In this document: positions 1 to 64,000 of the stretch, one piece after another
Numbering within the stretch: position 1 is the stretch's first letter
Layout of the letters: each line of letters begins with the position of its first letter
From: Myxococcales bacterium
GTDB taxonomy: Bacteria > Myxococcota_A > Polyangia > Haliangiales > Haliangiaceae
Length of the DNA: 64,000 bases
Assembly: GCA_016794525.1 (NCBI GenBank)
Contig: JAEUJY010000052.1
Location: 1-64,000 of the forward strand
Direction: 5' to 3'
The notes under the pieces: generated by a model
Database searches by the model: none
What the model was told of the DNA's origin: nothing
The model's input: only the letters and a program-made list of their open reading frames with translations
Program-made: the position numbers and the translations under genes

Positions 1-149
1 CCGGGCCCGGGCCCGTGCCCGTGCCCGCGCTGGCTGCGCCGGATCCGCGGGAGGTGCGCGCGGGCGGCGGGGAGGGGGATCGGGCCCGGGCACGGGCCCG
101 GGCACGGGCACGGGAGCGGGACCGGGCACGGGCACGGGCACGGGCACGG
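1..149. repeat. Hexanucleotide array (GGGCAC type) in two opposed orientations
   Basis: Eleven consecutive six-base units of GGGCAC or close variants (GGGCCC, GGGAGC, GGGACC) run from 82 to 147. Units of the opposite sense (GTGCCC, GGGCCC) occupy about 4 to 27, so the two blocks could pair into a large hairpin around a 55-base spacer. The frames open here give only Ala/Arg/Gly-rich low-complexity peptide, and I see no gene between 1 and 266. Similar hexamer arrays with different units lie near 41635 and 56166. Confidence 0.8.
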
Positions 150-150
150 G

Positions 151-170
151 GCGCGGCCCAAGGGCCGCGC
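151..170. terminator. GC-rich hairpin, possible terminator
   Basis: A perfect 9-bp inverted repeat GCGCGGCCC / GGGCCGCGC surrounds a two-base AA loop directly after the hexamer array. No T tract follows, so intrinsic termination is uncertain. It could end a transcript entering from outside the window. Confidence 0.4.
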
Positions 171-266
171 GTAAGGCGGTGTCGTGAGATCGCGGGCCTG
201 CGTTCGACGTTTTGGCTTTACAGACCGGTGGCTCGATCGCGTAGAGTCCCGCCACTCGGAGCCTAC

Positions 267-557
267 ATGGTCCCTCATTCACCTTCCCGCTCGATGCGCA
301 TCACCACCCCCCGGATGGCGGTCCTCGAGACCGTGCGCTTCGGGGAGTTCCTGCGCGATCAGATGCTCCTGTCGGAGGAGCAGTGGCTGTCGGCCCTGGC
401 GGCGCACTGGAGCGACGGTCGCCGCCGGCGCTTCGGGGCGATCGTGGTGTCGCTCGGCTACCTGCCCGAGGACATCGTCGAGCGCGCCGCGGCCGAGTTC
501 CACGACGGGCTCGACGTGGTCGAGGTGAACGCCCCTCGCCCGCACCCGACCGCGTGA
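267..557 (+). CDS. Small single-domain MshEN-like (pilus ATPase N-terminal-like) protein
   Basis: A 96-residue protein. Its core (RFGEFLRDQMLLSEEQW, then FGAIVVSLGYLPEDIVERAAAE) follows the helix pattern of the N-terminal MshEN/GspE_N domain of type IV pilus ATPases. The PilB encoded at 4762 begins with the comparable IGELLVREKVLSLQQLQ and LGATLAKMGMVPDNVL. In other proteins MshEN domains bind c-di-GMP or mediate subunit contacts; a free-standing copy could be a regulator or adaptor, which is inference. The start is uncertain: ATG at 267, 294 and 315 are all in frame, and the long upstream extension of the frame is hexamer-array low complexity. The ligand-binding motif was not tested. Confidence 0.6.
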   Translation: MVPHSPSRSMRITTPRMAVLETVRFGEFLRDQMLLSEEQWLSALAAHWSDGRRRRFGAIVVSLGYLPEDIVERAAAEFHDGLDVVEVNAPRPHPTA

Positions 558-591
558 TCTCGACGATCCGCGGCCGGCCACGATTCGGCAC

Positions 592-620
592 CTGATCTCT
601 CTCGCCCACCGCGCTACAAT
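592..620 (+). promoter_or_regulatory. Possible sigma-70-like promoter
   Basis: TACAATTATT at 615-624 is a conspicuous AT-rich patch in very GC-rich surroundings and resembles a -10 element about 50 bases before the ATG at 673. The upstream -35 candidate around 592-597 is weak. Prediction by eye only. Confidence 0.25.
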
Positions 621-672
621 TATTGGCGCTGCCCCGCACGCGACGACTCGGCCCCCACGGCCCGGAGGAACG

Positions 673-2085
673 ATGGCCACGACCACCGACGACAAGCCTG
701 GAACCAACGGACACGCCAGCAACGGCTCGCGTGGCAAGCGGCGCTCGTCGCTGATGCAGGCGGCGGTCGCGCTGCCGACCGTGGAGTCGTCGCTCGAGGA
801 TTTCATCGCCCGCGCCAACTCCACGCTGGTCGACGTCGACGCGTGGGAGGCCCAGGCCCGCGCCGAGCGCGAGCGCGTCGCCAAGGACGCCCAGTCGGCC
901 GAGGAAGCCAAGATCCGCCAGGCCGAGGAGGCCGTCCGCGCCGACGCCAACGCCCAGCGGGCGAAGCTCGAGAAGCGCATCGGCGATCTCGAGGCCGAGC
1001 TGACAGAGGTGTCGGCGCGCCGCGCCGAGCTCGAGGCCAAGGTCGCCGTGCTGGCGTCGAGCCAGGCCATGTCGGCCACCGTCTCCGATCTCGAGGCCAA
1101 GCTGGCCGCGGCCGACGACAAGGCCAAGGCCGCCGAGGCCAAGGCCCGCGCCGCCGAAGACAAGGCCCGCGCCGCCGAGGCCAAGGCCGCCGACGCCAAG
1201 GTCGCGGTCGCCGCGACCCCCGCGCCGGCCCCGAGCCGCGCCGCCAGCGATCGCGAGCTGGCCGAGGCCGACGAGCGCGCCCGCCTCGCCGAGGCCAAGG
1301 CCGCCAAGGCCATCGCCGCCGCGCGCGCCGCCGCCGCCGGCCTGACCGTCTCGTCCGCCGATCTCGACAAGCTCGAGGCCGGGCTCGGCGTGACGCCGGC
1401 GCCGCGCGCCGTCGCTGCGGTCGATCGCGACGAGGTCGCCGCCCCCAGCAAGGAAGCCAAGGGCGTGCCGCTGGGCGCGGTCGCGGGCGCCTTCGGCGGT
1501 GGCATCGCCGCGGTGCTGATCGGCCTCAAGCTGTTCGGTGGTGGCGGCGCCAAGCCCGCCACCCCGCCGGCCCCGGCCCCGGCCGCCGCCGCCCCCGCGC
1601 CGGCGGTCACGCCGGCCCCCGCGCCGGTCGTCACCCCGGCCGCCGCCCCCACCGTCACGCCGGTGCCCGCCGCCGCGAACCCCGAGGTCGTCCCGGCCCC
1701 GACGGCCGCTGCGCCGCCCACCGCCGTCGAGCCTCCGCCCGCCGCCGTCGAGCCTCCGCCGGTCGTCGCCGCGCCGCCCGCCGCCGTCGAGCCCCCGCCC
1801 GCCGCCGTCGAGCCCCCGCCGGTCGTCGTCGCGCCGCCGACCCCGACCAAGCCGGTCGCGACCAAGCCGGCCGCCACCAAGCCCGCTGCGACCAAGCCGG
1901 CCGCCACCAAGCCGGCTGGCACCAAGCCGGCTGGCACCAAGCCCGCCAAGCCCGCCGGCATCGTCGACCCGTTCGCGTCGGGCGGCGCCGCGCCGGCCGA
2001 GAAGAAGCCGGCCGAGAAGAAGCCCGTCGAGAAGAAGCCCAAGAAGCCGGCGGCCGGCGGCATCGTCGACCCCTTCGCGGGGTGA
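673..2085 (+). CDS. Coiled-coil, single-TM, Pro/Ala-rich envelope protein
   Basis: Protein of 470 residues, family not recognised. Residues about 40-250 are Glu/Ala/Lys/Arg-rich heptads predicted to form a long coiled coil. A hydrophobic segment at about 260-285 (GAVAGAFGGGIAAVLIGLKL) looks like one transmembrane helix. The remainder is low-complexity AP, VEPPPAAVEPPP and TKPAATKPA repeats. The phrase GIVDPFA occurs twice, once before and once at the very end of the Lys-rich EKKP stretch, framing a short tail module. The architecture suggests a cytoplasmic or periplasmic rod tethered to the inner membrane with a cell-wall-spanning linker. Start ATG 673 follows an AGGA ribosome site. Confidence 0.75.
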   Translation: MATTTDDKPGTNGHASNGSRGKRRSSLMQAAVALPTVESSLEDFIARANSTLVDVDAWEAQARAERERVAKDAQSAEEAKIRQAEEAVRADANAQRAKLEKRIGDLEAELTEVSARRAELEAKVAVLASSQAMSATVSDLEAKLAAADDKAKAAEAKARAAEDKARAAEAKAADAKVAVAATPAPAPSRAASDRELAEADERARLAEAKAAKAIAAARAAAAGLTVSSADLDKLEAGLGVTPAPRAVAAVDRDEVAAPSKEAKGVPLGAVAGAFGGGIAAVLIGLKLFGGGGAKPATPPAPAPAAAAPAPAVTPAPAPVVTPAAAPTVTPVPAAANPEVVPAPTAAAPPTAVEPPPAAVEPPPVVAAPPAAVEPPPAAVEPPPVVVAPPTPTKPVATKPAATKPAATKPAATKPAGTKPAGTKPAKPAGIVDPFASGGAAPAEKKPAEKKPVEKKPKKPAAGGIVDPFAG

Positions 2086-2109
2086 CATCCCCCGCAACGC
2101 GAGACGCCC
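2069..2109 (+). repeat. Minimal copy of the stop-codon hairpin/ACGCGAGA element
   Basis: A small hairpin ACCCC-TTCGC-GGGGT (2069-2083) overlaps the TGA stop at 2083-2085. It is followed by CCCGCAACGCGAGACGCC (2091-2108), matching the conserved tail of the larger double-hairpin copies at 6465, 13514, 16641 and 23111. The two abutting hairpins of the full element are missing, so this is either a remnant or a short form. Confidence 0.45.
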
Positions 2110-2214
2110 GCCCCGCGGCGATCTCACTCGAATCGCGAGAATTTCAGCCACATCTGTCAGTGGCCGGCCTCCGCCCTGTGTTAAGAGCGGAGCGCTCGTT
2201 CGCCCGGAGGCCCT

Positions 2215-3606
2215 GTGACGCTCATCGGTCGGTTTCTCTCCTTCGCGCTCGTCGCGGTCGCGCTCGTGACCGTGCCTGCACCGGCGCACGCGCAGCCCGG
2301 TGACAAGCCGGCTGAGCCTGCCCCGCCCACCCCGGCGCAGCTCGAGCAGGCCAAGGCGGCCTTCATCGAGGGCAAGACCCTGTTCGACGCCAAGAAGTTC
2401 GACCTCGCGGTCGAGAAGTTCAAGGAGTCGTACCGGCTGTCGCGCAACCCGCTCCTGCTCTACAACGTGGCCTTCACGTTCGACCAGCTGGGCCAGAAGG
2501 ACCTCGCGCACTTCTACTACGCCAAGTTCCTCGCCGACGCGCCGGCCGACGCCGCGCAGCGCCCCGAGGCGGTCACGCGCGAGAAGGCGCTGGCCAAGGA
2601 GCTGGGCAAGGAGCCCGACGGCGGCGGCGGTACGCCGCCCGACGGTGGCACCAAGCCGCCGCCGGACGGTGGCAACGTCACCCCGCCCGACGACGGCGGC
2701 AAGAAGCCCCCGCGCAACCCCAAGCCGCCGAGCGCGTACACCGCCGACGACTTCCAGCACCAGATCATCGAGGACGCGCCCCCGGGCCGCCCGCTCGACC
2801 TGACCGCGTTCAGCCCCGAAGAGGCGGGCTGGATCGTGACGATGTTCTACCGCGGCGGCGGCGACGCGAAGTTCACGTCGGTGCAGATGAAGCCCCGCTA
2901 CAACGAGCTCGTGGGCCGCATCCCGGCCAAGGTGATGGCCGGCAGCTCGGTGCAGTACTACCTCGAGGTCCGCAACGCCCAGGGTGAGATGATCACCCGC
3001 GTGGGTCGGCCCGCGAGCCCGAACATCGTCTACATCGATCCCAAGGCGCGCCCGCGCTACTACCCCGACCTGACCGACGACCGCGACTGGGTCGACGATG
3101 GCGGTGGCGGCGGTGGCGGCGGCGGTGGCGGCGGCGGCGGCGGCGGCGGTTCGTCGTACGTGCCGGGCGGCTACTTCGACGCCGGCTCGACCAAGTTCAA
3201 GCGCGCCAAGTGGATCGCCACCGGCGGCGCCGTCGGCATGCTCGGCGTGTCGCTCACGTTCTACCTGCTGGCCGCGGACATGTCGGCCTCGCTCGAGTCG
3301 GAGGCCGCGCTGTCGAACAGCTCGAGCCGCTGCGGCGACGGCGTCCCCAAGCCGTGCCGCTCGTTCAACGCCGAGCGCCAGGCGATCCAGACCGCCGGCG
3401 AGCGCAACGAGCTGGTGTCGAAGATCAGCTTCGGCGTCGGCCTGGCCTTCACCGGCCTCGCGGGCTACCTCTGGTACAAGGAGATCGCCCGCGGCGACAA
3501 GCGCGCGTCGACGACCGCGTCGACCAGCACCGGCCTCGACTCGCTCGTCGCCGCCCCGATGGTCGACGCCGACACCGTCGGCGGCGCCGCCATGGTTCGT
3601 TTCTGA
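2215..3606 (+). CDS. Secreted or membrane TPR protein with poly-Gly linker
   Basis: Protein of 463 residues starting at GTG 2215. An N-terminal signal peptide (FLSFALVAVALVTVPAPAHA) is followed by TPR-like helices at about 35-120 (AKAAFIEGKTLFDAKKFDLA). Next come a Pro/Gly/Asp-rich linker and a possible beta-rich region around 180-275 (WIVTMFYRGGGDAKFTS). A run of 18 glycines encoded near 3098-3151 precedes a C-terminal part with two hydrophobic helices (AVGMLGVSLTFYLLAA and a second near 415). The gene stops 1 base into the TGATG overlap with a possible start of the next gene. The family is common in Myxococcota but has no assigned function that I know of. Confidence 0.8.
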   Translation: MTLIGRFLSFALVAVALVTVPAPAHAQPGDKPAEPAPPTPAQLEQAKAAFIEGKTLFDAKKFDLAVEKFKESYRLSRNPLLLYNVAFTFDQLGQKDLAHFYYAKFLADAPADAAQRPEAVTREKALAKELGKEPDGGGGTPPDGGTKPPPDGGNVTPPDDGGKKPPRNPKPPSAYTADDFQHQIIEDAPPGRPLDLTAFSPEEAGWIVTMFYRGGGDAKFTSVQMKPRYNELVGRIPAKVMAGSSVQYYLEVRNAQGEMITRVGRPASPNIVYIDPKARPRYYPDLTDDRDWVDDGGGGGGGGGGGGGGGGGSSYVPGGYFDAGSTKFKRAKWIATGGAVGMLGVSLTFYLLAADMSASLESEAALSNSSSRCGDGVPKPCRSFNAERQAIQTAGERNELVSKISFGVGLAFTGLAGYLWYKEIARGDKRASTTASTSTGLDSLVAAPMVDADTVGGAAMVRF

Positions 3607-3629
3607 TGTCCGCTCGCCCGAGGCACGCC

Positions 3630-4241
3630 ATGACCCGCTTCGCCCCCCTGCTCGCCCCCATCGCCGCGCTGGCGCTCGCCGCCGGCTGCGATCCGTACGA
3701 CCCCGACCTCGGCCCGACGCCCTTCGAGTGCGGCGGTGACACCAACGTGTGCCCCGAGGGCTACACGTGCAACACCGACATCGACGTCTGCGAGAAGACC
3801 GGCACCGGCGCGACGATCGACGCGCCGGCGTTCACCTGCGAGAACGATCGCTCGCTCGAGCCGAACGACATGCCGAACAACGCGTACATCACGCCGATCC
3901 CGAACGCGCGCCCCGACTACGCGCTGTTCGGCCTCGCCATCTGCCCGGCGACCGACACCGACCACTTCCGCTTCGGCGTCAACGTCGCCGGCACCAACCT
4001 CGAGGCCACCGTGGTGGGGCTGTCGAGCCGCGCCTCGCTGGTGGTCGAGCTGCTCAACACCAACGGCACGACGATCACCACCGGCGCGCCGGTCGACGGC
4101 TCGCCGCAGCAGGTGAAGATCGAGCTGCCCAACCGCCTCGCGGTCGGCGACTACTTCATCCGCGTGCGCTCGGCCGACGACACCGAGAACAACTACAACA
4201 TCACGATCAAGACCTGCACCGGCGCGCTGCCGTGTGAGTGA
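3630..4241 (+). CDS. Lipoprotein with Cys-rich EGF-like segment and beta-sandwich domain
   Basis: Protein of 203 residues. The signal peptide ends in lipobox LAAGC, predicting a lipid-anchored mature protein. A Cys-spaced segment (FECGGDTNVCPEGYTC, then C after seven residues) resembles the short EGF-like modules common in myxobacterial lipoproteins. It is followed by an acidic phrase SLEPNDMPNNA and a domain of about 110 residues with the pattern of a PPC/pre-peptidase beta-sandwich (DTDHFRFGVN, then LAVGDYFIRVRSADDTENNY). AGG sits 7 bases before ATG 3630; ATG 3606, overlapping the previous stop as TGATG, is an alternative. Probably co-transcribed with the gene at 2215. Confidence 0.8.
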   Translation: MTRFAPLLAPIAALALAAGCDPYDPDLGPTPFECGGDTNVCPEGYTCNTDIDVCEKTGTGATIDAPAFTCENDRSLEPNDMPNNAYITPIPNARPDYALFGLAICPATDTDHFRFGVNVAGTNLEATVVGLSSRASLVVELLNTNGTTITTGAPVDGSPQQVKIELPNRLAVGDYFIRVRSADDTENNYNITIKTCTGALPCE

Positions 4242-4249
4242 GCGGGCGG

Positions 4250-4269
4250 CGGGCTCCGCGCGGAGCCCG
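4250..4269. terminator. Palindromic hairpin between convergent genes
   Basis: CGGGCTCCGC GCGGAGCCCG is a perfect 20-base palindrome placed 9 bases after the stop of the lipoprotein gene and facing the convergent small gene at 4318. It is well placed as a bidirectional terminator, though no T tract is present. Confidence 0.5.
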
Positions 4270-4317
4270 GGTCGTGACAGGTGAGGCGGTGCGCGCGTCG
4301 CGCTCCTGCCGGGCGGG

Positions 4318-4503
4318 TCAGGCGGCGAGCAGCTCGAAGCGGAACGCCCAGCGCGCGTACTCGGCGCGGAGTTCCTGATCCCCCGCGGCGACCTCGTTGA
4401 GGCGCAGGAGCGGCTCGGCGGCGCCGCTGGCGTCCTGCGCCAGCAGGTGCTCGCGCAGCCGATGACGGAGGAAGGCCAGCTCTTTCGCTTCGCGGTTGCT
4501 CAT
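4318..4503 (-). CDS. Small hypothetical protein, helical and charged
   Basis: A 61-residue protein, MSNREAKELAFLRHRL then REHLLAQDASGAAEP, predicted to be mostly alpha-helical and acidic-basic mixed. ATG 4503 is chosen over an upstream start because AGGAG (4510-4514, complement strand) lies exactly six bases before it, one of the clearest ribosome sites in the window. It is divergent from pilB at 4762 across a 258-base gap. No family recognised. Confidence 0.65.
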   Translation of the reverse strand: MSNREAKELAFLRHRLREHLLAQDASGAAEPLLRLNEVAAGDQELRAEYARWAFRFELLAA

Positions 4504-4761
4504 GGGGGGCTCCTGGGTTGATCTGTGAATCGACCGTGGCGCCGTCGATCGACAGGGGGCAACTTTTAGACGCACGACCGGCCCCGATCGATGGCGCTGA
4601 CGCGCGACGCCGTGCGGCGGTCACGGCCGCCTACATCGCCTCACGTCGGTCCGTACCCCGAACGAACCCCCAGTCGGTTTGACGCCGGATCACCGGGCCA
4701 GCTACGCTGTTCAGGGTGATCGCGAGCCAACCTCGCGTCGCCTCAAGGAGTTACCTCGCGC

Positions 4762-6456
<1,695 letters not shown>

Positions 6457-6464
6457 CGACCGAG

Positions 6465-6540
6465 TTTCAGGAGGTACGTCGCCGCACCTCCCTCGGCGGG
6501 GCGAGGCCCCGCCGAGCCTCCCACCAGGACGCGAGACGCC
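6465..6540 (+). repeat. Double-hairpin 3' element, copy downstream of pilB
   Basis: Starts 8 bases after the pilB stop. Hairpin 1 spans 6470-6491 (GGAGGT-A-CG, loop TCGC, CG-C-ACCTCC, one A.C mismatch). Hairpin 2 abuts it at 6492-6516 as a perfect 11-bp stem CTCGGCGGGGC with loop GAG. The tail CCAGGACGCGAGACGCC follows at 6524-6540. Same architecture as the copies at 13514, 16641, 23111 and 23218. It sits between pilB and pilT and could reduce or process read-through between them. Confidence 0.8.
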
Positions 6541-6617
6541 CGGCTCATCGCCGGGCCCGGCTGGCCTGCCGCATTCCTGGAGTTCTGCCCCCGCCTCTGC
6601 GATCATCGGATCCGACG

Positions 6618-7747
6618 ATGCCCCCTCCCAGCCTGCACCAGCTCCTGAAGGTCATGCTCGACAAGGGCGCGTCCGACCTGCACCTGACGACCGGGTCGCC
6701 GCCGCAGCTGCGCATCGACGGCGAGCTGGTGCCGCTGCGGGTCGAGGCGCTGACCCCGGTCGACACCAAGCAGCTGTGCTACTCGGTCCTGACCGACGCC
6801 CAGAAGATGGCGTTCGAGGAGGCGCAGGAGCTCGACTTCTCGTTCGGCGTGAAGGGCCTGGCCCGGTTCCGCGCCAACCTGTTCATGCAGCGCGGCGCGG
6901 TGGCCGGCGCGTTCCGCCTGGTGCCGTTCACGATCCTGCCGCTCGAGGAGCTCGGCCTGCCCAAGACGGTGGCCGACATGTGCGAGCGCCCGCGCGGCCT
7001 GGTGCTGGTCACCGGCACCACCGGCTCCGGCAAGTCGACGACGCTGGCGTCGATGGTCGACCGGATCAACACCCGGCACCGCGCCCACATCATCACGATC
7101 GAAGATCCGATCGAGTTCCTGCACCCGCACAAGAGCAGCCTCGTCAACCAGCGCGAGGTCGGCGCCGACACCCACAGCTTCGGCAAGGCGCTGCGCCACA
7201 TCCTGCGCCAGGACCCCGACGTCGTGCTGGTCGGCGAGATGCGCGACCTCGAGACCATCGAGGCCGCGCTGACGATCGCCGAGACCGGCCACCTGTGCCT
7301 GGCGACGCTGCACACCACCAGCGCGATCGGCAGCATCAACCGCATCGTCGACGTGTTCCCGGCGCACCAGCAGGCGCAGATCCGCCAGGTGCTGTCGTTC
7401 GTGCTCGAGGGCGTGATCAGCCAGACGCTGATCCCGCGCGCGTCGGGCTCGGGCCAGGTGCTGGCCTCCGAGGTGCTGATCCCGACCCAGGCGATCCGCA
7501 ACCTGATCCGCGAGGACAAGCTGCACCAGATCTACTCGCAGATGCAGATCGGCCAGTCCAAGCACGGCATGCAGACGCTCAACCAGTCGCTGTGTGACCT
7601 GTTCCTGCGCCGGCTGATCACGCTGGAGGACGCCATGTCTCGGTCGGGCGACATCGACGAGCTCAAGAACCTGATCGCCAGCGGCGGCTCGCTGATGCCG
7701 GGCGGCGGCTCGAGCCCCGGCCAGCGCCGCGCCCGGGAGGTGGACTG

Positions 7748-7748
<1 letters not shown>
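6618..7748 (+). CDS. pilT: Type IV pilus retraction ATPase PilT
   Basis: Motor ATPase that depolymerises the pilus and drives twitching motility. The 376 residues include the N-terminal PilT sequence (LLKVMLDKGASDLHL), Walker A GTTGSGKS at about 133-140, and Walker B-like VVLVGEMRD. A His box (LATLHTTSA) and the conserved C-terminal AIRNLI motif, required for retraction in known PilT proteins, are also present. The short disordered tail is Gly/Ser-rich. It overlaps pilC as TGATG, indicating translational coupling. Confidence 0.97.
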
Positions 7749-8949
<1,201 letters not shown>

Positions 8950-8953
<4 letters not shown>

Positions 8954-10617
8954 GCCCGGCGGCCCGCGGCGACGGGCCGGTCGACGCCGCGTCGATCGTG
9001 GCGGCCGCGCTGGCGCGCCGCCTGACCTGGCTGATGCTGGTGCGGACGCTGGTGATCAGCGCCGTGCTCGGGCTGTCGCTGTGGCTGGGCTCGGGCCGCG
9101 GCGCGACGATGGCGGCGCCGGCCGAGCGGTTCCTGCTGGGCGTCGTCGTCGCGACCTACGCCGCGACGATCGCGTTCGCGGTGCTGCTGCGGCGCGGCCT
9201 GGCGCCGGCGCGGCTGGTGTGGCCGCAGCTGGCCGGCGACCTCGCCATCACCACCGCGCTGACCTACGTGACCGGCGGCGCCCAGAGCGCGTACACGTTC
9301 TTCTACGCGCTGAGCGTGGTCGGCGCCGGCGCGGTGACGACCCGCCGCGGGGCGTGGACCGTCGTCGCGGTGGCGATCGCGCTGACCGTCGCGGTCGGCG
9401 TCGCCGCGTGGGCGCGGCTGTTGCCGCTGCCGACCATCCCGCAGGTGGCGCCGTGGACCCAGAGCGGCCGCGAGCTGGCGCTGGCGATCAGCCGCGGCGT
9501 CGGGGCGCTGATCGCGGTCGGCGTGCTGGCGGCGCTGTTCGTCGGCGAGCTCGAGCGCTCGCAGGCGTCGCTGTTGTCGCAGCGCCAGGTCACCGCCGAC
9601 CTGGTCGCGCTCAACCGCGACATCGTGCGCTCGCTGTCGAGCGGGCTGGTCACGGTCGGCCCCGACGATCGGGTCCTGACGATCAACCAGACCGGCGCCG
9701 AGATCCTCGGCGAGGTGGCGGTCGGCGCGATCGGCGAGCCGCTCGAGACGGTGCTGCCGGGGTTGACCGCGCGGCTGGCCGGGCTCGGCCCGACCGGCAT
9801 CGTCCGGCGCGCCGACCTGACCCTGCCGGGCGCGCCGCCGCGCACCGTCGGCATCTCGGTGTCGCCGCTGTTCGACGACCGCGACCACGTGATCGGCCGC
9901 GTGATCAACTTCCAGGATCTGACCGAGCTGCGCCGGCTGGAGACGATCGCCCGCCGCAGCGAGCGGCTGGCCACGGTCGGCCAGCTCGCCGCCGGCATCG
10001 CCCACGAGATCCGCAACCCGCTGGCGTCGATCTCGGGCTCGATCGAGCTGCTCAGCCAGTCGGCGCCGACCAGCGACGACGATCGCGCGCTGATGGCGAT
10101 CGTGCTGCGCGAGATCGAGCGGCTCAACGGCCTCATCACCGACCTGCTCGAGTACGCCAACCCGCGGCCGCGCGCGCTGGTCGAGCTCGACCTCGCGGTG
10201 GTGGCCGACGACGTCGTCGCGGTGCTGCGCCAGGATCGCACCTGGGGCCCGCTCGAGGTCGCGCTCGAGGGCGCGCGGGCGCTGCCGGTCACCGGCGACG
10301 CCGCCCAGCTGCGGCAGGTGCTGTGGAACCTGGCGCGCAACGCCTGCGAGGCGGCGGCCGGCGGCGGCGGCCACGTCACGCTGCGCGGCGCGCGCGACGA
10401 CGACGGCGTCACGCTGGCGGTGGTCGACGACGGCCCCGGCATCCCGCCCGACCGGGTGGCCCACATCTTCGACCCGTTCTACACGACCAAGCACAAGGGC
10501 ACCGGGCTGGGGCTGGCCACCAGCCACGCGATCGTCGCCGAGCACGGCGGGACGCTGGACGTCGAGAGCGTGCCCGGCCGGACGACGTTCACGGTGCGCC
10601 TGCCGGCCCGCGGCTGA
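8950..10617 (+). CDS. pilS: PilS-like membrane sensor histidine kinase
   Basis: Protein of 555 residues starting at GTG 8950, which overlaps the pilC stop as GTGA. About six N-terminal transmembrane helices (to about residue 200) are followed by a PAS-like domain (LVTVGPDDRVLTINQTGAEI). The HisKA box SERLATVGQLAAGIAHEI has phospho-acceptor His352, and an ATPase domain carries N, G1 (DDGPGIP) and G2 (GTGLGLA) boxes. In Pseudomonas and Myxococcus PilS works with PilR to control sigma-54-dependent pilA. Here the expected pilR does not follow; the next gene is a zinc-finger protein. The pilS name rests on architecture and position. Confidence 0.88.
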
Positions 10618-10630
10618 TACACTGCGCGCG

Positions 10631-10942
10631 ATGTCGGCCACGTGCCCGGTGTGCACCGGCGCCCTCGCGGGTGGAGAGTTGATCCTGGTGTGCGGATCGT
10701 GTCGCGATCGGCTCGGCGTCGGGCCGATCCGCATGACCGGCGAGTTCCGCGTGCCGACCGAGGCGCTGCTCGACGAGCCCGCCGCGACGTCGGCGCCGAC
10801 CGTCGCCGGCTGCAGCTGGTGCGGCAAGCCCGGCGATCAGGTCAAGAAGCTGCTGGGCACGCCGACGGTGGCGATCTGCAACGAGTGCGTGGCGCTATGC
10901 GCCGACATCCTCCACGCCGAGCTCGGCCCCGACTGGCGGTGA
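10631..10942 (+). CDS. Double zinc-finger protein with ClpX-type zinc-binding domain
   Basis: Protein of 103 residues. Residues 5-30 hold CPVC and CGSC pairs. Residues 61-98 (CSWCGKPGDQVKKLL, then AICNECVALCADIL) match the C4 zinc-binding domain found at the N-terminus of the ClpX unfoldase, but no AAA+ domain follows. In ClpX this domain dimerises and recognises substrates and adaptors, so a free copy might act as an adaptor or a competitor; that is inference. It begins 13 bases after the pilS stop and its 3' end overlaps the convergent gene at 10895 by 48 bases. Confidence 0.75.
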   Translation: MSATCPVCTGALAGGELILVCGSCRDRLGVGPIRMTGEFRVPTEALLDEPAATSAPTVAGCSWCGKPGDQVKKLLGTPTVAICNECVALCADILHAELGPDWR

Positions 10943-11641
10943 CGGCGGATCGGCGCCGCGCCAGGGCGCGCGCGGCGCGGCGGCGGCGGCGCGGCGGCGG
11001 TAGTCGGCGGCGTAGGCCGGCTCGCCGCGACGCTCCCACGCCGCCGCGAGATCGTCGCAGCGCTCGGCGTCGAGGCGCGGCGACAGCCCGCCGCGCTCCC
11101 ACAGCGCCTCCCACGCGGCGATCGCCGCCGCGTCGTCGCCGCACGCCGCCAGCGCCAGCGCCTCGGTGTGCAGCACCGCGGGCACGTCGGCGACCAGCGC
11201 CAGCGCGGCGCGCACGTCGGCCAGCGCCGCCTGCGCCGCGGCCCCGGTGGCGCCACCGCGCAGCGCCGCGTAGGCGCGGTTGTTGAGCCAGCCGGCGCGG
11301 GTGGTGGCGTCGAGCTCGGCGGGATCGATCGTCGCCAGCACCGCGGCGCCGCGCGGGTAGTCGGCCTCGCCGAGGTAGGTCGCGGCGATCGACACCCGGG
11401 CCGCGGCCCGGCGCCCGCGCCGCCACGCCGCCGCCGCCAGCACGCGGTAGTAGCGGCGGGCCTCGAGCATCCGCCCGGCGCGGAACATCGCGTGGGCGAA
11501 CCGCGCGAACAGGAGCCGCACCGCCAGCGCCAGCAGCACCACCAGCGCCAGCGCGAACACCGCGCCCAGGTTCCCGGCCAGCGCCGCGCCGGCGATCACC
11601 GCGGCGACGGCGATCACCAGCGAAGCGAGGGCGCGCAGCAT
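10895..11641 (-). CDS. Membrane-anchored TPR-like protein
   Basis: Protein of 248 residues. Two N-terminal hydrophobic stretches (about 1-22 and 24-48, AVFALALVVLLALAVRLLF) are followed by Ala/Arg-rich helical repeats with TPR-like periodicity (FRAGRMLEARRYYRVL, ATYLGEADYPRGAAVL, ALAACGDDAAAIAAWE). Likely an inner-membrane scaffold protein. It overlaps the convergent zinc-finger gene and is divergent from miaB. The family was not identified beyond its TPR character. Confidence 0.7.
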   Translation of the reverse strand: MLRALASLVIAVAAVIAGAALAGNLGAVFALALVVLLALAVRLLFARFAHAMFRAGRMLEARRYYRVLAAAAWRRGRRAAARVSIAATYLGEADYPRGAAVLATIDPAELDATTRAGWLNNRAYAALRGGATGAAAQAALADVRAALALVADVPAVLHTEALALAACGDDAAAIAAWEALWERGGLSPRLDAERCDDLAAAWERRGEPAYAADYRRRAAAAAPRAPWRGADPPSPPVGAELGVEDVGA

Positions 11642-11691
11642 CGGCTGGGATCGTAGCGTCCCGCGGGCGGGCGTGGTACCGAGAGCAGGTC

Positions 11692-13067
<1,376 letters not shown>

Positions 13068-13071
<4 letters not shown>

Positions 13072-14063
13072 CCGACGACGATCCCCACGCGGCGCTCGAC
13101 CGCGCCATCGCCCAGTTCACGGTCGACCTGACCGCGCTGGCCCACGAGCTGGTGGCGATCACGCTGGCCGCGGAGCTCGACCGCCGCGCCGCCGCCGGCG
13201 AGATCGGCGCCGCCGACGAGGACGACCGCGCCGCCGCGCCCGCGCCACCGGCCCCGCTGGCCCCGCCGCCCGCCCCGCCGGCCCCCGCCGCCGACAAGCG
13301 CCCGCGCTGGACCCACGCGACGGTGATCGACGAGCTGTGCACGTGGCTCCTGGGCGGCACCGCGGTCGAGGCCGCGTACCTCAAGCGCCACGGCGCCCCC
13401 GGCCTGGTCGCGGCCGCCAAGCGGCTGTTCGGCCGCTTCGACGCGGCGCTCAACGCCGCCAACCTGGCGCTGGCGCAGCGCTACCCCGACGGCCCGCCGT
13501 CGCGCCGGGCGGGTTCCAGGGGGCTGGTCGCCCAGCCCCCCTCGATCCCGGCCAAGCCGGGATCGAGCCTCCCCCCAGGACGCGAGACGCTCGGTGATGA
13601 GTCGCGCGACGCACGAGCGCTGGGCGGGCGGGCGGCGCTACCGCCCAAGCCGCGCGATCACCTCGCCCGCCACCCGGCGATCGGTCAGGAGCGACAGGTG
13701 GCCGAGGTCGTCGTAGAGGACCTCGTCGACGCCCTCGATCCGGGCGTGGCGGGCGCCGGGCACCAGCGCGTCGGAGCGCGACCAGATGACGGTGAGGCGG
13801 GTGCGGCGCGGCCGGGGGGCGGCGTCGAGGCGCTGGATCAGCGTCGAGTTGAGGAACAGCTCCTTGGTCGGCGCGCCGACGCCGATGGCGCTGACGTCGG
13901 TGCCGCTGTGGGGCGAGCCGATCGTGATCAGGTTGGCGACCTTGCCGTCGCCGGCGCCCAGCGTGACGTAGTAGCGCCCGACCACGCCGCCCATGGAGTG
14001 CCCGATCACGTCGACCGCGGCGGCGCCGGTGGCCGCGAGCACCTCGTCCACGTACGCGCCTAG
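13068..14063 (+). CDS. Hypothetical protein whose frame runs through a repeat element without a stop
   Basis: The ATG overlaps the miaB stop (ATGA). Residues 1-145 look like a real small protein: an N-terminal helix (LDRAIAQFTVDLTALAHEL), an Ala/Pro linker and a compact C-terminal region (WTHATVIDELCTWLLGG, KRLFGRFDAALNAANLAL). Strong third-position GC ends near 13507. Every other full repeat copy follows a stop codon, but here the frame continues through the repeat at 13514-13618 and antisense to the lipase gene until a TGA at 14061. The tail beyond about residue 147 is therefore probably not native. Loss of the stop by mutation or a sequencing error are both possible. Confidence 0.45.
13514..13618 (+). 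repeat. Double-hairpin 3' element, copy downstream of the gene at 13068
   Basis: Hairpin 1 is a perfect 9-bp stem GGGGGCTGG/CCAGCCCCC with loop TCGC (13519-13540). Hairpin 2 abuts it as a perfect 12-bp stem CTCGATCCCGGC with loop CAA (13541-13567). The tail CCAGGACGCGAGACGC follows (about 13575-13590). Its stems differ in sequence from all other copies yet remain fully paired. The downstream piece ACGAGCGCTG (13612-13621) matches the 3' part of the copy at 16641. Confidence 0.85.
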
Positions 14064-14465
14064 CCGGCGCGCGGCGGAGCTGGTCTTGCCCAGCGTCCAG
14101 TACTCGAAGCCGTAGATCGGGCCCAGCCCGGCGGCGGCCAGCCGCCGCGCCAGCACGACGAAGTTGGCGCGGTTCATCGCGTAGCCGTGGACCAGCACGA
14201 TCGGCCGCGGGCCGTGGGTGCGCTCGCCCGGCATCGGCAGGAAGCCCAGCGGGCGGGCCGCCGACAGCGCCATCGCCGCGCCCCACTCGCGCACCGCGGC
14301 GCGCAGCTGGCCGGGCGGCGACGGCCGCTCCTTGCGCCAGCGCGACCACGCCATGCCGGCGTGCGGCACGAACGGGTAGATGCCCGTCAGCATCAGCAGA
14401 TCGGACACCGCCGCCACCGCCCCTCGCCAGACCAGGTGGCCCGGCGCATGGCGTCGCTGGCGCAT
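13638..14465 (-). CDS. Alpha/beta-hydrolase, triacylglycerol lipase-like
   Basis: Protein of 275 residues with the lipase fold signature. The oxyanion-hole motif is VLVHGYAMNR, the nucleophile elbow is GHSMGG with the catalytic Ser, and LITIGSPHSGTD and a late acidic/His region (DDLGHLSLLTD) follow. A hydrophobic N-terminal segment (VSDLLMLTGIYPFVPHA) could be a membrane anchor. ATG 14465 overlaps the stop of the TerB-like gene as TGATG, so the two are co-translated. Substrate is unknown; cell-envelope lipid or ester hydrolysis is an inference. Confidence 0.85.
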   Translation of the reverse strand: MRQRRHAPGHLVWRGAVAAVSDLLMLTGIYPFVPHAGMAWSRWRKERPSPPGQLRAAVREWGAAMALSAARPLGFLPMPGERTHGPRPIVLVHGYAMNRANFVVLARRLAAAGLGPIYGFEYWTLGKTSSAARRLGAYVDEVLAATGAAAVDVIGHSMGGVVGRYYVTLGAGDGKVANLITIGSPHSGTDVSAIGVGAPTKELFLNSTLIQRLDAAPRPRRTRLTVIWSRSDALVPGARHARIEGVDEVLYDDLGHLSLLTDRRVAGEVIARLGR

Positions 14466-14836
14466 CAGCTGGCGGTCACGCCGGGGATCGTGGCCTCGAT
14501 CTCGCGGGCGTCGTCGACCGAGATGCCCAGCGCGTCGCGCAGCCGCACCAGCAGCGCGCGCTCGCTGGCCGCGACCTCGCGATCGACCGCGGCCATCCGG
14601 CACGCGGCCTTGTAGATGCCGCGGCGCGAGTCGGGCGACAGACCGTCGAGGCCGCCGTCGGCGAGGTCGACCGGCGCGGCCAGCATGGCGTGGGCCGCCT
14701 CGCGATCGGCGGCGGTCAGCTCGGCGCCGTCGATCAGCCGCTTGAGGGCCTCGCCCTCGGAGTCGGCGATCTTGCCGTCGGCCCAGGCCACGGCGGCCCA
14801 GGTGCGGATCAAGGTCAGGATCGGAGAGTCGGCCAT
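14465..14836 (-). CDS. TerB-like all-helical protein
   Basis: Protein of 123 residues with the TerB/DUF533-type helical pattern: TWAAVAWADGKIADSEGEAL in the first half and KAACRMAAVDREVAASERAL in the second, each holding the acidic D-G-x-I/V-x-x-x-E metal-site motif typical of the family. TerB proteins are cytoplasmic or membrane-associated and are linked to stress and phage-defence systems, but no other ter genes are nearby. It is coupled to the downstream lipase by a TGATG overlap. Confidence 0.8.
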   Translation of the reverse strand: MADSPILTLIRTWAAVAWADGKIADSEGEALKRLIDGAELTAADREAAHAMLAAPVDLADGGLDGLSPDSRRGIYKAACRMAAVDREVAASERALLVRLRDALGISVDDAREIEATIPGVTAS

Positions 14837-14980
14837 AGGCCCCGACAGTACGAGCCCGGGAACCGGTCTGTCGATCGCTTTGGCGACCGATCCAGCCCCG
14901 GGTGACGGGACGGTGACGACGGCGGGCGACGCCGGATCCGCCTTGCCGTGGCGCCTCGGTCGTCAGTAAGGTGCGCCCCC

Positions 14981-16639
14981 ATGCCTGCTCCTTCGCGCCG
15001 TCGCTCCCTGGCGCTGCTGTTCGTCGTCGAGATCGTCATCGGCGGTCTGATCTGGTTCGGCGCAGGTGGGCGGTCCGAGGCCCAGCCGGCGCCGCCCGCG
15101 CCGGCGGCCCCCGCGGCGGTCGCGCCCGGGACCACGACGCCGCCGCCCGCGGTCGCCCCGGCGACGATCGAGCCGGCCGCGCCGGTCGCCGCGCCGGCCA
15201 AGTGCCCGAGCAAGCCGCCGACCCCGTCGAAGCCGCTGCACGAGGACCTGGTCCCGATCGGCATCCTGGTCCTGTTCATCTCGTTCGTGCTGTGGCGGCT
15301 GCCGCGGGTCGAGCTCGGGCACTCGCCCGCGTTCAAGAAGCGGCGCACGCTCAACTGGCTGCCGCTGGGCCTGACCTACTCGTTCCTGTACTTCGCGCGC
15401 TACAACCTCAAGGCGTACCAGGGCATCGGCCTCACCGAGGCCGAGTACGCCGCGGTGTTCGGCGTCGGCTCGATGGTCTACGGCCTGTCGCTGATCGTGA
15501 ACGGCCCGCTGACCGATCGCCTGGGCGGGCGCACGACGATCCTGATCTCGGCGGCCGGCGCGGCGGTGGCCAACATCTGGATGGGCTACATGGCCGCGAC
15601 CGGCGAGCACTTCGGGATGAAGCCGGTGACCGCGTTCACGACCGCCTACGGCATGAACATGTTCTTCCAGTCGTTCGGCGCGATCTCGATCGTCAAGGTC
15701 AACGCCGCGTGGTTCCACCTGCGCGAGCGCGGCACGTTCGGCGGCATCTTCGGCATCCTGATCTCGCTCGGCCTGTACTTCGCCTACGACCTCGGCAAGC
15801 GCATCACCGAGACGATGGAGGTCGAGTGGCTGTTCTACATCCCGGCCGGCCTGCTGCTGGTGTTCTTCGTGCTGTCGGCGGTCTGGGTGCGCAACCAGCC
15901 GTCGGACACCGGCCACGCCAACTTCGATCTGGGCGACGCCACCAACGAGGGCGAGAAGCTGAGCGCCGGCCGCGTGTTCATCCGGATGATCACCCACCCG
16001 GTGCTGATCGTGATCGCGCTGATCGAGATGTGCTCGGGCTTCCTGCGCCAGGCGATCCTCCAGTGGGGCACCGACTTCGGCAAGGGCATCGGCCTGGGCA
16101 AGACCTTCGTCTTCCAGAACTGGGGCCTGGTGTCGTGCATCGCCGGCATCACCGGCGGCATGTTCGCCGGCGCGATCAGCGACCACCTGTTCCAGTCGCG
16201 GCGCAGCCCGGTGTCGGCGGTGCTCTACGCGATCATGCTGATCGGCGCGATCTCGATCGTGCCGCTGTTCGCGGCGCCGTGGGCGATCGGCTGGTCGGTG
16301 GCGATGATGTCGATGGCGATCATCGGCGTCCACGGCATGCTGACCGCGACCGCCAGCGCCGACTTCGCCGGCAAGAAGAACACCGGCATGGCGGTCGGGC
16401 TGATCGACGCCTTCGTCTACGTCGGCTCGATGATCCAGTCGTTCATCTACGGCGCGTACCTGCCGGCCGCCAAGATCCGCGACGCCAAGGGGTGCCTGGT
16501 GTCGAACCCGGCGGCCAAGCAGATCGACAACTGGCACGTCTGGCCGTACGCGATGATCCCGGTGGCCGCGATCGGCTTCTTGCTGACGCTGCGCATCTGG
16601 AATGCCCGCCCGACCAAGGGCGGCGGCGGCGCGCACTGA
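14981..16639 (+). CDS. OPA-family (GlpT/UhpC-like) major facilitator transporter
   Basis: Protein of 552 residues with about 12 MFS helices and organophosphate:phosphate antiporter signatures: YFARYNLKAYQ near helix 1, PLTDRLGGR between helices 2 and 3, and NTGMAVGLIDAFVYVGSMIQ near helix 11. Family members import glycerol-3-phosphate or hexose phosphates in exchange for phosphate, or act as sensors (UhpC). Before the MFS core there is an extra hydrophobic segment (LALLFVVEIVIGGLIWFGA) and an 80-residue Ala/Pro linker with one Cys, then another hydrophobic helix. That extension is unusual for the family. Start ATG 14981. Confidence 0.88.
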   Translation: MPAPSRRRSLALLFVVEIVIGGLIWFGAGGRSEAQPAPPAPAAPAAVAPGTTTPPPAVAPATIEPAAPVAAPAKCPSKPPTPSKPLHEDLVPIGILVLFISFVLWRLPRVELGHSPAFKKRRTLNWLPLGLTYSFLYFARYNLKAYQGIGLTEAEYAAVFGVGSMVYGLSLIVNGPLTDRLGGRTTILISAAGAAVANIWMGYMAATGEHFGMKPVTAFTTAYGMNMFFQSFGAISIVKVNAAWFHLRERGTFGGIFGILISLGLYFAYDLGKRITETMEVEWLFYIPAGLLLVFFVLSAVWVRNQPSDTGHANFDLGDATNEGEKLSAGRVFIRMITHPVLIVIALIEMCSGFLRQAILQWGTDFGKGIGLGKTFVFQNWGLVSCIAGITGGMFAGAISDHLFQSRRSPVSAVLYAIMLIGAISIVPLFAAPWAIGWSVAMMSMAIIGVHGMLTATASADFAGKKNTGMAVGLIDAFVYVGSMIQSFIYGAYLPAAKIRDAKGCLVSNPAAKQIDNWHVWPYAMIPVAAIGFLLTLRIWNARPTKGGGGAH

Positions 16640-16640
16640 G

Positions 16641-16764
16641 TTGCAGGGGGCTCGTCGCCGAGCCCCCCTCGGCGGGGTCATGCCCCCGCCGAGCCTCCCC
16701 CCAGGACGCGAGACGCCTGGCGCGTGGATCGGTGCTCGTCCGAAACGACTGACGAGCGCTGAGC
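16641..16764 (+). repeat. Double-hairpin 3' element, longest copy
   Basis: Begins at the base after the transporter gene's TGA stop. Hairpin 1 has a perfect 9-bp stem GGGGGCTCG with loop TCGC (16646-16667). Hairpin 2 has a perfect 10-bp stem CTCGGCGGGG with loop TCATGC (16668-16693). The tail CCCCAGGACGCGAGACGCC ends at 16717. A third conserved block, GGATCGGTGCTCG then CGAAACGACTGACGAGCGCTGA (16725-16761), recurs in the degenerate copy at 41039. Confidence 0.85.
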
Positions 16765-16770
16765 GTCACC

Positions 16771-16821
16771 GCGCGCCGCGCATCCTGCAGCCGCGGCCTG
16801 CAGGATACGCAGACGGCGCGC
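16771..16821. repeat. Nested inverted repeats upstream of the YXWGXW gene
   Basis: An inner perfect stem ATCCTGCAG / CTGCAGGAT (16782-16790 with 16798-16806) encloses CCGCGGC. It is flanked by an outer pair GCGCGCCG (16771-16778) and CGGCGCGC (16814-16821). It lies 70 bases before the ATG at 16891 and could be an operator, an RNA leader hairpin or an extension of the preceding element. Confidence 0.55.
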
Positions 16822-16890
16822 GCGCACGGCGGCGGCGCCGAGCGTTCTCGCCGGGTTGGCGTCGGCATCGGGCTTGCGAAGACGAGCGGC

Positions 16891-17736
16891 ATGCGGACTC
16901 ATCGTCGTGCCCTGGTCTTGACCCTGATCATGTCGCTGGCGCCCGCCGTGGCGACGGCCCAGCCAGCATCGCGCCCGCAGCCCCCGCCCGCGCAGCCGGG
17001 ACCGCGTCCGCCGCAGCCCCCGCCGCCGCAGCCCCCGCCGCCGCAGCCCCAGCCGCCGATCGTCAACGGCGTGCCGACCAGCGCGCCACCGGCGCCGCGC
17101 GCCGAGCGCCGCGCCAAGGCCAAGCGCGGCATGGTGTGGGTCGAGGGCCGCTGGGACTGGAAGAACGGCGCGTGGGTGTGGGTGGCCGGGCGGTGGGAGC
17201 CCGCGCGCCCCGGCCAGCGCTGGCAGCGCGGCGAGTGGCAGCAGCGCGGCGATCGCTGGGAGTGGCAGGCCGACCGCTGGGAGGCCGTGCCGGCCGTGCC
17301 GAACATCGCGCCGCCGGCCGATCGCGCCGAGCGCCCGGGCCGCGCGCGCCGCGGCTACGTCTGGATCGCCGGGCGCTGGGACTGGAAGGACGGCGCGTGG
17401 GCCTGGACCCCGGGGCGCTGGGAGCGCGCGCGCGCCGGGCATCGCTGGCAGCCGGGCCGCTGGACCCAGCGCGGCGATCGCTGGGAGCGCGAGGGCGACG
17501 GCTGGGTCGACGTGCCGGCGTTCCCGACGGCGCCGCCGCCGCCACCGGTGGTCGAGCAGCCGGGGCCGCCGCGCCGCGGCTACGTGTGGATCGCCGGCAG
17601 CTACGCGTGGACCGACGGCGCGTACGCGTGGACGCCAGGTCACTGGGAGCGCGCCAAGCGCGATCGCCAGTGGGTCGAGGGCCGCTGGGAGCGCCAGGGC
17701 GACCGCTACGTCTGGGTGCCCGGCGCGTGGCGGTAG
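16891..17736 (+). CDS. Secreted protein with three YXWGXW-type Trp-rich repeats
   Basis: Protein of 281 residues with a signal peptide ending ATAQ and a Pro/Gln-rich segment. Three homologous modules of about 60 residues follow, each beginning with a basic GYVWIAGRWDWKDGAWAW-like phrase and carrying repeated W-x-x-G-x-W units. YXWGXW proteins are exported lipoprotein- or coat-like proteins of unknown function. The third module is the most divergent (GSYAWTDGAYAW) and ends at the C-terminus. Aromatic and Arg density suggests binding to polysaccharide or surface, which is inference. Confidence 0.8.
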   Translation: MRTHRRALVLTLIMSLAPAVATAQPASRPQPPPAQPGPRPPQPPPPQPPPPQPQPPIVNGVPTSAPPAPRAERRAKAKRGMVWVEGRWDWKNGAWVWVAGRWEPARPGQRWQRGEWQQRGDRWEWQADRWEAVPAVPNIAPPADRAERPGRARRGYVWIAGRWDWKDGAWAWTPGRWERARAGHRWQPGRWTQRGDRWEREGDGWVDVPAFPTAPPPPPVVEQPGPPRRGYVWIAGSYAWTDGAYAWTPGHWERAKRDRQWVEGRWERQGDRYVWVPGAWR

Positions 17737-17796
17737 GCCGGTCGGCGGGCGGCGGTCGCTTTGCCTGCGCCGTCCGCGCCGGAGTATCCTCGCGCC

Positions 17797-18618
17797 ATGG
17801 CCGGGCTGCCGCCGAAGCGTGACACGATCGACCGCAAGCTGGTCGAGCAGGTGGCCGGGCTGCTGGCCAACGCGTCGAGCGCGCTGTTCATCACCGGCGC
17901 CGGCATGTCGGCGGACTCCGGCCTGCCGACCTACCGCGGCGTCGGCGGCCTGTACGATCGCAAGCTGACCGAGGACGCGCTGCCGATCGAGACCGTGCTG
18001 TCGGGCCCGATGATGGCGCAGCGCCCCGAGCTGGTGTGGAAGTACATCCACGACGTCGAGCTGGCCTGCCGGCACGCCACGCCCAACCGCGGCCACGAGA
18101 TCCTGGCGCTGATCGGCGAGCGCATCGCCCGCACCGTCGTCTTCACCCAGAACGTCGACGGCTTCCACCGCACCGCCGGCTCGAAGCGGGTGATCGCGAT
18201 CCACGGCGACGTCCACGACCTGCGCTGCACCGGCTGCGACTGGAAGAAGACCGTCGCCGACTACTCGACGCTGTCGTTCCCGCCGACCTGCCCGCGCTGC
18301 GGCTCGGTGGTGCGGCCCGACGTCGTGCTGTTCGGCGAGCCGCTGCCCGAGCGCGCGTTCCAGGACTTCGAGGCCGAGGTGGCGCGCGGCTTCGACATCG
18401 TCTTCCTGATCGGCACCTCGGCGCTGTTCCCCTACGTCGCGCGGCCGGTGCTCCTGGCCAAGAGCGAGGGCGTGCCGACGATCGAGATCAACCCCGCGAC
18501 GACCGACCTGTCGGACGTCGTCGACTTCCGCTTCGCGTCGACCGCCAAGCACGCGCTGCGCGCGCTGTGGATCGCGTTCAAGTCGAAGAACGTGATGGCG
18601 ACCCGGCTCGGCCGATGA
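17797..18618 (+). CDS. Sir2-family NAD-dependent protein deacylase
   Basis: Sirtuin of 273 residues that removes acyl groups from lysines using NAD. Motifs are the NAD-binding GAGMSADSGLPTYRG, TQNVDGFH, catalytic His in IHGDVHDL, zinc site CTGC plus CPRCG, VVLFGE and GTSALF. ATG 17797 is chosen over the in-frame TTG 17761 because it starts just before the conserved domain. Its stop overlaps the next gene as ATGA. The downstream oxygenase-like genes suggest a small protein-modification operon. Confidence 0.92.
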   Translation: MAGLPPKRDTIDRKLVEQVAGLLANASSALFITGAGMSADSGLPTYRGVGGLYDRKLTEDALPIETVLSGPMMAQRPELVWKYIHDVELACRHATPNRGHEILALIGERIARTVVFTQNVDGFHRTAGSKRVIAIHGDVHDLRCTGCDWKKTVADYSTLSFPPTCPRCGSVVRPDVVLFGEPLPERAFQDFEAEVARGFDIVFLIGTSALFPYVARPVLLAKSEGVPTIEINPATTDLSDVVDFRFASTAKHALRALWIAFKSKNVMATRLGR

Positions 18619-19172
18619 ACGACGCCCCCGCGGACGCGGTCGCGCGCTGGGCCAGCGCCGGGGTGGCCCAGCTACCGGGGGTGTTGCCCGCCGGGCTGGC
18701 CGCCGAGCTGCTGATGGGCCTGCGCCGCCTGCCGCTGGCGATCGTCGAGGCCGCGCACGAGACCGTGTGGGCCTACGACGTCGCGGTGCCGCCGGTGCGC
18801 GACCCGCAGCTGTTCGAGCCGCTGTTCCGGCTGGTGCCGATCCTCGACGAGCTGGTCCCGCAGCTGGCCAGCGCGGTCTGCGGGCGCGGGCTGGTGGCGC
18901 ACGCGCCGACGACGTTCCGCGTCGTCGCGTACCGCAAGGGCTCGTGGACCGCCGGCGCCGTCGACGCGCCGGCGGGCATGGTCGTGGCGACGATCGCGCT
19001 GTCGGCCGAGACCTGGCCCGACGCGTGGGGCGGCCACCCGGCCGAGGGCTGGGCCGCGACCGGGGCGCTGACGCTGGCCGACGCCGCGCGCGCCCGCGCG
19101 GTGCCGGTGCTGACCCGCCACGTCGAGCGCTACGAGCTGCGCACGCTGCTGGCGCCGGCGGTGACGCCGTGA
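18615..19172 (+). CDS. Degenerate 2-oxoglutarate oxygenase-like protein lacking HxD
   Basis: Protein of 185 residues. Its region RVVAYRKGSWTAGAVDAPAG, followed by VVATIALSAETWPDAWGGH, aligns without gaps to the metal-binding region of the oxygenase encoded immediately downstream (GAFLDPHNDYDGA, then VAYVLGLTRDAWAPALGGH). The first iron ligand His is Ala115 here, while Asp117 is kept. A late His and Arg pair (RHVERYELRTLL) may correspond to the distal ligand and the 2OG-binding Arg. It is probably catalytically dead or altered, perhaps a partner subunit. Overlaps at both ends: ATGA with the sirtuin gene, GTGA with the next gene. Confidence 0.7.
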   Translation: MNDAPADAVARWASAGVAQLPGVLPAGLAAELLMGLRRLPLAIVEAAHETVWAYDVAVPPVRDPQLFEPLFRLVPILDELVPQLASAVCGRGLVAHAPTTFRVVAYRKGSWTAGAVDAPAGMVVATIALSAETWPDAWGGHPAEGWAATGALTLADAARARAVPVLTRHVERYELRTLLAPAVTP

Positions 19173-19786
19173 AGCTGGCCGCGCGCTGGCGCGATCCGGC
19201 GGCGATCGCCGACGCCGCCCAGGCGTGGCGCGACGGCCGCAACCTGCGCCTGACCCGGGTGCTGGACGACGACGCGATCGCGACCCTGCGCGACGCGGTG
19301 GCGGCCCTGCACCACCCGCTGGTCGCCGCGACCGCGCCCGAGTACGCGTACCAGTACGGCGCGGTGGCCAGCCCGCCCGAGGACGGCTGCGACCACGTGT
19401 GGTGCCAGTTCGCGCGCTGGTGGTGGCAGGACGGCGTGGCGTTCGTCGACGCGATCACCGGCCTGCGGCTGCGGCCGCCGCGCGACCGCGTGCTGATGTC
19501 GACCGAGCTACGCCGCGGCGCGTTCCTCGACCCGCACAACGACTACGACGGCGCGCGCCGCGTGGCCTACGTGCTGGGCCTGACCCGCGACGCGTGGGCG
19601 CCGGCGCTGGGCGGCCACCTCGAGTTCCTGGCCGTCGTCGACGGCGCCACCGTCGTGCGCGAGCGGCGCGCGCCGGGCTGGAACACCCTCGACCTGTTCG
19701 CGGTCGACCGCGACCCGCCGCTGCACCAGGTGCCGATCGTCACCGCCGACGTCGAGCGCCGCGCGATCACCGGCTGGTTGTACTGA
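19169..19786 (+). CDS. Prolyl-hydroxylase-like 2OG-Fe(II) oxygenase
   Basis: Protein of 205 residues from GTG 19169. The double-stranded beta-helix signature is visible: HxD motif H123-N-D125, the strand YVLGLTRDAWAPALGGHLEF, distal His186 (LHQVP) and 2OG-binding Arg198 in ERRAITGWLY at the extreme C-terminus. This resembles Ofd1/Tpa1-type prolyl hydroxylases, which hydroxylate protein prolines using O2 and 2-oxoglutarate. The first 110 residues are helical, with a Trp/Phe-rich phrase (CQFARWWWQDG). Substrate unknown; coupling to a sirtuin and a degenerate paralogue suggests a protein target. Confidence 0.82.
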   Translation: MKLAARWRDPAAIADAAQAWRDGRNLRLTRVLDDDAIATLRDAVAALHHPLVAATAPEYAYQYGAVASPPEDGCDHVWCQFARWWWQDGVAFVDAITGLRLRPPRDRVLMSTELRRGAFLDPHNDYDGARRVAYVLGLTRDAWAPALGGHLEFLAVVDGATVVRERRAPGWNTLDLFAVDRDPPLHQVPIVTADVERRAITGWLY

Positions 19787-19790
19787 ACTC

Positions 19791-21932
19791 CTACTTGCGG
19801 CCGACGCCGGCCGGCAGGCCGGGGATGCCGTCGGCGCCGGCCGGGATCTGGATCGTCGAGCCGGCGAAGTCGTCGGCGGTCATCGGCTGGTAGCTGCCGC
19901 CGAGGTGGGCCGACAGGAACGCCTCGGCCACCGCCATGAACGCCTGCATGTTCTCGGGCCGCGCGAAGCCGTGGCCCTCGTCGGGGAACAGCACGTAGCT
20001 GACCGGCAGGCCCTTGGCCTGCATCGCCTTGACGATCTGATCCGACTCGGCCTGCTTGACCCGCGGATCGTTGGCGCCCTGGCCGATCAGCAGCGGGCGC
20101 TGGATCGCGGCGACGTGGGTCAGCGGCGACACCGCCTCGAGCGCGGCCACGCCCTCGGGCGTCGTCCAGTCGCCCATGCGCCGCTGGAACACCGAGATCA
20201 GCGGCTTCCAGTACGGCGGCACCGACTTCACCAGCGTGATCAGGTTCGACGGGCCGACGATGTCGACGCCGCACTTGAACGTCGTCGGCGTCAGCGTCAG
20301 GCCGGCCAGCGTGGCGTAGCCGCCGTAGCTGCCGCCCATGATGCACACGTCGCTGGCGGTGGTCACCTTGTGGTCGACGGCCCACGCGACCGCGTCGAGC
20401 AGGTCGTCGTGCATGGCCTTGCCCCACTGCCGGTCGGCGGCGTTCAGGAACTTCTTGCCGAAGCCGGTCGAGCCCCGGTAGTTGACCGACAGCACGGCGT
20501 AGCCGCGGTTCGCGAGCAGCTGGTGCAGCGGGTTGTAGCCCCAGCCGTCGCGCGCCCACGGGCCGCCGTGGACCAGCAGCACCATCGGCACCGCCGTGGT
20601 CGGCGTGCCGTCACCGTCGGGATCGGCGCTCGGCGGCAGCGACAGGTAGCTGACCAGCGGCAGGCCGTCGCGGGCCGGGATCTCGACCGGGTGCATCCGC
20701 GCCAGCGGCAGCCCCTCGAGCGCGGGCCGCGCCGCGTACAGGAACGCGCCGCGCTGGCGCTTGCGATCCCAGCGCCAGAACCGCGCCGGATGGCGATCGC
20801 CGGCGTACGCGACGATCCAGGTCTTGTCGTCGTAGCTCATCGACACGACGCGGAAGTCACCCTCGTCGAGCTTGGCCAGCGCGGCCAGATCCTTGGCGAT
20901 CGCCTTGTCGAGCACCTTCCACTCGGGGCGCGCCACCGTGAACGACGCGGCGCGGGCCACGCCGGTCTTGGGGTGCGCGATGATCCCGCCGACGTCGGCG
21001 CGCGCGTGCTGGGCCAGGAGCGTGCGCTTGCTGCCGGTGGCGGCGTCGACCACGAACAGCGCGCCGGTGTCGCGATCGCGCGAGTCGGCCATGTAGTAGC
21101 GCTGGCCGCTGGTCTCGAGCCCGAGCAGCTGCGTCGTGAGCTGGTCGTCGGCCGGCACCAGCTCGCGCTTCTCCCAGGCGATGCCGGTCTTCTCGAACGG
21201 GCGCGCGACGACGAACTGGATCGAGCCGTCGGGCTCGAACTTCTGCGCGAACCGCAGGTGGAGATCCTCGTCGGCGATCGGGTTGATGTACCCGGGGTTC
21301 TCGAAGATCTTGGTCGCCTTGCCGGTCGCCAGCTCGACCTCGTAGACGTCGTGCAGCGACGGATCGCGGTCGTTCATGCCGACCAGGATCCGGTCCGGGT
21401 GGCGGTGCGACATCCCCACCAGCTGCGCGGCGACCTTGGGCCGGTCGGTCAGGTCGAGCGCGCCCTTGCCGTCGCGCCCGACGCGGAAGATGTGGAAGTT
21501 CTCGTCGCCGCCGGCGTCCTGCTCGTACAGCACGTAGGCGCTGTCGGCCGACCAGTAGTACTGGCGGACCGGGCGGGCCTTGTCGAAGGTGACTTGCACC
21601 GCCTTGGCCAGATCGTCGATCGGCGCGACGAAGACGTTCATGACGCCGTCGGCGGGCGCGGAGAACGCCAGCCACTTGCCGTCGGGCGACACCTCGGGCG
21701 CGCCGCGCTCGGGGTTGCCGAAGACGACCGCGCGCGGGATCAGATCGGTGCGCGGGTGGCCGGTCGGCGTCGGCGGAGCCGGCGGGGTCGGCGCGGGGGT
21801 GGTCGGTGCGACCTGCGACGTCGCAGGCGCGACCGGGTCGGGCGTCGCAGGCGGTGCCGCGGGTGGGCGTGGGGAGCCGCCGCAGGCCAGGAACGCGAGC
21901 AGGAGCGGTGACAGGAGCGCGGATCGATGCAT
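19791..21932 (-). CDS. S9 prolyl-oligopeptidase-family lipoprotein peptidase
   Basis: Protein of 713 residues. The signal peptide with lipobox LAFLACGG is followed by an AP/TP linker. Next comes a seven-bladed WD40/DPP-like beta-propeller (about 60-430, repeats such as EVSPDGKWLAFSA and YYWSADSAYVLYE). The C-terminal alpha/beta-hydrolase has the nucleophile in GGSYGGYATLAG (Ser about 535), Asp in GANDPRVKQAES and His in PDEGHGFA. This is the acylaminoacyl/dipeptidyl-peptidase layout, here probably anchored in the outer membrane or periplasm to degrade peptides. Convergent with the oxygenase gene, four bases apart. Confidence 0.93.
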   Translation of the reverse strand: MHRSALLSPLLLAFLACGGSPRPPAAPPATPDPVAPATSQVAPTTPAPTPPAPPTPTGHPRTDLIPRAVVFGNPERGAPEVSPDGKWLAFSAPADGVMNVFVAPIDDLAKAVQVTFDKARPVRQYYWSADSAYVLYEQDAGGDENFHIFRVGRDGKGALDLTDRPKVAAQLVGMSHRHPDRILVGMNDRDPSLHDVYEVELATGKATKIFENPGYINPIADEDLHLRFAQKFEPDGSIQFVVARPFEKTGIAWEKRELVPADDQLTTQLLGLETSGQRYYMADSRDRDTGALFVVDAATGSKRTLLAQHARADVGGIIAHPKTGVARAASFTVARPEWKVLDKAIAKDLAALAKLDEGDFRVVSMSYDDKTWIVAYAGDRHPARFWRWDRKRQRGAFLYAARPALEGLPLARMHPVEIPARDGLPLVSYLSLPPSADPDGDGTPTTAVPMVLLVHGGPWARDGWGYNPLHQLLANRGYAVLSVNYRGSTGFGKKFLNAADRQWGKAMHDDLLDAVAWAVDHKVTTASDVCIMGGSYGGYATLAGLTLTPTTFKCGVDIVGPSNLITLVKSVPPYWKPLISVFQRRMGDWTTPEGVAALEAVSPLTHVAAIQRPLLIGQGANDPRVKQAESDQIVKAMQAKGLPVSYVLFPDEGHGFARPENMQAFMAVAEAFLSAHLGGSYQPMTADDFAGSTIQIPAGADGIPGLPAGVGRK

Positions 21933-21997
21933 GGCGCGGCGACGATTGCACGGACCGCGCCAGGCCGGTGCGACGATCGACGGTGTACGGTCGCGGC

Positions 21998-23107
<1,110 letters not shown>

Positions 23108-23110
23108 ACG

Positions 23111-23217
23111 GAACTACCAGGAGGGTTTGTCGACAAACCCTCCCCCACGGGGTCATGCCCCCGTGGGTCCCCCTCCCGATACGCGAGAACCCACAGCGCG
23201 GAATCGAGTGCTGAGCG
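23111..23217 (+). repeat. Double-hairpin 3' element, first tandem copy
   Basis: Hairpin 1 (23120-23143) is a perfect 10-bp stem GGAGGGTTTG with loop TCGA, so the 24 bases form a DNA palindrome. Hairpin 2 (23144-23167) is a perfect 9-bp stem CCCACGGGG with loop TCATGC. The tail CTCCCGATACGCGAGAACCCA follows to 23193, then a shortened third block. The direct repeat with the next copy has a 107-base period counted from TGA at 23105 and at 23212. Confidence 0.9.
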
Positions 23218-23310
23218 GAACTACCAGGAGGGTTTGTCGACAAACTCTCCCCCATGGGGTCATGCCCCCGTGGGTCCCCCTCCCGAAACGCGAGAGCCCA
23301 CCGCGCGGAT
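23218..23310 (+). repeat. Double-hairpin 3' element, second tandem copy
   Basis: Near-identical to the copy 107 bases upstream. Hairpin 1 is at 23227-23250 and hairpin 2 at 23251-23274. The two stem substitutions between the copies (C to T in the 3' arm of stem 1, C to T in the 5' arm of stem 2) each leave a G.U-type pair in RNA. The tail TCCCGAAACGCGAGAGCCCA ends at 23300, then CGCGGATCGG. Confidence 0.9.
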
Positions 23311-23389
23311 CGGCATCGTCATCGACCCGCCGGGTGCGGCTGGGGCACGCATCGCCCTGGCGGCGCGGCCGCGCTGGTACGCTGGAGTG

Positions 23390-23776
23390 ATGCGGATCCG
23401 CGCGCTCGTCCTCACCGCCCTGCTCCTCCCCGGCTGCCAGGGCGCCTCGCCTGCGCCGGCCCAGCCGACGCCGACCGGGCCCCCGCCCGCGGTGTGTCCG
23501 TCGGTGACCTTCTCGTGCACGGTGCCCGGGCTGGGCTGCATCGAGGGCGGCGCCGACTTCGCGGCCCAGATGCGGGCCGAGTGCGGCGGCGACAGCGTCC
23601 CCGCCGACGGCCCGTGCCCGCGCGAGGGCGGCGTGGGCGCGTGCACGACGTACGACGGCCTCACGGCCAACCTGCACGCGTGCGCGACGCTGGTGTTCGC
23701 GGCGGGCAGCGTCCCCGACGCCGCCGAGGCGCAGGCCAAGTGCGAGACGTTCAAGGGCACCTACACCGCGCCGTGA
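23390..23776 (+). CDS. Small Cys-rich lipoprotein
   Basis: Protein of 128 residues. The signal peptide LVLTALLLPGCQG has a lipobox-like LLPGC, and an AP/TP spacer follows. The compact domain contains about eight Cys in pairs (VCPSVTFSCTVPGLGCIE, AECGGD, GPCPRE, GACTTYD, HACATL, KCETF), probably disulfide-linked. It ends four bases before the Ser/Thr kinase GTG, so the two are probably co-transcribed. Not recognised beyond being an exported lipoprotein. Confidence 0.75.
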   Translation: MRIRALVLTALLLPGCQGASPAPAQPTPTGPPPAVCPSVTFSCTVPGLGCIEGGADFAAQMRAECGGDSVPADGPCPREGGVGACTTYDGLTANLHACATLVFAAGSVPDAAEAQAKCETFKGTYTAP

Positions 23777-23780
23777 TCGC

Positions 23781-25517
23781 GTGACGGCGACGGGCAGCGC
23801 GGCCGGCGTGGTACCGTCGGGCGTGGATCCGCGGATCGGCACCGTCCTCGCCGAGCGCTACAAGGTGATCGAGCGCTGGTCGCAGGGCGGCATGGGCACC
23901 GTGTACCGGGGCCAGCACGTCGAGCTGGAGCGCGAGGTCGCGATCAAGTTCCTCCACGAGTGGGCGGCCAGCGAGCCGGCGTTCGTGCAGCGCTTCGAGC
24001 GCGAGGCCAAGGCGATGGCGCGGCTGCAGCACCCGGGGTGCGCGCAGATCCTCGACTCCGGCGTCGCCGGCGGCGCGCCGTTCGTGGTGATGGAGTTCGT
24101 GACCGGCGAGTCGCTGCTGGCGCTGATCGATCGCGGCGCGATGCCGCCGGCGCGCGCCATCGAGATCGCCCGTCAGGTGCTGGCCGCGCTCGACCACGCC
24201 CACAGCCACGGCATCATCCACCGCGACATCAAGCCGGCCAACGTCGCGGTGATGACGTCGGAGTTCGGCGACCAGGTGAAGGTGCTCGACTTCGGGCTGG
24301 CCAAGATGGCGGCGGCGACGACCAACCTCACCGGGCCGATGGCGGTGGGCACGCCGACCTACATGCCACCCGAGCAGGGCCTGGGCGGCACGGTCGACGC
24401 CCGCACCGATCTCTACGCGGTGGGCGTGCTGCTGTTCGAGATGATCACCGGCGCGCCGCCGTTCGAGCGCGACGACCCGCAGGCGGTGATCGTCGCCCAC
24501 CGCAGCGAGCCGCCGCCGCTGCTCAGCGAGCGGCTGGGCGACGGCTCGTGCTCGCCCGAGCTCGAGCGCGTCGTCATGCGGGCGCTGGCCAAGGAGCCCG
24601 CCGACCGGTTCCCGAGCGCCGCCGACATGGCGCGGCTGTTGACCGCGGTGCCCGAAGCGCAGGCCGGGCGGCCCGGCGTGATCACGCCGCTGCCGATGGC
24701 GGTCGTGACCGGCCCCGCGCCGGCGGTGGCGCCCCGGCCGGCGACGCCGCCGCCCGCCACCCCGCCCCCGGCAGCGGCCGGGCCCGCGATCCCCGAAGGC
24801 ACGATGGTGCTCGGCAGCGACGCGCTGATCCCGATCGGGCCCGCCAGCGACGCCGCGCCCACCACGCCGCTCGCGCCGCCGTCGGGCGCGGCGCCGGCAC
24901 CGGCCGCGTCGGCGCCGCCCGCGTCGCCCGCGTCGCCGTCGGCGGGGGCGCCGTGGCACGCCCGGCTGCCGCGGCGCGCGTGGATCGCGATCGCCGCCGC
25001 GCCGCTGGTGATCGGCGTCATCGCCTTCGCGGCGCGGGGCTCGTCGTCGTCGTCGCGGCCGAGCCCGCCGCCGCCACCGCCGCCGCCGCCCGCCACCGCC
25101 GTGGAGGCCGCGACCGACGCGCTGGCCGACGTGCGCGCGCGCATCCGCGGCGCCGCCACCGACGACGACACGGTGCGGGCGATCGCGCGCATCGCCGCCC
25201 GCAACCCCACCGATCCCGAGCCGCCGCTGGCGCTGGGCCAGATCTACTGCGAGCGCCTGTGGGTGCGCGACTGCCTGGGCGCGCTGCGCCAGGCGCTGGC
25301 GATCGATCCCGCGCTGCGCGACGATCCGCGGGTCAGCCGGGCGGCGGTGTACGGCCTCGGCGCCGACGGCGCCCACGGCGACGTGCGGCGCTTCCTGGTG
25401 CGCGAGGTCGGCGCGCCGGCCGTCGCGATCCTGACCGAGGTCGTCGACGGGCGCTGGCGCAAGGAGGTCAAGGAGCGCGCCGCGGCCGCGCTGCGCGACC
25501 TCGACGCCGCGCCGTGA
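23781..25517 (+). CDS. Membrane-spanning PknB-type serine/threonine protein kinase
   Basis: Protein of 578 residues. The kinase domain (about 24-285) has glycine loop SQGGMGTVYRG, VAIKFL with the ATP-binding Lys, catalytic HRDIKPANV (Asp149), DFGLAK and GTPTYMPPEQ, so it should be active. A long Ala/Pro linker leads to one transmembrane helix (about 397-419, AWIAIAAAPLVIGVIAFAA), a poly-Ser/Pro stretch and an extracytoplasmic alpha-helical repeat region (about 440-578) with TPR/Sel1-like periodicity. GTG 23781 is the assumed start; a second GTG at 23823 is possible. The adjacent lipoprotein could be its envelope partner (inference). Confidence 0.92.
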   Translation: MTATGSAAGVVPSGVDPRIGTVLAERYKVIERWSQGGMGTVYRGQHVELEREVAIKFLHEWAASEPAFVQRFEREAKAMARLQHPGCAQILDSGVAGGAPFVVMEFVTGESLLALIDRGAMPPARAIEIARQVLAALDHAHSHGIIHRDIKPANVAVMTSEFGDQVKVLDFGLAKMAAATTNLTGPMAVGTPTYMPPEQGLGGTVDARTDLYAVGVLLFEMITGAPPFERDDPQAVIVAHRSEPPPLLSERLGDGSCSPELERVVMRALAKEPADRFPSAADMARLLTAVPEAQAGRPGVITPLPMAVVTGPAPAVAPRPATPPPATPPPAAAGPAIPEGTMVLGSDALIPIGPASDAAPTTPLAPPSGAAPAPAASAPPASPASPSAGAPWHARLPRRAWIAIAAAPLVIGVIAFAARGSSSSSRPSPPPPPPPPPATAVEAATDALADVRARIRGAATDDDTVRAIARIAARNPTDPEPPLALGQIYCERLWVRDCLGALRQALAIDPALRDDPRVSRAAVYGLGADGAHGDVRRFLVREVGAPAVAILTEVVDGRWRKEVKERAAAALRDLDAAP

Positions 25518-25530
25518 TCCACCCGCCGGG

Positions 25531-26319
25531 CTACGGCGCGCGCAGCGGCAGCGCCTCGCCGTGGCCGAGCACGCGCACCCCGCCGACCGCGCCGGCCGCG
25601 GCGATCTGCTCGAGGCGCTTGCGCGGTCCGTGGGCGCCGCCGAGCCGCAGGTTGACCGTGCCCCAGTGCACCGGCACCAGCGTCCGCGCGCCGAGCCGCT
25701 GGAAGATGTCGAGCGCACAGTCGGGGTCGATGTGGACCCCGCGGTCGATCGTCGCGCGCCGCCAGCGGTAGTACCAGACCGGCAGCATGCCGCCGATCGG
25801 CAGGAGCGTCGCGTCGAGCGTGAACTGCTTGCCGATGTCGTCGAAGACCGCGTGGTCCGAGAAGTCGACGTCGCCGGCGTGGTGCACCGCGAGGCCGTCC
25901 TTGGTGACGACGTAGCCGGTGCAGATCGGGGCGTCGCCCTTGGCCCAGCGGCCGTTGTCGTGGCGGGTCGGCACCGCGACCAGATCGACGCCGCCGAGGT
26001 CGACGTGGTCCCCCGGCTCGACCTCGCGCACCTCGCGGAACCCGAGGTCGGCGACGATCGCCCCGGCGCCGCGCGGCACCACCAGCAGGGTGTCGCGGTC
26101 GACCGCCTTGAGCGACCAGCGGTTGAGGTGGTCGACGTGGGAGTGGGTGATGAGCACGGCGTCGACGGCGCCGGCCCGGCGGGTGCGGGCGCGGCCCAGC
26201 GGATCGACCAGCACCCGGCGGCCGCCCATGGCGATGAGGGCGGTGGCGTGCCCCAGCCAGGTGACCGCCTCGGGGGTCACCAGCGCGGGATCCGGCCCTC
26301 CGGCCGTAGCTGTCGTCAT
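25531..26319 (-). CDS. Metallo-beta-lactamase-fold hydrolase (UlaG/NAPE-PLD-like)
   Basis: Protein of 262 residues with the metal-binding signature THSHVDHLNR (HxHxDH), a second-site His in TRHDNGRW, Asp in HHAGDVDFSDH and late His in VPVHWGTVNL. The N-terminal TWLGHATALI, and the arrangement in which VDP precedes the HxHxDH box, are typical of the UlaG/NAPE-phospholipase-D-like branch. Members hydrolyse phosphodiesters or lactones; the substrate here is unknown. Divergent from the LysE gene with only 24 bases between start codons, so promoters must overlap the coding regions. Confidence 0.88.
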   Translation of the reverse strand: MTTATAGGPDPALVTPEAVTWLGHATALIAMGGRRVLVDPLGRARTRRAGAVDAVLITHSHVDHLNRWSLKAVDRDTLLVVPRGAGAIVADLGFREVREVEPGDHVDLGGVDLVAVPTRHDNGRWAKGDAPICTGYVVTKDGLAVHHAGDVDFSDHAVFDDIGKQFTLDATLLPIGGMLPVWYYRWRRATIDRGVHIDPDCALDIFQRLGARTLVPVHWGTVNLRLGGAHGPRKRLEQIAAAGAVGGVRVLGHGEALPLRAP

Positions 26320-26343
26320 CGGCCGCTGCTATAGCACGGGCTC

Positions 26344-26973
26344 GTGCTGTCGTTTTTCCTCATCGGTGCCGCCATCGGCGCGCTCACGGGCGTGCCGATC
26401 GGACCGGTGAACGTCGCGGTGATCGACGCCGCGTACCGGCACACGCTCCGCCGCGGCATCGCGGTCGGGCTCGGCGGCGCGATCGGCGACTTCGTGTTCT
26501 CGGGGGCGGCGATGCTGTGGGTCGGGCCCCACGTGATCGGCCAGCCCGGGGTCAAGCCGGTGCTGTTCGCGATCTCCGGCCTGGTGCTGATCGTCTACGG
26601 CATCCTGACCGTGCGCAGCCAGCCCCCCGCCGCGCCCGCCACCGCGCCGCACTCGATCCCGCCGTCGCACGAGGTGTGGAACGGCCTGACCGTCGGCCTG
26701 GGCCTGATCGCGCTCAACCCCGCGGCGATCGTGACCTGGGTCGTCGTCGTCGGCTCGCACCTCAACGACCTGTCGACGCTCGAGGCCCTCGCCGCCGCGC
26801 TCGGTGTGTTCGTCGGCAGCCTCGCCTGGTTCTCGTTCGTCGCCTTCATCGCCGACCAGGGCAAGCGCATCATGGGCGATCGCGCCGTCTGGGTGATGCG
26901 CATCGTCGGCCTCGGCCTGATCGGCTACGGCGTCTACTCGCTCGGCCGCGCGATCCGCTACTTCGCCTCGTAG
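26344..26973 (+). CDS. LysE-family exporter
   Basis: Inner-membrane protein of 209 residues from GTG 26344, with about six hydrophobic helices and the LysE/RhtB pattern GALTGVPIGPVNVAVIDAA near the N-terminus, where the family motif G-x-x-x-G-P is centred. The second half begins WNGLTVGLGLIALNPAAIVT. LysE proteins export amino acids or small solutes; specificity cannot be predicted. Downstream convergent amidohydrolase gene lies 6 bases away. Confidence 0.87.
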   Translation: MLSFFLIGAAIGALTGVPIGPVNVAVIDAAYRHTLRRGIAVGLGGAIGDFVFSGAAMLWVGPHVIGQPGVKPVLFAISGLVLIVYGILTVRSQPPAAPATAPHSIPPSHEVWNGLTVGLGLIALNPAAIVTWVVVVGSHLNDLSTLEALAAALGVFVGSLAWFSFVAFIADQGKRIMGDRAVWVMRIVGLGLIGYGVYSLGRAIRYFAS

Positions 26974-26979
26974 CGCCCG

Positions 26980-28239
26980 CTACGGCTTCGCCGGCAGCTT
27001 CCGGTAGCGATCGAGCAGGCGCGTCTGGTGGCTGACCGTCGACTGCGCGACGCCGCCGATGATCACGACGTCGGCGGCGGTGGCGAGCTCGAGCGGATCG
27101 CCGCTCCACACGACCAGATCGGCGACGGCGCCGGCGGTGACGGTGCCGCGATCGGGCAGGCGGTAGATGGCGGCGGGCACCGTCGTCAGCGCGGCCAGCG
27201 CCTGATCCCAGGGCAAGCCGTTGGCGACGGCGACGCCGGCCAGCTGGCGCACGGTGCGCGCGTTGGAGGCGCTGCCCAGGGTCGAGACCGCGACCGGCAC
27301 GCCGGCGGCGGCGAGCACCGCCGCGGCGTCGTCGCGGACGTCGGGCGCGTCGAGGTGGGTCGGCAGGTTGGCGGTGGGATCGAGGATGACCGGCACCTTG
27401 GCCTTGGCCAGCACGTCGGCGGCGCGCCACGCCTCGGCGCCGCCGGCGATCACCAGCCGCAGCTTGCTCGCCTGGGCCAGGCGCACCGCGGCGCGGATGT
27501 CGGCCTCGGCGTGGGCGGTGACGACCAGCGGCACGCGACCGGCGAGCACCGGGCCCAGCGCGGCGAGGTCGAGCCGATCGGCCAGCATCCGCCGCTGCTG
27601 GTTGCGCTCGTAGGCGGCGCGGTCGCGCGCGAACGCCGCGGCGTCGTCGAGCAGCTCGCGCAGCGCCGCGATCGCGCGGCCCCGCGATCCGCCCACGGCG
27701 CCGGCGCCGCCGGGCCCGAGCTCGGCGTGCATGCCGGCCGTCACCAGCAGCGGGTCGACGGCGCCGTCGAGGCTGAACGCCGCCGACTGGCCGGCGACGA
27801 GGCCGCCGCTGGGCGCGGCGATCACGGTGGTGACGCCGCCGGTGCGCGCCACCGGGATCGCGACGCTGGTGGGCGCGAAGCCGTCGCGCGCCAGGTACGC
27901 GGCGTGGATCGCGTCGGCGTGCAGCGCGTCGGTCGGCGGCATCGCGCCGTCGACCGAGCTGGCCTCGAGGTCGACGCCGATCAGCCCCACGCCCGACAGC
28001 GGCTCGATGAAGCCGGCGGTGACCTGCTTGCCGCGGCCGTCGATGACCGTCGCGCCGGCCGGCACCGCGAGGCCGACGCCGACCGCGCGCACGCGGCCGC
28101 CATCGACGATCACGGTGGCGCCGTCGAGCGCCTGGCCCGGGCGCAGGTGGACCTTGGCGCCGACGATGGCGAGCGGCTCGGCGACCGCCGGGCCCGCGGC
28201 GACGAGCGCCAGCGCGGCGACGCACAGCGCCGCCTTCAT
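26980..28239 (-). CDS. Amidohydrolase-like protein lacking the HxH metal motif (putative pseudoenzyme)
   Basis: Protein of 419 residues with signal peptide (AALALVAAGPAVAEP) and the small beta-domain of imidazolonepropionase/amidohydrolase enzymes (LAIVGAKVHLRPGQ, GTVTAGAVADLVVWSGDP). Where active members have PGFIDAHxH it reads TAGFIEPLSGVG, and the late metal-binding Asp region is STLGSASNARTV instead of HSDSEI-like sequence. It is therefore probably non-catalytic. It overlaps the upstream active-looking amidohydrolase (ATGA), suggesting that the two form a complex. Confidence 0.82.
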   Translation of the reverse strand: MKAALCVAALALVAAGPAVAEPLAIVGAKVHLRPGQALDGATVIVDGGRVRAVGVGLAVPAGATVIDGRGKQVTAGFIEPLSGVGLIGVDLEASSVDGAMPPTDALHADAIHAAYLARDGFAPTSVAIPVARTGGVTTVIAAPSGGLVAGQSAAFSLDGAVDPLLVTAGMHAELGPGGAGAVGGSRGRAIAALRELLDDAAAFARDRAAYERNQQRRMLADRLDLAALGPVLAGRVPLVVTAHAEADIRAAVRLAQASKLRLVIAGGAEAWRAADVLAKAKVPVILDPTANLPTHLDAPDVRDDAAAVLAAAGVPVAVSTLGSASNARTVRQLAGVAVANGLPWDQALAALTTVPAAIYRLPDRGTVTAGAVADLVVWSGDPLELATAADVVIIGGVAQSTVSHQTRLLDRYRKLPAKP

Positions 28240-29771
28240 GGCGCGCTCCGATCGGTGACGGTGTGGCCGAGCTCGAAGTCGGCCGGACGCAGCCCCGTGG
28301 CGCGGTCGTACGCGATCTCGCCGGCGACGATCACCAGCTCGGCCTTGGCGTAGACCGAGAACGGCGTGCCGTTCCACACGACGACGTCGGCGCGGCGGCC
28401 GACCTCGAGCGTGCCGGTGACGCTGTCGATGCCCAGCACCCAGGCCGGGTTGGCGGTGATCCACCGCAGCGCGGCGTCCTCGTCGAGCGCGACCCCGGCC
28501 CGGCGCCCGGCGGCCAGCGCCTTGGCCGCCTCCTGGTTGAGCCGCTGGATGCCGATCTCCGAGTCGGAGTGGATCGTGACCCGGCCGCCGGCCTCGGTGA
28601 TCAGCGCGGCGTTCTCGGGGATGCCGTCGTAGGCCTCGAGCTTGAAGCCCCACCAGTCGGCCCAGGTGTTGACCGCGACCCCGCGCGCCGCCAGCACGTC
28701 GCGGAGCTTGTACGCCTCGAGCGCGTGGTGGAACGAGCGGATCGTGAAGCCCTCGTCGTCGGCCAGCGCCAGCATCTGCGCCATGTCGTCGGCGCGGTAG
28801 CAGTGCACCTGCACCAACACCTCGCCGCGCAGCACGCCGGCCAGGGTCTCGAGCTTGCGATCGATCGCGACCGGCTCGGGCGCGGTCTCGCCCGGCACCT
28901 GCTTGCCGTCGGCGCGCGCGGCGTCGAGCTCGGCGGCGCGGGCCCGGCGCGCCTCCCACCGCGCGCGGGCGTCGGCGTACGCGGCCTGCTTGCCGGCGTA
29001 GGTGGCGGCCTCGTCGAACGCGGCGCGGAACGCCGCGTACTCGCCCATCCGGGTCTGCGGCCCACCCTTCTCGCCGTAGACCCGCTTGGGGTTCTCGCCG
29101 CACGCCATCTTGACGGTCGCCGGCGCGCCGGGGAACGCCGCCTCGTCGGCGGTGCGCGCCGGCCGGAACGCGACCGTGAAGCCGCGGCCGCCGATCAGGT
29201 TGGCCGAGCCGGGCAAGATCAGCGCGGTGGTCACGCCGCCGGCCAGCGCGCGGGCGATCTGCGGATCGCCGGGCCAGTAGCCGAAGCCGGCGCGGGCGGC
29301 GGCGGTGGTCGGCGCCGTCGCCTCGTTGCCGTCGTCGGTGGCGCGCGCCGACGGCGCGGCGTAGACGCCGAGGTGCGAGTGCGCGTCGATGATGCCGGGG
29401 GTGATCACCTTGCCGGCGCCGCTGACGACGGTGGCGCCGGCGGGGATCGCGGTGTCGGGCCCCCCCAGGGCGCGGATCGCGCCGCCGCCGAGGACGATCG
29501 TGCCGTGCTCGATGCGCCGGCCGGTCGCGGTGAGGATCGTCGCGTCGGTGATCGCCAGCGTGGGCGCGGCCGGGTTCACGGTCGCGTCGGCCAGCGCGAC
29601 CGCCGCCGGGGCGCGACCCGCCGGCCGGAACGTCGCGCTGTCGACCCACGGCGCCACCAGGTCGAGCGTCGGATCCGGCGGCTTGGGCGCGACCGGCGGG
29701 CGGGCGTGGCCACCGCAGGCGGCGACCAGCGTGAGGAGCGCGCCGGCGGCGCGACGTCTCGAGATCGACAT
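28236..29771 (-). CDS. Amidohydrolase-family lipoprotein
   Basis: Protein of 511 residues. The signal sequence with lipobox LTLVAACGG is followed by the urease-superfamily fold. GKVITPGIIDAHSHLG holds the metal-binding H131-x-H133, then VLVQVHCYRADD, SFHHALEAYK and IHSDSEIG supply the further His and Asp ligands. LEVGRRADVVVWNGTP closes the small domain. Members hydrolyse cyclic amides or X-Pro/Asp dipeptides. ATG 29771 is preferred over GTG 29789 because the hydrophobic core starts just after it. It is coupled to the degenerate paralogue downstream. Confidence 0.9.
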   Translation of the reverse strand: MSISRRRAAGALLTLVAACGGHARPPVAPKPPDPTLDLVAPWVDSATFRPAGRAPAAVALADATVNPAAPTLAITDATILTATGRRIEHGTIVLGGGAIRALGGPDTAIPAGATVVSGAGKVITPGIIDAHSHLGVYAAPSARATDDGNEATAPTTAAARAGFGYWPGDPQIARALAGGVTTALILPGSANLIGGRGFTVAFRPARTADEAAFPGAPATVKMACGENPKRVYGEKGGPQTRMGEYAAFRAAFDEAATYAGKQAAYADARARWEARRARAAELDAARADGKQVPGETAPEPVAIDRKLETLAGVLRGEVLVQVHCYRADDMAQMLALADDEGFTIRSFHHALEAYKLRDVLAARGVAVNTWADWWGFKLEAYDGIPENAALITEAGGRVTIHSDSEIGIQRLNQEAAKALAAGRRAGVALDEDAALRWITANPAWVLGIDSVTGTLEVGRRADVVVWNGTPFSVYAKAELVIVAGEIAYDRATGLRPADFELGHTVTDRSAP

Positions 29772-29830
29772 CGCGCGGTTGTAGCCCACCCTTGGCCGGG
29801 CGCGGCGGGTCTGTCACCATGGAGCCACTC

Positions 29831-30772
29831 ATGGCCGATGCCGCCCCGGCCGCCCCCGCGGCCACCGAGCCCGATCCCGCCGGGCCGGCGCCGCTCACCG
29901 CGCGGCAGGTGGCGATCCACGTCGGCCTGTTCCTCGCGGCGTGCGCGACGACGACGTGGGCCGGCGGCGTGTGGTTCGCGGCGACCCTGATGGGGATCCT
30001 GCTGTGCCACGAGATGGGCCACTACATCGCCGCGCGGCGCTACCACCTCGACGTCTCGCCGCCCTACTTCATCCCGCTGCCGCCGCAGTTCTCGCTGGGC
30101 ACGCTGGGCGCGATCATCCGCATGCGCGCGCCGATCCGCGATCGCGATCAGCTGCTGATCGTGGGCGCCGCCGGCCCGCTGGCCGGGCTCGCGGTCGCGA
30201 TCCCGTGCCTGATCGTCGGCCTGGCGCTGTCCGACGTCGGCACGATCGCGCCGGGCTCGATGCTCGAGGGCACGTCGGCGCTGTACGCCGCGTTCAAGCT
30301 GACGATCTTCGGCCGCTGGCTGCCGCACGGCACCCAGGACGTGCAGCTGCACCCGATGGCGTTCGCCGCCTGGTACGGCCTGCTGGTCACGATGATCAAC
30401 CTGGTGCCGATCGGTCAGCTCGACGGCGGCCACGTCATGCGGGCGTGGCTCGGCGATCGCCACGAGCGGCTGTCGGCGCTGTTCCACTGGGCGCTGCTCG
30501 CGGTCGGCGCGATCGCCGGCACCGTGCTGTTCGTCCAGGCCGAGGCCGCGGGCAAGGACGCGCTGGGCGCCGGCGAGTACGCGCTGGCCGGGGTGCTGCC
30601 GTGGCTGGTGTGGGCGGTCGCGCTCCTGGTCATGCGGCGCATGGCCGACGGCGAGTACCACCCCGCGGTGTTCGGCCCGCCGCTGTCGCCGCGCCGCCGG
30701 CGCCTGGCCCAGGCGATGGTGGTGGTGTTCCTGCTGCTGTTCGTCCCGGTCCCGCTGCGCCCCGCCCTATGA
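29831..30772 (+). CDS. Site-2-protease family (M50) intramembrane metalloprotease
   Basis: Protein of 313 residues with about six to seven hydrophobic helices. Zinc motif HEMGH lies in LLCHEMGHYIAARRYHL and the third ligand in NLVPIGQLDGGHVM, so the enzyme should be active. S2P proteases cut membrane-bound regulators such as anti-sigma factors. ATG 29831 is chosen because GGAG (29821-29824) lies six bases upstream; ATG 29819 would be too close to it. First gene of a six-gene coupled operon; its stop overlaps the next start as ATGA. Confidence 0.92.
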   Translation: MADAAPAAPAATEPDPAGPAPLTARQVAIHVGLFLAACATTTWAGGVWFAATLMGILLCHEMGHYIAARRYHLDVSPPYFIPLPPQFSLGTLGAIIRMRAPIRDRDQLLIVGAAGPLAGLAVAIPCLIVGLALSDVGTIAPGSMLEGTSALYAAFKLTIFGRWLPHGTQDVQLHPMAFAAWYGLLVTMINLVPIGQLDGGHVMRAWLGDRHERLSALFHWALLAVGAIAGTVLFVQAEAAGKDALGAGEYALAGVLPWLVWAVALLVMRRMADGEYHPAVFGPPLSPRRRRLAQAMVVVFLLLFVPVPLRPAL

Positions 30773-31323
30773 GCTCCGACGAGCGCTGCCCCAAGTGCGA
30801 CGCGCCGCGCAGCGGATCGCTGCCGGCGTGCCCCCGCTGCGGCCTGGCGACCAGCCACGCGGCCGCCTGGAAGGCCGCCGACGCCGAGGCGCCGACCGCG
30901 AGCCTGGGCGCCGCGTGGGCGGCGTGCGAGGCCGGGTGGGACGACGAGGCGCGCCACGAGGCGGCGGCGACCGCGGCGTTCGCCACCAGCGACTACGGCT
31001 GGCTGGCCAAGCGCTACCGCGAGGTGCTGCGGACCCGCCCCGACGATCCGGTGGCCAGCGCGCGGCTCGACGTGCTGACCCGGCGCGCCCAGGCCGCGCT
31101 GATGGCCACCGCGACGCCCAAGCCCGAGCGCGCGACCCGCAGGTTCCCGATGGTCGCGCTGATCGTCGTGGTGGCGGCGATCGCCGGGACCGCGCTGTAC
31201 GCCGCCCACCTCGGGCGCGACCGCGCGACGTCGACCGGGGTGCGACGCCCCGTCGAGCCGAACCGGCCGGGCCCCCGAACGCTACCCGAACCGGCGATTG
31301 AACCCGCGGCGCCGCGGCGGTAG
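30769..31323 (+). CDS. Zinc-ribbon protein with C-terminal transmembrane helix
   Basis: Protein of 184 residues. An N-terminal zinc ribbon has CPKC and CPRC pairs (about 7-25). A helical, TPR-like middle (AAWAACEAGWDDEARHE, YGWLAKRYREVLRTRPDDPVA) leads to one transmembrane helix at about 130-150 (MVALIVVVAAIAGTALYAA) and a short Arg/Pro-rich exterior tail. This looks like an adaptor between cytosol and envelope. It lies between the S2P protease and the MglA-like GTPase and overlaps the former by four bases. Confidence 0.78.
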   Translation: MSSDERCPKCDAPRSGSLPACPRCGLATSHAAAWKAADAEAPTASLGAAWAACEAGWDDEARHEAAATAAFATSDYGWLAKRYREVLRTRPDDPVASARLDVLTRRAQAALMATATPKPERATRRFPMVALIVVVAAIAGTALYAAHLGRDRATSTGVRRPVEPNRPGPRTLPEPAIEPAAPRR

Positions 31324-31333
31324 CGTCGAGGAG

Positions 31334-31996
31334 GTGGCGCAGGTCGACTTCCACGAGCGGCAGCTGACCCTGAAGTTGGTCTACTTCGGGCCGCCGCTTT
31401 CGGGCAAGACCTCGAACCTGCGCGCGCTGCACGGCCGCGTCGACGCCGCCGGGCGCGGCCGGCTGATGACGCTCGACACCAAGGACGACCGCACGCTGTT
31501 CTTCGATCTGCTGCCGATCTTCTTCCGCACCAGCGCGCTGTCGTTCCGGATCAAGGTCTACACCGTCCCCGGGCAGCCGATGCACGAGGCCACCCGCCGG
31601 GTCGTGCTGGCCGGCGCCGACGGCGTCGTGTTCGTCGCCGACTCGAGCCCGTCGCAGGTGATCGCCAACCGCGAGTCGTGGGAGGGCATGCAGCGCCTGC
31701 TGAGCGAGCTGGGCCCGGTGCCGGCGATCGTCCAGTACAACAAGCGCGACCTGCCCGACGCCGTCGACCTGGCGCGCTGCGACCGCTTCGAACAACCCGA
31801 GCGGCGGCTGTACCCGGCGAGCGCGATGACCGGCGAGGGCGTGCTGGCGACCTTCTTCGGCGCGCTGGCGGCGTCGTGGGATCACCTCGACGGCTCGATG
31901 CGGCTGGCCCAGAATTTCGGCCTGAGCCGCGACGCGTTCTTGCAGGCGGTGTGTGCCCATGTCGGCGGCGACGAACGTGATATCTTGACGGCGTGA
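31334..31996 (+). CDS. MglA-type small Ras-like GTPase
   Basis: Protein of 220 residues closely patterned on MglA, the polarity GTPase of myxobacteria. P-loop GPPLSGKT is at about 19-26, switch-I region DTKDDRTLFFDLLP, the MglA-specific PM3 region VYTVPGQPMHEATRR, GADGVVFVADSS, and base-recognition NKRD at about 136-139. The start is uncertain: GTG 31334 has GAGGAG directly abutting it, while TTG 31298 would overlap the previous gene. No mglB-like GAP gene is adjacent. Instead the next, GTGA-overlapping gene encodes a histidine kinase. It is probably a paralogue rather than the motility mglA itself. Confidence 0.9.
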   Translation: MAQVDFHERQLTLKLVYFGPPLSGKTSNLRALHGRVDAAGRGRLMTLDTKDDRTLFFDLLPIFFRTSALSFRIKVYTVPGQPMHEATRRVVLAGADGVVFVADSSPSQVIANRESWEGMQRLLSELGPVPAIVQYNKRDLPDAVDLARCDRFEQPERRLYPASAMTGEGVLATFFGALAASWDHLDGSMRLAQNFGLSRDAFLQAVCAHVGGDERDILTA

Positions 31997-33177
31997 ACAG
32001 CCGGCTTGCCGGTGGTCCAGCCGGTGCCACCGATCCCCTCGACGAACCCGTCGAGCTCTCCCGGCTGTTGCCCGACACCGAGCTCGACGAGCTGGTCGGC
32101 ACCTTCGCCGCGGCCCACGACTGCGCCGTGGTCATCGCCGACCGCGAGGGGCGGATCCTGGCGCAGGCCGGCGCCGCCTCGACCGCCGCCGCCGTGACGC
32201 CGATCGAGTACCTGGGCGAGACCGTCGGCTCGGTGGCGATCGATCTCGATCCGCCGCGGCCGGTGGTCGGCCGCCACATGGCCCACGTGATCGAGCTGCT
32301 CTTGCACCACGCCCACGCCCGGCGGCTGGCCGGCGTGGTACACGAGGCCGCGATCGCCTCGTCGGTGGCGGAGCTGACGGCCAAGAACCGCAGCCTCGAG
32401 GCCGCGGTCGATCGGCTCCGCGCCGCCGATCGCGTCAAGTCCAACTTCCTCGCCACGATGTCCCACGAGCTGCGCACGCCCCTGACCTCGGTGATCGGCT
32501 ACTCCGAGATGCTGCTCGAGGGCCTGGCCGGGCCGCTCGCCCCCGAGCAGCGCGACTACGTCAACACGATCCTGGGCAAGGCCGACCAGCTGCTGCAGCT
32601 GATCACCAGCGTCCTCGACATGTCGCGCGCCGAGGGCGCCGGCGGCGTGGTCGACGTGGCGCCGGTGGCGATGACCGAGCTGGTCGACAGCGTCGTCGCC
32701 AGCTTCGCGCCGCAGGCGGCCAAGCGCGGCGTGCGCATCGTGCAGGAGGTGGCCGCGGTGCGCGCGCTCGGCGACCGCCGGCAGATCCGCCAGGTGGTGT
32801 GGAACCTGGTGTCGAACGCGGTGAAGTTCACCGCCGACGGCACCGACGTCGTCGTCGCGGTGCACATCGGGCCGCTGGTGCCGGTCGGCTCGGGCACCCG
32901 CCCCGACCTGCGCATCGGCATCCACGTCGAGGTGCGCGACCAGGGCATCGGCATCTCGCGCGACCAGCTGGCCCACATCTTCGAGCCGTTCTTCCAGGTC
33001 GACTCGTCGTCGACGCGGGTCTACGGCGGCACCGGCCTGGGGCTGGCGCTGGCCAAGGCCTACGTCGAGGCCCACGGCGGCCGCATCTGGGTCGACTCGA
33101 CGCCGGGCCAGGGCAGCACGTTCGTCGCGTCGTTCCCGGCGGTGGCCGTCGATCTGCGCCCCGGGCGGTCGTCGTGA
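31993..33177 (+). CDS. Cytoplasmic sensor histidine kinase
   Basis: Protein of 394 residues from GTG 31993. There is no obvious membrane segment. An N-terminal sensor-like module of about 125 residues resembles a roadblock or GAF-type alpha/beta fold (LVGTFAAAHDCAVVIADREG) and is followed by a short coiled coil. The HisKA domain FLATMSHELRTPLTSVIGYS has phospho-acceptor His158, and the HATPase has N box (WNLVSNAVKF), DQGIGI and GTGLGLALAK. No response regulator is next to it. Coupling to the GTPase gene suggests that its input is the GTPase state; that is inference. Confidence 0.88.
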   Translation: MNSRLAGGPAGATDPLDEPVELSRLLPDTELDELVGTFAAAHDCAVVIADREGRILAQAGAASTAAAVTPIEYLGETVGSVAIDLDPPRPVVGRHMAHVIELLLHHAHARRLAGVVHEAAIASSVAELTAKNRSLEAAVDRLRAADRVKSNFLATMSHELRTPLTSVIGYSEMLLEGLAGPLAPEQRDYVNTILGKADQLLQLITSVLDMSRAEGAGGVVDVAPVAMTELVDSVVASFAPQAAKRGVRIVQEVAAVRALGDRRQIRQVVWNLVSNAVKFTADGTDVVVAVHIGPLVPVGSGTRPDLRIGIHVEVRDQGIGISRDQLAHIFEPFFQVDSSSTRVYGGTGLGLALAKAYVEAHGGRIWVDSTPGQGSTFVASFPAVAVDLRPGRSS

Positions 33178-34484
33178 GCGCCACCGAGATCGCGCTGTAC
33201 GCCGGCCTGGCGGTGGTGCTGCTGGTGACGTCGGGCTTCTTCTCGGGCTCCGAGGTCGCGCTGTTCGGCCTGCGCCGGGTCGATCGCGAACAGCTCACCA
33301 ACTCGGGGCGCCCGGTCGACGCGCTGGTGATGCGGCTGATCGGCCAGCCCAAGCGGCTGGTGGTGTCGGTGCTGATCGGCAACGACCTGGTCAACATGAC
33401 GCTGGCGGCGATCGCCACGTTCCTGTGGCTGCCGGCGTGGCCCGAGGCCGCGCCGTGGGTGGTCGCCGCGCTGGCGGTGCTGGTGTCGGCGGCGATCGTC
33501 ATCCTGCTCGGCGAGGTGGTGCCCAAGACGCTGGCGATCCGCCAGCCGATCGTCTGGGCCCGCCAGGTGGCGCGGCCGCTGGCGCTGTTCGGGCTGGTGA
33601 TCACGCCGGTGCGGTGGATCGTCCACGGCCTCGCCGAGGTGCTGGCGCGCCCGTTCGGCGGCGCCGCCCGCCCGCGCGCGGCCGATCTGTCCGAGGAGGA
33701 GTTCCGCAAGCTGGTCGACGCCGGCAGCGCCCAGGGCCAGGTCGACGCCCGCGAGCGCCGGTTGATCCACCGGGTCTTCGAGTTCGGCGACAAGAACATC
33801 GGCCAGGTCATGACCCCGCGCGACAAGGTGTTCGCGCTGGCCTACGACCTGCCGATGGCGCGCCTGGTCAAGGAGGTCGCGGCCCGCGGCTTCTCGCGCG
33901 TGCCGATCTACCAGCGCTCGCTGGACAACATCCGCGGCATCCTCAACGCCAAGGATCTCGTGCGCGCGACCGCCGGCCAGAGCCCGGCGCGGACGCTGTC
34001 GGAGCTGCTGAGCGAGCCGCTGTACGTGCCGCGCACGACGCCGGTCGCGCGGCTGTTCACGATCATGAAGCAGAAGAAGGTCCACCTGGCGCTGGTCGTG
34101 AGCGAGTACGGCAAGCTGCTCGGGCTGGTGACCATGGACGACCTGCTGGCGCTCTTGTTCGGCGACATCCACGACGAGCGCGACGGCCTGCAGCGGGCGA
34201 CGCGGCGCGGCCGCGGCGGGCGCACCCCGCTGCCCAACTCGATGCCGGCGATCGATCAGTCGTCGCAGGTCGCCAAGCTCGACGGCGACGCGCTGGCCGA
34301 GGAGCCGGCCGCGGTCCCGCAGGCGGTGGACGGCGACGGGCGCGGGGACGGGGGCGACGGCGGCGGTGACCGCGACGACCGCGACGACCGCGACGACCGC
34401 GGCGGCCGCGGCGACCGCGACGACGACGGGGACGGCGACGGGGATGGCGCCCGCGCGGCGCGCGCCGCGGAGGACGCGTCGTGA
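33174..34484 (+). CDS. CorC/HlyC-family membrane protein (CNNM plus CBS domains)
   Basis: Protein of 436 residues. The N-terminal DUF21/CNNM domain has about three to four helices (LVTSGFFSGSEVALFGL, VVSVLIGNDLVNMTLAAI, VILLGEVVPKTLAIR). A paired CBS domain follows (VMTPRDKVFALAYDLP and VSEYGKLLGLVTMDDLLALL). The family is linked to magnesium or cobalt efflux and to haemolysin-like proteins. The usual C-terminal CorC_HlyC domain is missing and is replaced by a low-complexity acidic/basic tail of DDR repeats (about 380-420, nucleotides 34330-34450). GTG 33174 overlaps the kinase stop. Confidence 0.9.
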   Translation: MSATEIALYAGLAVVLLVTSGFFSGSEVALFGLRRVDREQLTNSGRPVDALVMRLIGQPKRLVVSVLIGNDLVNMTLAAIATFLWLPAWPEAAPWVVAALAVLVSAAIVILLGEVVPKTLAIRQPIVWARQVARPLALFGLVITPVRWIVHGLAEVLARPFGGAARPRAADLSEEEFRKLVDAGSAQGQVDARERRLIHRVFEFGDKNIGQVMTPRDKVFALAYDLPMARLVKEVAARGFSRVPIYQRSLDNIRGILNAKDLVRATAGQSPARTLSELLSEPLYVPRTTPVARLFTIMKQKKVHLALVVSEYGKLLGLVTMDDLLALLFGDIHDERDGLQRATRRGRGGRTPLPNSMPAIDQSSQVAKLDGDALAEEPAAVPQAVDGDGRGDGGDGGGDRDDRDDRDDRGGRGDRDDDGDGDGDGARAARAAEDAS

Positions 34485-35728
34485 TCCCGCTGTCGACCGT
34501 CATCTCGATCGGCGTGTTCGCGGTGGTGTCCCACGCCCTGCTGGTGGCCACCGAGATCGCGCTGGCCAGCTGCGACCGCGCCCACCTGCGGCAACGCGCG
34601 GGCGCCGGCGGGCTCGCGGCCCGCGCCGCCGAGCGGCTGGCGGCCCGCTCCGAGACCACCGCGGCCACGGTGCTGGTCGGCGCCAACCTGGCCAGCCTGA
34701 CGCTGGCGGTGACCTGCGCGCTGTACCTGATCGAGCGCGACCACGGCTGGTACTGGGCCGCGGTGCTGGCCGCGCCGCCGATGCTGGTGCTCGGCCAGCT
34801 GGTGCCGCGGGCGATCGCCACCGCCCACGCCGATCGGCTGGTGCCGATGCTGTCGTTGCTGATGATCCCGCTGGGCTACCTCTTGCGCCCGCTGGTGGTG
34901 GTGGTGGCGGCGGTCGCGGCGGCGATGACCCGCGTCATCGGCACCGACAAGAAGAAGGCGTTCATCACCCGCGACGAGCTGGCGCTCTTGATCGAGAGCG
35001 ATCCGGTCACCGACAAGCCCGGCATCAGCGCCGCCGAGCGCGAGATGATCGCCAACGTCTTCGAGCTGTCGGAGTACGCGGTCGGCGACCTGATGGTGCC
35101 GCTGTCGGAGGTGACGGCGCTGCCCGAGGACACGACGCTGGGCGAGGCCGCGCTCGAGGTCGCCGACAAGCAGCATTCGCGGATGCCGGTGTACCGCGGC
35201 CGCGTCGACGACATCGTCGGCATCGTCCACGCCTTCGACATCCTCGCCGCCGGCCCCGATCAGCGCGCCACGCCGGTGGCGGCGGTGGCGCGCGCGGTCA
35301 GCTACGTGCCGCAGGCGATGAAGGCGATCGATCTGCTGGTGCAGCTGCAGGCGGCCGGCAACCCGATCGCGGTGGTGGTCGACGAGTACGGCGGCGCGAT
35401 CGGCATCGTCACCGTCGAGGATCTGCTCGAGACCATCGTCGGCGAGATCGACGACGAGTACGACGACGAGCCGTCGCCGATCAAGCAGGAGAAGCCCGGC
35501 GTGTGGCGGGTCGAGGCCAAGACCCCGGTGGCCAAGCTCAACCAGCAGCTCGACCTCGGCCTGCCCGAGTCCGACGACTACGAGACGATCGCCGGCCTGT
35601 TGATCGAGCGGTTCCGCAAGATCCCCGCGGTCGGCGCGACGCTCACCGTCGGCGGCGTCGCGATCGAGGTGGTCGCCGCCTCCGAGCGCGCGATCGAGCT
35701 GGTGCGGCTGACCAAGAAGAAGCGCTGA
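34481..35728 (+). CDS. CorC/HlyC-family membrane protein, complete form
   Basis: Protein of 415 residues, paralogous to its neighbour. The CNNM domain ([51 protein letters not shown]) precedes paired CBS domains ([37 protein letters not shown]). A C-terminal CorC_HlyC domain (about 335-410, [19 protein letters not shown] and [13 protein letters not shown]) completes the family architecture. GTG 34481 overlaps the preceding stop. The two may form a heterodimeric ion-transport complex, the first lacking and the second having the regulatory tail. Confidence 0.92.
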
Positions 35729-35737
35729 GCGCGGCGG

Positions 35738-36658
35738 CTACCACAGGTCGATGTCGACGCCGACCCGGGCGCCGACCTTGATCGTCGTCAGGTCGGCGCC
35801 GTCGACGAAGGCCCGCTCCCACGACACGCCGAACGCGGCGCCGGGGAAGAAGAACCGCGTGCGCAGCGCCCGCCCGCCGACCGACGCGCCGACGTGGACG
35901 CCCTGGTCGAGCTGGTCGAGGCGATCCTCGGTGGTGCGGCCCAGCCAGCCCAGCTCGCCCTCGACGTAGGCGTTGGTCAGCGTGTAGCGGTAGACCACCG
36001 GCGTCACGACGTCGACGCCCAGCACCAGGCCGGTGCGGTTGCCCAGCGCGTCCTTGGGGAACGCCGCGGTGGCACCCAGCTCGACGCCGGCGTACAGCGC
36101 CGAGCGCGCGCCGAAGCTCTTGCCCAGGAGTAGCCGGCCGGCGCCGCCGCCCGACAGATCGCGGCGGTCGCCCTGCGCGACGACCATGCCCTTGCCGCCG
36201 CCGCTGGCGTGGAGCTGCCAGCGCCCGTCGGAGATCTGCCGGCCGCGGAACGGCTCCTCGGGCTCGAGCCAGAACGGGCAGTCGACCGCGGCGATCCGCT
36301 CGGCGTCGTCGAGCACCAGCCCGATGCGGTGCAGGCGCAGGAGCGTCTCGATCGCGCCCAGCCGCTTGCCGCGGGCCCGCCACGCCGCCTCGACCGGACC
36401 GCCGGCGCGGGCGGTCTCCTCGTCGAGCCACTCGCGCAGGTTGCGCCGGGCCAGCGGGTCGACCCGGCACAGCGAGTCGAGCGCCTCCGACTCGAGCCCC
36501 TCGACCTCCTTGCGGTCGATGTCCCAGCCGGTGGTCTCGGCGACGGTCACCAGGCGCTCGAGATCGCGGTACAGCGCCGCGGCGCTGCGATCGGGCGGCA
36601 CCCGCCGCGCGCAGGCGCCGGCGGTCAGCGCCGCGAGCAAGAGGAGGGCGTGGCGCAT
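35738..36658 (-). CDS. Lipoprotein with predicted outer-membrane beta-barrel C-terminus
   Basis: Protein of 306 residues. The signal peptide ends in lipobox TAGACARR. A helical region of about 110 residues (LYRDLERLVTVAETT, LRRLNLREW-like helices) is followed by alternating amphipathic strands rich in Gly, Tyr and Trp (SALYAGVELGATAAFP, YTLTNAYVEGELGWLG, RTRFFFPGAAFGVSW), ending in the aromatic DIDLW. This resembles small outer-membrane barrels. ATG 36658 overlaps the stop of the upstream hydrolase gene as TGATG. Confidence 0.75.
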   Translation of the reverse strand: MRHALLLLAALTAGACARRVPPDRSAAALYRDLERLVTVAETTGWDIDRKEVEGLESEALDSLCRVDPLARRNLREWLDEETARAGGPVEAAWRARGKRLGAIETLLRLHRIGLVLDDAERIAAVDCPFWLEPEEPFRGRQISDGRWQLHASGGGKGMVVAQGDRRDLSGGGAGRLLLGKSFGARSALYAGVELGATAAFPKDALGNRTGLVLGVDVVTPVVYRYTLTNAYVEGELGWLGRTTEDRLDQLDQGVHVGASVGGRALRTRFFFPGAAFGVSWERAFVDGADLTTIKVGARVGVDIDLW

Positions 36659-37490
36659 CACACGTCGAGGTACGCGCCCTCGGCGGCCGCGAACACCGGC
36701 ACGCTGGCGCGCGCCGCCGCGGTCACCACCAGGCGATCGATCGCGGCGTCGGTGGCGTCGGGGCTGTGGTGGAACAGCGCCAGCTTGGCCGCGCCCGCGG
36801 CCCGCGCCAGGTGCACGCCGGCCGACACCGGCGAGTGGCCCCAGCCGCGCGCCATCGCGTAGGCGTCGTCGTCGTGCATCGCGTCGTGGATCAAGAGGTC
36901 GGCGCCGGCGGCCAGCGCGAACGCCTCGCGAGTCGGGCGGTGCGGGGCCGGGTACTCGACGTCCGACAGGAACGCGACGATCTTGCCGTCGGCCTTGATC
37001 CGGAAGCCGGTGGTCCACATCGTGCCGTGGGGCAACGCCGCGGTCGTGATCTCGAAGTCGCCGATCGCGAACTCGGCGCCCGGCAGGAACGACTCGATCG
37101 ACACGCCGGCGGCGAGGTTCTCGAGGCCGTTGAGCGGGCTGTAGTGCGGCGCCAGCTGGTTCTGCAGCGTGCCCTTGAGCGAGCTGCCGGCGGGGTCGGC
37201 GCCGAGGATGCGGATCTGGTTGCCCTTGATGAAGAACGGCGTGAAGAACGGCAGGCCCTGGATGTGATCGAGGTGGGTGTGGCTGAGCAGCACCGGCAGC
37301 TGGCCCTCGCCGCGCCCGAACTCGCTGGCCATCAGGTGCTTGGCGTAGACCGTCGCGCCGGTGCCGAGATCGATCAGCAGCCGGCTGCCGCCGTCGGTGA
37401 CCAGCTCGACCGAGGTGGTGTTGCCGCCGTGGCGCAAGAAGTCCTTGCCGCACATGGCGAACGACCCGCGCACGCCCCAGAACCGGACCT

Positions 37491-37494
<4 letters not shown>
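36658..37494 (-). CDS. Metallo-beta-lactamase-fold hydrolase, WGVRGS type (second of pair)
   Basis: Protein of 278 residues from GTG 37494. Begins KVRFWGVRGSFAMCG, the hallmark of a branch of the superfamily that includes cyclic-nucleotide phosphodiesterase-like and tRNase Z-like enzymes. Metal motifs are SHTHLDHIQG, LPHGTMWTTG, LSDVEY, HDAMHDDD and LFHHSP. Probably a phosphodiesterase; substrate unknown. It overlaps both neighbours (GTGA upstream, TGATG downstream) and is clearly paralogous to the preceding gene. Confidence 0.88.
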
Positions 37495-38417
<923 letters not shown>

Positions 38418-38474
38418 TGGGGAAATCCTAGCCGGTTTGGGCGGCCACCGATAGCCGACGGACCGGCAAGGCAG

Positions 38475-39074
38475 TTACCAGGCGGCCTGGGCCCCGAGGG
38501 CCAGGCGCGGCACCCAGGTCGAGTCGGCGTGGTAGGCGCCGATGCCGTCGCTGTCGACCTCGGCGTGGCCCACCGCGACGTCGACGACCCAGCCCCACGC
38601 GCCCCACCGGGTCTGGCCGATGGTGGCGAAGCCGCCGGCGGTCGGCCCGGTCGAGGTGGCCGTGGCGCCGGTGCGCCACCGGACCGCGCTGACCAGCCCG
38701 CCGACGTCGACGCCCAGCCGCAGCGTCGTCGCGCCGAACCGCACCACGCCGGCGACCGCGACGGTCGCGCGCAGCTCGCGCACCGAATCGGGCCGGTAGG
38801 AGCCCTCGGTGAACCACGCGTACATCAGATCGACGCGCGGCCCGACCTCGACGAAGCGCCGCGGCCGGTAGCCGTAGGTCGCGTGGACGCCGGCGAGCTG
38901 GGTGATCGCCGACTGCTCGATGCGCCCCTCGGAGTTGCTGGGATCGCCGCCGCCCTGGTAGCTGGCCAGCTGCACCGGCATCAGGCCGAGCGTCGCGTGG
39001 TGACGCGCGGGCTCGGCGGCGACCGACGCGGCGCCGAGGCCCAGGATGACGATCACGCGCGCGGCCTGCCCCAT
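38475..39074 (-). CDS. Secreted, probably outer-membrane barrel protein
   Basis: Protein of 199 residues. Signal peptide (VIVILGLGAASVAAEP) followed by Gly/aromatic-rich alternating strands (LAGVHATYGYRPRRF, VGPRVDLMYAWFTEG, TRWGAWGWVVDVAVGHAEV) and a C-terminal aromatic LGAQAAW, as expected for a small beta-barrel. No family recognised. It is a single gene between two hydrolase-rich clusters. Confidence 0.65.
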   Translation of the reverse strand: MGQAARVIVILGLGAASVAAEPARHHATLGLMPVQLASYQGGGDPSNSEGRIEQSAITQLAGVHATYGYRPRRFVEVGPRVDLMYAWFTEGSYRPDSVRELRATVAVAGVVRFGATTLRLGVDVGGLVSAVRWRTGATATSTGPTAGGFATIGQTRWGAWGWVVDVAVGHAEVDSDGIGAYHADSTWVPRLALGAQAAW

Positions 39075-39109
39075 GGCGAGAGCGTACGCGATCGGGCGCG
39101 CGGCTGCCG

Positions 39110-39943
39110 TCAGAACGGATCGTGCGGCCGCACCGCCACCTGGATGTCGGCGACCACCGCGTAGTGATCCGACGGCCAGACGTCGTCGACCGGCTGGTCG
39201 AGCGCGACCCACGCGGCCAGCGGCTCGCCGCGCAGGTGGCGATCGGGGCCGCGGGCGAAGACGTAGTCGATGCGGCGCGACGGCTCGCGGCTGCGCAGCG
39301 CGTAGGGGTTCCGGCGATCGTAGGTGAAGCCCGGCCCGGCGCCCGGCTCGGCGCCGGCGGTGACCGCCCACGCGTCCTCGAAGTAGACGCAGTCGCCGCC
39401 CAGCGGGGTCAGCCCGACCATGAAGCGGATCTCGTCGCTGTCGGGGTTGGCGTTGAAGTCGCCCATGACGATCGGCGCCGGGCCGTCGATCGGCGCCAGC
39501 GCGTGGACGTGATCGGCCAGCGCGCGCACCTGCTTGCAGCGCACGTGGCCGAGGTGGTGCTGGAACGTCAGGTGGGTGACGAACAGCGGCACCGGCCCGC
39601 CGGGGACGTCGACGCGCGCGAACGCCACCGAGCGGGTGTCGACGCCGTCGGGCGTCGGCAAGGGCAGCACCGCGGCGTCGCGCAGCGGGTGCTTGCTGAG
39701 GATGGCGTTGCCGTAGGTGAGGCCGCCGCCGATGTGCCACGCCGGCGCGTAGTGGACGTGCCAGCCGGTGCCGGCGGCGATCTCGTCGGCCTGGCTGGGC
39801 AGCCCGGGGAAGCCCAGCACCTCCTGCAGGCCGACCACGTCGGCGTCGAGCGCGCGCAGGCCGTCGCGGATGAGCGGCAGCCGCTGCGGCCACGGGCCCT
39901 GGCGGTTCCAGATGTTCAACGTCACGACGCGCAGGCGCTCCAC
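39110..39943 (-). CDS. Endonuclease/exonuclease/phosphatase (EEP) family hydrolase
   Basis: Protein of 277 residues of the DNase-I-like fold. Conserved motifs are LNIWNRQ, VGLQEVLG (metal Glu), THLTFQHH, IVMGDFNANPDSDEI, RRIDYVFARG and the terminal WPSDHYAVVADI with catalytic His. Members cleave nucleic acid, inositol-phosphate or sphingomyelin phosphodiesters; no signal peptide is evident and the substrate is unknown. GTG 39943 directly precedes the first strand. A longer start further upstream would overlap the promoter region and start of the divergent gene at 39992. Confidence 0.88.
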   Translation of the reverse strand: MERLRVVTLNIWNRQGPWPQRLPLIRDGLRALDADVVGLQEVLGFPGLPSQADEIAAGTGWHVHYAPAWHIGGGLTYGNAILSKHPLRDAAVLPLPTPDGVDTRSVAFARVDVPGGPVPLFVTHLTFQHHLGHVRCKQVRALADHVHALAPIDGPAPIVMGDFNANPDSDEIRFMVGLTPLGGDCVYFEDAWAVTAGAEPGAGPGFTYDRRNPYALRSREPSRRIDYVFARGPDRHLRGEPLAAWVALDQPVDDVWPSDHYAVVADIQVAVRPHDPF

Positions 39944-39991
39944 GGCCGGCAGTATCGCGCGGGCGGCCGCGGTCGTGGCATGGTCGGCCCC

Positions 39992-41038
<1,047 letters not shown>

Positions 41039-41113
41039 GTTCCTCGAGGGTGTGTCGCCGAGACTCCGTGCGCGTCGACCGGTGCTCGATCGAAACACCG
41101 ACAAGCGCCGAAC
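41039..41113 (+). repeat. Degenerate copy of the 3' element, hairpin 2 missing
   Basis: Starts at the base after the reductase stop. A weakly paired hairpin-1 remnant keeps the TCGCCGAG loop region. Hairpin 2 and the ACGCGAGA tail are absent. The third block (GACCGGTGCTCGATCGAAAC, then ACAAGCGCCGAACG) aligns with 16725-16764 of the longest copy. This shows that the element is modular and can lose parts. Confidence 0.55.
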
Positions 41114-41118
41114 GCGAC

Positions 41119-41526
41119 CTACGGGCAGCTGCCGGTCGCGGTGACCGGCATCAGCGCGCCGGTGCCGCACGCGAGCTTGCAGGTGGCGTCGGCGGCGCAC
41201 GACATCGAGCACGAGCCGTCGCAGCGGATCTCGCAGGTCGACCCGCTGCCGCACGAGATGCTGCTGCTGGCGCCGACGGTCATCTGGCAGGTCGCGCCGC
41301 TGGTGCAGTCGACGCTGCACGAGTCGCCGCAGGTGCCGGTGCAGGTCGACTCCATCGCGCACGCCAGCGTGCAGCTGTCGCCCTCGCACGCCGAGCCGCC
41401 CAGGTCGCACGCCGTCCCCGGCGCGCAGGCGCACGACGTCCCGGTACACGCCGGTGGTGGGACATCGTCGCCACCGCAGGCCAGCGACGCGAGGAACAAC
41501 CCGGACACCACGACGCGGATGAGCAT
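41119..41526 (-). CDS. Lipoprotein with 18-residue Cys-rich repeats
   Basis: Protein of 135 residues. Signal peptide with lipobox FLASLACGG, then a domain holding about 20 cysteines. From roughly residue 50 a unit C-x3-C-x5-C-x3-C plus a three-residue GDS-like spacer repeats four times (GDSCTLACAMESTCTGTC, GDSCSVDCTSGATC, SSSISCGSGSTCEIRC, DGSCSMSCAADATCKLAC). Ser, Thr and Gly dominate between the cysteines. This resembles a disulfide-stapled or metal-binding solenoid at the cell surface; function unknown. Confidence 0.78.
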   Translation of the reverse strand: MLIRVVVSGLFLASLACGGDDVPPPACTGTSCACAPGTACDLGGSACEGDSCTLACAMESTCTGTCGDSCSVDCTSGATCQMTVGASSSISCGSGSTCEIRCDGSCSMSCAADATCKLACGTGALMPVTATGSCP

Positions 41527-41634
41527 GGGCCCGCGAGAGTGCAAGCCCTGCGCCCGCCCCGCGCGTCGCAACCACGCGGACCGCCGTCGCCCCCAGCCGC
41601 TCGCTGTCCCGCCCTTGCACAACCAGCGCGCGAT

Positions 41635-41676
41635 CCGGAGCCGGAACCGGAGCCGGAGCCGGAGCTGGAGCTCGGG
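41635..41676. repeat. CCGGAG hexanucleotide array
   Basis: Seven consecutive six-base units: CCGGAG, CCGGAA, CCGGAG three times, CTGGAG, CTCGGG. It belongs to the same class of imperfect intergenic hexamer arrays as those near 82 and 56166, although the unit sequence differs. Confidence 0.7.
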
Positions 41677-41756
41677 CTCGCGCGCTTCGGGCGGGGCGCG
41701 CAGCCCTCGCGCTCGACGGCCCGTCCGCGCGACCACGCCAGCCTCGCGCTCGAGGG

Positions 41757-41831
41757 CTCTCGCGTATCGGAAGGGGGACCCGCGGGGGCATGACCCCGCG
41801 GGGGAAGGTTTGTCGACAAACCTTCCTGGTA
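41757..41831 (-). repeat. Double-hairpin 3' element, minus-strand copy
   Basis: Read on the minus strand, the TGA stop of the M28 gene is followed by ACTACCAGG. Hairpin 1 is then a perfect 10-bp stem GGAAGGTTTG with loop TCGA (41826-41803). Hairpin 2 is a perfect 9-bp stem CCCGCGGGG with loop TCATGC (41802-41779), and the tail TTCCGATACGCGAGAG ends near 41757. Relative to the tandem copies at 23111, stem 1 has G to A with the matching C to T in the other arm, and stem 2 has A to G with matching T to C. Confidence 0.9.
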
Positions 41832-41833
41832 GT

Positions 41834-42790
41834 TCAGTTCGCGTCGTCCTCGATGACCGCGAGGCCGAGCCGCGTCACGCGCCCGAGGTACGTGAAGTCG
41901 ATCTTGTCGAGCGTGTCGGTGGCGCGGTGGTAGTGCGGCGTGTGATCGCCCGCGACGAACTCCTCGGACACGCCGACGGCCGGCAGGCCGCGATCGACGA
42001 ACGACTGGTGATCCGACAGCGCGAACGTGACCGGCTGGATCGGGATGCCGCGCTGCATGCCGTGGGTGCGGTACAGCGCCTCGAGCGCCGGCGCGGGCGA
42101 CCACAGCTCGACCGCGCGGTCGGCGTCGCCGTCGAAGCTGATCATGTCGAAGTTGTGCATGCTGTGGATCGGCGCGCTGGCCCGGGCCTGGACGTAGGCC
42201 TCGCTGCCGACCAGGCCGGCCTCTTCCTGATCGAAGAGCACGATCTCGATCGGCACGGTCCGCGGCCGCCCGGCCAGGTAGCCGGCGGCGACCACCGCGA
42301 CCGCCGCGCCGGTGGCGTTGTCGGCGGCGGCCGGGCTGGCCGAGACGCCGTCGAAGTGGCCGCCGACGATCAGCGGCGGGCCGCCGTCGGCGCCGGTGGT
42401 GGGCGCGAGGTGGACGACCAGGTTGGTGCCGGTGTTGTAGGCGCGGGCCTCGACGGTCAGCCCCAGCCGGGTCAGCTCCGCGGTGAGGTACGCGCGCACG
42501 CCGGCGCGCTCGCTCACCGACGCGCGCCGGTTGAACGTCACGCCGGTCGGCGTCGGCTGCGCGCCCGACAGCACCGCGACGATCGTGCGCAGCTCGTCGT
42601 CGATCCACGCGCAGTCGTCGGGCGTGGCGCACGCCGCGGTGGCGTCGATCGGCACCGGCGCGTCGATCGCCGCGTCGACCTCGACCAGCGCGTCGGGCGC
42701 CGGCGCGTCGATCACCGTCACGCCGCCGCCGTCGTCGCTGCCACAGGCGCACAGGGTCGCGGCCAGCGCGCCCACGAACACGGACTTCAT
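41834..42790 (-). CDS. M28-family zinc peptidase lipoprotein
   Basis: Protein of 318 residues. Lipobox LCACGS, then an acidic linker with four IDA/VDA phrases (VTVIDAPAPDALVEVDAAID), then the aminopeptidase domain. Zinc ligands are in [32 protein letters not shown] (general-base Glu pair), MHNFDMISFDGD and HTPHYHRATDTLDKID. The order matches bacterial M28 enzymes such as Streptomyces and Vibrio aminopeptidases. Likely cell-surface peptide degradation. The stop is immediately followed by a copy of the 3' element. Confidence 0.9.
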   Translation of the reverse strand: MKSVFVGALAATLCACGSDDGGGVTVIDAPAPDALVEVDAAIDAPVPIDATAACATPDDCAWIDDELRTIVAVLSGAQPTPTGVTFNRRASVSERAGVRAYLTAELTRLGLTVEARAYNTGTNLVVHLAPTTGADGGPPLIVGGHFDGVSASPAAADNATGAAVAVVAAGYLAGRPRTVPIEIVLFDQEEAGLVGSEAYVQARASAPIHSMHNFDMISFDGDADRAVELWSPAPALEALYRTHGMQRGIPIQPVTFALSDHQSFVDRGLPAVGVSEEFVAGDHTPHYHRATDTLDKIDFTYLGRVTRLGLAVIEDDAN

Positions 42791-42827
42791 CCGCGCAGCC
42801 TACTCGATCGTCGCCGGCCGCGGACGG

Positions 42828-43871
42828 CTATTGCGGGCACGACACGGTGGCGACGCCGTCCTGGGACATCGTCGCCGACATGCCGACGGTGCGCCCGACC
42901 AGCGCGCCGGCGGTGATCGGCACCGACACCATCGCCGCCCGCACCCGCCACGCCGTGGCGTCGCCGCCGCGGTGCTCGAGCACGAACGTCGCGCGCAGCC
43001 GCACGTCGACCGCGCGCTCGCCGCTGGCGTCGGCGCGCACGGTGTGGGCCAGGAGCGTCGTCGACGCGAACGCGGTCTGCCGGGTCGGGCCCAGCGCCAG
43101 GCGGACGCCGTCGACCGACACCGCCGTGGCCTCGAGGCTGGCCGCCAGGCTGGGGCCGAGGCGGGTCGCGCCACCGCGCAGCACCTGCAGCGGATCGGGC
43201 CACACCGCGAGCGCGTCGGCCGCGTCGTCCCAGGTCGCGGCGCGATCGCCGTCGGGCGAGATCGCCATCGCGATGACGTCGCGCGCGGCCACCGCGTCGG
43301 GCTGCTGCTCGACCGCGTCGGGCAGCTTGGTGCCGTCGGCGCGCACCGCGGCGTCGAGCCAGCGGCCCATCGCCTGGGCGTAGGCGACGTGCTCGGCCAC
43401 CAGCGTCCAGCGGTCGGCGTCGCGGGCGTAGACCTGGAACACCCGCAGCGGGATCGCCGCGACCCGGCCGCACACCGGCAGCTCGAGCGTGGCCTCGTCG
43501 TAGGCCCAGCCCAGCGACTCGTCGTCGGCGACGTGGACCTCGAGCGCGCGCGACACCACCGCCGTCGGGCGCCCGGCGACCGCGGTGACCGGCCAGCGGC
43601 CGCTGGCCACCGGGCCGACGACCAGATCGCTCGGGCCGACGCCGATCGCCACCAGCCCGACCGCGGGATCGATGATCGCCGCCGCCGCCGCGGCGTCGAG
43701 GCCGGCGCGCAGGTAGCTGGCGCGCACCTCGGTCTCGAGCTCGCGCGCCAGCCGGCCGCGGCCGTCGTCGCGATCGCTGACCGCGGGGTCGCGCAGCTCG
43801 GTGGTGCGCGACGGCGCCGCCGCCGGACACCCGGCCAGCGCCAGCGCGGCGACGAGGCTCAGGCGCCGCAC
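42828..43871 (-). CDS. Lipoprotein of unknown family
   Basis: Protein of 347 residues from GTG 43871, with signal peptide RLSLVAALALAGCPAA (lipobox LAGC). The mature part has a helical segment (LARELETEVRASYLRAGLD) and then extended strands with few Cys (ELPVCGRVAAIPLRVFQVY, FVLEHRGGDATAWRVRAAMV, ending ATVSCPQ). The phrase YARDADRWTLVAEHVAYAQA suggests an SnoaL-like or NTF2-like helper fold, but this is weak. It overlaps the upstream MocA-like gene by 13 bases. Confidence 0.7.
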   Translation of the reverse strand: MRRLSLVAALALAGCPAAAPSRTTELRDPAVSDRDDGRGRLARELETEVRASYLRAGLDAAAAAAIIDPAVGLVAIGVGPSDLVVGPVASGRWPVTAVAGRPTAVVSRALEVHVADDESLGWAYDEATLELPVCGRVAAIPLRVFQVYARDADRWTLVAEHVAYAQAMGRWLDAAVRADGTKLPDAVEQQPDAVAARDVIAMAISPDGDRAATWDDAADALAVWPDPLQVLRGGATRLGPSLAASLEATAVSVDGVRLALGPTRQTAFASTTLLAHTVRADASGERAVDVRLRATFVLEHRGGDATAWRVRAAMVSVPITAGALVGRTVGMSATMSQDGVATVSCPQ

Positions 43872-44431
43872 GCCAGCTCCAGATCCGCCGGCAGGTCGAC
43901 GTCGCGGGCCACGCCGGGGTCGTCGACCGCGACCGCCGCGAGCTGACCGCGCAGCACGCCGCGGGCGCCGTCGGGGTGCGTCGTCGCGGTCGCCAGCGCC
44001 GCGATCAGCGCGCGCGCGACCAGCGGCGGGTGGCCGCCGCGGCCCTGGTACACCGGCACGCCGCCGCCGCGGGCGATCAGCGCGCGCAAGGTCGCCGCGG
44101 TCACCCACGGGTGATCGACCGGCCACAGGAACGCGGCGTCGATCGCCGGCGGCAGCGCCGCGAACCCGAGCGCGACCGAGCTGGCCATGCCGCGGGCGGG
44201 GTCGGGGTTGACGACGACGGTCGCGCCGCGGGCGGCGGCCGCCGCGGCCACCTCGGCGGCGAACGGCGGCCCGACGACGACGATCGCGTCGGCCGGCGCG
44301 ACGCCGACGGCGCCGGCGGTGGTCAGCACGCGATCGAGGAAGCGCGCGTCGCCGATCGGCAAGAGCGCCTTGGCCACGCCGCCGAGCCGCGCGCCCGCCC
44401 CCGCCGCCAGCACCACCGCGCCCAGCCTCAC
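43859..44431 (-). CDS. MobA/MocA-like nucleotidyltransferase
   Basis: Protein of 190 residues from GTG 44431. The glycosyltransferase-A-like NTP transferase signature VVLAAGAGARLGGVAKALLP is followed by VVVNPDPARGMASSVALGF and LWPVDHPWVT with the metal-binding Asp. This matches MocA/MobA enzymes that attach CMP or GMP to molybdopterin. It is coupled (GTGA) to the xdhC-like gene, a common pairing for maturation of xanthine or CO dehydrogenase-type molybdoenzymes. No catalytic subunit is in the window. Confidence 0.87.
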   Translation of the reverse strand: MRLGAVVLAAGAGARLGGVAKALLPIGDARFLDRVLTTAGAVGVAPADAIVVVGPPFAAEVAAAAAARGATVVVNPDPARGMASSVALGFAALPPAIDAAFLWPVDHPWVTAATLRALIARGGGVPVYQGRGGHPPLVARALIAALATATTHPDGARGVLRGQLAAVAVDDPGVARDVDLPADLELACGA

Positions 44432-45390
44432 GGCCGCGGCTCCCAGCCCGGCGCCGCCGCCCGGCCGCGCCGCCGCCACACCACCAGCTCGGCGGCGATC
44501 GCCACCGCGATCTCGGCCGGCGTCTCGGAGCCGAGGTCGAGGCCGATCGGCGCGTGCACCGCGCGCCAGGCCTCGGGCGCGATGCCGCGCATCGCCAGCC
44601 GCTTCTGGAAGCGCCCGACCTTGCCGCGCGAGCCGATCATGCCGAGGTACGCCAGCGGCCGCGGCATCAGCTCGAGCATGAGCTGCTCGTCGACGGCGTG
44701 ATCGCGGGTGACGACGAAGGCGTGGTCGTCGGCGCCCAGCCCGCCCAGCGCGCGCTCGACGTCGGCCGCCGCGAACGAGTCGACGGTGCGCGCGGCGCCG
44801 GCGATCGGCGCGGCCAGCGCGCCGGTGTCGTCGTCGTCGCAGACGATCACCTCGAAGCCCAGCCCGGCCAGGAGCGGCGTCAGCGCCCGGCCGACGTGGC
44901 CGGCGCCGAAGACGATCGCCCGCGGCACGCCGCCGATCCGCTCGCGCAGCACCTCGTCGACCACCCGCGGCCCGGCGCCGTCGGCGGGATCGACCGCGGC
45001 CAGCCCCAGCCGACCGTCGGCGAGCGCGGTCGTCAGCGTCACCGGCGCGCGCTCGGCGATCGCCGCGACCACCGCGGCCAGCACGTCGCGATCGGGCGCG
45101 GCCGGCGCGACGACGACGTCCATCCAGCCGCCGCAGCACATCGCCAGGTCGCGCACGAGGTGGTGGCGGACCCGGGTCGCCGGCGCGCCGGCCGCCACCG
45201 CCTGCCCGGCCTGCATCACCGCCAGCTCGATGCGCCCGCCGCCGATCGTGTCGCGGGCGGTGCCGTCAGCGAACACCGCCATGCGCGCGCCGACGTGGCG
45301 CGGCGTCGAGCCGCCGGCGGCCACCACCGTGGCCAGCGCCACCGGCCGTCCGGCGTCGAGCGCGCGCAGCACCTCGGCAAACAGCGACAC
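44428..45390 (-). CDS. XdhC-family molybdoenzyme maturation protein
   Basis: Protein of 320 residues. The N-terminal XdhC domain has ATVVAAGGSTPRHVGARMAV, TIGGGRIELAVM and the CCGG motif in DLAMCCGGWMDVVV. The C-terminal Rossmann domain has IVFGAGHVGRALTPLL, VTRDHAVDEQLM and the signature GMIGSRGKVGRFQKRL and PIGLDLGSETPAEIA. XdhC binds and sulfurates the molybdenum cofactor before insertion. Start of a three-gene minus-strand unit with the MocA-like gene and a lipoprotein. Confidence 0.93.
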   Translation of the reverse strand: MSLFAEVLRALDAGRPVALATVVAAGGSTPRHVGARMAVFADGTARDTIGGGRIELAVMQAGQAVAAGAPATRVRHHLVRDLAMCCGGWMDVVVAPAAPDRDVLAAVVAAIAERAPVTLTTALADGRLGLAAVDPADGAGPRVVDEVLRERIGGVPRAIVFGAGHVGRALTPLLAGLGFEVIVCDDDDTGALAAPIAGAARTVDSFAAADVERALGGLGADDHAFVVTRDHAVDEQLMLELMPRPLAYLGMIGSRGKVGRFQKRLAMRGIAPEAWRAVHAPIGLDLGSETPAEIAVAIAAELVVWRRRGRAAAPGWEPRP

Positions 45391-45459
45391 GGCGCCAGCC
45401 TAGCACTACGACCGGGTCGATCGGCGCCCGGGCCCCGCGGCGGTGGTAGCATCGCCGCC

Positions 45460-46605
45460 ATGACCGACGAGGTTCGCGTCGTCGCGACCAACAACGTCGA
45501 GGTCTTCCGCCACCTGACCCAGCCGCCGCTGGCCCGGGCCGGGGTGACCTGGCAGATCGCCGCCGACCACGACGCGCTGCTGGCCGCGGTGCGCGCCGCG
45601 CCGCCGGCGATCGTGATCATCGACGCCGAGCTGGCCGGCGGCGACGGCTACGCCGCGTGCCGCGCGATCAAGGACGATCCGGGCCTGGCGGCGGTGCGGG
45701 TGGCGATGGTGGTCGCCCCCGGCGGCCTCGATCGCGCCGCGACGCTGGCGCTGGCGGCGTCGGGCTGCGACGAGGTGCTGGCGCCGCCGGTGTCGTTCGA
45801 CGACTTCTGCACCCACCTGTCGCGGATGTCGCCGGTGCCGGTGCGCCGCGACCGCCGCATCGCCACCAACCTCGCGGTGGAGCTGGTCGACGTCGGCGCG
45901 CCGGCCCACGTCACCAACGTCGGCGCCGGCGGCATCGGCCTGCGGCTGACCGCGCCGCTGCCGGTGGGCACCGTCGTCAGCCTGCGCCTGCGGGCCGGGG
46001 TCGACGACGGCCCGCTGCCGAGCGCGCGCGTGATGTGGTGCCGGCCGGTGCCGGGCGAGCCCGCCAGCCACGCCGCCGGCCTGGCCTGGGAGGGCGAGCC
46101 GCCGCTACGCACCCGGCTGCTCTTCGAGCAGGTGGCGCTGTTCGAGCTCGAGCTGGGCGACGACGGCACCGCGCTGGTGCGGATGCACGGCGACTTCACC
46201 GAGATGACGCGGTTCGACGCGCTGGCGACGCAGCTGGTCGGCGCCGGGACGATCTCGTTCGACCTCGCCGCCGTGCGCTACATCAGCTCGGCCGGCGTGC
46301 GCGCGTGGTGCGAGCTCCTGGGCAAGGTCGCCGGCGCGCGGCTGTCGTTCCGCCACTGCTCGACCCCGTTCATCAGCCAGGCCGCGATGGTGCCGCTGGT
46401 GCTGGCCGGCGGCACCGTCCGCTCGTTCGCCGCGCCGTATTACTGCGAGGCGTGCGGCTTCGACGACGAGCGGCTGCTCGAGGTCGGCGCGATCGCCAAG
46501 GACGGCGACCGGCTGGTCGCGCCGCAGCTGGCGTGCGCGCGCTGCGGCGCCCCCAGCGACCTCGACGACCTGCCCGACCGCTACTTCGCGTTCCTGGCGA
46601 TGTAG
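45460..46605 (+). CDS. REC-PilZ-STAS-zinc-ribbon fusion signalling protein
   Basis: Protein of 381 residues joining four modules. A receiver domain (1-120) has Asp55 in IIDAELAGGDGYAACRA and late PPVSFDDF. A PilZ domain (about 127-225) starts RRDRRIATN with VTNVGAGGIGLRL; the c-di-GMP motif normally (D/N)xSxxG reads NVGAGG here, so binding may be altered. A STAS-like domain (about 235-330) has ISFDLAAVRYISSAGVRAW with the Ser-Ser switch motif. A C-terminal zinc ribbon has CEACGF and CARCGA. Probably a cytoplasmic regulator integrating phosphorylation, second messenger and partner-switch inputs. Monocistronic. Confidence 0.85.
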   Translation: MTDEVRVVATNNVEVFRHLTQPPLARAGVTWQIAADHDALLAAVRAAPPAIVIIDAELAGGDGYAACRAIKDDPGLAAVRVAMVVAPGGLDRAATLALAASGCDEVLAPPVSFDDFCTHLSRMSPVPVRRDRRIATNLAVELVDVGAPAHVTNVGAGGIGLRLTAPLPVGTVVSLRLRAGVDDGPLPSARVMWCRPVPGEPASHAAGLAWEGEPPLRTRLLFEQVALFELELGDDGTALVRMHGDFTEMTRFDALATQLVGAGTISFDLAAVRYISSAGVRAWCELLGKVAGARLSFRHCSTPFISQAAMVPLVLAGGTVRSFAAPYYCEACGFDDERLLEVGAIAKDGDRLVAPQLACARCGAPSDLDDLPDRYFAFLAM

Positions 46606-46687
46606 CCGCCAGGCCGTACCGCGCCACCGCCGCGCGGCCGGCAGCTCGTACCGCGTCGCCCCAGAGAGTCGCCTCGCTGGCGCGCGG

Positions 46688-47467
46688 CTAGCCTTTGGCG
46701 ACCTTGAGCACGTGCTCGACCACCTCGCGCAGGCCGGCGCCCTCGGCCGCCTCGCTGAGGTAGGCCGGCTTGAACGACAGCTCGTCCCACCAGGCCCGCA
46801 CGTTGGCCACGCCGATCGACTTGGGGAAGCCGCCGAACATCGGCGCGTCGTTGAGGGCGTCGCCGACGAAGGCGTAGCCGTCGAGGTCGTTGCCGTCGCC
46901 CTTGAGCACCTGGCGGATGACCGTGACGCACGCCGACAGCTTGTCGAAGTGCGGCGGCCCGAAGTTGACGTGGACGCTCGAGCGCGAGGCGGTGAAGCCG
47001 GCCTTGCGGATCATCGCGACGACGTTGTCGGCGTCGGCGGGCGACAGCGACGCCTCCTCGTTCCAGTCGATCGCCAGGTCGACCTCGCGGTACTTGGAGT
47101 CGGTCGACAGCCGCGCGCCCGGCACCTTGGCGGCGACCTCGGCGTACAGCTCGAGCATGCGGCGCCGCCACTCGGGCAGCGAGTTGGCCGGCACGCCGTA
47201 CAGGCGGCTCAGCCGCTTGCCCTCGCGCACCCACGTGACGCCGCCGTTCTCGGTGACCACCGCCGCGACCCCGGCCACGCTCATGAACGCCTGGCCCCAG
47301 CCGGCGGGCCGGCCGGTCACCAGGACCACCGGGACCCCGGCGTCGCCCAGCCGCTCGAGCGCGGTGTAGGTGGAGGCCTCGATCCGGCCCGCGGTGGTGA
47401 GCGTCCCGTCGATGTCGGAGAACAGCGCGCGGATCGGACCGCGCAGGTCGGCTAGGGGCAGCGCCAT
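46688..47467 (-). CDS. HAD-superfamily phosphatase (Cof/subclass IIB-like)
   Basis: Protein of 259 residues. Motif I ALFSDIDGTLTTAG with nucleophile Asp, motif II VLVTGRPAGWG, a cap region rich in charged residues, and motif III/IV FVGDALNDAPMF. The pattern fits sucrose-phosphate-phosphatase/Cof-type sugar or mannosyl-3-phosphoglycerate phosphatases; substrate unknown. It is transcribed towards the convergent REC-PilZ gene across an 82-base gap in which I see no clear structure. Confidence 0.88.
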   Translation of the reverse strand: MALPLADLRGPIRALFSDIDGTLTTAGRIEASTYTALERLGDAGVPVVLVTGRPAGWGQAFMSVAGVAAVVTENGGVTWVREGKRLSRLYGVPANSLPEWRRRMLELYAEVAAKVPGARLSTDSKYREVDLAIDWNEEASLSPADADNVVAMIRKAGFTASRSSVHVNFGPPHFDKLSACVTVIRQVLKGDGNDLDGYAFVGDALNDAPMFGGFPKSIGVANVRAWWDELSFKPAYLSEAAEGAGLREVVEHVLKVAKG

Positions 47468-47542
47468 GGCGGCGCTCTATAGCACAGGCGCTCGGGCGCT
47501 CCAGGAGGCTGGCCCCCGGGAGATGGCCGCGCGGACGCGCGG

Positions 47543-47779
47543 CTACGCGATCAGCTTCAAGGGGGCCGAGCCCAGCGCCTCGGCCACCGGCCGCGCCAGC
47601 GAGCGGGTCCGCTGGCGGCCCAGCCACTCGTCGAGGTCGGGCAGGTTCATGCGGACGATCCCCCCCACCTTGAAGATGGGCAGCGGGTCGGCGTCGCGCT
47701 GCGCCATGTACCGGCACCAGCGCTCCGAGCGGCCGAGGGTCGATGCGATGCTCTTCCAGGTCTCGACGTACGTGCTCAT
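47543..47779 (-). CDS. Small AlpA/excisionase-like helix-turn-helix protein
   Basis: Protein of 78 residues with a winged-HTH MerR/AlpA-like pattern: WKSIASTLGRSERWCRYMAQ forms the helix-turn-helix, PIFKVGGIVRMNLPDLDEWL the wing, and a short basic/Leu tail follows. Such proteins bind DNA as transcription factors or excisionases; no integrase or phage gene accompanies it. ATG 47779 has GAGGAA just upstream. It is divergent from the S55 protease gene across 160 bases containing palindromes, so it may control that promoter (inference). Confidence 0.75.
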   Translation of the reverse strand: MSTYVETWKSIASTLGRSERWCRYMAQRDADPLPIFKVGGIVRMNLPDLDEWLGRQRTRSLARPVAEALGSAPLKLIA

Positions 47780-47878
47780 CGGTTCCTCGTTGGGATGACG
47801 CACTGGTCGCCGGATCTTCCCGGCTTCCTTCCGTGCTCTGCCAGGTAGAGCGCCGACCCCCGCCGGTGTGACGCCGAA

Positions 47879-47910
47879 ATCGTACGATCTCGGAGTGGCG
47901 CCGTGGCGCC
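47879..47910. promoter_or_regulatory. Palindromes in the region between HTH and S55 genes
   Basis: ATCGTACGAT (47879-47888) is a perfect 10-base palindrome, and its flank extends it to TACGATCTCGGAG (47883-47895). The reverse complement CTCCGAGATCGTA occurs at 52044-52056 upstream of the response regulator gene. GGCGCC-GT-GGCGCC follows at 47897-47910, 30 bases before the ATG at 47940. Candidate operator(s). Confidence 0.4.
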
Positions 47911-47939
47911 CCCCCAGGCGGGCGGCTATCGTTGTGCAG

Positions 47940-51928
<3,989 letters not shown>

Positions 51929-52034
51929 CCCCGCAGCGGTGACGGTCCGGACAATTCCGCCCGGGTGACGCGTCGCGACGCGGCACCCGACCGCCAACCC
52001 CGTGGAACTGCACGATCGTCGCGGGCCGTGAACC

Positions 52035-52117
52035 TACGATGCCCTCCGAGATCGTATGGCGATTGCCACGCTCCTACCGCGTTCCTACCCCACGAGGGTG
52101 ACGCGGTTGTGGCAATC
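52035..52117 (+). promoter_or_regulatory. Highly structured leader upstream of the response regulator gene
   Basis: Three pairings precede the ATG at 52122. TACGAT-N10-ATCGTA lies at 52035-52056. A 9-bp outer stem GATTGCCAC (52061-52069) pairs with GTGGCAATC (52109-52117). A 7-bp inner stem ACCGCGT (52076-52082) pairs with ACGCGGT (52101-52107), and inside it ACCC can pair with GGGT. The outer stem ends four bases before the start codon, where it could hide the ribosome site. The segment is AT-richer than its surroundings. Attenuator, RNA switch or operator are all possible. Confidence 0.5.
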
Positions 52118-52121
52118 TTCA

Positions 52122-52562
52122 ATGGCGATGGAAGTTGTCCCCACGGCCCTGCGCGTAGTCTTGGTCGATGACGACGACGACGCGCGGCGCGCGTTGCGCC
52201 GGTTGTTCGGCGCGTGCGGGTGCACCATCTCCGAGTTCATGGAGGGCCCGGCGGCGCTGATGCACCTCGCGCAGCACGAGGCCGACCTGCTCGTCACCGA
52301 TCTCGAGATGCCCGCGATGGACGGCGCCGAGCTGGTCGCCGCCGTGCTCGCGCACGGGCTCACGCTGCCGGTGGTGATGGTCAGCGGCCGCTCCGCCGCG
52401 GTCTGCGAGCAGCGCCTCGAGGCGCTGGGCGTGGGCGACGTCCACGCGATCCTCGAGAAGCCGGTGTCGCTGGCCGAGGTCCGCTCGCTGGTCGCCGGCC
52501 TGGTGGCGCGCCTGGCCGCGGTGACGCCGCCGCACGGCGTCCGCGTCAGCGCCGACGTCTAG
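52122..52562 (+). CDS. Single-domain response regulator
   Basis: Protein of 146 residues, receiver domain only. Acidic pocket VLVDDDDDARRAL, phospho-acceptor Asp60 in LLVTDLEMPAMDG, switch Ser in VVMVSGRSAA and conserved Lys in ILEKPVSLAE. No output domain, so it acts by protein contact, as CheY- or FrzZ-like proteins do. ATG 52122 or ATG 52128 are equally plausible starts; neither has a strong ribosome site, and both lie just 3' of a long inverted repeat. Confidence 0.88.
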   Translation: MAMEVVPTALRVVLVDDDDDARRALRRLFGACGCTISEFMEGPAALMHLAQHEADLLVTDLEMPAMDGAELVAAVLAHGLTLPVVMVSGRSAAVCEQRLEALGVGDVHAILEKPVSLAEVRSLVAGLVARLAAVTPPHGVRVSADV

Positions 52563-52574
52563 CCCGGCGCGCGA

Positions 52575-54683
52575 TCACTCGTCGTCGCCGTCGTCCTCGC
52601 TGTCGTCGTCGTCCGCGTCGCCGGCGCCGAGCAGGTCGTCGTAGCCCCCGACGATCGGCTTGTCGCAGCGGAGCGCGGCGGCCGGGTGCAGCGTGACGAC
52701 GTCGGCCTCGACGCGGGCCGCGCGCGCCCTCAGCGCGGCCAGCTGGACCCACAGCACCGCGCCGTCGGCGAAGCCGACCGCGATCTGGGTGCCGGCCGGA
52801 TCGACGGCGATCGAGGTGGCCGAGAAGCCGTCGCGCTCAGCGGGGAGCGGCCAGGCGACGACGCTGCGCTTGCCCGGGTCCCACAGGTAGATCGCCTCGC
52901 CCACCAGCGCGAGCGCGGGGCTGCCGGGGATGAACGCGGTCGCCTCGATGTTGTCGTCGACGAGCTCGAGGCCGCCCAGGCCCTTCTTCTTGGCGGTGTC
53001 GTACAGGTGGACGGTCACGCCGTCGTAGCTGAAGGCGCGCTCGCGCCCGCGTTCGAGCGTCAGGTAGGTCGGCGTCCCGCAGTCGAACGGGTGGAAGCCG
53101 AACAGCTGGCCGCGGTCGGGGCGCGCCACGTAGAACGCGTCGTCGTCGTTCAGCGCGATCCGGCCGGTCGCGACGTCGATGTCGAGCACGAAGTAGACGT
53201 CCTTGCGGCGCAGCCACGGCGTCGGCCGGCCGTCGCCGACCTGCAGCATCACCCGATCGTCGCGGTCCCAGGCCAGCCGATCGCGGTGGCGATCGAGCGC
53301 GGTGCTGGTGGCGTCGGGGTCGAACACCTCGGTGGCGCCGGTGGCGGGATCGACGTCGAGCACGCCGTCGAAGCTGCCGACGTACAGCGGGCGGCCGCTG
53401 TCGAAGTCGATCGCCTCGGCGATCGCGCGGATCGGGCTGGTGGCGGCCAGCTGGCCGGCGCGCCACACCCGGAGCCGCTCGGCGCCCGAGGCCACGGCGC
53501 CGTCGAGCGCGGCCAGCTTGCCCACCGCCGCGAGGTTGGCGTCGGCGGCGGTCACCACCTGGCCGGTGGCGACGTCGATCACGCCGAGCCGGTGCGGCCC
53601 GAACTGCGCGACCAGCCGCGACGTGCCCGGGATCGCGACGACGCGCTGCGCCCGGGCCGGCAGGTCGACGGTGCGCAGCGCCTGCCCCGGCGCGGCCGGC
53701 AGCACGGTCAGCCCGTCGCTGGTGGCCGACACCAGCGCGCTGCCGTCGCCGAGCCACGCCGACGACACCAGCGTGGTCTTGTAGCTGGCGGTCGGCTTGC
53801 CGTCGGCGCCGAGCAGCGTCACGGCGCCGCGCTGCAGCTCGGCGCGCCGCTTGCCGGGCCCCGGGACGCTCACCGCCGCGCCCGCCACCTCGGTCGTGAC
53901 GGTGCCGGCGGCGAGATCGAGCAGGCGCGCCTCCTTGCCGTCGACGCGGCCGACGCGCACGTGGCCGGCGTCGGCGAACTGCGGATCCTTGCAGCCGGCG
54001 ACGCCGGTGAACACCTTCACCGCCGCCATCGTCTTGGCGTCGCGCAGCGTCGGCCAGCGGTCGTCGCTGCACGTGAACACCTGCGCGCCGTCGGGCGACA
54101 CCGCCAGGTTCGACAGCCCGGCGGCGCCGGGCCCCGCCGGATCGGCCAGCGGCAGCGCCGTGATCGCCAGCGTCGCTGGCTCGACGCTCCACGCGGCGGC
54201 GTCCTTGCCGATCTGTCCGTACGCGATGAACCGCGCGCCGGCGCGCACCAGGCGCGTCGGGCGGCCGCCCTTGCCGAAGTCGACGCGCTGCGTGGTGACG
54301 GCGCCGGTGGTCAGGTCGAACGTCACCAGCGTGCCGAGCGCGGCCAGCCCGAGCGCGCGGCGATCGTCGAGCACGACCAGGTCGCGCACCGGCGCCGGCG
54401 CGCGCCACGCGGCGACGTCGCCGGCGATCCACATCCAGTCGAGCGCGGTCGGCGGCGGCGCGTCGGGCGGCGGCGGCGCGTCGACCGGCGGTGGCGCGTC
54501 GGGCGGCGGCGCGTCGGGCGGCGATGGCGCGTCGGGCGGCGGCGCGCCGGGCGGCGGTGGCGCGGTCGCGGTGACCGGCGGCGCCGCAGGTGCGGCGGGG
54601 TGGGCGCACGCGGCGCTGGCCAGGAGCGCGGCGGCGAGCCAGCGGGCGCGCAGGGATGGGATCGACTCGGCAGGAGGTCGCAC
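52575..54683 (-). CDS. WD40-like beta-propeller lipoprotein
   Basis: Protein of 702 residues. GTG 54683 gives an n-region, hydrophobic core and lipobox ALLASAACAHP. A Pro/Ala/Asp linker made of PPPDAPPP repeats precedes a long region of propeller blades (DLVVLDDRRALGLAALGTLV, NLAVSPDGAQVFTCSDD, ATSDGLTVLPAAPGQ, IAVDPAGTQIAVGFADGAV). The C-terminus is strongly acidic (DADDDDSEDDGDDE). Probably a surface or periplasmic scaffold. An upstream ATG at 54755 is less likely because it would overlap the divergent dehydrogenase start. Confidence 0.8.
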   Translation of the reverse strand: MRPPAESIPSLRARWLAAALLASAACAHPAAPAAPPVTATAPPPPGAPPPDAPSPPDAPPPDAPPPVDAPPPPDAPPPTALDWMWIAGDVAAWRAPAPVRDLVVLDDRRALGLAALGTLVTFDLTTGAVTTQRVDFGKGGRPTRLVRAGARFIAYGQIGKDAAAWSVEPATLAITALPLADPAGPGAAGLSNLAVSPDGAQVFTCSDDRWPTLRDAKTMAAVKVFTGVAGCKDPQFADAGHVRVGRVDGKEARLLDLAAGTVTTEVAGAAVSVPGPGKRRAELQRGAVTLLGADGKPTASYKTTLVSSAWLGDGSALVSATSDGLTVLPAAPGQALRTVDLPARAQRVVAIPGTSRLVAQFGPHRLGVIDVATGQVVTAADANLAAVGKLAALDGAVASGAERLRVWRAGQLAATSPIRAIAEAIDFDSGRPLYVGSFDGVLDVDPATGATEVFDPDATSTALDRHRDRLAWDRDDRVMLQVGDGRPTPWLRRKDVYFVLDIDVATGRIALNDDDAFYVARPDRGQLFGFHPFDCGTPTYLTLERGRERAFSYDGVTVHLYDTAKKKGLGGLELVDDNIEATAFIPGSPALALVGEAIYLWDPGKRSVVAWPLPAERDGFSATSIAVDPAGTQIAVGFADGAVLWVQLAALRARAARVEADVVTLHPAAALRCDKPIVGGYDDLLGAGDADDDDSEDDGDDE

Positions 54684-54753
54684 CGGCGGCGATGGTAGCC
54701 GCGGTGGCCGGGCGGCGTCCTCCGCCGAGGACGCGGCGTGATAGATCGGTGAC

Positions 54754-55713
54754 ATGCGCGCGCTGCGAGTCGCCGACGGCACCACCGCCCTGGTCGACGC
54801 GCCGATCCCGGCGGCGGCCGGCGAGGCGCTGGTGCGGGTGACGCTGTCGGGGATCTGCAACACCGATCGCGAACTGGCCCGCGGCTACATGGGCTTCGCC
54901 GGCACGCTGGGCCACGAGTTCGTCGGCCAGGTGGCCGATGCTGGCGGCGGCCCGCTGGCCGTCGGGACCCGCGTCGTCGGCGAGATCAACGCCGGCTGCG
55001 GCGCGTGCCCGGGCTGCGTCGCCGGCGACGCGCGCCACTGCCCGACGCGCACCGTCCTCGGCATCCTCGGCCGCGACGGCGCCCACGCCGACTACCTGCG
55101 CCTGCCCGCCCGCAACCTGGTGGCGGTGCCCGACGGCGTCAGCGACGCGCAGGCGGTGTTCGTCGAGCCGCTGGCGGCCGCGTGCGGGGTGCTGGAGCGC
55201 GCCGCGATCGCGCCGGGCATGGCGGTGGCGGTGATCGGCGACGGCAAGCTCGGCCTGCTGTGCGCGCTGGCGCTGGCCGCCGCCGGGCACGCGCCCGTGC
55301 TGATCGGCAAGCACGCCGCCAAGCTGGCGCGCGCGACGCGCCGGGGCATCGAGACCACGCTCGCCGCCGCCGCGCCCAGCCGGGCCCGCAGCTTCGACGT
55401 GGTGATCGAGGCGTCGGGCAGCGCCAGCGGCTTCGGCCTGGCGCTCGATCTGCTGCGACCGCTGGGCACGCTGGTGCTCAAGTCGACGTTCCACGGCCAG
55501 ACCGCGATCGACGCGGCGCGGCTGGTGATCGACGAGGTGCGGGTGGTCGGCTCGCGCTGCGGACGGTTCGCCACGGCCCTGGCGCTGCTGGCGCGCGGCG
55601 CGATCGCGGTCGACGATCTGATCACCGACGTGGTGCCGCTCGACCACGCCGCCGCCGCGCTGGCCCGGGCCGGCGAGCCGGGCGTGCTGAAGCTGTTGCT
55701 CGCCCCACGGTGA
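54754..55713 (+). CDS. Zinc-dependent medium-chain alcohol dehydrogenase
   Basis: MDR protein of 319 residues. Catalytic zinc ligands are in SGICNTDREL, GTLGHEFVGQV and FVEPLAAACG. A structural zinc loop GCGACPGCVAGDARHC is present, and the nucleotide-binding motif VAVIGDGKLGLLCAL is a slightly unusual GxGxxG. It is shorter than most family members (about 340-350) because the C-terminal catalytic strands are compact. Substrate cannot be told; sorbitol/threonine-dehydrogenase-like enzymes are the nearest pattern. Confidence 0.87.
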   Translation: MRALRVADGTTALVDAPIPAAAGEALVRVTLSGICNTDRELARGYMGFAGTLGHEFVGQVADAGGGPLAVGTRVVGEINAGCGACPGCVAGDARHCPTRTVLGILGRDGAHADYLRLPARNLVAVPDGVSDAQAVFVEPLAAACGVLERAAIAPGMAVAVIGDGKLGLLCALALAAAGHAPVLIGKHAAKLARATRRGIETTLAAAAPSRARSFDVVIEASGSASGFGLALDLLRPLGTLVLKSTFHGQTAIDAARLVIDEVRVVGSRCGRFATALALLARGAIAVDDLITDVVPLDHAAAALARAGEPGVLKLLLAPR

Positions 55714-55841
55714 GGTCCGCGACGATCCGCCGCGGGTGAGTTCACTCCGGGCGCACGATTGAACCGCGCGGGCGGATCTCGACGACGACGTGATTGCAGA
55801 CCGCCCTCGGCCCGCGCGAACGTGGTGGTGGGAGGGCACCG

Positions 55842-56141
55842 ATGGAACCGCCGACGCTCGCCGAGTTGAACGCGCTCCTGGCTCGCCGCGACCAAGGCCC
55901 CCGGGGCTTGCTCGGGCTCGACCCCGCCGCGCCGCCGATCGAGATCGTCCGCGCCTACCACGCCCTGGTCGCCCGCATCCATCCCGCCAACTTCCCGGCC
56001 GACGTCGAGCGCCACCGCGCCGCCTCGGATCTCCTCACCGCCGCCCAGGTCGCCTACCGCACCCTCCGCGCCGCCCCGCGCCCGCCCCGCGAGCTCGCCC
56101 ACGGCTCCGGCCCCCACCCCACCCTCAAACGCCCCGGCTGA
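55842..56141 (+). CDS. J-domain-like protein with HPA in place of HPD
   Basis: Protein of 99 residues. The core GLLGLDPAAPPIEIVRAYHA, LVARIHPANFPAD, AAQVAYRTL has the helix spacing of a DnaJ J-domain (LGL, then K/R-AYH, HPD, then AYxxL). The HPD tripeptide needed to stimulate DnaK is HPA here, so DnaK stimulation is doubtful. The rest is Pro/His/Arg-rich. GGGAGGG lies just upstream of ATG 55842. It is followed directly by the hexamer-repeat region. Confidence 0.72.
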   Translation: MEPPTLAELNALLARRDQGPRGLLGLDPAAPPIEIVRAYHALVARIHPANFPADVERHRAASDLLTAAQVAYRTLRAAPRPPRELAHGSGPHPTLKRPG

Positions 56142-56165
56142 TCCGTCCCGGCTCCGACTCCGGTT

Positions 56166-56231
56166 CCCGATCCCGATCCCGATCCCGATCCCGATCCCGA
56201 TCCCGATCCCGATCCCGATCCCGATCCCGAT
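56166..56231. repeat. Perfect (CCCGAT) x 11 array
   Basis: Eleven uninterrupted copies of CCCGAT, the purest simple repeat in the window and a likely site of copy-number change by slippage. It begins 25 bases after the stop of the J-domain-like gene. Confidence 0.95.
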
Positions 56232-56239
56232 GACCGGTT

Positions 56240-56428
56240 CCGGTCGCCGTCGCGGTCGCCGTCGCGGTCGCGGCCACGGACCCGGTCGCCGTCGCGGCCG
56301 CGGCCACGGTCGCGGTCGCGGTCGCGGTCGCGGCCACGGTCACGGTCGCGGTCGCGATCGCGGTCCCGGCCACGGTCGCCGTCGCGGTCGCGGCCACGGT
56401 CGCGGTCCCGGTCCCGGTCCCATTCCCC
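56240..56428. repeat. Imperfect GGTCGC-type hexamer array
   Basis: About thirty units in six-base register built on GGTCGC with variants GGCCAC, CGTCGC, GGTCCC and GGACCC. Blocks such as GGTCGCGGTCGCGGCCAC recur at several places, suggesting a higher-order duplication. It ends about 20 bases before the GTG of the small Cys-rich gene. Confidence 0.85.
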
Positions 56429-56448
56429 ATGCTACCCTCCCCTCCATC

Positions 56449-56766
56449 GTGCCCGTCCTGCGCCTCCTGCTCGTCCTCCTCGCGCTCGTCAGCGCGAGCG
56501 GCGTGAGCGAGGTCATCGAGGCGACCTGCGGCGACACCTGCGCCGGCGAGCCGTGCGACGACGGCGACTGCCCCCCGGTGTGCCCGAGCTGCACCTGCGC
56601 GCGCCTGCCGGTCGCCGTCACCGCCGTCCCCGCGACGATCGCGCCGCGGCCCGCGGTCGATCCGCGCACGCTGACGTTCGCCCCCGAGTCCGAGCAGCAC
56701 GCCCGAGCCGCAAGAGATCCTGCGCGTCCCGATCGCCCGAGCCAGCTAGCTCACCCGATCGGATGA
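56449..56766 (+). CDS. Small secreted Cys-rich protein at the head of the metal-efflux cluster
   Basis: Protein of 105 residues from GTG 56449. A hydrophobic signal segment (VLRLLLVLLALVSASGVSE) is followed by a Cys cluster with eight Cys (CGDTCAGEPC, DCPPVCPSCTC) and a Pro/Ala-rich tail. It lies 44 bases upstream of the efflux operon. Small exported metal-binding proteins often accompany such operons, so metal sensing or buffering is a reasonable inference. The upstream extension of the frame is hexamer-array peptide and was excluded. Confidence 0.65.
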   Translation: MPVLRLLLVLLALVSASGVSEVIEATCGDTCAGEPCDDGDCPPVCPSCTCARLPVAVTAVPATIAPRPAVDPRTLTFAPESEQHARAARDPARPDRPSQLAHPIG

Positions 56767-56809
56767 CGTGCACCGGCGCGCGGATCACCTCCGCCGCCCG
56801 AGGATCCCC

Positions 56810-58030
56810 ATGCGCTACGCCCCCATCGCGCGGCTGTCCGCCGCTGCGCTCGTGTTGTCTCCTGCCCCGGCCCGCGCCGACGAGGTCGTGGTCGATCTCG
56901 CCGGCGCGCTGGCCCGCGCCACCACCGCCGCGCCGGCGACGATCGCCGCCCGCGGCCACGCCGCCGAGGCGCAGGCGGCCCGCCGCGGCGCCGACGTGCG
57001 CGCCGCCAACCCGGCGCTCGCGGTCGGCGTCGGCCCCCGCTTCGCCGGCGACGCCACCGTCGATCTGCACGTCGAGCTGGCCCAGCCGATCGGCACCGGC
57101 GCGCCGCGCCGCGCCCGGCTGGCGGTCGCCGACGCCGCGACCGCCCACGCCGCCGCCGAGGCCCGCGAGGTGGAGCGCGCGACGCGGCGGGCCACCGCCC
57201 GCGCCTTCGTCGACGCGCTGTACGCCGAGCGGCTGGTCGCGACGCTGGCCGACGCCGCCGCGCTGGCCGAGCACGCGGCGACGGTCGCCACCCGCCGTCG
57301 CGCCGCCGGCGACGCCACCGACCTCGACGTCGATCGCGCCCAGGTCGCGGTCGGTCGGGCCCGCGCCGCCGGCCACACGGCCGAGCTCGCCCGCGCGCGC
57401 ACGCTCGGCGAGCTGGCCGGCCTGCTCGGCCTGGACGCCGACGACACGCTCCGCGTGACCGGCGCGCTCGACGTCGACCCGCCGCTCGCGCTGGCCACGC
57501 TCGAGGCCGCGGTCGACGCGCGCCCCGAGCTGCGCCGGCTCGACGCCGAGGCGGCCCTGGCCCGCGCCGAGGCGCGGCTGGCCCGCGCCGACGCCCGCCC
57601 CGCGGTCGAGCTGTCGCTGGCCTACGATCGCGAGGCCGACGAGCAGCGCGTGCTGGGCGGCGTGCGCGTGACGTGGCCGCTGTGGGACCGCGGCCAGGGC
57701 CCGGCGGCGATCGCCGGCGCGCGCGCCACCCGGGTCGCGGCCGAGCGCGCCGCCGTGGCGCGGGCCGCGCGCCGCGAGGTCGCCGACGCGTTCGCGGCCT
57801 ACCAGCGCGCGCGCGCCGCGGTCGCCGGCTTCGAGGCCGACGTGCTGCCGGCGCTCGACGACAGCGAGGCGCTCTTGACCCGCGGCGTCGACGCCGGGAC
57901 GCTGACGATCGCCGACTACCTGGTGGCGCGCCAGGAGCTGCTCGACGGCCGGCGCGCGTACCTCGAGCACCTACGCGATCGCGCCCAGGCCCGCGTCGAC
58001 GCCCTGCTCGCCGCGGAGGTGACGCCGTGA
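56810..58030 (+). CDS. Outer-membrane efflux protein (CusC/CzcC, TolC-like)
   Basis: Protein of 406 residues with signal peptide (SAAALVLSPAPARA). Two homologous alpha-helical hairpin halves of the OEP family: first half LARATTAAPATIAARGHA with VELAQPIGTG, second half LDAEAALARAEARLARAD with VRVTWPLWDRGQG and AFAAYQRARAAVAGFEADVL. It forms the channel tunnel of the tripartite pump. Stop overlaps the adaptor start as GTGA. Confidence 0.92.
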   Translation: MRYAPIARLSAAALVLSPAPARADEVVVDLAGALARATTAAPATIAARGHAAEAQAARRGADVRAANPALAVGVGPRFAGDATVDLHVELAQPIGTGAPRRARLAVADAATAHAAAEAREVERATRRATARAFVDALYAERLVATLADAAALAEHAATVATRRRAAGDATDLDVDRAQVAVGRARAAGHTAELARARTLGELAGLLGLDADDTLRVTGALDVDPPLALATLEAAVDARPELRRLDAEAALARAEARLARADARPAVELSLAYDREADEQRVLGGVRVTWPLWDRGQGPAAIAGARATRVAAERAAVARAARREVADAFAAYQRARAAVAGFEADVLPALDDSEALLTRGVDAGTLTIADYLVARQELLDGRRAYLEHLRDRAQARVDALLAAEVTP

Positions 58031-59226
58031 GGCGCGCCTCGCTGACGCTCGCGCTGACGCTGGCGCTCGCGGTCGCGCTGACCGCGTGCGGACGCGGCGA
58101 CCGCGCGGCGCCGGCCGAGCACCACGACGATCACGACGACCACGGCGCGGCCGAGGCGCACGCCGACGGCGATCACCCGGCGACGCCAGACCGCGTCGAG
58201 ATCGCGCCCGAGATGCGCCGCGACCTGCGGGTCACGACCGCGCGCGCCGAGGCCCGCCCCGCCGGCGAGCAGGTGGCGGCGCTGGGCGAGCTGCAGGTCA
58301 ACCAGGACGCCTACGCCGAGGTCGCCGCGCCAGCGCCGGCGCGGGTGGTCAAGGTGCTGGCGCGGGCCGGCGACGAGGTCACGCTGGGCCAGCCGCTGGT
58401 CGAGCTGTACAGCGCCGACGCCGGCCTGACCCGGGCCGAGGCCCAGGCGGCGGCGGCGCGCGTCACCGTCGCGCGCGCCAACCTCGCGCGGCTGCGCGGG
58501 CTGGCCGCCGAGCGGCTGGTCACCGAGCGCGAGGTGCTCGAGGCCGAGGCCGCGCTCACCACCGCGACCGCCGACGCCCAGGTCGCGACCGCGGCGGCCC
58601 GCGCCTACGCCGGCGCCCGCGGCGGCACCGGCCTGGTGCTGCGCGCGCCGGTGGCCGGCACGGTGATCGCGCGCGACGTCGTGATCGGCCAGCTCGCCGA
58701 TCCCGCGCGCACGCTGTACCGCATCGGCGACCTGTCGACGCTGTGGCTGGTCGCGCACGTCTTCGAGCGCGACGCCGTGCGGCTGCGGGTCGGCAGCACC
58801 GGCACCGCGACGTTCGCCGCGCTGCCGGGCCGGACGATCGACGGCGTCGTCACGTGGATCGGCCGCGAGGTCGACGCCGCGTCGCGCACGATCCCGGTGC
58901 GGATGGACGTCAAGAACACCGACGGCGTGCTGCGCCCCGGCATGTCGGCGATGGTGGCGCTGGCGCTGGGCGACGCCGGCGGCACGGTGGTGACGGTGCC
59001 GCTGGCCGCGGTGCAGCGGGTCGACGACGCGTGGGTGGTGTTCGTGCCATCCGGCCCGGGCGCGTTCGAGGTGCGCCGGGTCGGGCGCGGCCGCGAGCTG
59101 GCCGGCGAGCTCGAGATCCTGAGCGGCCTGGCGCCGGGCGACGAGGTCGTCGTCGACGGCGCGTTCCTGCTGAAGGCCGAGGCCGACAAGGCCCGCGGCG
59201 CGGGAGGCGGCCATGACCACCACTAG
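58027..59226 (+). CDS. RND metal-efflux periplasmic adaptor (CusB/CzcB)
   Basis: Protein of 399 residues from GTG 58027. Lipobox VALTACGR anchors it. A His/Asp-rich segment (EHHDDHDDHGAAEAHADG) follows, probably metal-binding. The membrane-fusion fold comes next: lipoyl halves (AEVAAPAPARVVKVLARAGD and VLRAPVAGTVIARDVVIGQ), a helical hairpin, beta-barrel (WLVAHVFERDAVRLRVGS) and membrane-proximal domain. The protein ends GGHDHH. It overlaps the permease gene by 14 bases. Confidence 0.93.
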   Translation: MRRASLTLALTLALAVALTACGRGDRAAPAEHHDDHDDHGAAEAHADGDHPATPDRVEIAPEMRRDLRVTTARAEARPAGEQVAALGELQVNQDAYAEVAAPAPARVVKVLARAGDEVTLGQPLVELYSADAGLTRAEAQAAAARVTVARANLARLRGLAAERLVTEREVLEAEAALTTATADAQVATAAARAYAGARGGTGLVLRAPVAGTVIARDVVIGQLADPARTLYRIGDLSTLWLVAHVFERDAVRLRVGSTGTATFAALPGRTIDGVVTWIGREVDAASRTIPVRMDVKNTDGVLRPGMSAMVALALGDAGGTVVTVPLAAVQRVDDAWVVFVPSGPGAFEVRRVGRGRELAGELEILSGLAPGDEVVVDGAFLLKAEADKARGAGGGHDHH

Positions 59227-62200
59227 CCGCGGCTCGCTGATCGATCGCGTCGTGCTGGCGTGCTTCGGCGCGCCGCTGATCGCGGTGCTCCTGACGCTGG
59301 CCGGCGCCGCGCTCGGCGCCACCTGGCTGCGCGAGCTGCCGCGCGACGTGTTCCCCGATCTGTCGGCGCCGGTGTTCAACGTCATCGCCCAGAACCCGGC
59401 GATGGCCGCCGAGGAGCTCGAGCTGCGGGTCGCGATCCCGATCGAGACCGCGCTGGCCGGCCTGCCCGACGTGCGCCGGGTGCGCTCGACCTCGACCGCC
59501 GGCGTCGCGCAGGTGACGATCGAGTTCGAGCCCGACGTCGCCTACGAGCGCGCGCGGCAGCGGGTCGCCGAGCGGCTCGGCCAGGTCGCGCTGCCACCGG
59601 GCACCGGCGCGCCGGTGCTGTCGAGCCTGAGCGGCCGGCTCAACGAGATCTTCGAATTCACGATCGAGGCCGACCCCGGCACCGCCGACCTGATGACGCT
59701 GCGCGATCTCGCCGAGCACGAGATCAAGAACCGGCTGCTGGCGGTGCCCGGCGTCGCCGCGGTCGAGCGGCTCGGCGGCTACCTGCGCGAGTTCCAGATC
59801 CAGATCGATCCCGATCGCATGGCGGCCCGCGGCGTGACGCTGGCCGAGCTGGTCCACGCCGCCGAGGGCACCAGCGCCACCGCCGCCGGCGGCTTCGTCA
59901 CCCAGGGCCCGATGGAGTGGACGGTCCACGCCGACGCCCGCGCCCACGGCGTCGCCGACATCGCGGCGACGGTGGTGGCGATGCGCGGCCGGACGCCGGT
60001 GCTCCTGGGCGACGTCGCCGACGTGCGCGAGGGGCCGGCGGTGCGGCGCGGCCTGGCCCACCGGCTGGCCGGCGAGGTGGTGAGCTGTCGCGTCGTGCGG
60101 CAGTTCGGCGCCGACACCGTGGCCGTCGCCGACGGCGTGCGCCGCGCGCTGGCCGAGCTGCAGCCGGGCCTGCCGCCCGGCGTGCGGGTGCGCGTGGTCT
60201 ACGATCAGTCGCAGCTGGTGCGCTCGGCGCTGGGCGGCGTCGGCCGCGCGGTGCTGATCGGCGCCGGGCTGGTGGTGCTGGTGCTGTTCGGGTTGCTGGG
60301 CAACCTGCGCGCCGCGCTGCTGGTGACGCTGACGTTGCCGCTGTCGCTGGCGCTGGCCGGCGTGTTCCTGCGGCTGGCCGGCATCGGCCTCAACACGATG
60401 ACGCTGGGCGGCCTGGCGATCGCGGTGGGCCTCCTGGTCGACGCCGCGATCATCGTCGCCGAGAACGTCGTCCACCGGCTGTCGGCGCACCCCGCCGCCG
60501 ATCGGCGCGAGCGCGCGCTGGCGGCGGTGCTCGAGGTCGGCCGGCCGATCGCGTTCGCCACCGCGATCGTCGTCGCGGTGTTCGTGCCGCTGTTCGCGAT
60601 GACCGGCATCGAGGGCCGGATGTACGCGCCGCTGGCCGGCGCGGTGATCGCCGCGATGCTGGCGTCGCTGGTGCTGGCGCTGGCGCTGGTGCCGGTGCTG
60701 GCGGCGGCGGTGCTGCGCCCGCGCCGCCCCGATCGGCCCGAGGACGTCGCGCTGATCCGCGCGATCAAGCGCGGCTACCGGCCGCTGCTCGACGGCGCGC
60801 TCCGCCACGCCGGCTGGGTGCGGCTGGGCACGCTGGCGGTGACGGTGCCGGCGCTGTGGCTGGCGACCCAGCTCGGCTCCGACTTCATGCCCGAGCTCGA
60901 CGAGGGCGCCGTGCTGATGCAGACCTCGCTGCCGGCCGAGGCCTCGCTCGACGAGGTCGATCGCCTCAACCACCGCGTCGAGGACGTGCTGCGCGCGTTC
61001 CCCGAGGTCGAGGACGTCGTCCGCCGCACCGGCCGCGGCGAGCACACCGAAGATCCGATGCCGCACACGCTGTCCGACGTGCTGATCGTGCTGCGCCCCG
61101 ACCGCGCGCGGTCGACCGCCGCGCTCGAGGCGGCGATGCGCGAGGCGGTCGAGCCCATCCCCGGGTTGTCGGCGTCGTTCACGACGCCGCTGGGCATGCG
61201 CATCGACGAGGGCCTCGGCGGCACGCCGGCGGATCTCGCGGTCCGCATCTTCGGCCCCGACCTGGCGACGCTCGGCGAGCTGGCCGAGCGCGCCGCGGCG
61301 ATCATGGGCCGGGTCGACGGCGTCGCCGACGTGCGCGCCGAGCGCCCGACCGGGCTGCCGCAGCTGCGGGTCGACGTCGATCGCGCCGCCGCCGCGCGGG
61401 TCGGGCTGACGCCCGGCGACGTCACCGACGCGGTGGCGATCGGCCTGGCCGGCCGCGTCGTCGGCGAGGTCGCGGTCGGCCAGCGCCGCTTCGATCTGGT
61501 GGTGCGGCTGGCCGAGGATCACCGCAAGGACGGCGCGGCGCTGAACGGCCTGCTGGTCGACGGCCACGATCAGTCGCGCATCCCGCTGGGCAAGCTGGCG
61601 CGGATCGAGCCCGGCTTCGGCCCCGGCACGATCAAGCGCGAGGCCGGCAGCCGCCGGGTCGCGGTCGAGGCGTCGGTGGCCGGCCGCGATCTCGGCTCGA
61701 CCGCGGCGGCGGTGCGCGCGGCGCTGGCTCGCGAGCTCGAGCTGCCGCCGGGCTACTTCGTCGACGTCGGAGGCAAGGTCGAGACCCAGGCCCGGGCCCA
61801 GCGCGCGCTGGTGATCGCGATCGCGATCGCGGTGCTGGCGGTGTTCGTGCTCCTGTACCTCGCGGTGCGCACGCTGGCCGAGACGCTGGTGATCCTGGCG
61901 ACGCTGCCCGACGCGTTCGTCGGCGGCATCGTCGCGCTGTGGCTGGCCGGCGAGACCTGGAGCGTGTCGGCGCTGGTCGGCCTGATCGGCCTGTTCGGCA
62001 TCGCGGTGCAGAACGGCCTGGTGCTGGTGGCCCAGACCCGCGACCTGTGCGCCGAGGGCCGGCCGTTCGCGGTCGCGCTCCGCGAGGCGTGCCTGGGGCG
62101 GGTGCGGCCCAAGATCATGACCGCGGCCACCGCGATCCTCGGGCTGATGCCGCTGCTCGTGCTGCGCCTGCACGGCACCGAGCTCGAGCGGCCGCTGGCG

Positions 62201-62317
62201 ATCGTCATGATCGGCGGCCTGATCACGTCGACCTTGTTCACGCTGCTCGCGCTGCCGACCTTCTACGAGTTCGTCCACGACCTCGGCGTGCGCTGGCGGG
62301 CCCGGCGCGCCGGCTGA
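59213..62317 (+). CDS. Heavy-metal RND efflux permease (CusA/CzcA family)
   Basis: Inner-membrane proton-driven pump of 1034 residues with 12 transmembrane helices and two large periplasmic loops. Family signatures include LPRDVFPDLSAPVFNVI and MPELDEGAVLMQTSLPAEAS. Helix 4, GLAIAVGLLVDAAIIVAENV, has a single acidic residue Asp410, where CzcA has two (D-x5-D). The single-Asp form resembles CusA-type Cu(I)/Ag(I) pumps more than divalent-cation CzcA, but specificity remains a prediction. Last gene of the coupled operon. Confidence 0.93.
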   Translation: MTTTSRGSLIDRVVLACFGAPLIAVLLTLAGAALGATWLRELPRDVFPDLSAPVFNVIAQNPAMAAEELELRVAIPIETALAGLPDVRRVRSTSTAGVAQVTIEFEPDVAYERARQRVAERLGQVALPPGTGAPVLSSLSGRLNEIFEFTIEADPGTADLMTLRDLAEHEIKNRLLAVPGVAAVERLGGYLREFQIQIDPDRMAARGVTLAELVHAAEGTSATAAGGFVTQGPMEWTVHADARAHGVADIAATVVAMRGRTPVLLGDVADVREGPAVRRGLAHRLAGEVVSCRVVRQFGADTVAVADGVRRALAELQPGLPPGVRVRVVYDQSQLVRSALGGVGRAVLIGAGLVVLVLFGLLGNLRAALLVTLTLPLSLALAGVFLRLAGIGLNTMTLGGLAIAVGLLVDAAIIVAENVVHRLSAHPAADRRERALAAVLEVGRPIAFATAIVVAVFVPLFAMTGIEGRMYAPLAGAVIAAMLASLVLALALVPVLAAAVLRPRRPDRPEDVALIRAIKRGYRPLLDGALRHAGWVRLGTLAVTVPALWLATQLGSDFMPELDEGAVLMQTSLPAEASLDEVDRLNHRVEDVLRAFPEVEDVVRRTGRGEHTEDPMPHTLSDVLIVLRPDRARSTAALEAAMREAVEPIPGLSASFTTPLGMRIDEGLGGTPADLAVRIFGPDLATLGELAERAAAIMGRVDGVADVRAERPTGLPQLRVDVDRAAAARVGLTPGDVTDAVAIGLAGRVVGEVAVGQRRFDLVVRLAEDHRKDGAALNGLLVDGHDQSRIPLGKLARIEPGFGPGTIKREAGSRRVAVEASVAGRDLGSTAAAVRAALARELELPPGYFVDVGGKVETQARAQRALVIAIAIAVLAVFVLLYLAVRTLAETLVILATLPDAFVGGIVALWLAGETWSVSALVGLIGLFGIAVQNGLVLVAQTRDLCAEGRPFAVALREACLGRVRPKIMTAATAILGLMPLLVLRLHGTELERPLAIVMIGGLITSTLFTLLALPTFYEFVHDLGVRWRARRAG

Positions 62318-62340
62318 CCACCGCGCGGGCCGACGACGAC

Positions 62341-62406
62341 CGTGCGCGCCCGCGTTTCGGGTGGGGGCCCCACGTGTCGTGGGGGAGGGTCTTTGCGAAA
62401 GACCCT
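62341..62406 (-). repeat. Double-hairpin 3' element, diverged minus-strand copy
   Basis: Read on the minus strand, hairpin 1 (62406-62386) is a 9-bp stem AGGGTCTTT/AAAGACCCT around CGC and overlaps the TAG stop of the TPR gene. Hairpin 2 (62384-62368) is a 7-bp stem CCCCACG with loop ACA. The tail ACCCGAAACGCGGGC is a variant of the ACGCGAGA box. The stems are fully paired despite sequences unlike the other copies. Confidence 0.7.
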
Positions 62407-63223
62407 AAAAGGAAAACAGCGTCGGGCCGCTCGACATGCGCGGCGCGCCCTCGGGCAGCGGCAGCATGCGGCCGGTCTGCGCGTTGTTGTTCGAGCTGTC
62501 GTCGGCGAGGACGATCAGCACGTAGACGCCGACCGCGGCGAGCACCCAGAACACCGGGCTCTTGTAGAACGGGCGGCTCGACTTCTTGGGCGCGTCGCCG
62601 GTGGGGCCCGGCGCGGTGGCCGAGGTGCCGTCGGGCGTCGGGGCCGGCGTGCCGGCGCCGCTGGGCGGCGGCAGCGGCTGCGCGCCGCGCATCGCGTTCA
62701 GGTCGACCATCGCGACGCGATCGAGATCGGGGTCGCCGGTGGCGGCGGGCGGCTGCGGGATCGGCTGCGACGCGGCGGCGGCCTGCTCGGCGGCGCGGCG
62801 GGCGGCCTCGGCGGCGGCGGCTTGCTCGGCGGCCTGGCGCGCCGCCTCGGCGGCGGCGGCGCTGGCGGCGTCGGCGGCCGGCTTCAGCTTGGCGATCGAG
62901 GCCTCGACGTCGGCGCGGTTGGCGGCGTTGGGCGAGCGGTCGAGGTACGCGCGGTAGGCGGCGATCGCGCCGGCGGCGTCGCCCTTGCGGTCGAGCGCGA
63001 GCCCGATGTTGTAGTCGTTCATCGGCGACGGCGCGAGCTGCTCGGCGGCGCGGAACTCGGCGACGGCCTCGTCGTACTGCGCGGCGTTGTACTTGGCGAC
63101 GCCCGCCTGGTAGTGGGCGCGGGCCTCGACCCGCGGATCGGGCTGGGCGATCGCGACGGTGGCGCCGAACAGCGCGACGATCAGGGTGAGCAACAGCAGC
63201 AGGCGGGGACGGCTGGGGAGCAT
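62405..63223 (-). CDS. Exported TPR protein with C-terminal transmembrane helix
   Basis: Protein of 272 residues. Signal peptide (LLLLLTLIVALFGATVAIAQ), then TPR units at about 30-115 (RAHYQAGVAKYNAAQYDEAV, NDYNIGLALDRKGDAAGAIA). An Ala/Glu/Arg coiled coil, a Pro/Ala linker and one transmembrane helix (about 222-242, PVFWVLAAVGVYVLIVLAD) precede the C-terminus. The TPR part and layout resemble the protein at 2215, a recurring myxobacterial type. The stop TAG forms part of the adjoining 3' element. Confidence 0.82.
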   Translation of the reverse strand: MLPSRPRLLLLLTLIVALFGATVAIAQPDPRVEARAHYQAGVAKYNAAQYDEAVAEFRAAEQLAPSPMNDYNIGLALDRKGDAAGAIAAYRAYLDRSPNAANRADVEASIAKLKPAADAASAAAAEAARQAAEQAAAAEAARRAAEQAAAASQPIPQPPAATGDPDLDRVAMVDLNAMRGAQPLPPPSGAGTPAPTPDGTSATAPGPTGDAPKKSSRPFYKSPVFWVLAAVGVYVLIVLADDSSNNNAQTGRMLPLPEGAPRMSSGPTLFSF

Positions 63224-63316
63224 GACGGACCTCGTGGGGGGCAGAGGGACAGCCCCGTCATCGTGCCAGATCCGAGTCGACGACCGCGCACGGTCGCCGC
63301 CCCGGTGTGATCAGCA

Positions 63317-64000
63317 TTACCCCATGCAGGCGTCGGTCATCGCGTACTTGGGGTCGGTGCAGTCGACCTTGGGCGGGCGCGTGCCCTCCTTGGCCTCGAG
63401 CTTGACCTTGACCTCTTCGGACAGGCCGTCGACCGTGACGGTCTTGTCCTTGTAGCCCTTGGCCTTGACGGTGACCTCGCGCGGCGTGCCGGGCGTGATC
63501 TTGACGTTCTTCGGCGCCTTGCCGACCTCCTGCCCGTCGACGTAGACGATCGCGCCCTTGGCGTTGGACGACACCAGCACGACCACGTCGTTGCCCGGCT
63601 CCTCGCCGCCGGCGTCGACGTCGCCCGGGGGCGCCGCGGTGGCCGCGTCGACGTCCTCGGTCGCGACCAGCGCGCCGGCGTCGATGTCGTCGACGGGCGC
63701 GCCGGTGCTGCGAGCGTCGATCGTGGCCGGCGGCTCGACCGTGCCGCCGGCGCCCGCGTCGACGGCGTTGACCGCCACGCCGCCGCTGGCGTCGATGACG
63801 GCGGCCTGATCGGTGCCGGTGCCGCCGCCCTCGCCGTCCTTCTTGCCGCCGCCGCCGAGCACCAGCGCCGCGGCGACGCCGCCGCCGACCAGCACCATGA
63901 TCAGCAGCGCGATGAGCAGGCCCTTGCCGCCCTTCTTGGGGCTGGCGCCAGCCTCGGACATCGCGAACGCCGACGAGTCGGGGTTGAAGTACGGCGCACT
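63317..64000 (-). CDS. PEGA-domain membrane protein, probably truncated by the window edge
   Basis: From ATG 63961 the frame gives 214 residues: a transmembrane helix (GLLIALLIMVLVGGGVAAAL), a Gly/Asp linker with repeated IDA/VDAG phrases, then a PEGA domain (GAIVYVDGQEVGKAPKNVKI, PREVTVKAKGYKD) and a short Cys pair at the C-terminus. The frame stays open to position 64000 (APYFNPDSSAFA before the Met) with coding-like composition. It may therefore be the tail of a longer protein, for example a Ser/Thr kinase with C-terminal PEGA. PEGA domains are surface, cell-wall-contact modules. Confidence 0.75.
   Translation of the reverse strand, partial: SAPYFNPDSSAFAMSEAGASPKKGGKGLLIALLIMVLVGGGVAAALVLGGGGKKDGEGGGTGTDQAAVIDASGGVAVNAVDAGAGGTVEPPATIDARSTGAPVDDIDAGALVATEDVDAATAAPPGDVDAGGEEPGNDVVVLVSSNAKGAIVYVDGQEVGKAPKNVKITPGTPREVTVKAKGYKDKTVTVDGLSEEVKVKLEAKEGTRPPKVDCTDPKYAMTDACMG

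Follow-up and report, generated by a model that had tools for sequence, protein, structure and literature searches.

P0001 gene and its domains

The window, the whole stretch of 64,000 nucleotides that was analysed, carries on its plus strand an open reading frame with its start codon (ATG) at 45460 and its stop at 46605. The encoded protein, P0001, has 381 amino acids and combines a pseudo-receiver, a PilZ domain, a STAS domain and a zinc ribbon, in that order. The features are as follows.

45460..46605, plus strand: whole P0001 gene
45472..45831, plus strand: receiver-like domain (residues 5-124), a pseudo-receiver
45490..45495, plus strand: N11-N12, replacing the acidic pair of active receivers
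45622..45624, plus strand: Asp55, the conserved phospho-acceptor position
45844..46137, plus strand: PilZ domain (residues 129-226)
45844..45858, plus strand: PilZ motif 1, RRDRR (RxxxR, residues 129-133)
45916..45933, plus strand: PilZ motif 2, NVGAGG (residues 153-158), altered from [D/N]xSxxG
46141..46437, plus strand: STAS domain (residues 228-326)
46288..46290, plus strand: Ser277, the predicted switch serine
46438..46602, plus strand: zinc-ribbon-like C-terminal tail, C329-x2-C332 ... C359-x2-C362, then LDDLPDRYFAFL
44428..45390, minus strand: XdhC/CoxI family gene, divergent (Pfam XdhC_C, E 6.6e-37); context only, outside the system
46688..47467, minus strand: HAD hydrolase gene, convergent; context, with synteny kept in 8 loci

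The GC content at codon positions 1, 2 and 3 of the gene was 0.76, 0.52 and 0.99, and two close orthologs (L023 and L024) differed by a dN of 0.049 and a dS of 0.40, indicating that the gene is real and under purifying selection. The N-termini of the orthologs agreed with ATG 45460 as the start. For the neighbouring genomic stretches, gene calls came from a codon-bias script, which gives approximate starts and at times joins upstream frames in high-GC DNA (635 aa for the P0001 gene in L001).

Taken alone, P0001 matched Pfam Response_reg (E 2e-5, residues 15-118) and STAS_2 (E 4e-4, residues 249-308), both under the curated cut-off; NCBIfam gave the PilZ-like TIGR02266 (E 1.5e-4, residues 140-215), also under its cut-off, and Pfam PilZ did not match the single sequence. 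A search of genome contigs with the P0001 sequence alone returned no matches; the same search with an alignment recovered relatives. Among 26 aligned members (P0001 and 25 relatives), Response_reg matched 24 (best E 3.7e-12), Pfam PilZ 21 (best E 3.6e-18), STAS_2 14 and STAS 7, so that the predicted domains, including the PilZ and STAS domains of the original prediction, are firm at the family level. The AlphaFold2 model built from the family alignment had a mean pLDDT of 90.8, with no stretch of three or more residues below 50. A fold search with the full model gave receivers only among the matches listed.

We collected 45 distinct full-length proteins that matched the whole profile, from Myxococcota, and family-level profiles recovered the proposed four-module order across this set. 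The proteins were divided into group A (P0001 and nine others, n = 10), group B (a paralog of P0001 in the host genome, at L002, and its orthologs, n = 21) and other branches (n = 14). The close relatives of the host have been deposited as Kofleriaceae, Myxococcales or Deltaproteobacteria metagenome-assembled genomes.

Receiver-like and PilZ domains

The P0001 model superimposed on PleD (VIA-align) with a Z score of 15.5 and an rmsd of 2.2 Å over 125 aligned residues, which identifies a receiver fold. Of the residues that an active receiver carries, Asp55 is the sole survivor in P0001; the acidic pair, the Thr and the Lys are gone. In groups A and B together, the Asp was kept in 30 of 31 proteins, the acidic pair was Asn-Asn or similar, the Lys was lost throughout and the Thr was lost in all but one. 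Because these residues are missing across both groups, we regard the domain as a pseudo-receiver. The phosphorelay input that had been proposed for P0001 was therefore rejected as unlikely on the basis of the active-site residues.

The PilZ domain was also supported by the strands in the model. Motif 1 (RxxxR) was present in 10/10 group A and 9/21 group B proteins. Motif 2 was altered as the original prediction had described, with Gly in place of the Ser of the canonical motif; this replacement was shared by 8/10 group A proteins, and the canonical form was found in 2/10 group A, 21/21 group B and 14/14 other proteins. Outside groups A and B, both motifs were intact in 13 of 14 proteins. The L026 protein is an example of a relative that carries both. 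These patterns suggest that the common ancestor of the fusion family probably had a c-di-GMP-type PilZ site, of which groups A and B appear each to have eroded a different half. With motif 1 intact and motif 2 altered in 8 of the 10 orthologs, c-di-GMP binding by P0001 is uncertain.

STAS domain and C-terminal tail

A profile of the STAS-ribbon module matched the anti-sigma antagonist TM1442 in the PDB (1sbo, E 1.5e-4) and SpoIIAA (1th8 chain B) only at E 0.55. In the TM1442 alignment, Ser277 corresponds to the Ser that follows Asp in the D-S-A-G loop. The Ser-Ser motif reported earlier is present as S276-S277, and S277 occupies the switch position; S276, by contrast, replaces the usual Asp. 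A loss of the switch Ser in the S-S-A-G loop of P0001 was considered and ruled out by the same alignment. The switch Ser was kept in 43 of the 45 full-length proteins and in all 31 proteins of groups A and B, in which the residue right after it varied. The preceding Asp was replaced by Ser in group A and by Asn in group B.

The four Cys residues of the predicted C4 ribbon (329, 332, 359 and 362) were invariant in the 45 full-length proteins, as was Cys300 (45/45). Matches of the STAS-zinc profile to zinc fingers in the PDB were taken as generic Cys-pair matches.

Chromosomal neighbourhood of the fusion genes

The group A genes have a conserved chromosomal setting. On one side lie genes for the HAD hydrolase, for a small protein of helix-turn-helix-like type, for an S55 peptidase and for another protein that is secreted, and on the other lie XdhC and MobA-like genes; neighbours without a Pfam result were labelled by eye. 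At nine loci, the SpoIVB-like S55 peptidase gene (47868-49811 in the window) is kept close to the group A gene. No HATPase, PP2C phosphatase or histidine kinase gene was adjacent to P0001. Because its conserved neighbours have no evident connection with the switching system described below, the P0001 gene is an orphan member.

In 19/20 loci, the gene ahead of the group B gene encodes a long protein that has Cys pairs in its N-terminal part, a middle part resembling a coiled coil and a C-terminus that is hydrophobic (by eye); Pfam gave no match for it. Just downstream of the group B paralog in the host (L049:290-8060, G000 C34) are contractile-tail genes (sheath, T4 gp19-like tube and AAA ATPase) and a DUF5995 gene. 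The contractile-tail genes were absent beside the ortholog of this paralog in G002, and their placement was thus treated as incidental. In L049, a Sigma70_r4_2 protein is encoded about 6 kb from the group B gene, too distant to count. At another locus (L102:3048-4702), a gene for a PilZ-STAS-ribbon protein is followed directly, on the same strand, by a standalone STAS-zinc gene, the only case seen in which the fusion type was directly linked to a standalone module.

STAS-zinc and HATPase families

The C-terminal 150 residues of P0001, which we call the STAS-zinc module, recur in many relatives, often in several copies. The module occurs alone (about 160 aa), with a hydrophobic C-terminal segment (about 240-320 aa), as two tandem copies plus a hydrophobic segment (743 aa), and fused to a pseudo-receiver and PilZ. 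The 743-aa protein, encoded in the host (L054:7416-9647, G000 C72), contains the STAS-zinc module twice, together with a hydrophobic segment and a C-terminus that looks PDZ-like (by eye); its second module has lost the switch Ser. Among 43 STAS-zinc modules at partner loci, the switch Ser was kept in 42, the residue before it was Asn in 38, and the fourth ribbon Cys was missing from four.

Beside several STAS-zinc genes lies a second family, in which a degenerate receiver is followed by a HATPase domain. The sequence profile of this family gave no matches in the PDB, but its structural model (mean pLDDT 87.9) did: residues 140-302 aligned with SpoIIAB (1th8) with a Z score of 11.2 and an rmsd of 2.5 Å over 130 residues. 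The N-box Glu and Asn and the glycine-box residues of the ATP site were invariant in 34/34 proteins. The host genome encodes six HATPases of this family. One family member in the host is fused to PEGA repeats (715 aa; L144:3593-5740, G000 C159).

Both families were then counted in a sample of 240 genomes from the host's class and in a phylum-wide sample of 377 genomes that partly overlaps it. The STAS-zinc module was present in 67/240 and 53/377 genomes and the HATPase family in 65/240 and 48/377, respectively. In the class sample, 64 genomes had both, three had STAS-zinc only (G016, G051 and G052), one had the HATPase only (G112) and 172 had neither; in the phylum sample, the corresponding numbers were 48, five, zero and 324. 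Fisher's test gave p values of about 1e-53 (class) and 1e-55 (phylum), uncorrected for kinship, which inflates the significance. The co-occurrence reflects shared ancestry in part. However, in three families of the class (f7, f14 and f24), most members of which lack both, the pair has been gained or lost jointly, a pattern that favours several independent events. Outside the class, many genomes carry a single STAS-zinc gene and a single HATPase gene. Furthermore, in at least 22 genomes, at least 33 HATPase genes are followed directly, on the same strand, by a STAS-zinc gene, with a gap of less than 180 nt between the matches.

On the evidence of sequence and gene order, STAS-zinc forms a separate family that recurs and is paired with a HATPase family dedicated to it. 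The fusion protein of the original prediction is thus real, but the unit to which its C-terminal module belongs is larger than had been supposed. No dedicated Pfam or NCBIfam model matched the STAS-zinc family, its HATPase pairing or the domain order of P0001, and the open-access literature searched contained nothing relevant on that order, which had been put forward as not being a described family, on the STAS-zinc family or on the pairing with a pseudo-receiver-HATPase. The STAS-zinc and pseudo-receiver-HATPase system is apparently undescribed; each of its parts belongs to a known kind.

Types of partner locus

Three types of locus containing both families were distinguished. The two genes are often adjacent, with a SpoIIE phosphatase gene frequently close by, and SpoIIE domains were detected in such loci with E values of 4.8e-40, 1.6e-36 and 1.4e-40. 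Type 1 loci encode a long TPR protein, a STAS-zinc protein with a hydrophobic C-terminus, a PAS protein, a HAMP-SpoIIE phosphatase, a TPR protein, a phosphonate-binding-like protein and the HATPase (L134, L138, L139 and L140, with the related L063 and L065 on one contig); in the host, this type is divided between contigs C69 and C140. A HAMP-SpoIIE phosphatase gene was located at L050:13672-15354.

Type 2 loci encode the HATPase, STAS-zinc, a PAS-GGDEF diguanylate cyclase and a kinase-AAA-GAF-SpoIIE protein (L135, L141 and L142). L136 ends at a contig edge, and the SpoIIE gene of L137 is on the opposite strand. The PAS-GGDEF gene followed the HATPase and STAS-zinc genes in five loci from three families. 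The operon at L135:2274-9818 and its equivalents in L141 and L142 lie outside the host's class; their kinase-AAA-GAF-SpoIIE protein has about 1670 aa, and the L135-type operon adjoins an AMP-binding-like gene (by eye).

Type 3 loci were found in the host's order, where the HATPase and STAS-zinc genes are divergent from a REC-GGDEF-EAL gene in 11/12 genomes. In the host, a gene for a PilT-like T2SSE ATPase stands behind the REC-GGDEF-EAL gene (L052:3735-9435, G000 C128), which hints at a motility-related output. GGDEF matches number only 17 in the 9.8-Mb host genome, so that chance is an unlikely explanation for finding GGDEF genes next to HATPase and STAS-zinc genes in two separate arrangements. 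No Sigma70_r2 gene was adjacent to the HATPase/STAS-zinc loci of the host genome, where action at a distance is possible.

Proposed role of P0001

As described above, STAS-zinc and HATPase genes co-occur and adjoin each other, the modelled HATPase fold resembles SpoIIAB and its ATP site is invariant, SpoIIE genes lie in the loci and the switch Ser is kept; these findings point to partner switching. The PAS-GGDEF genes in five loci and the divergent REC-GGDEF-EAL gene in nearly all genomes of the host's order, in a host with few GGDEF domains, suggest a link with c-di-GMP. The neighbourhoods of the STAS-zinc relatives therefore back the connection with both kinds of signalling that had been suggested from P0001 alone, and we lean towards reading P0001 as an orphan, sensor-fused component of a partner-switching system of Myxococcota that is linked to c-di-GMP. 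Counting against its membership are the orphan position of the gene, the replacement of the Asp before the switch Ser, the lack of an adjacent Sigma70_r2 gene and the altered PilZ motif 2.

The binding of P0001 to a HATPase, its phosphorylation on Ser277, its gating by PilZ and its output are inferred as follows. The STAS-zinc module would be the equivalent of the antagonist RsbV/SpoIIAA, and the pseudo-receiver-HATPase, encoded elsewhere than P0001, that of RsbW/SpoIIAB, both kinase and holder of the target. Unphosphorylated P0001 would bind the HATPase and thereby detach it from its target; once the HATPase had phosphorylated Ser277, P0001 would be released, and a SpoIIE-type phosphatase would reset the serine. 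PilZ, with or without c-di-GMP, may gate access to Ser277 or position P0001 in the cell. The pseudo-receiver, likely a protein-binding module on both the fusion and the HATPase, could do the same by offering a binding surface. c-di-GMP would be the recurring input, reaching types 2 and 3 through the enzymes encoded next door and the P0001 fusion through PilZ. The stronger version, a Myxococcota-wide partner switch into which c-di-GMP feeds directly through a PilZ domain fused to the STAS switch protein, is a real but tentative possibility; if true, a single protein would read c-di-GMP and set a Ser-kinase/phosphatase switch.

Alternatively, P0001 may be a scaffold or localisation protein, in which the pseudo-receiver and PilZ dock, STAS-zinc assembles and the Ser stays unphosphorylated. 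The loss of receiver catalysis, the erosion of one half of the PilZ motifs in group A and of the other in group B, the lack of linkage between the P0001 and HATPase genes, and the Cys-pair, coiled-coil-like, hydrophobic protein encoded ahead of nearly all group B genes would all suit such a role. We nevertheless consider it unlikely, because a Ser that is invariant in groups A and B beside a variable next residue is more in keeping with a phosphosite than with a passive surface. A zinc or redox sensor, with the four-Cys ribbon and Cys300 as input and STAS as output, would agree with the invariance of these five residues in the full-length proteins, but the ribbon is found in every STAS-zinc module whatever the other domains, and so looks structural, and its fourth Cys is dispensed with in some partner-locus modules; we regard this reading as quite improbable. 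That P0001 is a genuine response regulator, in which a histidine kinase phosphorylates Asp55 and thereby controls PilZ and STAS, is highly improbable, since the receiver fold and the kept Asp position are outweighed by the lost acidic pair, Lys and (nearly always) Thr and by the lack of an adjacent kinase gene.

Partner switching and c-di-GMP are two of the principal routes by which bacteria choose a lifestyle, and direct links between them are few. Many Myxococcota hold the dedicated STAS-zinc/HATPase pair, which recurs beside c-di-GMP enzymes and, in the host's order, beside a PilT-like motor ATPase. The analysis provides named genes and residues with which this link can be probed. It would also give a function to many STAS-like genes of Myxococcota whose annotation is poor.

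Comparison with known systems

Sensory STAS fusions are known in partner switching, in the stressosome and in light-sensor proteins. In RsbR-type stressosome proteins, an N-terminal sensory part feeds the STAS domain. P0001 likewise has a sensor-like part before STAS, but this consists of a pseudo-receiver and PilZ, and a zinc ribbon is present. P0001 shares its PilZ domain, set behind a receiver-like domain, with PilZ proteins including those of TIGR02266, and differs from them in the STAS domain and zinc ribbon that follow.

RmdB of Streptomyces is a c-di-GMP phosphodiesterase that acts as an anti-sigma antagonist (PMC13232838). It resembles the system described here in coupling c-di-GMP signalling with anti-sigma factor antagonism, but does so with GGDEF-EAL domains and has neither STAS nor PilZ. 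LvrC of Leptospira, a receiver-HATPase, is described as a receiver-regulated anti-sigma factor (PMC13269768; PDB 9qih) and has the same domain order as the partner HATPase. It was the best whole-chain match of the HATPase model (Z 13.4 over 261 residues, at an rmsd of 20 Å, as the domains match but their arrangement differs). The receiver of LvrC is canonical, whereas the Myxococcota family has a degenerate receiver and is encoded by genes paired with those for STAS-zinc.

In composition, the Myxococcota system parallels the RsbV/SpoIIAA, RsbW/SpoIIAB and RsbU/SpoIIE systems: it too has a STAS domain with a switch Ser, a HATPase whose fold is that of SpoIIAB and whose ATP motifs are intact, and a SpoIIE phosphatase encoded nearby. 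Unlike these systems, it has no linked sigma factor, its STAS domain has the Asp before the Ser replaced and carries a C-terminal four-Cys ribbon, its HATPase has an N-terminal degenerate receiver, and in one form the module is fused to a pseudo-receiver and PilZ.
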